A stretch of 22,134 nt of DNA from a virus. The stretch's first letter is position 1, and each line of letters begins with the position of its first letter. The position numbers and the translations under genes are program-made. Of the stretch, positions 1 through 22,134 are shown in pieces. The stretch spans positions 1 to 22,134 of IMG/VR virus record IMGVR_UViG_3300032331_000405. The stretch is one strand, 5' to 3'. Under the pieces are notes generated by a model that did no database searches, was not told the origin of the DNA, and saw only the letters and a list, made by a program, of their open reading frames with translations.

Positions 1-1251
1 TACACAGGTACAGGTACAGGCGGAATTGGAAACACATGGCCGGGAATTACTGAAAGCACAACAACTGCTTTTGGTTCAATTAACTACGAGCGTGGTCCAA
101 AGATTTCATATGCTGCTGATGACCTAGTATTGCCATACAACTCATACTCACTATCTGACTCAGTATCATTTGATGCTAACTTCTCAGGTATGGGATATCA
201 GGACTTGCGCCAACTATCTTCAACATCAACACTTTACGCAACAATGTTGATGGAAGAGCGCATGATGCTTATGGCTCGCGGAACTGCATCAGGATATTCT
301 GGCGCACTTTCAGCACCTACATTCACACTTGCTTCACCAGTCGCATCTGGTTCACAGACCGCACTAGCCGCAACAACTTACTATGTAAATGTTACTGCTG
401 ATGCTGGTATTTCTGGTTCAGGTTTTGGTGAGTCAATTCTTGGTACAGAAGCAAACACAGTAGTTGCAGCAGGCGATGTTCTTACAGTCGCAGTAACTTC
501 TGCCGTATCTGGCGCACTTGGTTACAACATTTATGTTGGAACTGCTACAGGCGCAGCAAACCTCAAGTATCAGGGAACACTCCGTGGTACTGGTACATTC
601 ACAATTCAAGGTGCTGGCGCTATCGTTACAGGTAACAACGCCGCATTTACAACAACAGGAGCCGCCGCATCTCGCGCATCAGCAGATACATCTGCTTATT
701 CAACAGGTTATGACGGAATTCTTCCTACTGTTCTTGGTGCTAACTCAGGTTTCAACAACGCAGTCAATTCAACCTTCTCAACATCAAACCCAGGCGTTGA
801 ATACCAAAATGTATTCTCTGGTCTATATGATGCAGTTAAGGCTGACCCAGATGAGATTTTCCTAAACGGCGCAGACCGTAAGCAACTCTCAGATGCAATT
901 AAGAACGGCTCAACTGCTAACTACCGTATCAATCTCTCACAAAATGAAGTAGGAGATTATGTTGGTGGCGCAGTTATCGGTGCTCTTAATAACGAAATTA
1001 CTGGCAAGATGGTTCCTCTAACTGTTCACCCTTGGCTCCCACAGGGTGTATCACCAGTCCTTTCATACACACTTCCAATTCCAGACACAGAGGTAACAGA
1101 TGTTTGGGCTAACTTCATGGTTCAGGATTACATGGGCATTCAATGGCCTGTAACTCAGTTCGCATATGAGTTCAGCACATACTTCCGTGGTAACTTCTTC
1201 TGCACTGCTCCAGCATGGAACGGCGCAGTATCAGGAATTGTCAAGGCTTAG
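1..1251 (+). CDS. Major capsid protein (HK97-fold, 5' end outside window)
   Basis: The frame is open from base 1, so the true start lies to the left. The C-terminal half has the look of actinophage/SU10-type major capsid proteins: a segment on positions and indices (DPDEIFLNGADRKQLSDAI), then a beta-rich stretch with TVHPWLPQG and a QDYMGIQWPVTQFAYEF segment. It would form the icosahedral shell. Visible codons about 104-220 are a Thr/Ala/Gly-rich beta domain with YYVNVTA and GYNIYVGTATG, typical of an Ig-like or fibronectin-III-like insert in phage structural proteins. The next genes are head-tail connectors, which fits. A strong hairpin follows 9 bases after the stop. The alternative is another abundant head protein, which is less likely given the position before the connector and major tail genes. 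Confidence 0.8.
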   Translation, partial: YTGTGTGGIGNTWPGITESTTTAFGSINYERGPKISYAADDLVLPYNSYSLSDSVSFDANFSGMGYQDLRQLSSTSTLYATMLMEERMMLMARGTASGYSGALSAPTFTLASPVASGSQTALAATTYYVNVTADAGISGSGFGESILGTEANTVVAAGDVLTVAVTSAVSGALGYNIYVGTATGAANLKYQGTLRGTGTFTIQGAGAIVTGNNAAFTTTGAAASRASADTSAYSTGYDGILPTVLGANSGFNNAVNSTFSTSNPGVEYQNVFSGLYDAVKADPDEIFLNGADRKQLSDAIKNGSTANYRINLSQNEVGDYVGGAVIGALNNEITGKMVPLTVHPWLPQGVSPVLSYTLPIPDTEVTDVWANFMVQDYMGIQWPVTQFAYEFSTYFRGNFFCTAPAWNGAVSGIVKA

Positions 1252-1259
1252 TAAGTAAA

Positions 1260-1297
1260 AAAGAGGTGCCGTGCTGGAAGGCGCACGGTATCTCTTT
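1260..1297 (+). terminator. Strong hairpin after the capsid gene
   Basis: Bases 1260-1274 (AAAGAGGTGCCGTGC) pair with 1283-1297 (GCACGGTATCTCTTT) over 15 bp, with two G-U wobbles and an 8-base loop. The U-tract after it is poor (the stem itself ends CTCTTT, then ACT), so it may be a partial terminator or an RNA-stabilising 3' hairpin for the abundant capsid mRNA. It also argues against a GTG start at 1271 for the next gene. Confidence 0.7.
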
Positions 1298-1315
1298 ACT
1301 AAAAGAAGGAAACAA

Positions 1316-1597
1316 ATGACAAAATTGGTTGGTCCAAAAGGATTAAGAGGCGTTGATATAACCACATCTCGCGGTGTGCGTAAATACAATCAAAATAAAA
1401 AGGGTATGGTTGAAGTTTCAAACGCAAGAGATGCGAAGGCGCTAAAGGCAGAAGGTTTTTTTGAAGCAAGTTTGATGGGTACGACAAACAACTCAACACT
1501 TGGGTTTGTTTGTGTAGAGTGTGGTTTTGGTTCTTGGTTTAGAAAATGCTCACGGTGCGGACATGAAAATGGAACACCAGAAAGAGATGGTGAATAA
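1316..1597 (+). CDS. Small zinc-ribbon protein in head-tail region
   Basis: 93 residues from the ATG at 1316, chosen because AGAAGGAAA precedes it at proper spacing; an upstream in-frame GTG at 1271 falls inside a hairpin. The C-terminus carries two CxxC knuckles (C66xxC69 and C78xxC81), a classic zinc ribbon. The N-terminus is basic (MTKLVGPKGLRGVDITTSRG). It lies between the capsid protein and the head-tail connector and overlaps the latter by one base (TAATG), so it is cotranslated with virion assembly genes. The role is unknown: a minor head component or assembly factor is possible by position only. Confidence 0.75.
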   Translation: MTKLVGPKGLRGVDITTSRGVRKYNQNKKGMVEVSNARDAKALKAEGFFEASLMGTTNNSTLGFVCVECGFGSWFRKCSRCGHENGTPERDGE

Positions 1598-2487
1598 TGG
1601 CTACTGGCATTACAAACCAAACCGTATTTAGTGAAGTTCCATATTTAACAGTCGCAGAATACAAAAATGCGCCAACATCTATTGACTATGACAATCTTGT
1701 TGTAGGCGGTAATGCTTCGGCGCAAGATGCTGAATTGCTTAGAGTTATTAACCGAGCAAGTTCATTTATGGACGAATATCTAAATCAAAATCTTGTTGCA
1801 TCTACATTGATTGAAAATCAACGCACACGATTTACGCCAGATGGTTATGTAACGCTACACCCAAATCACACACCAGTAATTTCATTACAAAGTTTTCAAT
1901 ATGGGTTTGACCCAAATAGTTTAGTAACACTTCCAGATTGTTCAATTACTTGGTTTGAAGACCAGCAAATTATTATTCCAGTTTCTAGTATTGCGACCAC
2001 ATATTCCAGCGCAGGACCACTTTCATTTGGTGGCGGTGGAAGCACACGCAATCAGTTATACACAAAATACACTTACACGGCTGGATATGTTAATAACGCT
2101 ATTTCAACCGCAACTGCTGGTCAAACTTCAATGACTGTTCTAAACGCAACAGGCGTTGTGGCAGGTCAAACATACAGAATTTCTGATGGCGCAAATAGTG
2201 AAGTAATAACAGTTGCTAGTAATTACACCTATGGTTCTACAACAGTTCCATTGGCATCTGCTTTGCTTTATACACACGCAAGCGGAGTTACATTTGGTAA
2301 TCTTCCAGCGGCTATTAAGCAAGCCTGTATTTTAATTACAACCGCATTTATCAAAGTGCGTGGTGATAACTCTATGACTATGGCAATCACTACAAGTCCA
2401 ACCGCAAATGTTACTGGCTCAAATCGCTGGGGCGGAGATATTGCTCTTGCGCTTGAAATGGTACAACTCTACCGCAGGGTCAGATAA
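1597..2487 (+). CDS. Head-tail connector / adaptor protein (gp6-like) with inserted domain
   Basis: 296 residues. The N-terminus (LTVAEYKNAPTSIDY, then AELLRVINRASSFMDEYLNQ) matches the pattern of phage gp6-like head-tail adaptors, which form the ring beneath the portal: a short helical head followed by amphipathic helices. The C-terminus (AIKQACILITTAFIKVRG, ending in ALEMVQLYRRVR) continues the helical fold. Residues about 165-235 are a Thr/Gly/Val-rich beta insert (AGQTSMTVLNATGVVAGQTYRISDGANSEVITVAS pattern, key residues only), of a kind seen in structural and adhesin proteins. It starts in a TAATG overlap with the zinc-ribbon gene and ends the same way with the next gene, so the three are translationally coupled. 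Confidence 0.7.
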   Translation: MATGITNQTVFSEVPYLTVAEYKNAPTSIDYDNLVVGGNASAQDAELLRVINRASSFMDEYLNQNLVASTLIENQRTRFTPDGYVTLHPNHTPVISLQSFQYGFDPNSLVTLPDCSITWFEDQQIIIPVSSIATTYSSAGPLSFGGGGSTRNQLYTKYTYTAGYVNNAISTATAGQTSMTVLNATGVVAGQTYRISDGANSEVITVASNYTYGSTTVPLASALLYTHASGVTFGNLPAAIKQACILITTAFIKVRGDNSMTMAITTSPTANVTGSNRWGGDIALALEMVQLYRRVR

Positions 2488-2975
2488 TGGCAGGGCGCAC
2501 AGGAGTCCGTGCCACATTGGCATCATTTTTAACAACACCACAAATAACTACGCTAAATCAAGTATTTACTTCATTTCCTAAGCGCATAAATTTTCAAGTT
2601 AATTCAACTGCTGGTCAATTATCGCGTGCCGCAGTAGTGGTGTTTATTCAGTCTGAAAATGAAACACGCTTAGCAATTGGTGGCGCAACTAACGGTTGGA
2701 AGCGTGTAGATTACTCAATAGTTCTACAAATCTTTCATCACTCTTTACATAAAAACGCAGAAGATGCGATGACAGATTTTGATACACTTGTTGATAACAT
2801 TAAGACAAGATTGCGTTCAGACCACAATTTTGGGGATACAACAGGAACATTGGTTTGGCAAGGTGCTGAACCAATCATTAGTGCTACTTATGGCGAACCA
2901 GCAACGGTTGCCGAGGGAGCAACGGAAACATACGCTGAATTACAGTTTGATGTTACCGAGATGATACAAGCATAA
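2487..2975 (+). CDS. Tail-completion / neck protein candidate
   Basis: 162 residues beginning in a TAATG overlap with the connector gene. The protein is a mixed alpha/beta domain with a YSIVLQIFHHSLHKNAEDAMTDFDTLVDNIKTRL-type strand and helix arrangement, an NFGDTTGTLVWQGAEP stretch and a final beta strand (ETYAELQFDVTEM). That layout resembles tail terminator or neck proteins, which stop tail polymerisation and join the tail to the head. The place between the connector and the major tail protein is the usual place for such a gene. I do not recognise a specific family; a minor tail protein is the alternative. Confidence 0.6.
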   Translation: MAGRTGVRATLASFLTTPQITTLNQVFTSFPKRINFQVNSTAGQLSRAAVVVFIQSENETRLAIGGATNGWKRVDYSIVLQIFHHSLHKNAEDAMTDFDTLVDNIKTRLRSDHNFGDTTGTLVWQGAEPIISATYGEPATVAEGATETYAELQFDVTEMIQA

Positions 2976-2984
2976 GGAGAACAC

Positions 2985-3161
2985 ATGGCAAAGTATAAAT
3001 ACACGGGAACAGACGAGCGTGTGTTCCCTTCGCTTGGGATTGTTGTGGCGCCAAATGACGAATTTGATGCGCCAGATGATTTCAATGCGTATGAAGTTAT
3101 TAGTGTTAGTGCTAAGATTTCAACCAAACCAACCTTCACAACACCGCAGGAGAGTGAGTAA
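2985..3161 (+). CDS. Small conserved phage protein (58 aa)
   Basis: ATG at 2985 follows AAGGAGA at good spacing; the stop abuts the ATG of the major tail gene at 3162. The product begins MAKYKYTGTDERVFPSLGIVV and continues with an acidic NDEFDAPDDF stretch. Small proteins with this FPSLGxxVxPxDEFxAPDD pattern are, from memory, common next to major tail genes in actinophages and aquatic phages; no function is known to me. It is likely a minor structural or assembly component by position. Confidence 0.75.
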   Translation: MAKYKYTGTDERVFPSLGIVVAPNDEFDAPDDFNAYEVISVSAKISTKPTFTTPQESE

Positions 3162-4148
3162 ATGGCAGTCCAAAATTCCGTCCGTTCCTATATAGGAATT
3201 GCAAAAGAAGTAACAAAAGGTACTGCGGTAGCACCGACAGATTACCTTCTCGTCAATAAAGATACTGTAAAACCAGTAGATGTAATTGACCCATTGTATG
3301 ACCAAGGACTACGCGGTGCCGCAGTTGAAAATTACAACTACATTCCGGGCAGAACACGCTCTACATTTGATTTAGGTGGTGCGGTATTTGCTGATGGTAT
3401 TGGTTACGCATTAACAGGTATTATGGGTGCTTGCGCTACATCTGGCGCATCTGCTCCATATACACACACAATCTCATTGAAGAACAGTCTTGCGGCATCT
3501 ACCGATATTCAGCCACTTTCTTACACACTTACAGACTTTTATGTTGCTGGTGTGCGCCAATATGCGGCTCAACAATTCCACGATGTAACGCTAAAGTTTA
3601 GCGCAGATGGAATGTTGGAATATGATGCTAAAGCAACAGGCTGGGCTTCAACTACAACAACTGCGCCTACTCCAACATTTAGCACAGTATTGCCAACACC
3701 AGTTTGGCAGGGAACTGTAAGCATTGGTGGAACTTCAATTACAAATGGTATGACAGGTTCAATCTCAATGAAGCGACCAGTTACACCAATTTATGGAATT
3801 TCACAGACACAAAATCCATTTAGCGTATTTGTTGGTGCTCTTGATGTTACAGGTGAACTAGAGTTCATTATGGAAGCAGATACAGAATTAACACGCTACC
3901 TAACAAACACACAACCTGCCATTATTCTTAACTGGGCTTATGGAACAGGTGCTGCCGCACTACAAATTCAAGCAACTCTTACAAAGGGTGCTTATACTGC
4001 CGCCGCTTATGACCGTGGAGATGATTTTGTAAAAATCAAAGTCAATATCAACGGACTAGGAAATACCACAGATGCTGGTGCTTCTGGCGGTTTTGCGCCT
4101 ATTAAGTGGGTTCTGCAAAATGCAAAGGCTTCTGGTACTTATATCTAA
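3162..4148 (+). CDS. Major tail (tube) protein
   Basis: 328 residues. The N-terminus (NSVRSYIGIAKEVTKGTAVAPTDYLLV) and the PLYDQGLRGAAVENYNYIPGRTRSTFDLGGAVFADGIGY region have the pattern of siphovirus tail tube subunits: a GTAVAP-type entry loop, a beta barrel and a long C-terminal strand set with KIKVNING. It would polymerise into the tail tube around the tape measure. The order fits: neck genes before it, chaperones and tape measure after. A rho-independent terminator follows the stop directly, as expected where a very abundant product must be made in excess of downstream genes. Confidence 0.75.
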   Translation: MAVQNSVRSYIGIAKEVTKGTAVAPTDYLLVNKDTVKPVDVIDPLYDQGLRGAAVENYNYIPGRTRSTFDLGGAVFADGIGYALTGIMGACATSGASAPYTHTISLKNSLAASTDIQPLSYTLTDFYVAGVRQYAAQQFHDVTLKFSADGMLEYDAKATGWASTTTTAPTPTFSTVLPTPVWQGTVSIGGTSITNGMTGSISMKRPVTPIYGISQTQNPFSVFVGALDVTGELEFIMEADTELTRYLTNTQPAIILNWAYGTGAAALQIQATLTKGAYTAAAYDRGDDFVKIKVNINGLGNTTDAGASGGFAPIKWVLQNAKASGTYI

Positions 4149-4162
4149 GTAACAGAGTAAAT

Positions 4163-4224
4163 GTGCTAGGGGGTTGGTTGTAGCAGTCGCCTTCCCTGCT
4201 CCCACCCCCTAGCACCTATTTTTT
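4163..4224 (+). terminator. Rho-independent terminator after major tail gene
   Basis: GTGCTAGGGGGT at 4163-4174 pairs perfectly with ACCCCCTAGCAC at 4204-4215. The apical part can form an inner AGCAG/CTGCT stem (4182-4186 with 4196-4200). A run of six T (4219-4224) follows after CTA. This is the best intrinsic terminator in the window and would lower transcription into the chaperone and tape measure genes. Confidence 0.88.
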
Positions 4225-4266
4225 GTTGTAAAATTGGAAGGCAATAACCGATTGGAAGGAAACAAA

Positions 4267-4623
4267 ATGCCTAAAAAGAAAATCACACTACCTAGTGGTG
4301 CAACAGTTACATTACGCGACCCATCAGAGTTGCGTGTAAAAGACCGCAAGAAGATTTACGCAAACGCAGGTAAAGCAGATGAAGGTATTATGCAAGCACT
4401 TTCATTAACAGATGGATTAATTGCCGTACTTGTGGAAGATTGGTCGTTAGATTTCATTATTCCGTCAATCAAAATTGACTCATTAGATGAACTTGAAATG
4501 GCTGATTACGATTTTCTTGTTGATGAAACAAAAGATGCGCAAAAAGTGTTATTCCCAGCCTTGGCTAAAACAGAAGCAAATGAAAAGGATGCCGAAAGCC
4601 CTTTAGGAGACTCCAACGGCTAA
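4267..4623 (+). CDS. Tail assembly chaperone, upstream frame (gpG-like)
   Basis: 118 residues from the ATG at 4267, which has TTGGAAGGAAAC before it; a TTG at 4234 is rejected because it sits against the terminator. The product starts MPKKKITLPSGATVTLRDPSELRVKDRKKIY, the usual opening of actinophage tail chaperones (a substrate-like ITLPSGA strand, then a basic helix), with an acidic C-terminus. It keeps the tape measure protein soluble while the tail tube assembles. Near the 3' end lies CCCTTTA at 4599-4605, phased as a -1 slippery heptamer (C CCT TTA), giving a longer G-T fusion with the next frame. Position just before the tape measure gene supports the call. Confidence 0.85.
   Translation: MPKKKITLPSGATVTLRDPSELRVKDRKKIYANAGKADEGIMQALSLTDGLIAVLVEDWSLDFIIPSIKIDSLDELEMADYDFLVDETKDAQKVLFPALAKTEANEKDAESPLGDSNG
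4599..4605 (+). promoter_or_regulatory. Programmed -1 frameshift slippery site CCCTTTA
   Basis: The heptamer reads C CCT TTA in the upstream frame and CCC TTT after slippage, matching X XXY YYZ. It lies inside the 4584-4623 overlap of the two frames. No strong downstream hairpin is evident; only short stems such as CAAC (4614-4617) with GTTG (4628-4631) are possible. Confidence 0.8.
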
Positions 4624-4817
4624 AATGGTTGCTTGAAGGTGGTGAAAGACATGAAGCCTTTACATATCCAGATGAAGAGTGGTTTTATTTCATTTGTGCA
4701 AAGGAATTCGGTTGGACACCACAACAAGTAGATGAACAACCTGCTGGTTTGTTGGATTGGTTAATTGCTATTTCTTCATTAGTGAAACAGGTAGAAAGTG
4801 ATAATCACAAATCTTAA
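4605..4817 (+). CDS. Tail assembly chaperone, frameshift extension (gpT-like)
   Basis: The -1 frame is open from 4584 to the stop at 4815-4817. It has no convincing start of its own: the TTG at 4629 lacks a ribosome binding site. Slippage on CCCTTTA (4599-4605) would join 113 residues of the upstream product to 70 residues from 4605 on (RRLQRLKWLLEGGERHEAFTYP), giving about 183 residues. The extension has the FTYPDEEWFYFICAKEFGWTP and GLLDWLIAI patterns that typify the T domain of actinophage chaperones, which recruits tail tube subunits to the tape measure. The overlap and direction of shift are as in lambda G/GT. The precise shift rate cannot be seen. It overlaps the next gene by 20 bases. 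Confidence 0.82.
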   Translation, partial: RRLQRLKWLLEGGERHEAFTYPDEEWFYFICAKEFGWTPQQVDEQPAGLLDWLIAISSLVKQVESDNHKS

Positions 4818-5229
4818 ACAAGTCCGTCAAGCGTTAGAAAAGGCTGGCGCAAACATGGACGAGGGCGCAAGAAAAGCGCGAGATGAAATGATGCTTGCTT
4901 TAATCCAGTTATCAAAAGAGGAAATAAAAGGTCGCAGACCAGAAGGACAAAAAGCAATATCTGGCATACCGCCAATGAACCGCACAGGTAATTTGCGTCG
5001 TTCAATACGCGGTGAGAAGTTTCGCCAAGGTTTTGCAAGTTATTCTGCTATTGTTGGTCCAACAATTGTTTATGGTCGTGCCGTTGAAATAGGCGGACAA
5101 TGGGCACCTCGTTCATGGAAAGGAACTTCTGCTATGGCTGGTTTCCCTTACATGAAGCCAGCGTATGTAAAGTTCCGCGTACTTGCCCCTGCAATTGTTG
5201 CTAAACATATTGGTCAGGTGGTTAAGTAA
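4798..5229 (+). CDS. HK97 gp10-like tail-completion protein
   Basis: 143 residues from a GTG at 4798 with CAGG about six bases upstream; the next in-frame ATG (4855) would remove the N-terminal helix. It overlaps the chaperone extension by 20 bases and ends in a TAATG overlap with the tape measure gene. The PPMNRTGNLRRSI, SAIVGPTIVYGRAVEIGG and FPYMKPAYVKF segments match the HK97 gp10-like family hallmark (TGxLRxSI, VGP...YxxxxExG, PxxxPA), a small protein used in finishing the tail or neck. Its place after the chaperones, rather than before the major tail gene, is somewhat unusual. I am confident of the family and less so of the exact role. Confidence 0.75.
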   Translation: MIITNLKQVRQALEKAGANMDEGARKARDEMMLALIQLSKEEIKGRRPEGQKAISGIPPMNRTGNLRRSIRGEKFRQGFASYSAIVGPTIVYGRAVEIGGQWAPRSWKGTSAMAGFPYMKPAYVKFRVLAPAIVAKHIGQVVK

Positions 5230-8069
5230 TGTCATTTTTACCACCAGCAATATTTGAAATTAAAGCAGTCGCGGATAAGGCTATTGCTGAATTTAAGCAA
5301 GTTAATAGCGAACTTGAAAAAATGGAAGACCAGTCGCAAAAGGCTGGCGGTCAAATTGGTGGTATTGATAAGGCAAGCCGTATCGCTACGGCTGGTTTGT
5401 TGGCTATGGGCGCGGCATTTGTTGGTTTTGCCGCATTTGGTATCAAAGAAGCAAACGATAGCGAACAGGCATTGAATAAATTGGGTCAAACAATGTCCAA
5501 TTTAGGAATTAACTCAGAAGCAAACAGAACCAAAATTGAAGCACTTACCGATAGTTATGAAAAACTTGGTTTTGGTAATGAAGAAGCCGCCGCAGGTTTT
5601 AACAAGTTACTGATTGCTACTGGTAGTGCCACAACCGCAACCAATTACTTAGGATTAGCAGCTGATTTTGCTCGCACAAAAAATATAAGTCTTGAAGAAG
5701 CATCTGGCGCACTTGCTCGTGCGAGCGCAGGTAACGCTAAAGCATTTAAGGAAATGGGCATTAGTTTAGATACAACTTTGCCTAAATCCGAAGCAGTTAA
5801 AAAGGCAATGGACGAATTAAACGCCAAAATTGGTGGTCAGGCAGTTGCATATACAAATACATTCAAAGGTTCTTTGGCGGTATTAAAAGAAGAAATTGCA
5901 AATGTTGCTGAAACCATTGGCGCAACAATTATGCCGTATTTGAAAGCACTTGTAAGCGGTATAAGTGATGCTATTGATTTTGCTAAAAAGCACAAAACTA
6001 TATTAGGAATTGTTGCTGGAGTCGTCATTACTTTAACTGTCGCAATTGCATCATATTCATTTGCAGTTAAAACTGCCACCGCTATAACAAAAACATATGC
6101 CGCTATTCAAGCCTTTGCTAAAGGTGTAGTTGCATTAATGACTGGACAACAAGTTGCTCTTAATGCCGCAATGACGGTTAATCCGATTGGACTTGTAGTT
6201 GCTGCCACAGTTTTGCTTATTGGCGCATTTATTCTGTTATGGAATAAATCTGAGGCTTTCCGCAAAATTGTTATTCAAGTAGGCAAAACTGCATTAAATG
6301 CTTTTGCTTCAATCATTCCTATGGTAAGTCAAGTTATTGAAGCAATCTTGAAAATTACAACTGGACCACTTCGTTTGTTGCTTAAAACTTTGTCTTATCT
6401 TCCGGGCGTTGGTAAGTATGCTAAACAAGGTTTAGACATGATAAATACAGGGCTTGACGGTGTAAGCGACATGGGCGCAAAAGCCGCAAAGATGGCTACT
6501 GATTTAAGTGGCAAGTTAGATAAATTAAATAAACCAATTTCAATCAAATTCTTAAAGCCTGAAATTCCAGATTTAGGAAATACAACTGGCGATGGAACAA
6601 CTGGTGGCGGATTAACTGCTGAACAAAAGAAGGCGGCCGAAGCGACCAAAAAAGCAAATGAAGATTACATAAAGATTGTTAAAGATTTTCAGGACAAAAT
6701 TTCTTCTGCTCAATCTAAGTTCAATGACAAGATGACAAAAATTGACAAAGATTATGCAGAAGAAACTGCTAAGTTAAATAAAGATGCAAAAGAAAAGATT
6801 GATAAGTTAAATAAAGATGCTGCCGAAAAAAAATTAAAGGCAGAAAATGATACAAATAAAAAAATTACAGAAGCACAAACACGCTTTAATGATGAAATGG
6901 GTAAGTTAAACGCTAAAAAGGCAGATGATTTAGCAAAACTTACACAAGATAATCAAGACAAAATTGCTTCAATTACTCTTTCTGGTAATGAAAAGTTACA
7001 ATCTATTATTCGTCAATCCATTGACAGATTGCGTGATGCTTTTGCTAAAGGCACAGAATTTAGCGTTACAGATTTATTCAAAGGTTTAGCAGAAAGCGGT
7101 TCTGCAAACGCAGAAGATTTGCTTATTGCAATTAAAGAAAAACTACTTGGCGCTAAAAAACTTGCTCAAAATGCTGCAATGTTACAAGCGCAAGGATTTT
7201 CACAGACATTTATTGAACAAGTTGTTGCTTCTGGACCAAAAGTTGGTAATGAACTAGCAGATAGTTTAAGAAACGCTACACCTGAAACAATTAATGAATT
7301 AAAAGCAACTTTTCTTGAGATGGAAAATACTCAAAATTCTGGTTTAGATGCACTTGCAATAGAAATGAATAAAGGCGCACGCCTTGCTACAAGTGAGTTA
7401 AATGAAGCCTATAAAGATGCTCAAAAAGATTTAGCAGTTGCTCTTACCGACCAAGCAAAACAATACGCAGAAGCACAGGCTGAAATTAACAAAACATTCA
7501 ATGAAGCAACCGCAGAAGCGGAAATTACACGCGATAGTGCCATTTCTTCACTAAAGGCTGATTTGGCAGAAACAATTGCTGAAATTGACAAAGATTTACA
7601 AGACTCATTAAATGAGGTAAATAAAGATTTACAAGAAGCGTTAAATGAAGCATTTAAGAATTTTCAAGAAGCGCAAAATGATGCACGCAAAGAATTAGCG
7701 GATACTCTTGCTGAAATTGAAAAAGACATGGTTGATAAACTTGGTTCAATTAAAGATGCTACAAACGCAACGATAGAAGCAATTAAGGCACTTGCCGCTG
7801 CTTTGGCTTCTGCTAAAACATTTACCGCGCCAACAGTTACAGTACCAACAAAACCAACAACACCAGTTACACCAGTTACGCCTACTACACCACAATATGT
7901 AAATACAAATACTATTGAAGGCATTAATGCGGCATCAGGGTTTAATGTTACTCAAAACATTTCATATCCAACTGCAAGTGCAAGCGAAATCTCTGCACAG
8001 ACTTTAAGTGCAATTAAGTTTGGAACATCTGGCGGATATAGTTTTACTGGTTCAATGGGAGTTAGATAA
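5229..8069 (+). CDS. Tape measure protein
   Basis: 946 residues, by far the longest gene here, directly after the chaperones. The N-terminus is helical, with a small hydrophobic segment at about 51-75. Two membrane-type helices follow at about 257-282 (ILGIVAGVVITLTVAI) and 318-338 (PIGLVVAATVLLIGAFILLW). Long charged coiled coils at about 470-590 and 724-850 contain repeated NKDAxEKIDKLNKDA-like and EIDKDLQDSLNEVNKDLQ-like heptads. A Pro/Thr linker lies near 870-890 (TPVTPVTPTTP). The protein sets tail length and later helps DNA entry; at roughly 0.15 nm per residue the tail would be near 140 nm. No lytic transglycosylase or peptidase motif is seen. Confidence 0.92.
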   Translation: MSFLPPAIFEIKAVADKAIAEFKQVNSELEKMEDQSQKAGGQIGGIDKASRIATAGLLAMGAAFVGFAAFGIKEANDSEQALNKLGQTMSNLGINSEANRTKIEALTDSYEKLGFGNEEAAAGFNKLLIATGSATTATNYLGLAADFARTKNISLEEASGALARASAGNAKAFKEMGISLDTTLPKSEAVKKAMDELNAKIGGQAVAYTNTFKGSLAVLKEEIANVAETIGATIMPYLKALVSGISDAIDFAKKHKTILGIVAGVVITLTVAIASYSFAVKTATAITKTYAAIQAFAKGVVALMTGQQVALNAAMTVNPIGLVVAATVLLIGAFILLWNKSEAFRKIVIQVGKTALNAFASIIPMVSQVIEAILKITTGPLRLLLKTLSYLPGVGKYAKQGLDMINTGLDGVSDMGAKAAKMATDLSGKLDKLNKPISIKFLKPEIPDLGNTTGDGTTGGGLTAEQKKAAEATKKANEDYIKIVKDFQDKISSAQSKFNDKMTKIDKDYAEETAKLNKDAKEKIDKLNKDAAEKKLKAENDTNKKITEAQTRFNDEMGKLNAKKADDLAKLTQDNQDKIASITLSGNEKLQSIIRQSIDRLRDAFAKGTEFSVTDLFKGLAESGSANAEDLLIAIKEKLLGAKKLAQNAAMLQAQGFSQTFIEQVVASGPKVGNELADSLRNATPETINELKATFLEMENTQNSGLDALAIEMNKGARLATSELNEAYKDAQKDLAVALTDQAKQYAEAQAEINKTFNEATAEAEITRDSAISSLKADLAETIAEIDKDLQDSLNEVNKDLQEALNEAFKNFQEAQNDARKELADTLAEIEKDMVDKLGSIKDATNATIEAIKALAAALASAKTFTAPTVTVPTKPTTPVTPVTPTTPQYVNTNTIEGINAASGFNVTQNISYPTASASEISAQTLSAIKFGTSGGYSFTGSMGVR

Positions 8070-8926
8070 TGCCTGTTATTACAAATAGTTATTCATTTTC
8101 TTTTGCTGGAATTACATTTGGTGGTGTTGGTTCGCCTTATCAAATTTTATCTGTTGAAGGTTTAGAAGGATTGCCCGGAATTCGCAATCAAGATGATAAC
8201 CGAGGATATCAAGATGGTATGTTTTCAGGGCGTGATTTTCTTGGCGGTCGTACAATTTCAATTACATTTCAAACTTTTGCCACATCTGGTGGTAACTCTG
8301 CGCAAACTAATTTTAATTTAATTCAAGCAAAGTTACTACCACAAACATCTGGTACAACGCCTTTGTATTTCATTTTGCCGCCTTCGGGAGAACAGTTTGT
8401 AAATGCGCGTGTTCGTGTTTTGCGTACATCTGTTGACCCAAATTACACATACGGAATGATTACATCTCAAGTTGAGTTTTTTTGCCCTGACCCTAATTAT
8501 TACGACTCAACTCAACAAAGTGCATCATTATCTGTATCTGCGGCACCAGGGCGTACATATAATCGCACTTACAATCTTGTATATGGTTTTGGTTCATATA
8601 CAACGCTTACAAATGTGGTTAATGCTGGTTGGGCTACCACTTATCCAGTAATCACAATTACTGGTCCAATTACAAACCCAACGCTTGGAAATGTTACAAC
8701 AGGACAATATTTGAATTTGTCGGGTACTTTTACCAACACCGATACATTGGTGATTGATACTCAAAACCGACTTATTACAAAAAATGGAGTATCTGCTAGA
8801 AATTTACTTTCAACAGGTACTTGGTTTGCCGCACCAGCAGGAACTTCGCAGTACTATTTGACAGGTTCTACAACCACCGCAGGACTCACTACCGCTACCG
8901 TTACATGGTACAATGCTTACATTTAG
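8069..8926 (+). CDS. Distal tail protein (Dit-like)
   Basis: 285 residues, starting in a TAATG overlap with the tape measure gene. The order tape measure then this gene is that of Dit in siphoviruses. The N-terminal half has the siphovirus tail component pattern: SYSFSFAGITFG, a GRDFLGGRTISITFQ strand with a following helix (NFNLIQAKLLPQT), then PLYFILPPSGEQFVNARVRVL and VEFFCPDPNYYDS. The second half is a beta-sandwich (TYPVITITGPITNPTLGNVTTGQYLNLSG), like the galectin-like domain of Dit. It would form the hexameric ring joining the tail tube to the tip proteins. Confidence 0.72.
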   Translation: MPVITNSYSFSFAGITFGGVGSPYQILSVEGLEGLPGIRNQDDNRGYQDGMFSGRDFLGGRTISITFQTFATSGGNSAQTNFNLIQAKLLPQTSGTTPLYFILPPSGEQFVNARVRVLRTSVDPNYTYGMITSQVEFFCPDPNYYDSTQQSASLSVSAAPGRTYNRTYNLVYGFGSYTTLTNVVNAGWATTYPVITITGPITNPTLGNVTTGQYLNLSGTFTNTDTLVIDTQNRLITKNGVSARNLLSTGTWFAAPAGTSQYYLTGSTTTAGLTTATVTWYNAYI

Positions 8927-8935
8927 GAGAAAATA

Positions 8936-9982
8936 ATGGCATTACGCACACCACCGAGTTGGTTACAAAACGGTTCTCACCCTGCCGAAAATGACCGCCT
9001 ATCTATGCAAGCAATTATTGGCTCATCAGGAATTATTGGTTCTTCATCTCTTGCGGTTACACAAGCAGCAACACCTGCTATGGCGGTACAAGTTGCGGCT
9101 GGTTGGGGTGCGGTGGTTGGTGATTACACAACAAATATGGGTGTATATCAATTTTACAATGATGCGGCAACGCAACTTACAGTTACAACTGCAAACCCTT
9201 CAAACCCTAGAATTGACCGCGTTGTTGTAACAATTTTAGATGCTTATTACACAGGTTCATCAAATACGGTTACTTTTCAAGTTATTGCTGGAACACCTGC
9301 TGGTTCTCCAGTAGCGCCTTCAACGCCTCAAAACTCAATTTCATTAGCAACTATTGCGGTTGCCGCTGGCGCAACTTCAATTACAAACGCAAACATTACA
9401 GATACACGAACAAATATAACTACAAATCTACCTGTTGGAGATTTAACAGAAGTTCAAGGCGGAACAGGTATTTCTGTTGCTTCTGGTACTGGTCCAATTC
9501 CTATTGTTTCAACAGATGCTACGGTTATGGTTGGTTATGCCACTACTGCTACTGCTGGCGGAACAACAGTATTAACTGCCGCAAGCACTTCAACTCAATT
9601 TTTTACAGGTACTTTAACTCAAACAATTACTTTACCTGTTGTTTCAACTTTAGTATTAGGTGAAGTATTTGTAATTCATAATAATAGTACAGGCGCACTT
9701 ACAGTTAATTCATCAGGCGGAAACTTAGTAATAACAATTCCTGCTGGTAACACTTATTTACTTACCTGTATTTTAACCACAGGAACTTCTGCCGCTTCAT
9801 GGGATGCCGACTTTACTGGTTCATCAACTATTACTGGTACAGGTGCAAATGTATTGGCTGATAGCCCAACATTAACTGGAACTGTTACATTAGGCTCAGT
9901 AGCAAATCTTACGCAAACAGGCACAAATAGTGTAGGCTCTATTACAGATAATATCTTTATTGACTTGATGGGAGCATGGTAA
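8936..9982 (+). CDS. Tail tip / receptor-binding-region protein
   Basis: 348 residues, ATG at 8936 after TTAGGAGAAAATA. The N-terminal domain (PPSWLQNGSHPAENDRLSMQAI, AAGWGAVVGDYTTNMGVYQFYND, NPSNPRIDRVVVTILDAYYTG, then an ITDTRTNIT motif) is a baseplate/tail-fibre attachment pattern often seen in actinophage minor tail proteins. The rest is Thr/Gly/Ser-rich beta repeats, the C-terminal part suggesting a shaft or binding domain. It lies between Dit and the Gly-rich protein, so it probably contributes to the tail tip. Exact receptor-binding function is inference. Confidence 0.65.
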   Translation: MALRTPPSWLQNGSHPAENDRLSMQAIIGSSGIIGSSSLAVTQAATPAMAVQVAAGWGAVVGDYTTNMGVYQFYNDAATQLTVTTANPSNPRIDRVVVTILDAYYTGSSNTVTFQVIAGTPAGSPVAPSTPQNSISLATIAVAAGATSITNANITDTRTNITTNLPVGDLTEVQGGTGISVASGTGPIPIVSTDATVMVGYATTATAGGTTVLTAASTSTQFFTGTLTQTITLPVVSTLVLGEVFVIHNNSTGALTVNSSGGNLVITIPAGNTYLLTCILTTGTSAASWDADFTGSSTITGTGANVLADSPTLTGTVTLGSVANLTQTGTNSVGSITDNIFIDLMGAW

Positions 9983-10300
9983 ATGGCGGCAACACCAAAA
10001 CCTTTATTTAGAGGCGCGGCAACATTAACAACCACAACGGTTCTTTACACAGTTCCAGCCTCAACTACTACTGTTGTTAGCAATATTGCAATTACAAATA
10101 CTGCCGCTTCTGCTGCAACATTTACTCTTGGTATGGGTACTGCTGGTTCAAATACTGCTTTACACACAACAAGCAATATTGCAGCAAACTCAACTATTTA
10201 CATTGACTTAAAACAAGCACTAACCACTACGCAAACAATTACAGGTGGCGCAAGTGCGGTTACAGTTTCATTCCACATTTCAGGCGTAGAAATCGTATAA
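9983..10300 (+). CDS. Small beta-rich tail accessory protein
   Basis: 105 residues; its ATG touches the stop of the previous gene. It is Thr/Ala-rich and reads as alternating beta strands (TTTTVLYTVPASTTTVVSNIAITNT pattern, AATFTLGMG, NSTIYIDLKQAL, AVTVSFHISGVEIV), a jelly-roll-like layout used by small phage tail-tip or decoration proteins. The last strand ends the protein, so it is complete. Placed in the tail-tip operon. No specific family recognised. Confidence 0.65.
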   Translation: MAATPKPLFRGAATLTTTTVLYTVPASTTTVVSNIAITNTAASAATFTLGMGTAGSNTALHTTSNIAANSTIYIDLKQALTTTQTITGGASAVTVSFHISGVEIV

Positions 10301-10311
10301 GGAGATTTATT

Positions 10312-11160
10312 ATGGGTTCATCTACTGTACCTGCCGCTGGTGGTGGCGTAAATGTTTTTTCACAGACATTTACTGCTACTGCTAACTGGACTGCACCTGC
10401 TAACACAAACGCAGTTGATTGTTTACTTGTTGGCGCAGGTGGCGGTGGCGGTGGAAGTTCTAACGACCTTCGCGCAGGTGGCGGTGGCGGTGGCGGTGGA
10501 GTATTAAAACAAAGTGTTGCAGTTACTCCCGGAAGTACTTATTCAGTTTCAATTGGAACTGCTGGAACTGCTGGCGGTGTTAACAATGCTGGCGGAACTG
10601 GCGGTAATACTGCATTTGGAGCGTTACTAACCGCTGCTGGTGGTGGCGGTGGCGGAATGTTTGCAGCGAATGTTGCTGGAGTTGCAGGGGGTAACGGCGG
10701 TTCTGGCGGCGGAATGGGCGGTATGGGTTTTGGTGGTGGCGGTGGTGGTGCTGGTGGCGCTGCTATCAATACTTGGGCGTATTACAATACAACTTATGCT
10801 TCCACAATGTCTCAATGGTTTTCAAATATATCAGGACTTAGCGCAGGTCGCGGTAATCAAGGCGGTGCTGGCGGAATGGGCGGTATGTTAAATGGAACAA
10901 CCGCAACAGCCGTAGTTACATCTGGTGTTGGCGGAGTAGGTTTATTTGGTTATGGCGGTGGCGGTTCAGGCGGTTCTAGAGGTGATTCAGACTATACAAT
11001 TGGTGCAGCCTCTTCAGGTGGTGGTTTTGGTGGTAAGGCTGGCGCTGGTTCTGCTGCAAACTCATATGGCGGTGGTGGCGGTGGTGGTGGCGCTGGTGGT
11101 TCAGCAGCAGCAGGTGGAGCAGGTTTTCAAGGTTACGCAGTATTAACTTGGAGTGCATAA
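10312..11160 (+). CDS. Glycine-rich tail-tip protein (adhesin-like)
   Basis: 282 residues, ATG at 10312 after AAGGAGAT. After an N-terminal strand (VFSQTFTATANWTAPANTNAVDCLLVGAGGGGGG) that matches the start of glycine-rich-domain phage proteins, the chain is dominated by runs of Gly (GGGGGGG, GGSGGGMGGMG, GGGGGGGAGG). Such runs can pack as polyglycine II helices, as in the receptor-binding tip (gp38-type) of some T-even-like phages, with the turns between them forming variable contact loops. The last strand (FQGYAVLTWSA) closes the domain. Base composition here is far more G-rich than its neighbours because of the GGT/GGC runs. It is probably exposed at the tail tip and involved in host recognition, by analogy only. 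Confidence 0.7.
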   Translation: MGSSTVPAAGGGVNVFSQTFTATANWTAPANTNAVDCLLVGAGGGGGGSSNDLRAGGGGGGGGVLKQSVAVTPGSTYSVSIGTAGTAGGVNNAGGTGGNTAFGALLTAAGGGGGGMFAANVAGVAGGNGGSGGGMGGMGFGGGGGGAGGAAINTWAYYNTTYASTMSQWFSNISGLSAGRGNQGGAGGMGGMLNGTTATAVVTSGVGGVGLFGYGGGGSGGSRGDSDYTIGAASSGGGFGGKAGAGSAANSYGGGGGGGGAGGSAAAGGAGFQGYAVLTWSA

Positions 11161-11427
11161 ATGATAAATGTCGCGTTTATTAAAAATAACATTGCAATGG
11201 ATATTTTGGTATTTGACGAAACCAAAGACAATGCTGAATTGATTGCTTCATTGGTTCAAGCAAATGGATATGACACTGCTATTGCATTAGATAATCCTTT
11301 AACACCACGGTATTCTACTTGGGACGGTAAAAAGTTTGTAGATACTCACCCAAAAGTATTGCATGAATTAGGAGTAAGATATTATGTTGAAGGCGATAAT
11401 CAAATTCACGAACCTGCTGGGGAATAA
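11161..11427 (+). CDS. Hypothetical tail-region protein (88 aa)
   Basis: The ATG at 11161 follows the stop of the Gly-rich gene directly. The product begins MINVAFIKNNIAMDILVFDETKDN, with an alpha/beta pattern, and includes TPRYSTWDGKKFVDTHPKVLHELG. No family recognised. It overlaps the next gene by 44 bases; a GGAG at 11371-11374 inside it serves that next gene. Coupled with tail-tip genes, so perhaps a tail accessory or assembly factor; the function is not visible. Confidence 0.65.
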   Translation: MINVAFIKNNIAMDILVFDETKDNAELIASLVQANGYDTAIALDNPLTPRYSTWDGKKFVDTHPKVLHELGVRYYVEGDNQIHEPAGE

Positions 11428-12079
11428 TTACCCTATAGATAAACCAGTTCCTGCAAGCAAATTTATTCCAGATTGGTATAAAAACACTCAGTCGTATGTA
11501 GGTAATGAAAAAAAACCTAGTGGGCAAGGTGGGCAAAGCGGAACAATAAAAAGATGCATACCTGTTTTTGATGCAATTACCGCTGGGTATATTATTACTT
11601 TACCTTGTGATGTTTATGTATCACAAAAAGATGGCGCGCCTTATTATGAGTGGAGTTCATTAGACGCTATTTCATTTCACCCAATTGAACAAGCCCCTGA
11701 ACACCCAAATAAAAATGGTTTTTCTTATCCTAAATTTATGAACCCTTGGGGAATTAAAACACCCAAAGGTTACTCGGTTTTATTTTTGCAACCAGTTCAT
11801 CGTGAGTCTGTTTTTAAGATTTTGGAAGGCGTTGTTGATACCGATAATTATACGGCGCCAGTTAATTTTCCATTTGTTTTAACTGATGTAACTTTTGAAG
11901 GACTAATACCTGCTGGAACTCCAATTGCTCAAGTCATTCCTTTTAAGCGTGAGTCATGGGCAATGAAAATTGGTTCTAAAAAAGATTATACAGAACAAAA
12001 AACAGTTACATTGAAAATTACAACCAAATTTTTTGACGCTTACAAAACAATGTTTTGGCAACGCAAGGAATACAAATAA
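11384..12079 (+). CDS. Conserved hypothetical phage protein, IPxWYK family
   Basis: 231 residues from the ATG at 11384, preceded by TTAGGAGTAAGATATT. The overlap with the previous gene is 44 bases. Distinct motifs are PVPASKFIPDWYK near the N-terminus, TIKRCIPVFDAITAGYIITLPCDVYV in the middle, FMNPWGIKTPKGYSVLFLQP, and GTPIAQVIPFKRESW near the C-terminus. I recall related uncharacterised proteins in tail modules and other phage contexts (possibly the DUF6065 group), but I cannot confirm this. It is a soluble alpha/beta protein without signal peptide. It ends in a TAATG overlap with the Gp37-like gene, so is part of the tail operon. Confidence 0.7.
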   Translation: MLKAIIKFTNLLGNNYPIDKPVPASKFIPDWYKNTQSYVGNEKKPSGQGGQSGTIKRCIPVFDAITAGYIITLPCDVYVSQKDGAPYYEWSSLDAISFHPIEQAPEHPNKNGFSYPKFMNPWGIKTPKGYSVLFLQPVHRESVFKILEGVVDTDNYTAPVNFPFVLTDVTFEGLIPAGTPIAQVIPFKRESWAMKIGSKKDYTEQKTVTLKITTKFFDAYKTMFWQRKEYK

Positions 12080-13200
12080 TGGCAACTTCATACCGATATC
12101 TGTTTGCAGATTTGCTAACCAACACAATTATTGGTGAGTTATCTTTAACTGGCGTATCATTTGGTTCTCAACTTAATCAAGCAGGTTCATTTCAAGGTCA
12201 TATTCTTTTATCAGGTGTTAATTCAACGGCATTTAATGTTACAAATTCAACCATTCCTTCTAAATGCGCAGTATATGTAGATAGAGATGGCGTATTGGTT
12301 TGGGGCGGTATTATTTGGAACCGCAGTTATCAATCTTCAAATCAAACTCTTACAATTAACGCTAGAGAATTTGAGTCTTATTTTGAAAAGCGCAGAATTA
12401 CCTCAGACCAAGTATTTACCAATATTGACCAATTAACGATTGCGCAAAATTTAGTTTCATTAGCGCAAGGTGTTCCATATGGCAATATTGGCGTACAAGT
12501 AGGCGTGGAAACTTCTGGCGTGTTGGTATCTAAAACTTATTATGGATATGAAAAGAAAACTTATTACTCTGCATTACAAGATTTATCTCGCGCTGAAAAT
12601 GGATTTGATTTCAATATAGATGTGGCATATGACGGTTCTGGTGCGCCTACAAAAACACTTAATTTAGGTTACCCAAGAATTGGAACAACATATTCTTCAA
12701 CTAATCCAAGCGCATTATTATTTGAGTTTCCTGCTGGAAATGTTGTTGAATATGAATATCCAGAAGATGGTTCATTAGTTGCTAACACTTTATATGCTTT
12801 AGGTGCTGGTTCTAATGAAGGTAAATTGTCCGCAACATATCAAAATACAACTTATTTAACTAATGGTTGGGCTTTATATGAAGAACAAGCAAACTATTCA
12901 GATGTTACAGATGCCACTTATCTTGCTCAATTAGCACAAGGACAAGTTATTGCTTCTTCTTATCCACCAACAGTAATTAAACTTGTTGTACCTGCGTATG
13001 TAAGTCCTACATACGGTACATATTCAATTGGTGATAGTGCAAGATTACGCATTACAGATGAGCGTTTTCCTTCAACTGGTGTAGGTACTGCGGTTCAGGC
13101 TGGTTTAGATGCGGTTTATCGCATTGTAGGAATTGAAGTTCAGCCCGGTGAAAATGGTCCAGAGCGTGTAACATTAACTTTAACAACCACATCAAACTAG
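12079..13200 (+). CDS. ReqiPepy6 Gp37-like minor tail protein (tip/hub)
   Basis: 373 residues from the ATG at 12079 (TAATG overlap, AAGGAA upstream); an extension to a TTG at 12055 is unneeded. The beginning (YRYLFADLLTNTIIGELSLTGVSFGSQLNQAGSFQGHILLSG), the CAVYVDRDGVLVWGGIIWNRSY strand pair and the INAREFESYFEKRRITSD segment match Gp37-like tail proteins of actinophages, a hub-like fold related to the gp27/Tal family that plugs the tail end. The C-terminus (YSIGDSARLRITDERFP, VYRIVGIEVQPGENGPERVTLTL) is also typical. It would sit beneath Dit. The family call is one of the better host hints in the window. Confidence 0.75.
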   Translation: MATSYRYLFADLLTNTIIGELSLTGVSFGSQLNQAGSFQGHILLSGVNSTAFNVTNSTIPSKCAVYVDRDGVLVWGGIIWNRSYQSSNQTLTINAREFESYFEKRRITSDQVFTNIDQLTIAQNLVSLAQGVPYGNIGVQVGVETSGVLVSKTYYGYEKKTYYSALQDLSRAENGFDFNIDVAYDGSGAPTKTLNLGYPRIGTTYSSTNPSALLFEFPAGNVVEYEYPEDGSLVANTLYALGAGSNEGKLSATYQNTTYLTNGWALYEEQANYSDVTDATYLAQLAQGQVIASSYPPTVIKLVVPAYVSPTYGTYSIGDSARLRITDERFPSTGVGTAVQAGLDAVYRIVGIEVQPGENGPERVTLTLTTTSN

Positions 13201-13206
13201 GAAATC

Positions 13207-13422
13207 ATGGCATATATTAATCAACCACCTGAGTTAAGAGTCCTTTTTTCCGACCTTGACCGCAGATTGCGTTTGCTTGAAACTGCTACCAGATTTACAT
13301 TTCCTAATGTAACATCAGACCCTAGCAATCCGCGCAAAGGTGATGCTTGGTTGAATATAACAACCAACCAAGCCAAAATCGTAGATGCAAACGGAACTGT
13401 ACGCATACTGACTTGGACATAA
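13207..13422 (+). CDS. Small tail-region protein (71 aa)
   Basis: ATG at 13207 with AGGAAATC upstream. The product has a charged helix (PELRVLFSDLDRRLRLLETATRFTFPNV) followed by a beta part (DPSNPRKGDAWLNITTNQAKIVDANGTVRILTW). The PRKGDAWLN..TNQAKIVDANGTVRI pattern is like the short head-binding or attachment units seen at the ends of minor tail proteins. It follows the Gp37-like gene and precedes the lysis genes. A structural role is inferred from order; no named family. Confidence 0.65.
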   Translation: MAYINQPPELRVLFSDLDRRLRLLETATRFTFPNVTSDPSNPRKGDAWLNITTNQAKIVDANGTVRILTWT

Positions 13423-13423
13423 A

Positions 13424-13642
13424 ATGAGTGTTAATGAATGGATAGGTTTTGCCGTAGGTGTATCAACACTTGTTGGCGCCGTTGCTATTGGAATACGGCA
13501 TCTTGTTAAATCCTATCTTGCTGAATTAAAACCCAATGGCGGTTCAAGTTTGCGTGACGAACAAAATAGGCAGGGCGACACAATTAAACGCTTAGAAAAT
13601 CGCATTGATGAAATTTATCTGTTGCTTATTAGTCGCAATTAG
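13424..13642 (+). CDS. Membrane protein with coiled coil (holin-associated candidate)
   Basis: 72 residues. A single membrane helix lies at about 5-25 (WIGFAVGVSTLVGAVAIGIRHLV), followed by a short linker and a C-terminal charged coiled coil (LRDEQNRQGDTIKRLENRIDEIYLLL). Small one-helix plus coiled-coil proteins of this form (XhlA-like or holin-associated) are common in phage lysis cassettes. It starts two bases after the previous stop, and its 3' end overlaps the lipoprotein gene by 35 bases. It probably acts in the cytoplasmic membrane with the holin; the exact role is inferred. Confidence 0.68.
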   Translation: MSVNEWIGFAVGVSTLVGAVAIGIRHLVKSYLAELKPNGGSSLRDEQNRQGDTIKRLENRIDEIYLLLISRN

Positions 13643-13793
13643 TTTAACTGGTTGTGGTTATCAAGGTTATACAAGATACCCTTGCCAAGAGTTTGAAAAC
13701 TGGACAAAAGCAGAATGTAATCCGCCACAATGCGAGGCGGTTGGACAATGTACAAAGGACTTATTACCAAATGTGGACACGCAAAATGGGTAA
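13608..13793 (+). CDS. Cys-rich lipoprotein in lysis cassette
   Basis: 61 residues from the ATG at 13608. The first residues form a signal peptide with lipobox: KFICCLLVAISLTGC, cysteine at 16. The mature part is short and cysteine-rich (YPCQEFENWTKAECNPPQCEAVGQCTKDLLPN, six-residue spacing features with C26, C37, C42, C48). Small lipoproteins with YPCQxxxNWxxxxCxPPxC are, to my recollection, frequent in aquatic phages near lysis genes. It is nested: its 5' end overlaps the preceding membrane protein by 35 bases and its 3' end overlaps the start of the next holin candidate by 23 bases. An Rz1-like outer-membrane spanin would be expected only in a diderm host, so a membrane-anchored role is also possible. 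No strong ribosome binding site is seen. Confidence 0.6.
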   Translation: MKFICCLLVAISLTGCGYQGYTRYPCQEFENWTKAECNPPQCEAVGQCTKDLLPNVDTQNG

Positions 13794-14064
13794 AAAATTT
13801 ACCCCAGAAGAATTACACGCACGCTTAATTGTAACAATAGGTATTTTGTTGGCGGTTGTGTTTGCTGGTTCTGTATTTGCCATGCTTTATGCTTTGGTGT
13901 TTGTAACACAACCTTTAGCACAAGCACCAAATGATGCCGCATTTATTGACCTTGTATCTACTTTATGCGTATTTCTTACTGGTACGCTTTCAGGCATACT
14001 TTCAGCAAACGGACTAAAATCTAAACCAAAACCACAAGAAGGAGTGCAAGATGAGTCTAAATAA
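13771..14064 (+). CDS. Holin candidate (two membrane helices)
   Basis: 97 residues from the ATG at 13771, preceded by AAAGGACTTATTACCAA (AAAGGA, 11 bases away). An upstream in-frame start at 13654 would overlap most of the lipoprotein and give a basic stretch without meaning. Two hydrophobic helices are seen: LIVTIGILLAVVFAGSVFAMLYALVFV and, after a short loop, FIDLVSTLCVFLTGTLSGILSANGL; the C-terminus is charged (KSKPKPQEGVQDESK). This is the class II holin arrangement. The gene overlaps the endolysin by 14 bases, as usual for holin-lysin pairs. Confidence 0.7.
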   Translation: MWTRKMGKKFTPEELHARLIVTIGILLAVVFAGSVFAMLYALVFVTQPLAQAPNDAAFIDLVSTLCVFLTGTLSGILSANGLKSKPKPQEGVQDESK

Positions 14065-14518
14065 AGTAATTGAATTATGTGAAGCATCTATTGGTTATAC
14101 CGAAGGTACAAATAACGATACAACATTTGGTAAATGGTTCGGGCTTAATAATCAACCTTGGTGTGCAATGTCTGCATCTAAGATGTATTTTGACGCTGGT
14201 ATTATTAAATCAGTTGCTAACACAAGAAAAGGTTATGCATCTTGTGATGCGTGGTTAAAGTATTTAACAAAAAACAATCAACTTGTGCCGCTAGGTCAAG
14301 CCAAAAGAGGCGACCTTGTGTTTTTTCAATTTGATGAAGATGCGCAACCAGACCATGTGGGAATTATTAAATATCACAACACAACATTAAAATATCTTCA
14401 AGTATTTGAAGGTAACACTTCAAGCGGTAAATCAGGTAGTCAATCAAATGGAGATGGTTACTATTTGAAAAAGCGTGATTACAAAACAATCATGGCAATT
14501 GCCAGACCAAAGGAGTAA
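14051..14518 (+). CDS. CHAP-domain endolysin
   Basis: 155 residues, ATG at 14051 after AGAAGGAGTGCAAG. It is a CHAP (NlpC/P60-like) cysteine peptidase/amidase that cleaves peptidoglycan. The catalytic cysteine is C38 in NQPWCAMSASK, the histidine H102 in QPDHVGIIKYH, and E120 in VFEGNTSSGKSGSQSNGDG is a fitting third residue. The RGDLVFFQF strand is typical. No separate cell-wall binding domain is present and no signal peptide, so it needs a holin. The next gene is a second holin candidate. The domain assignment is secure; amidase versus endopeptidase cannot be told by eye. Confidence 0.88.
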   Translation: MSLNKVIELCEASIGYTEGTNNDTTFGKWFGLNNQPWCAMSASKMYFDAGIIKSVANTRKGYASCDAWLKYLTKNNQLVPLGQAKRGDLVFFQFDEDAQPDHVGIIKYHNTTLKYLQVFEGNTSSGKSGSQSNGDGYYLKKRDYKTIMAIARPKE

Positions 14519-14520
14519 AA

Positions 14521-14763
14521 ATGGAAAAGAAGCACCTTGAAATGATTAAGTCTGCATTACGCCACTTTGCAGTAACTGCTATTGCGTTATATGCGGCTGG
14601 TGTAACAGATATTGAAGCACTTGCGTTTGCTACTGCCGCGGCGGTTGTTGGACCTGCTATTCGCGGTATTGACAAAAATGACCCTTCATTTGGGCTAGTT
14701 GCGGATACTGTAGAAAATGCAATAATTGCTGCTGCTAGCAAGAACAAGAAAAAAACTAAATAA
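14521..14763 (+). CDS. Holin-like small membrane protein
   Basis: 80 residues, ATG at 14521 after AAAGGAGTAAAA. The pattern (MIKSALRHFAVTAIALYAAGVTD, then ALAFATAAAVVGPAIRGIDKNDPSFGLVADTVENAII) is two short hydrophobic stretches with a basic tail (SKNKKKTK). Proteins with an ALRHFAVTAIALYAAGVTD and VVGPAIRGIDKNDPSFG pattern recur after lysins in actinophages, where they are annotated as holins. With the 13771 gene this gives two membrane lysis candidates; which is the pore-former is not known. Confidence 0.7.
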   Translation: MEKKHLEMIKSALRHFAVTAIALYAAGVTDIEALAFATAAAVVGPAIRGIDKNDPSFGLVADTVENAIIAAASKNKKKTK

Positions 14764-14769
14764 CGCTTT

Positions 14770-14808
14770 GACTAGGCGGTTGTATTGGGGAAGTTCAACC
14801 GCCTAGTC
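14770..14808 (+). terminator. Perfect 13-bp hairpin after lysis cassette
   Basis: GACTAGGCGGTTG (14770-14782) pairs exactly with CAACCGCCTAGTC (14796-14808), loop 13 bases. There is no T-run after it, so termination by itself is not certain. The core TAGGCGGTT/AACCGCCTA recurs in the 21402-21462 hairpin. Confidence 0.65.
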
Positions 14809-14820
14809 ACAGGTATTCAT

Positions 14821-15213
14821 ATGGATATTGAAGGCAGATTTCACATTAAATACACCATCACAAATGAGTGCTGGTTATGGAACGCATCTAAATTACAAAG
14901 CGGATACGGTTTATTTACCGATGAAACTGGTAAAACAATTACCGCACACAGATGGTCTTATCAACACTTCAAAGGTGCAATTCCACAAGGTTTAATAATT
15001 GACCACATATGCCGTAACCCCAGTTGTGTCAATCCAAAACACTTACAGGCAATAACTCAATCAAATAATATAAAGAGAAGTTTGCTTGTAAAAGCAAGAA
15101 GCGCCAGAACCCATTGCAAACACGGTCATGAATTTACGCCACAAAACACTCGATATGTGAAAGGTCAGCGTGGGCGTAGATGCGCCACTTGTGCCAAAAT
15201 AAGTAAAGGCTAA
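14821..15213 (+). CDS. HNH homing-type endonuclease
   Basis: 130 residues from the ATG at 14821 (AGG seven bases before); an earlier TTG at 14785 lies in the hairpin loop. The HNH core is clear: ECWLWNASKLQSGYGLF, AHRWSYQ with H43, GLIIDHICRNPSCVNPKHLQAIT with D61-H62, N71 and H74, and N83 in QSNNIKR. A C-terminal zinc knuckle (HCKHGHEFTPQNTRY ... RRCATCAK) resembles the AP2/HNH tail found in free-standing homing endonucleases. It would nick or cut DNA and can spread as a mobile gene. It lies between the lysis cassette hairpin and the small HTH gene with no other obvious operon link. Confidence 0.85.
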   Translation: MDIEGRFHIKYTITNECWLWNASKLQSGYGLFTDETGKTITAHRWSYQHFKGAIPQGLIIDHICRNPSCVNPKHLQAITQSNNIKRSLLVKARSARTHCKHGHEFTPQNTRYVKGQRGRRCATCAKISKG

Positions 15214-15232
15214 TTTGCGGTTTCTTATACGA

Positions 15233-15260
15233 GCAACATACTTTTGTGTGTATGATTTGC
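15233..15260 (+). promoter_or_regulatory. Inverted repeat upstream of the small HTH gene
   Basis: GCAACATAC (15233-15241) pairs with GTATG (15250-15254) and TTGC (15257-15260), with a two-base bulge. It ends 21 bases before the ATG at 15282. It contains TATGAT (15251-15256), which resembles a -10 box, though no good -35 is visible. It could be an operator or mRNA leader hairpin. Confidence 0.35.
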
Positions 15261-15281
15261 TTAACGAGAAAGGTGGCAATT

Positions 15282-15521
15282 ATGGGCTTGGCAGATAAGT
15301 TAGAAGAGGCAAACAAGAATAAGAAACCATCAAACTGGTGTCCGTACCAATATATGTATGACAATTTAACGCCAGAAAATCAAAAGGCATTAGATGATGC
15401 GTGGGCAAAAGGTTTATCTGCAAATGTTATTTTAAGTGCGCTTAGGTCGGAAGGTATTAAAAGCAGTAATGAAGCAATACGAGCGCATAAAAGTGGTGTT
15501 TGTAAATGTCTCAAAAAATAA
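15282..15521 (+). CDS. Small HTH-like DNA-binding protein (79 aa)
   Basis: ATG at 15282 with AGAAAGG upstream; a longer start at 15246 would begin in the inverted repeat. The product runs MGLADKLEEANKNKKPSNWCPYQYMYDNLTPENQKALDDAW in a first helical part, then a helix-turn-helix-like second part (LSANVILSALRSEGIKSSNEAIRAHKSGVCKC). The closing HxxGxCxC pattern matches a set of small actinophage DNA-binding proteins. It may regulate early genes. The stop overlaps the start of the next gene (ATG at 15506). Role unproven; the family resemblance is moderate. Confidence 0.62.
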   Translation: MGLADKLEEANKNKKPSNWCPYQYMYDNLTPENQKALDDAWAKGLSANVILSALRSEGIKSSNEAIRAHKSGVCKCLKK

Positions 15522-15757
15522 ACAAAATTCTTGAAGATAGACAAATTACGCATGGAGATGCAGAAGAAAACTTTGCGCGTACTGGTCGTGGTTGGGGTGC
15601 ATTACTAGGCATTGATGACATTCCTGCGTGGAAAGTGGCGTTGATGATGGATTTCTTCAAGTCTGTGCGGTGTATATCAAATCCGTTGCATGAAGATAAC
15701 TGGTTGGACAAATTAGGTTACACACAGCACGGTATGGAGATATCCGATGAGTCTTAA
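15506..15757 (+). CDS. DUF6378-type phage protein
   Basis: 83 residues. The pattern (ILEDRQITHGDAEENFARTGRGWGALLGIDDIPAWKVALMMDFFKSVRCISNPLHEDNWLDKLGY, given as key blocks HGDAEENF, VALMMDFFKxxR, NPxHxDNWxDxxGY) is that of the DUF6378 family of phage proteins, of unknown biochemical role. It overlaps the preceding gene by 16 bases and the next by 11, so it is cotranslated. All expected blocks are intact and length is normal. I can name the family but not a function. Confidence 0.75.
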   Translation: MSQKINKILEDRQITHGDAEENFARTGRGWGALLGIDDIPAWKVALMMDFFKSVRCISNPLHEDNWLDKLGYTQHGMEISDES

Positions 15758-16781
15758 ACAACGATTTGAAGAATTACCAGAAGATATTGAGTCAAGTGAT
15801 GTAACTGAATTGCGTAAAGCATTAGTACGCACACAAAAACAACTCAAAGATGCAAAGAACCGCACCGAAGAATTAGTTGAAGTAACAATACAAGCCACAA
15901 AAGATGCAACTCTTGCAATGGGTTCAATTAAACCTGTACAAATACCTGTACCAGATAAGCGCAAAAAATCTAGTGAAGTTGCGTTATGGCATATGACAGA
16001 TTGGCAAGGCAGTAAAAAAACAACCACATATAACTCACAAGTTATGCGCACACGCGTTATGGAGTTTGTGGATAAAGCATACAAGATTACAGAGATACAA
16101 AGAGCAGACCACCCTGTAAAAGATGTGGTTGTGTTGTTTGGTGGCGATATGGTAGAAGGTTTGTTTAATTATCCAGCGCAACTGCATGAAGTAGATGCAA
16201 CGCTATTTGAACAATATGTAACCGTATCAAGACTAATTACAGATGTTATTAGAAAAGCACTTGCAATGTACGAAAATGTATTAGTGGTTGCAGAGTGGGG
16301 TAATCATGGGCGTATCGGTAACAAACGCGCAGATGTACCACGCAACGACAATATTGACCGTATGTGTTACGAATTAGCACGCCAGTTATTAGCAGATGAA
16401 AAGCGATTAACTTGGCAAGATTGTCCAGATGATGTACAAAGAGTTGAAATAGGTAACTATCGCGCATTGTTAATTCACGGTGATGAAGTGGGAAGAAATG
16501 GGTTTGCATCACCTACTGCGATTGTTCAACACGCAAACCGTTGGCGTAGCGGTGCGTATCCATGGGAGTTCAGAGATGTATATGTGGGGCATTACCACAC
16601 ACATGCTTGTTGGCCCATGGCAAACGGATTAGGAAGTATTTATCAAACAGGTTCAACTGAGAGTGATAATCGGTATGCGCGAGATTTATTAGCTGCTAGC
16701 GCTATCCCAAGCCAACGGTTGCATTTTATTGACCCAGTTAAAGGCAGAGTTACCGCAGAATATAAAGTGTGGTTGGATTAA
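15747..16781 (+). CDS. Calcineurin-like metallophosphoesterase
   Basis: 344 residues, ATG at 15747 with GGAGATATCCG upstream. The N-terminus is a charged helical domain. The catalytic motifs follow in order: HMTDWQ (D85), GGDMVEG (132-138), GNHGR (185-189), LLIHGDE (242-247) and GHYHTH (281-286), which bind two metal ions in this family. Substrate may be nucleic acid phosphoester or cyclic nucleotide; unclear. The family is common in actinophages. It overlaps the convergent gene on the other strand by four bases at 16778-16781. Confidence 0.83.
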   Translation: MSLKQRFEELPEDIESSDVTELRKALVRTQKQLKDAKNRTEELVEVTIQATKDATLAMGSIKPVQIPVPDKRKKSSEVALWHMTDWQGSKKTTTYNSQVMRTRVMEFVDKAYKITEIQRADHPVKDVVVLFGGDMVEGLFNYPAQLHEVDATLFEQYVTVSRLITDVIRKALAMYENVLVVAEWGNHGRIGNKRADVPRNDNIDRMCYELARQLLADEKRLTWQDCPDDVQRVEIGNYRALLIHGDEVGRNGFASPTAIVQHANRWRSGAYPWEFRDVYVGHYHTHACWPMANGLGSIYQTGSTESDNRYARDLLAASAIPSQRLHFIDPVKGRVTAEYKVWLD

Positions 16782-17002
16782 TCTTCATCATCAAAATCAT
16801 CACCGTGTTCAACAGTAATTAACCGCATATTAGAAACATCAACGCCATTTTCTTTTGCGGCAGTCATTGCTTCCTTAAATACATTTAACGCACGGTTAGT
16901 TAAATCATCAACCATGTCGGGATATTCAGTTTCTGTTCCTAATTCAACAGTCAAACCACCGCAACGGATTGAGATTTGTGAGTAATGTGATTTATCAGCC
17001 AT
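16778..17002 (-). CDS. Lone minus-strand small acidic protein
   Basis: 74 residues, starting at the ATG complementary to 17000-17002; a TTG two codons upstream (17008) is an alternative that sits better relative to AGGAA (complement of 17015-17019). The product MADKSHYSQISIRCGGLTVELGTETEYPDMVDDLTNRALNVF is amphipathic, with the C-terminus EHGDDFDDED strongly acidic. It looks like a real protein, not a shadow. It is convergent with the phosphoesterase and the only gene on this strand, and divergent from the noncoding region. Possibly transcribed from its own promoter near 17061-17140 on the minus strand. No family recognised. Confidence 0.7.
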   Translation of the reverse strand: MADKSHYSQISIRCGGLTVELGTETEYPDMVDDLTNRALNVFKEAMTAAKENGVDVSNMRLITVEHGDDFDDED

Positions 17003-17018
17003 ATGCAAAGTGTATTCC

Positions 17019-17034
17019 TACCCACGCTTGGGTA
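17019..17034 (-). promoter_or_regulatory. Inverted repeat near start of minus-strand gene
   Basis: TACCCA (17019-17024) and TGGGTA (17029-17034) form a 6-bp dyad around a 4-base centre, 17 bases upstream of the minus-strand ATG. It could be an operator, or a leader hairpin next to the AGGAA ribosome binding site. Confidence 0.35.
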
Positions 17035-17060
17035 TGCAAGTGTTACAAATAATGTGTCGA

Positions 17061-17080
17061 AATTAAAAAACTGCCTACTT
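17061..17080 (-). repeat. Copy 1 of 20-base motif AAGTAGGCAGTTTTTTAATT
   Basis: The minus strand here reads AAGTAGGCAGTTTTTTAATT, identical over 20 bases to the + strand at 19480-19499 and 21794-21813. It lies 58 bases before the start of the minus-strand gene. A TTGTAA on the minus strand just upstream (about 16 bases before TAATTT) gives it a promoter-like look, but the -10 is poor. Confidence 0.75.
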
Positions 17081-17112
17081 TTTACAAGGCGTGTAAGGCT
17101 ATTTGCGGACAT

Positions 17113-17140
17113 TTGAATAGCAATTACATACATATATACC
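17113..17140 (+). promoter_or_regulatory. Weak promoter candidate for the noncoding region
   Basis: TTGAAT (17113-17118) and TATACC (17135-17140) are 16 bases apart, a loose sigma-70-like pair facing into the structured region. Transcription would start near 17147. This is a guess from consensus matching only. Confidence 0.25.
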
Positions 17141-17146
17141 ACTTGC

Positions 17147-17888
17147 ATTTGTTTGTGTCTGTATCGGGCTGTAACGGCGTTATATACGCCCTCTAAAACC
17201 CACTTCGGCGTGGTCTGATACACTTGTAGTCGTACGAATAACTAAATAGTGGTTTTAGAAATTGGAAAATCGTTACCCATAGGGATATGGAAAAAACGGG
17301 ATTAACGCCTAGGCACCCGAACACTTAGATTTCCAAAAGTAAATTACCCACACGCAGCAACACTAGACAAATAAATATACGGCAAAAAAGATTACCTAAT
17401 CCGCCCAGCAATAAATCCTTCGGGACTGTACACGAATTAGCGAAATTGGACGCCGCATATTTCACATAGGAGATACAAACGGAAAGCAAAATCGTTATTT
17501 AGTTTGCACCGTTCAGAGTATCCAGTAACAGATTGCAAGTCCGAACAAAACCAGCACAAACTGTTAGTCGGTGTTAATCACACAAACAGTAATTAGGTAC
17601 AGGTTCGGTATTCTACAAAGTACGCAGTTAGTAGATATAACACATTGCAAAAAGTTATGACACGCAAATAAAGAAACGCACGCAACGGATAAGTCCTCGG
17701 CAAGTGACAAAGACAGGCACCCATAGTAGTTGCTAACCAGCGCACTTCAAATAAGGCGGAAGTCGGTATGGAGAATTATCTCAGAGGTCGGTTTGGCAAA
17801 CCGATAGTGGTACACATTCCACAAACACATAAATAACTAGGGACAAACAAATTCCGAAACGGTGACGGCGCTAAAGGTCGTCACCGTC
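17147..17888 (+). ncRNA. Structured noncoding RNA, probable, ending at a hammerhead cleavage site
   Basis: The 951 bases between the minus-strand gene and the ATG at 17954 hold no convincing gene on either strand. By eye the + strand is full of short stems: 17176-17180/17186-17190; 17262-17271/17328-17336 enclosing 17271-17275/17303-17307; 17396-17400/17436-17440; 17478-17482/17509-17513 with 17486-17490/17503-17507; 17541-17546/17603-17608 enclosing 17560-17565/17585-17590 and 17571-17574/17580-17583; 17612-17616/17631-17635; 17637-17641/17654-17658; 17744-17748/17759-17763; 17771-17774/17779-17782; 17788-17794/17798-17804; 17807-17810/17819-17822. Joining segments are A-rich: I count 204 A and 109 T in 17341-17880, as in structured RNAs. 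The 3' end would be set by the hammerhead at 17888. The size and phage/aquatic setting recall GOLLD/ROOL-type large RNAs, but I cannot confirm it. The 5' end is uncertain. Confidence 0.55.
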
Positions 17889-17921
17889 TAACCGCTTAGG
17901 CAACGGTTACTGATGATGGTA
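17854..17921 (+). ncRNA. Type II hammerhead ribozyme candidate 1
   Basis: GAAA at 17856-17859, then a 9-bp stem III ACGGTGACG (17859-17867) with CGTCACCGT (17879-17887) that ends in an A-U pair, then GTC with cleavage expected after C17888, then stem I TAACCG (17889-17894) with CGGTTA (17904-17909), then CTGATGA at 17910-17916. Stem II is the weak part: CC (17854-17855) with GG (17918-17919) after an extra T at 17917. Core order and pairing match candidates 2 and 3. It lies 33 bases before the ATG at 17954, with AAAGGG as ribosome binding site. Confidence 0.72.
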
Positions 17922-17953
17922 CGCCTATCACATACAAACAAAGGGATAATAAA

Positions 17954-18247
17954 ATGACAACAATCAATAAAGTAACACTTGCAGATATAGAAACAGAAAT
18001 GAAGTTACAAAAACCAGATGTAATTATTGAATATGACTCATGGGTAAATGCAACGAATATCTGGCACTCAGATTTCCGTTACAACATTTTCTTTGGTTAT
18101 GCATCAGATGGTTGGAGTTACAACGATGACCAAGGATTTGGATACGGTGATTTCATTGACGATTTACCTACTGCAAAAGAAATCGTTGAAGTATTTTTTA
18201 AGCAAGTAGCAGAAAACCCACAACTCACATACGAAAAGGCGGAATAA
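17954..18247 (+). CDS. Hypothetical early protein (97 aa)
   Basis: ATG at 17954 preceded by AAAGGGATAATAAA, directly downstream of hammerhead 1. The product is aromatic- and acid-rich (VIIEYDSWVNATNIWHSDFRYNIFFGYASDGWSYNDDQGFGYGDF), with a mixed alpha/beta pattern and a C-terminal helix (PTAKEIVEVFFKQVAENP). No signal or membrane segment. It is followed two bases later by the next gene, so both form one post-cleavage unit. No family recognised. Confidence 0.75.
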   Translation: MTTINKVTLADIETEMKLQKPDVIIEYDSWVNATNIWHSDFRYNIFFGYASDGWSYNDDQGFGYGDFIDDLPTAKEIVEVFFKQVAENPQLTYEKAE

Positions 18248-18249
18248 AA

Positions 18250-18453
18250 ATGGCAATGAGCAAAGTAGATTATCAAGTAATAGCAAATCTAATCGTAATC
18301 GCAAAAGAACATAACCCAGAAGCAATAAAAGGGTTAAATGAATTATCTATGATGCTTTGTGGCGCATTTGGAGTTAATAATCCACGCTTTAGCACATACT
18401 TATTTCTTAAAGAGGCAGAACATTACGCCGCAAATGAATATGTAGGTAGATAA
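18250..18453 (+). CDS. Hypothetical small helical protein (67 aa)
   Basis: ATG at 18250 with AAGGCGGAATAAAA upstream; a second ATG at 18256 could also serve. The product is helical (KVDYQVIANLIVIAKEHNPEAIKGLNELSMMLCGAF, then STYLFLKEAEHYAANEYVG). Its stop at 18451-18453 is followed within two bases by the 5' arm of hammerhead 2, so the ribozyme fits tightly between cistrons. No family recognised. Confidence 0.72.
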   Translation: MAMSKVDYQVIANLIVIAKEHNPEAIKGLNELSMMLCGAFGVNNPRFSTYLFLKEAEHYAANEYVGR

Positions 18454-18455
18454 CA

Positions 18456-18530
18456 GACCGAAATACCGTGCAGAGTACGCAAAACTTTAACTGCACGGTA
18501 TATAGCAGTAATTCTGCTACTGATGAGGTC
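18456..18530 (+). ncRNA. Type II hammerhead ribozyme 2
   Basis: Open stem II GACC (18456-18459) with GGTC (18527-18530), four perfect pairs. GAAA 18460-18463, whose last A opens stem III: ATACCGTGCAG (18463-18473) with CTGCACGGTAT (18491-18501), 11 perfect bp, loop 17. Then UA, with cleavage expected after A18502. Stem I TAGCAG (18503-18508) with CTGCTA (18514-18519), loop TAATT. CTGATGA 18520-18526 follows stem I directly. Every core element of a type II hammerhead (stem II open, I and III closed) is present in order. Known class; by-eye assignment, no covariance search was possible. Confidence 0.88.
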
Positions 18531-18535
18531 ATCAG
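18520..18535 (+). promoter_or_regulatory. Alternative hairpin sequestering the hammerhead 2 core
   Basis: CTGATG (18520-18525) is complementary to CATCAG (18530-18535), loop AGGT. This hairpin cannot coexist with the catalytic fold, since it uses the CTGATGA box and the 3' arm of stem II. It would sit at the 5' leader of the downstream mRNA, 25 bases before the ATG at 18561. Confidence 0.6.
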
Positions 18536-18560
18536 ACACTACAAACAAAGGACGAAACAA

Positions 18561-19025
18561 ATGGCACTATCTTGGGATATAACAAACTGCGCAGATATTG
18601 AACTATTACAGTCTGGCACAGAATGGAATAAAACAGAGGGCATTATCTTCTCAACTATGAGCGTGGATATGCAATCTATTACAGAAGAAAACGCAATTGA
18701 GTTTTACGCAAGATTGCAAATGTTATCCACTATTTACAATGGTTTCTTTTACGATAAAGAAACAAATCAGTATGTAGCACCAACATTTGAAGATGTACGG
18801 ATACGCATTGGACTAAAAACCAACGCATACAGTCCTAACACATTCAACCAGTGGTTTAAGCGTATTGAGAAGGTACATCAAAAAGATATAAGTAAAAACA
18901 AAATGTTAGCCGCTTACTACGCAGCAAAAGTAGAAGTGGAACAAATTATGGAAGAAGAAAAAACAACTCATACCGAACGCAATGAAAGTTTTGCGTTTGA
19001 CCTACAACCAAGAAGCGGGGCATAA
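18561..19025 (+). CDS. Hypothetical early protein (154 aa)
   Basis: ATG at 18561 preceded by AAAGGACGAAACAA. The frame is open upstream to a GTG at 18468, but that start lies inside hammerhead stem III and is rejected. The product (MALSWDITNCADIELLQ) has an N-terminal mixed fold, a segment FYARLQMLSTIYNGFFYDKETNQYVAP and a C-terminal charged helix (LAAYYAAKVEVEQIMEEEK). VRIRIGLKTNAYSPNTFNQWFKRIEK could be a DNA-binding-like helix pair, but I do not recognise a family. It heads the group between hammerheads 2 and 3. Confidence 0.72.
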   Translation: MALSWDITNCADIELLQSGTEWNKTEGIIFSTMSVDMQSITEENAIEFYARLQMLSTIYNGFFYDKETNQYVAPTFEDVRIRIGLKTNAYSPNTFNQWFKRIEKVHQKDISKNKMLAAYYAAKVEVEQIMEEEKTTHTERNESFAFDLQPRSGA

Positions 19026-19028
19026 CAA

Positions 19029-19235
19029 ATGGAAACAGTAACACCAAAATATCCACAGGCAGTAGTTCATTTAACACTTACTGAAAACGCATTTGAAATT
19101 ATGGCAACAGTTTCAAGAGCGTTGAAAAATAACGGAGCAACAAAACAAGAAGTAAGTCAATACACAATGGACAGTATGGCAGGTGATTATGACGATTTAA
19201 TTGCCGCGGTTCATAGATGGGTAACCGTTGCATGA
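19029..19235 (+). CDS. Small conserved phage protein (68 aa)
   Basis: ATG at 19029, three bases after the previous stop. The product (AVVHLTLTENAFEIMATVSRALKNNGATKQEV, then DSMAGDYDDLIAAVHRWVTV) is a small alpha/beta domain; VHLTLTENAFxIMxxVSRAL with GDYDxL is a pattern I recall in many actinophage and aquatic phage early regions, without known function. It overlaps the next gene by ATGA at 19232-19235. Confidence 0.72.
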   Translation: METVTPKYPQAVVHLTLTENAFEIMATVSRALKNNGATKQEVSQYTMDSMAGDYDDLIAAVHRWVTVA

Positions 19236-19459
19236 CCGCCAAGATAATCAACATACGCAATACAGAGTGTCCTAATTGCCCAGAAATACAACCAGTTACC
19301 GATATTGAAGCAGACTTAGCATTTATTTTGGTATCCACCGAAGTATTTGCAAGAGCAATCAACGCTGGTAATTGTGAAATGGCAATGCAAGTTGCAGACC
19401 AACTTATCCATAGTGGTAACAAGTTAGGTCAATACGCAATACACAAATCGCATAGTTGA
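19232..19459 (+). CDS. Hypothetical small protein with CPNC motif
   Basis: 75 residues from the ATG at 19232, chosen for the ATGA overlap with the preceding stop; an in-frame ATG at 19217 lies inside the preceding gene. The start MTAKIINIRNTECPNCPEIQPV shows CPNC, a possible partial metal knuckle, followed by helices (IEADLAFILVSTEVFARAINAGNCEMAMQVADQLIHSG). Its stop (19457-19459) directly abuts the 5' arm of hammerhead 3. No family recognised. Confidence 0.68.
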   Translation: MTAKIINIRNTECPNCPEIQPVTDIEADLAFILVSTEVFARAINAGNCEMAMQVADQLIHSGNKLGQYAIHKSHS

Positions 19460-19542
19460 AGGCGAAATAGCACTTGTGGAAGTAGGCAGTTTTTTAATTC
19501 CGCAAGTGCTATCTAGTGCTGGACGGCACTACTGATGAGCCT
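19460..19542 (+). ncRNA. Type II hammerhead ribozyme 3
   Basis: Open stem II AGGC (19460-19463) with GCCT (19539-19542). GAAA 19464-19467. Stem III ATAGCACTTGTGGAA (19467-19481) with TTCCGCAAGTGCTAT (19498-19512), 15 bp with one G-U wobble, starting with the A-U pair. Then ATC, with cleavage expected after C19513. Stem I TAGTGC (19514-19519) with GCACTA (19526-19531), loop TGGACG. CTGATGA 19532-19538. All stems differ in sequence from hammerhead 2 while pairing is kept. The stem III loop holds copy 2 of the 20-base repeat. Confidence 0.88.
19477..19500 (+). repeat. Copy 2 of repeated motif, inside hammerhead 3 stem III
   Basis: Identical over 24 bases to 21791-21814, with the 20-base core AAGTAGGCAGTTTTTTAATT at 19480-19499. 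Here the loop of stem III is GTAGGCAGTTTTTTAA and the flanks are paired as part of the ribozyme. It is 72 bases before the ATG at 19572. Confidence 0.8.
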
Positions 19543-19548
19543 CATCAG
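19532..19548 (+). promoter_or_regulatory. Alternative hairpin sequestering the hammerhead 3 core
   Basis: CTGATGA (19532-19538) pairs perfectly with TCATCAG (19542-19548), loop GCC, excluding the catalytic fold. It ends 23 bases before the ATG at 19572. Confidence 0.6.
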
Positions 19549-19571
19549 AAACTAACAAGAGGGATAAACAA

Positions 19572-20063
19572 ATGACCGAAGAAACAACACAAGTAACAAC
19601 AGAAGCACCACTTACAAATCAACAAATTGCAGAAAATGTCGTAAAAGACTTACCTGCAAATGAAATCGTTAATGAAGTCAAACGCTTACTTGACGAGGTT
19701 GATTACCGCAAGCGAGAAGCGGCACTAGCAAAAGAAAGAGCAACACAAGGCACTTCACGCTACTTAAATCTTTTTAACTCACTTGAAGAATTTATCAAGG
19801 AGCATGTAAAAGATGAACAAATCAGCATTGACGACCTCAAAGAGTTTGCAGAGGAAGTCAATATCTCGCTTACAAAGTCAATCAAAGTTACATTTAATGT
19901 TAAGTGCGAATATGAGTTTGATGTTCCAATTGACTTTGATGAAGATGATATTACAGATGGTGATTTTACCGTCCGTATTTCATCAAATATCAATGATGAA
20001 GATGTTGAAGAAACACATGAGTCATACGAGATTGAAGATTTTGAGGTAGAAGATAATGACTAA
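19572..20063 (+). CDS. Hypothetical acidic protein (163 aa)
   Basis: ATG at 19572 with AGAGGGATAAACAA upstream, first gene after hammerhead 3. It is acidic: N-terminal Thr-rich stretch (MTEETTQVTTEAPLTNQQIAENVVKDLP), a coiled-coil-like segment (VNEVKRLLDEVDYRKREAALAKERATQG), then a beta-rich tail (KVTFNVKCEYEFDVPIDFDEDDITDGDFTVRIS) and a very acidic end (EIEDFEVEDND). No family recognised. It overlaps the next gene by eight bases. Confidence 0.75.
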   Translation: MTEETTQVTTEAPLTNQQIAENVVKDLPANEIVNEVKRLLDEVDYRKREAALAKERATQGTSRYLNLFNSLEEFIKEHVKDEQISIDDLKEFAEEVNISLTKSIKVTFNVKCEYEFDVPIDFDEDDITDGDFTVRISSNINDEDVEETHESYEIEDFEVEDND

Positions 20064-20376
20064 TACAAAAACAATTACAGTTACCGTTACAACAGAAACA
20101 GAAACGGTAACAAAAGATGCAGATAGTTGGCTAACAATTAATCCAACCAGTTTTTATCATGATGCGTGCGTACGAAAAGGGTATTGCACCGCAGAACAAT
20201 ATCTGGTTATTAACTGGACTAAATGGATTAAGTGGTATCAAGACTCAATGGCACACGGAACAAGTTTTATTTCCGTACCAGTACCAGCATTCGTCGGTGA
20301 CACTTACGCAATTGCGTTAGCCGTTGCTGCCGAGTTAAACAAACCAATAACAACAACCGAAGGGATAAACGCATAA
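20056..20376 (+). CDS. Hypothetical protein (106 aa)
   Basis: ATG at 20056, eight bases inside the previous gene, with GAGGTAGAAGATA before it. After a Thr/Val-rich start (TKTITVTVTTETETVTKDADSWL) the product has an aromatic-rich middle (FYHDACVRKGYCTAEQYLVINWTKWIKWYQDSM) and a small C-terminal alpha/beta part (FISVPVPAFVGDTYAIALAVAAEL). It ends in TAATG overlap with the DUF932 gene. No family recognised. Confidence 0.72.
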   Translation: MTNTKTITVTVTTETETVTKDADSWLTINPTSFYHDACVRKGYCTAEQYLVINWTKWIKWYQDSMAHGTSFISVPVPAFVGDTYAIALAVAAELNKPITTTEGINA

Positions 20377-21386
20377 TGGCACACAGACTAGAGGAATTTG
20401 CAGACGGAACTTCCGCCTTCTTTTCCGCAAGAGAGGTTGCTTGGCACAAACTGGGCACCGTTACAGAAGGCGCACTCACCGCAGAAGATGCGCTAAAAAC
20501 TGCACAACTGGATTGGCAAGTCATCAAATCTGATGACCCAGTTTCAACAATGGTTCCTATGTACGGTAATTCCGCTATGGAACAAGGTTCAATGGAAGAA
20601 ATCACATATGCAGATAAGTTTATGACTTATCGTTACCACCCAAAGACAAAAAAGGCGCAAGCACTTGGCGTTGTGGGTAATCGTTACACACCAGTTCAGA
20701 ACCTGCAAGCATTTTCATTTCTAAATGCAGTTGCCGATGAAAGTGGCGCGGTATTTGAGACTGCTGGCAGTATTGACGGTGGTAAAAAAGTCTTTATGAC
20801 TATGAAGATGCCAGAAGGATTGCAAATCGGTGGCGTAGATGCTATTGATTTATATTTGATGGCTTGGAACACACATGATGGAACTTCATCATTTAATGTT
20901 CTAGTTACTCCTATCCGCGTGGTTTGCCAGAACACGCTAACTGCCGCAATTTCACAAGCAAAATCCACTTTCACATTACGCCACACACCAAAAGTGGACA
21001 GTAAAATCCAAGCGGCACGAGAAACACTCAAATTGACATGGAAATACACAGAGTCATTTGAGCAGTTAGCAAATAACCTTCTTGGTCAGAAAATGACTGA
21101 TAAGGAATTTTATTCATTAGTTGAAAATGTATTTCCAATTGATGACCCAGAAAGCCCACGCGCAGTAACTATGGCAGAAACTGCACGCGGAACACTTAAT
21201 GGTTTGTGGAAAGCACCAACACAAGCCAACATTTTCGGTACAAAATGGGCGGCATATAACGCCTTTACCGAATATGCGGATTGGGCTAAGCCAGTCCGTG
21301 ACAAAAATCCAGATACTGCTAGGGCTATCAGAATAGTTACTGGCGCAGGAGATAACTTCAAGAACAAAATCTTGAACCTGCTATAA
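20376..21386 (+). CDS. DUF932 (phage/plasmid-like TIGR03299) protein
   Basis: 336 residues, ATG at 20376 in a TAATG overlap. The start (MAHRLEEFADGTSAFFSAREVAWHKLGT), the VVGNRYTPVQNLQAFSFLNAV block, GGKKVFMTMKMPEG, DLYLMAWNTHDGTSSFNVLVTPIRVVCQNTLTAAI and the C-terminal NFKNKILNLL are typical of the DUF932 family, widespread in phages and plasmids, with no settled biochemical role. Length is normal for the family. It closes the three-gene group after hammerhead 3; a 15-bp hairpin follows the stop. Confidence 0.85.
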   Translation: MAHRLEEFADGTSAFFSAREVAWHKLGTVTEGALTAEDALKTAQLDWQVIKSDDPVSTMVPMYGNSAMEQGSMEEITYADKFMTYRYHPKTKKAQALGVVGNRYTPVQNLQAFSFLNAVADESGAVFETAGSIDGGKKVFMTMKMPEGLQIGGVDAIDLYLMAWNTHDGTSSFNVLVTPIRVVCQNTLTAAISQAKSTFTLRHTPKVDSKIQAARETLKLTWKYTESFEQLANNLLGQKMTDKEFYSLVENVFPIDDPESPRAVTMAETARGTLNGLWKAPTQANIFGTKWAAYNAFTEYADWAKPVRDKNPDTARAIRIVTGAGDNFKNKILNLL

Positions 21387-21401
21387 GTCACCACAAGTCG
21401 G

Positions 21402-21462
21402 TAGGCGGTTTGGTACAAGTCGGGTAATAGTTAGACAACCCCACAAAGTGCCAAACCGCCTA
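21402..21462 (+). terminator. 15-bp hairpin after DUF932 gene
   Basis: TAGGCGGTTTGGTAC (21402-21416) pairs with GTGCCAAACCGCCTA (21448-21462), one G-U wobble, with a 31-base loop that can hold an inner GGGT/ACCC pair. No T-run follows. The stem core TAGGCGGTT/AACCGCCTA is shared with 14770-14808. No hammerhead box is present here. The rest of 21387-21583 shows no gene. Confidence 0.6.
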
Positions 21463-21583
21463 ATCGTTTGCAGAGCGTGTTTCTACTATTAGGCATAACA
21501 ATAAATAGATACGCGACTTGCACTTTTAATTACTTGAACTCAACAAATAAATCGTTTAATCTAGTTAATGGAGGCAAACCCAA

Positions 21584-21799
21584 ATGATAAACACCGTACT
21601 AGGCATTTCATTTTCTTTATTCACCGCAGTTTCTGCATTGACACTTAACACTCTTAATTCAAATCCACTTAAATTGACACTACGCGGTAGGCGTTTTCTA
21701 TTCGTAGTTGCATTTGTAAGTGGATTATTACTTTACCAATTTGCAATTCATTTCTTTTGGTATTGCAATGAAAGTGAGTGCATTATTGAATGGAAGTAG
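21584..21799 (+). CDS. Small membrane protein (71 aa)
   Basis: ATG at 21584 after AATGGAGGCAAACCCAA, a strong ribosome binding site. Two hydrophobic helices are seen: VLGISFSLFTAVSALTL and FLFVVAFVSGLLLYQFAIHFFWY, with a basic stretch (KLTLRGRR) between and an acidic CNESECIIEWK end. It is probably an inner-membrane protein of the early region; no family recognised. The second repeat copy on the + strand starts inside its 3' end (21791). Confidence 0.7.
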   Translation: MINTVLGISFSLFTAVSALTLNTLNSNPLKLTLRGRRFLFVVAFVSGLLLYQFAIHFFWYCNESECIIEWK

Positions 21800-21814
21800 G
21801 CAGTTTTTTAATTC
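21791..21814 (+). repeat. Copy 3 of repeated motif
   Basis: Identical over 24 bases to 19477-19500; the 20-base core is 21794-21813. Flanks TTGAAT (21786-21791) and ATTCAA (21811-21816) could pair, again placing the motif in a loop. It ends 57 bases before the ATG at 21871. TTGAAT lies 17 bases before TAATTC (21809-21814), a promoter-like spacing with a poor -10. Confidence 0.8.
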
Positions 21815-21823
21815 AAACAAGTT

Positions 21824-21846
21824 TCTGCACACAAATTGTATGCAGA
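21824..21846 (+). promoter_or_regulatory. Leader hairpin before the 21871 gene
   Basis: TCTGCA (21824-21829) pairs with TGCAGA (21841-21846), loop 11 bases, lying between the repeat and the ribosome binding site GGAAGG. Possibly a leader hairpin or operator. Confidence 0.35.
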
Positions 21847-21870
21847 TTATTTACGGAAGGTAAATAACAG

Positions 21871-22056
21871 ATGGCAAACACGGTAAAAATACTGGTAGCA
21901 GTAGAAGTACCAACACCAAAATCCACAGTTGAAAAACTAAAGGGTGCTGAACTATCAAAAGCAATACGCGATACGGCAGAAGGCGAAGTGCTACACGCAC
22001 TTCAACACTTGAACCCAGTTGTATTGCGTGTCCGACTAGCAAGAGAGAAGGCATAA
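21871..22056 (+). CDS. Hypothetical small protein (61 aa)
   Basis: ATG at 21871 with ACGGAAGGTAAATAACAG upstream. The product (MANTVKILVAVEVPTPKSTVEKL, then helices with ELSKAIRDTAEGEVLHALQHLNPVVLRVRLAREKA) is a small alpha/beta domain without known family. The stop adjoins the ATG of the RecT-like gene, so both are coexpressed and may serve recombination or replication by context only. Confidence 0.65.
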   Translation: MANTVKILVAVEVPTPKSTVEKLKGAELSKAIRDTAEGEVLHALQHLNPVVLRVRLAREKA

Positions 22057-22134
22057 ATGGAAAATAAATCGGCTCTGGCGGTCAATCCTGACCAACAGAT
22101 GTGGGATACAAAACAGTTAGCCGCTTTGAAACAA
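22057..22134 (+). CDS. RecT-like recombinase, N-terminus only (3' end outside window)
   Basis: 26 codons from the ATG at 22057, with GAGAAGG upstream, running off the right edge. The visible start ALAVNPDQQMWDTKQLAALKQ resembles the opening of actinophage RecT-family single-strand annealing proteins (LAxxxDQxxWTxxQLAALxQ). RecT anneals single strands during phage recombination. With so few residues the call is tentative. Confidence 0.45.
   Translation, partial: MENKSALAVNPDQQMWDTKQLAALKQ

Follow-up and report, generated by a model that had tools for sequence, protein, structure and literature searches.

In prophages, clustered hammerhead ribozymes flank single genes or blocks of them, and a role in the processing of polycistronic RNA has been proposed for these clusters (Perreault et al. 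2011, PMC3088659). Published type II hammerheads cleave both in vitro and in E. coli, and a pseudoknot was found to compensate in a hammerhead with a 1-bp stem (PMC3088659). The purpose of these arrays has been a standing question since at least 2011.

The DNA studied here (the window) is a 22-kb stretch (22,134 nt) of an uncultured phage. Its + strand carries three type II hammerheads, HHR1 to HHR3 (Table 1). Each contains GAAA, a stem III hairpin, a U-H cleavage site, a stem I hairpin, CUGAUGA and a short open stem II. The conserved core CUGANGA, GAAA and an NUH cleavage triplet are found around three stems, with stems I and III closed and stem II open, the type II topology (RF02276). A covariance model was trained exclusively on the hammerheads of relatives, with the window left out. 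Its top three matches in the window are exactly the three hammerheads, at 19460-19549 (HHR3, E 3.9e-11), 18454-18541 (HHR2, E 9.4e-9) and 17850-17932 (HHR1, E 1.4e-3); the fourth-ranked match has an E value of 2.9. All cells of the model alignment are paired (160/160, 100%). Compensatory change supports the stems, with 38 double-change cells (11 in shuffles) plus the stem III pairs of HHR1. A hammerhead descriptor run on the window and its relatives, which have 2-3 copies apiece, found 77 on the + strand and 0 on the - strand; on three shuffles it found 0. The predicted cuts are those of the original prediction. Judged from sequence, the three hammerheads are genuine, conserved and sited at module boundaries.

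Table 1. Features of the ribozyme-bearing region (window coordinates; ncRNA, noncoding RNA)
Feature	Position	Strand	Remarks
Candidate extended -10 promoter of ncRNA, TGA-TACACT	17216..17224	+	consensus match and position only
Large structured ncRNA, about 658 nt	17231..17888	+	5' end inferred; 3' end at the predicted HHR1 cut
ncRNA domain 1	17262..17336	+	outer helix 17262-17268/17330-17336; GNRA-type hairpin 17277-17290; YNMG-capped hairpin 17297-17319
ncRNA domain 2	17373..17462	+	outer helix 17373-17383/17452-17462
ncRNA hairpin 3	17478..17513	+	loop GUUAUUUA (17494-17501) pairs with 17830-17837
ncRNA domain 3, most conserved	17518..17665	+	covariance model R1; covariation
ncRNA domains 4 and 5	17682..17822	+	helix 17682-17688/17726-17733; hairpins 17789-17803, 17807-17822
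3' strand of ncRNA pseudoknot, UAAAUAACUAGG	17830..17841	+	ends 10-15 nt before HHR1
HHR1, type II	17852..17932	+	predicted cut after 17888 (C17); descriptor and covariance model
97 aa gene	17954..18247	+	no Pfam or PHROG match
67 aa gene	18250..18453	+	common in relatives
HHR2, type II	18456..18540	+	predicted cut after 18502 (A17); optional in family
154 aa gene	18561..19025	+	weak phrog_3289 match
68 aa gene	19029..19235	+	phrog_1933 (unknown)
75 aa gene	19232..19459	+	
HHR3, type II	19460..19549	+	predicted cut after 19513 (C17); no loop I pseudoknot
163 aa gene	19572..20063	+	behind HHR3 in nearly all relatives
106 aa gene	20056..20376	+	
DUF932 gene	20376..21386	+	phrog_1221; best isolated relatives are actinobacterial phages

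The Rfam scan of the whole window at the gathering threshold gave no match. In permissive scans (E<=10) the window hammerheads are absent from the listing and no giant RNA matched. The matches that these scans did return are below gathering and belong to unrelated families. Among HHR1 orthologues, Rfam Hammerhead_II scores 44 bits in L016 (gathering 37), 36.2 in L030 and 35.0 in L017.

Stem II of HHR1 has 2 bp only, and an additional U follows CUGAUGA. The AGGC of its loop I pairs with a downstream GCCU in the 3' tail, forming a pseudoknot of mean -6.25 kcal/mol. HHR1 should be active only if this pseudoknot compensates for the short stem II and the extra U. The corresponding pairing was not found in HHR3 (0.72, no better than cross). 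The distances from cut to ATG are 66, 59 and 59 nt, alike as predicted, and the expected common leader tail is present: A-rich ACAAACAAAGG-type leaders occur at 17934, 18541 and 19552, with similar tails in relatives. We read them as ordinary Shine-Dalgarno leaders.

DNA searches of isolated phages gave no relative of the window, and relatives were therefore sought in IMG/VR. The isolated Planktophila phages, for which a whiB-carrying family was described (PMC10202952), were considered as possible close relatives and dropped; among isolated phages, none matched the window at the DNA level. The hosts of this uncultured family are probably actinobacterial. HHR1 and HHR3 are near-universal in the relatives and the gene set between them is variable. 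The gene starts agree with the original prediction, as does the position of ribozymes at gene-group boundaries: HHR1 lies behind the ncRNA, and the gene that follows HHR3 is, in almost every relative, the same one. The expectation that related phages would show the same series holds for these two and fails for HHR2, which is dispensable: its downstream genes are also present in L003, L009 and L011, where the ribozyme is absent. The repeated layout, thought to be undescribed, had been reported in 2011 (PMC3088659), and unrelated phages have as many as 9 hammerheads in series.

The region before HHR1 (17147-17855) had been called noncoding. No conserved ORF was found across it; it is, however, not a simple gap but a large structured, covarying RNA. 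RNAalifold gives E -196.5 against -118.9 +/- 6.2 for shuffled alignments (z -12.6). Covarying helices are found all along the ncRNA, up to a pseudoknot that closes 10-15 nt before HHR1. For individual helices, the pairing energy of each sequence's own arms was compared with that of cross-species arms. Own arms pair better in domain 1 (p=0.0016 and 0.0001), domain 2 (-9.1 vs -2.7 kcal/mol, p=0.0005, 14/14 sequences), the stem of hairpin 3 (-12.0 vs -7.2, p=0.0005) and its loop pseudoknot (-6.6 vs -4.3, p=0.0014), as well as in domain 4 (p=0.0001), the CGG hairpin (p=0.038) and domain 5 (p=0.0006). In domain 3, paired cells make up 89.3% (78.1 +/- 0.9 after shuffling), with 58 double changes (17.9 shuffled; <=10 in slid versions), and invariant G.U pairs in its helices fix the + strand. 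Model R1 matches the window with 158 bits. The tip loops of domain 1 read CUAG/CGAG/CAAG/UUCG and GAAA/GGGA/GUAA in relatives. A kissing loop formed by the palindromic GCCUAGGC tip was considered and dropped, as relatives have YNMG tetraloops there (CGAG, CAAG, UUCG).

The ncRNA and HHR1 occur together. All ncRNA members with downstream sequence have HHR1 at the 3' end. At further loci from motif searches that match the ncRNA model, HHR1 always follows domain 3 by 142-203 nt, or the contig breaks off before HHR1 is complete. Conversely, newly fetched stretches found via the HHR1 motif alone have an R1 match upstream, except L484 (E 1.6). With filters off, the ncRNA model is non-significant in the distant relatives L027, L028, L033, L036, L030 and L484, and we make no claim of the RNA in these; despite this, the GUANCCAGC motif is at the same place in L027, L028 and L033. 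A genome-collection scan for the ncRNA motif yielded chance matches that the model did not bear out. In cmscan against all of Rfam 15 the ncRNA matched no family, including GOLLD, ROOL and OLE. This conserved ornate RNA looks new and previously undescribed. Its transcription would start near 17231. The window and the closer relatives L003, L005-L007, L009-L011, L013-L019, L035 and L037 share TGA-TANNNT at the candidate promoter site, where more distant ones do not have it.

A further element concerns the later ribozymes. HHR3, like ribozymes of unrelated phages, carries a 3' segment complementary to its own catalytic core. The repeat is CUGAUGA-GCC-UCAUCAG in HHR3 (19532-19548) and CUGAUGA-GG-UCAUCAG in HHR2. 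Core position N7 and its complementary N' form Watson-Crick pairs in 26/32 cases and G-U pairs in 4/32 (p=5e-5), and this covariation therefore implies a core-capturing hairpin. The segment on HHR3 and the unrelated-phage ribozymes looks new. Neither the giant covarying RNA nor this hairpin had been noticed in the original prediction.

We consider it likely that the ribozymes divide one early transcript into a large functional RNA and mRNA units whose ends carry hairpin caps. A single rightward transcript starting near 17231 would be cut co-transcriptionally. HHR1 would sever the downstream mRNA from the ornate ncRNA of ~650 nt, which a long-range pseudoknot closes just ahead of the ribozyme. 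Gene modules would be split apart by HHR3 and, where present, HHR2. Because type II ribozymes close both stems I and III, the two ends created by any cut would each carry a hairpin flush with the terminus: upstream, stem III with a 2',3'-cyclic phosphate; on the downstream mRNA, stem I with a 5'-OH. These hairpins may shield both ends from nucleases and give the large RNA and the mRNAs separate fates. The ribozymes may affect processing, stability and translation. After cutting, the core strand of HHR3 or HHR2 could be captured by the complementary UCAUCAG segment, which may make the cut irreversible or limit ribozyme activity.

Other readings of the structured region were weighed. It is directly upstream of the operon and co-oriented with it, and the ribozyme that follows lies some 66 nt ahead of the first ATG, as would suit a long cis-acting 5' leader (riboswitch-like, or controlling translation or termination), with HHR1 removing it or switching the operon on. 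We find this unlikely: a multi-domain structure of ~650 nt is far above the usual riboswitch size, HHR1 would detach it from the genes, the genes right behind HHR1 differ between phages whereas the RNA is constant, and no intrinsic terminator was found between the two. That the region is instead a DNA element with inverted repeats (a replication origin or divergent control region), unrelated to the ribozymes, is extremely improbable. The genes on its two sides do diverge, and an 18-bp repeat occurs at 17062, but G.U pairs are kept in its helices, GNRA and YNMG tetraloops are present, its pseudoknot shows compensatory changes and it is strictly coupled, on one strand, to HHR1.

The capture repeat (CUGAN..N'UCAG) might be a genetic switch, not a product trap, keeping HHR3 and HHR2 inactive until it is opened by a ligand, a protein or an event of translation. 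The 4-bp stem II has to compete with capture hairpins of -5.7 to -6.3 kcal/mol, RNAfold favours the hairpin, and the activating pseudoknot is missing in HHR3. The capturing segment is, however, transcribed last, once the ribozyme can fold, its spacing differs widely from phage to phage, and no aptamer-like domain is attached; we regard a switch as conceivable but less likely than not. Retrozymes use hammerheads for circular RNA formation, and the 5'-OH and cyclic phosphate ends expected here are ligatable, so that ribozyme pairs might free segments for ligation into retrozyme- or viroid-like circles. This is very unlikely, as no ribozyme was found at the ncRNA 5' end, the segments hold ordinary genes, and Perreault et al. 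detected neither circular nor spliced products when they searched for them (PMC3088659).

Across deep divergence the family keeps two ribozymes at conserved boundaries, one of them tied to the 3' end of a large conserved RNA. It offers a clear test, the comparison of the ncRNA 3' end and mRNA 5' ends with the cut sites. The ncRNA adds a candidate to the very few giant ornate RNAs of phages, and the core-capture hairpin, supported by N7 covariation across unrelated phages, suggests a route to irreversible or self-limiting natural hammerheads. More tentatively, and with confidence somewhat short of even, we propose a new class of giant phage RNA with a 3' end made by a dedicated hammerhead, joined to a ribozyme-punctuated operon with self-limiting, core-capturing later ribozymes, a design shared with hammerheads of unrelated phages.

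In viroid hammerhead sequences, alternative folding sequesters the core by pairing elsewhere and limits cutting or ligation. The window differs in using a short local hairpin right behind the core, in phage mRNA leaders. Its ribozymes resemble the RF02276 hammerheads (PMC3088659) in core, permutation, short open stem II, phage setting and clusters bracketing gene blocks; HHR1 also has the loop I to 3' tail pseudoknot found in the majority, not all, of RF02276 members. They are unlike them in that HHR3 lacks the pseudoknot, HHR2 and HHR3 carry the core-complementary repeat, stem III is long or motif-bearing, and the window copies are below Rfam detection. The hammerhead of Halovirus HF1/HF2 is likewise shortly upstream of the first gene of a polycistronic early transcript; it is a single variant ribozyme, and no large upstream RNA was described with it (PMC3088659). 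The ncRNA matches GOLLD, ROOL and OLE neither in sequence nor by model, and its 3' end is bounded by a hammerhead, none being mentioned for them in the cryo-EM paper (PMC12286853). A homo-oligomeric cage or dimer is characteristic of that group. GOLLD and ROOL are often near phage tRNA islands, whereas no tRNA was found in the window. With all three the ncRNA shares a length of several hundred nt and a multi-domain, pseudoknotted architecture; like GOLLD and ROOL it is phage-encoded, and like GOLLD it is conserved in its 3' part and more variable in its 5' part (PMC12286853).

The three hammerheads of the original prediction are real: a type II permutation descriptor and a covariance model (R2) pick out the same three sites of the window, HHR1, HHR2 and HHR3 in operon order. 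R2 was trained on the ribozymes of relatives only, the window copies being left out. Its top three matches in the window are exactly HHR3 (E 3.9e-11), HHR2 (9.4e-9) and HHR1 (1.4e-3); the fourth reaches E 2.9. In the R2 alignment, paired cells amount to 100% and double-change cells to 38, as compared to 11.1 after shuffling and at most 3 when slid. In the window HHR1 (17917) and its subclade, and in HHR2 of one relative, L037 (5317), an additional U separates CUGAUGA from stem II (CUGAUGA-U-GG..). This core-proximal insertion in the predicted ribozymes is kept in several relatives.

The window, a viral record of 22,134 bases, carries tail genes in its left half and, on the right, small unknown genes and a DUF932 gene. 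With the DUF932 protein as query, 36 related viral loci were recovered. In the window and these loci, the descriptor search found 77 type II hammerheads on the plus strand, none on the minus strand and none in shuffles. Among isolated phages, most of those with a DUF932 relative are actinobacterial, the best matches being from Microbacterium and Arthrobacter (40-44% identity). Some isolated-phage relatives of a tail protein are actinobacterial too (29%); its best match is a Thermoanaerobacterium phage. From sequence similarity, the host is likely actinobacterial.

The stretch preceding HHR1 shows 61-88% identity in 12 relatives and no conserved ORF. The fold of the 13-sequence alignment scores -196.5, versus -118.9 +/- 6.2 with shuffled columns (z -12.6). 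As judged by comparative analysis, this noncoding stretch is a large RNA. Domain 3 was scored on a hand-drawn structure. For the other helices, the two arms of each sequence were compared with arms taken from different relatives. Two further helices are weaker (p=0.024 and p=0.038, optimistic values, uncorrected for relatedness). The loop of hairpin 3 forms a pseudoknot with a segment just 5' of HHR1, and relatives show full replacements of both sides (for example GACAAUUAC/GUAAUUGUC and UAGAUAUUUU/AAAAUAUCUA). G.U pairs are retained inside the helices; since these would be A-C mismatches on the opposite strand, the RNA lies on the plus strand. A conserved TGA-TANNNT suggests a transcription start near 17231; with its 3' end at the HHR1 cut, the RNA would then be about 658 nt long. 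No Rfam 15 family matched the RNA, GOLLD, ROOL and OLE included.

Features of the window (p-values of helices compare own with cross arms; they are optimistic, being uncorrected for relatedness)
Feature	Position	Evidence
Conserved TGA-TANNNT	17216-17224	
Domain 1 outer helix		p=0.0016
Domain 2 outer helix		own -9.1 vs cross -2.7 kcal/mol, p=0.0005
Hairpin 3 stem		own -12.0 vs cross -7.2, p=0.0005
Pseudoknot, GUUAUUUA x UAAAUAAC	17494-17501 x 17830-17837	p=0.0014
Domain 3	17518-17665	paired cells 89.3% vs 78.1 +/- 0.9 shuffled; double changes 58 vs 17.9 shuffled, at most 10 slid
Domain 4 helix		p=0.0001
Domain 5 helix		p=0.0006
HHR1 (+)	GAAA 17856; cut after 17888	descriptor, R2
HHR2 (+)	GAAA 18460; cut after 18502	descriptor, R2
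HHR3 (+)	GAAA 19464; cut after 19513	descriptor, R2
18-mer AGTAGGCAGTTTTTTAAT	17062-17079 (-), 19481-19498 (+), 21795-21812 (+)	exact copies
Strong hairpin	21403-21463	Rfam mir-3047, 34.4 bits, below threshold (gathering 53)

The RNA and HHR1 occur together. Eleven more loci, fetched by motifs of the RNA or of the ribozymes, match R1, the covariance model of domain 3, at E<1e-23 (L240, a duplicate record of L035, was left out). HHR1 lies 142-203 nt 3' of domain 3 in all of them, or the contig ends inside that domain (L348). An HHR1-specific motif matched 40 stretches, and the newly fetched ones match R1 upstream with the sole exception of L484. R1 matches are weak in the distant members L021-L026 and L038 (E 1e-5 to 3e-3) and not significant in L027, L028, L030, L033, L036 and L484. 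Nevertheless, GUANCCAGC is kept at the same place in L027, L028 and L033. A second, weak R1 match was seen elsewhere in the same phage in L035 (13238-13388, 16.6 bits, E 0.15) and also in L018 (8748-8898). The HHR1 stem III loop CACUAAAAG (e.g. L016, near 2590) is nearly invariant across the family and carried by 40 IMG/VR stretches, unlike the loops of the other ribozymes. A tertiary contact with the large RNA is possible.

The ribozymes follow two designs. HHR1 has the pseudoknot between loop I and the 3' tail (mean -6.25 kcal/mol) that was reported by Perreault et al. (PMC3088659). This pseudoknot was not found in HHR3 (0.72, no better than cross pairs), which has in its place a repeat, CUGAN..N'UCAG, complementary to its own core and also carried by the window's HHR2. 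In a non-redundant set of 176 type II hammerheads drawn from many phages, 40 have UCAG 2-16 nt after the core, whereas control stretches located more 3' gave 3 and 6. In those with NUCAG, core position N7, which is otherwise free, is a Watson-Crick match to N' in 26/32 cases and a G-U match in 4/32 (Fisher p=5e-5). The spacing between core and complement differs by several nucleotides between phages, as would be expected for a hairpin loop, not for a rigid tertiary contact. The capture hairpins of the window (-5.7 to -6.3 kcal/mol) and the active core are mutually exclusive.

According to protein clustering, the operon begins with a hammerhead in every locus reaching that point, and the same gene (163 aa, at 19572 in the window) directly follows HHR3 in nearly all relatives. 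Gene content between the two is variable. HHR2 is optional, its downstream genes being present without it in L003, L009, L011 and others. Thus, the proposal that ribozymes punctuate the operon is not refuted by the relatives for HHR1 and HHR3, and relatives with the genes and no ribozyme count against it for HHR2.

The 18-mer, for which 0.03 copies are expected with up to 3 mismatches, is shared with the relatives L006 and L009. Each copy lies about 60-90 nt 5' of a gene start, one of them within the HHR3 stem III loop; it is a candidate phage promoter or control site. The strong hairpin, in the gap that separates the DUF932 gene from the one after it, is perhaps a terminator or an RNA element.

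HHR1 would cut during transcription and free the large RNA, while HHR3, plus HHR2 where present, would part the gene blocks. A type II cut would leave a hairpin flush with each product end, stem III with a cyclic phosphate upstream and stem I with a 5'-OH downstream, which should make both ends resistant to exonucleases. Once the cut is made, the capture hairpin would take the place of the short stem II, free the partner and block religation. Alternatively, it could tune or gate the ribozyme before cutting.

Judged against Rfam 15 and the open-licence literature, absence from the latter being weak evidence, two things are new: a large RNA that is coupled to HHR1, and the core-capture repeat, with its N7 covariation. 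The repeated layout, of which the original prediction knew no other case, is known in kind, because clusters are described in PMC3088659 and unrelated phages carry up to nine type II hammerheads, as in one 6.4-kb stretch of L083 (contig IMGVR_UViG_2974780444_000001). Rows of 7-9 within a few kb are seen in L083 and in the unrelated phages L053, L060 and L133. Perreault et al. (2011) already reported type II hammerheads, the pseudoknot and the very short stem II, as well as prophage gene blocks flanked by hammerhead clusters and the idea of processing; cleavage was seen in vitro for the clusters that they tested, and in E. coli for one (PMC3088659).
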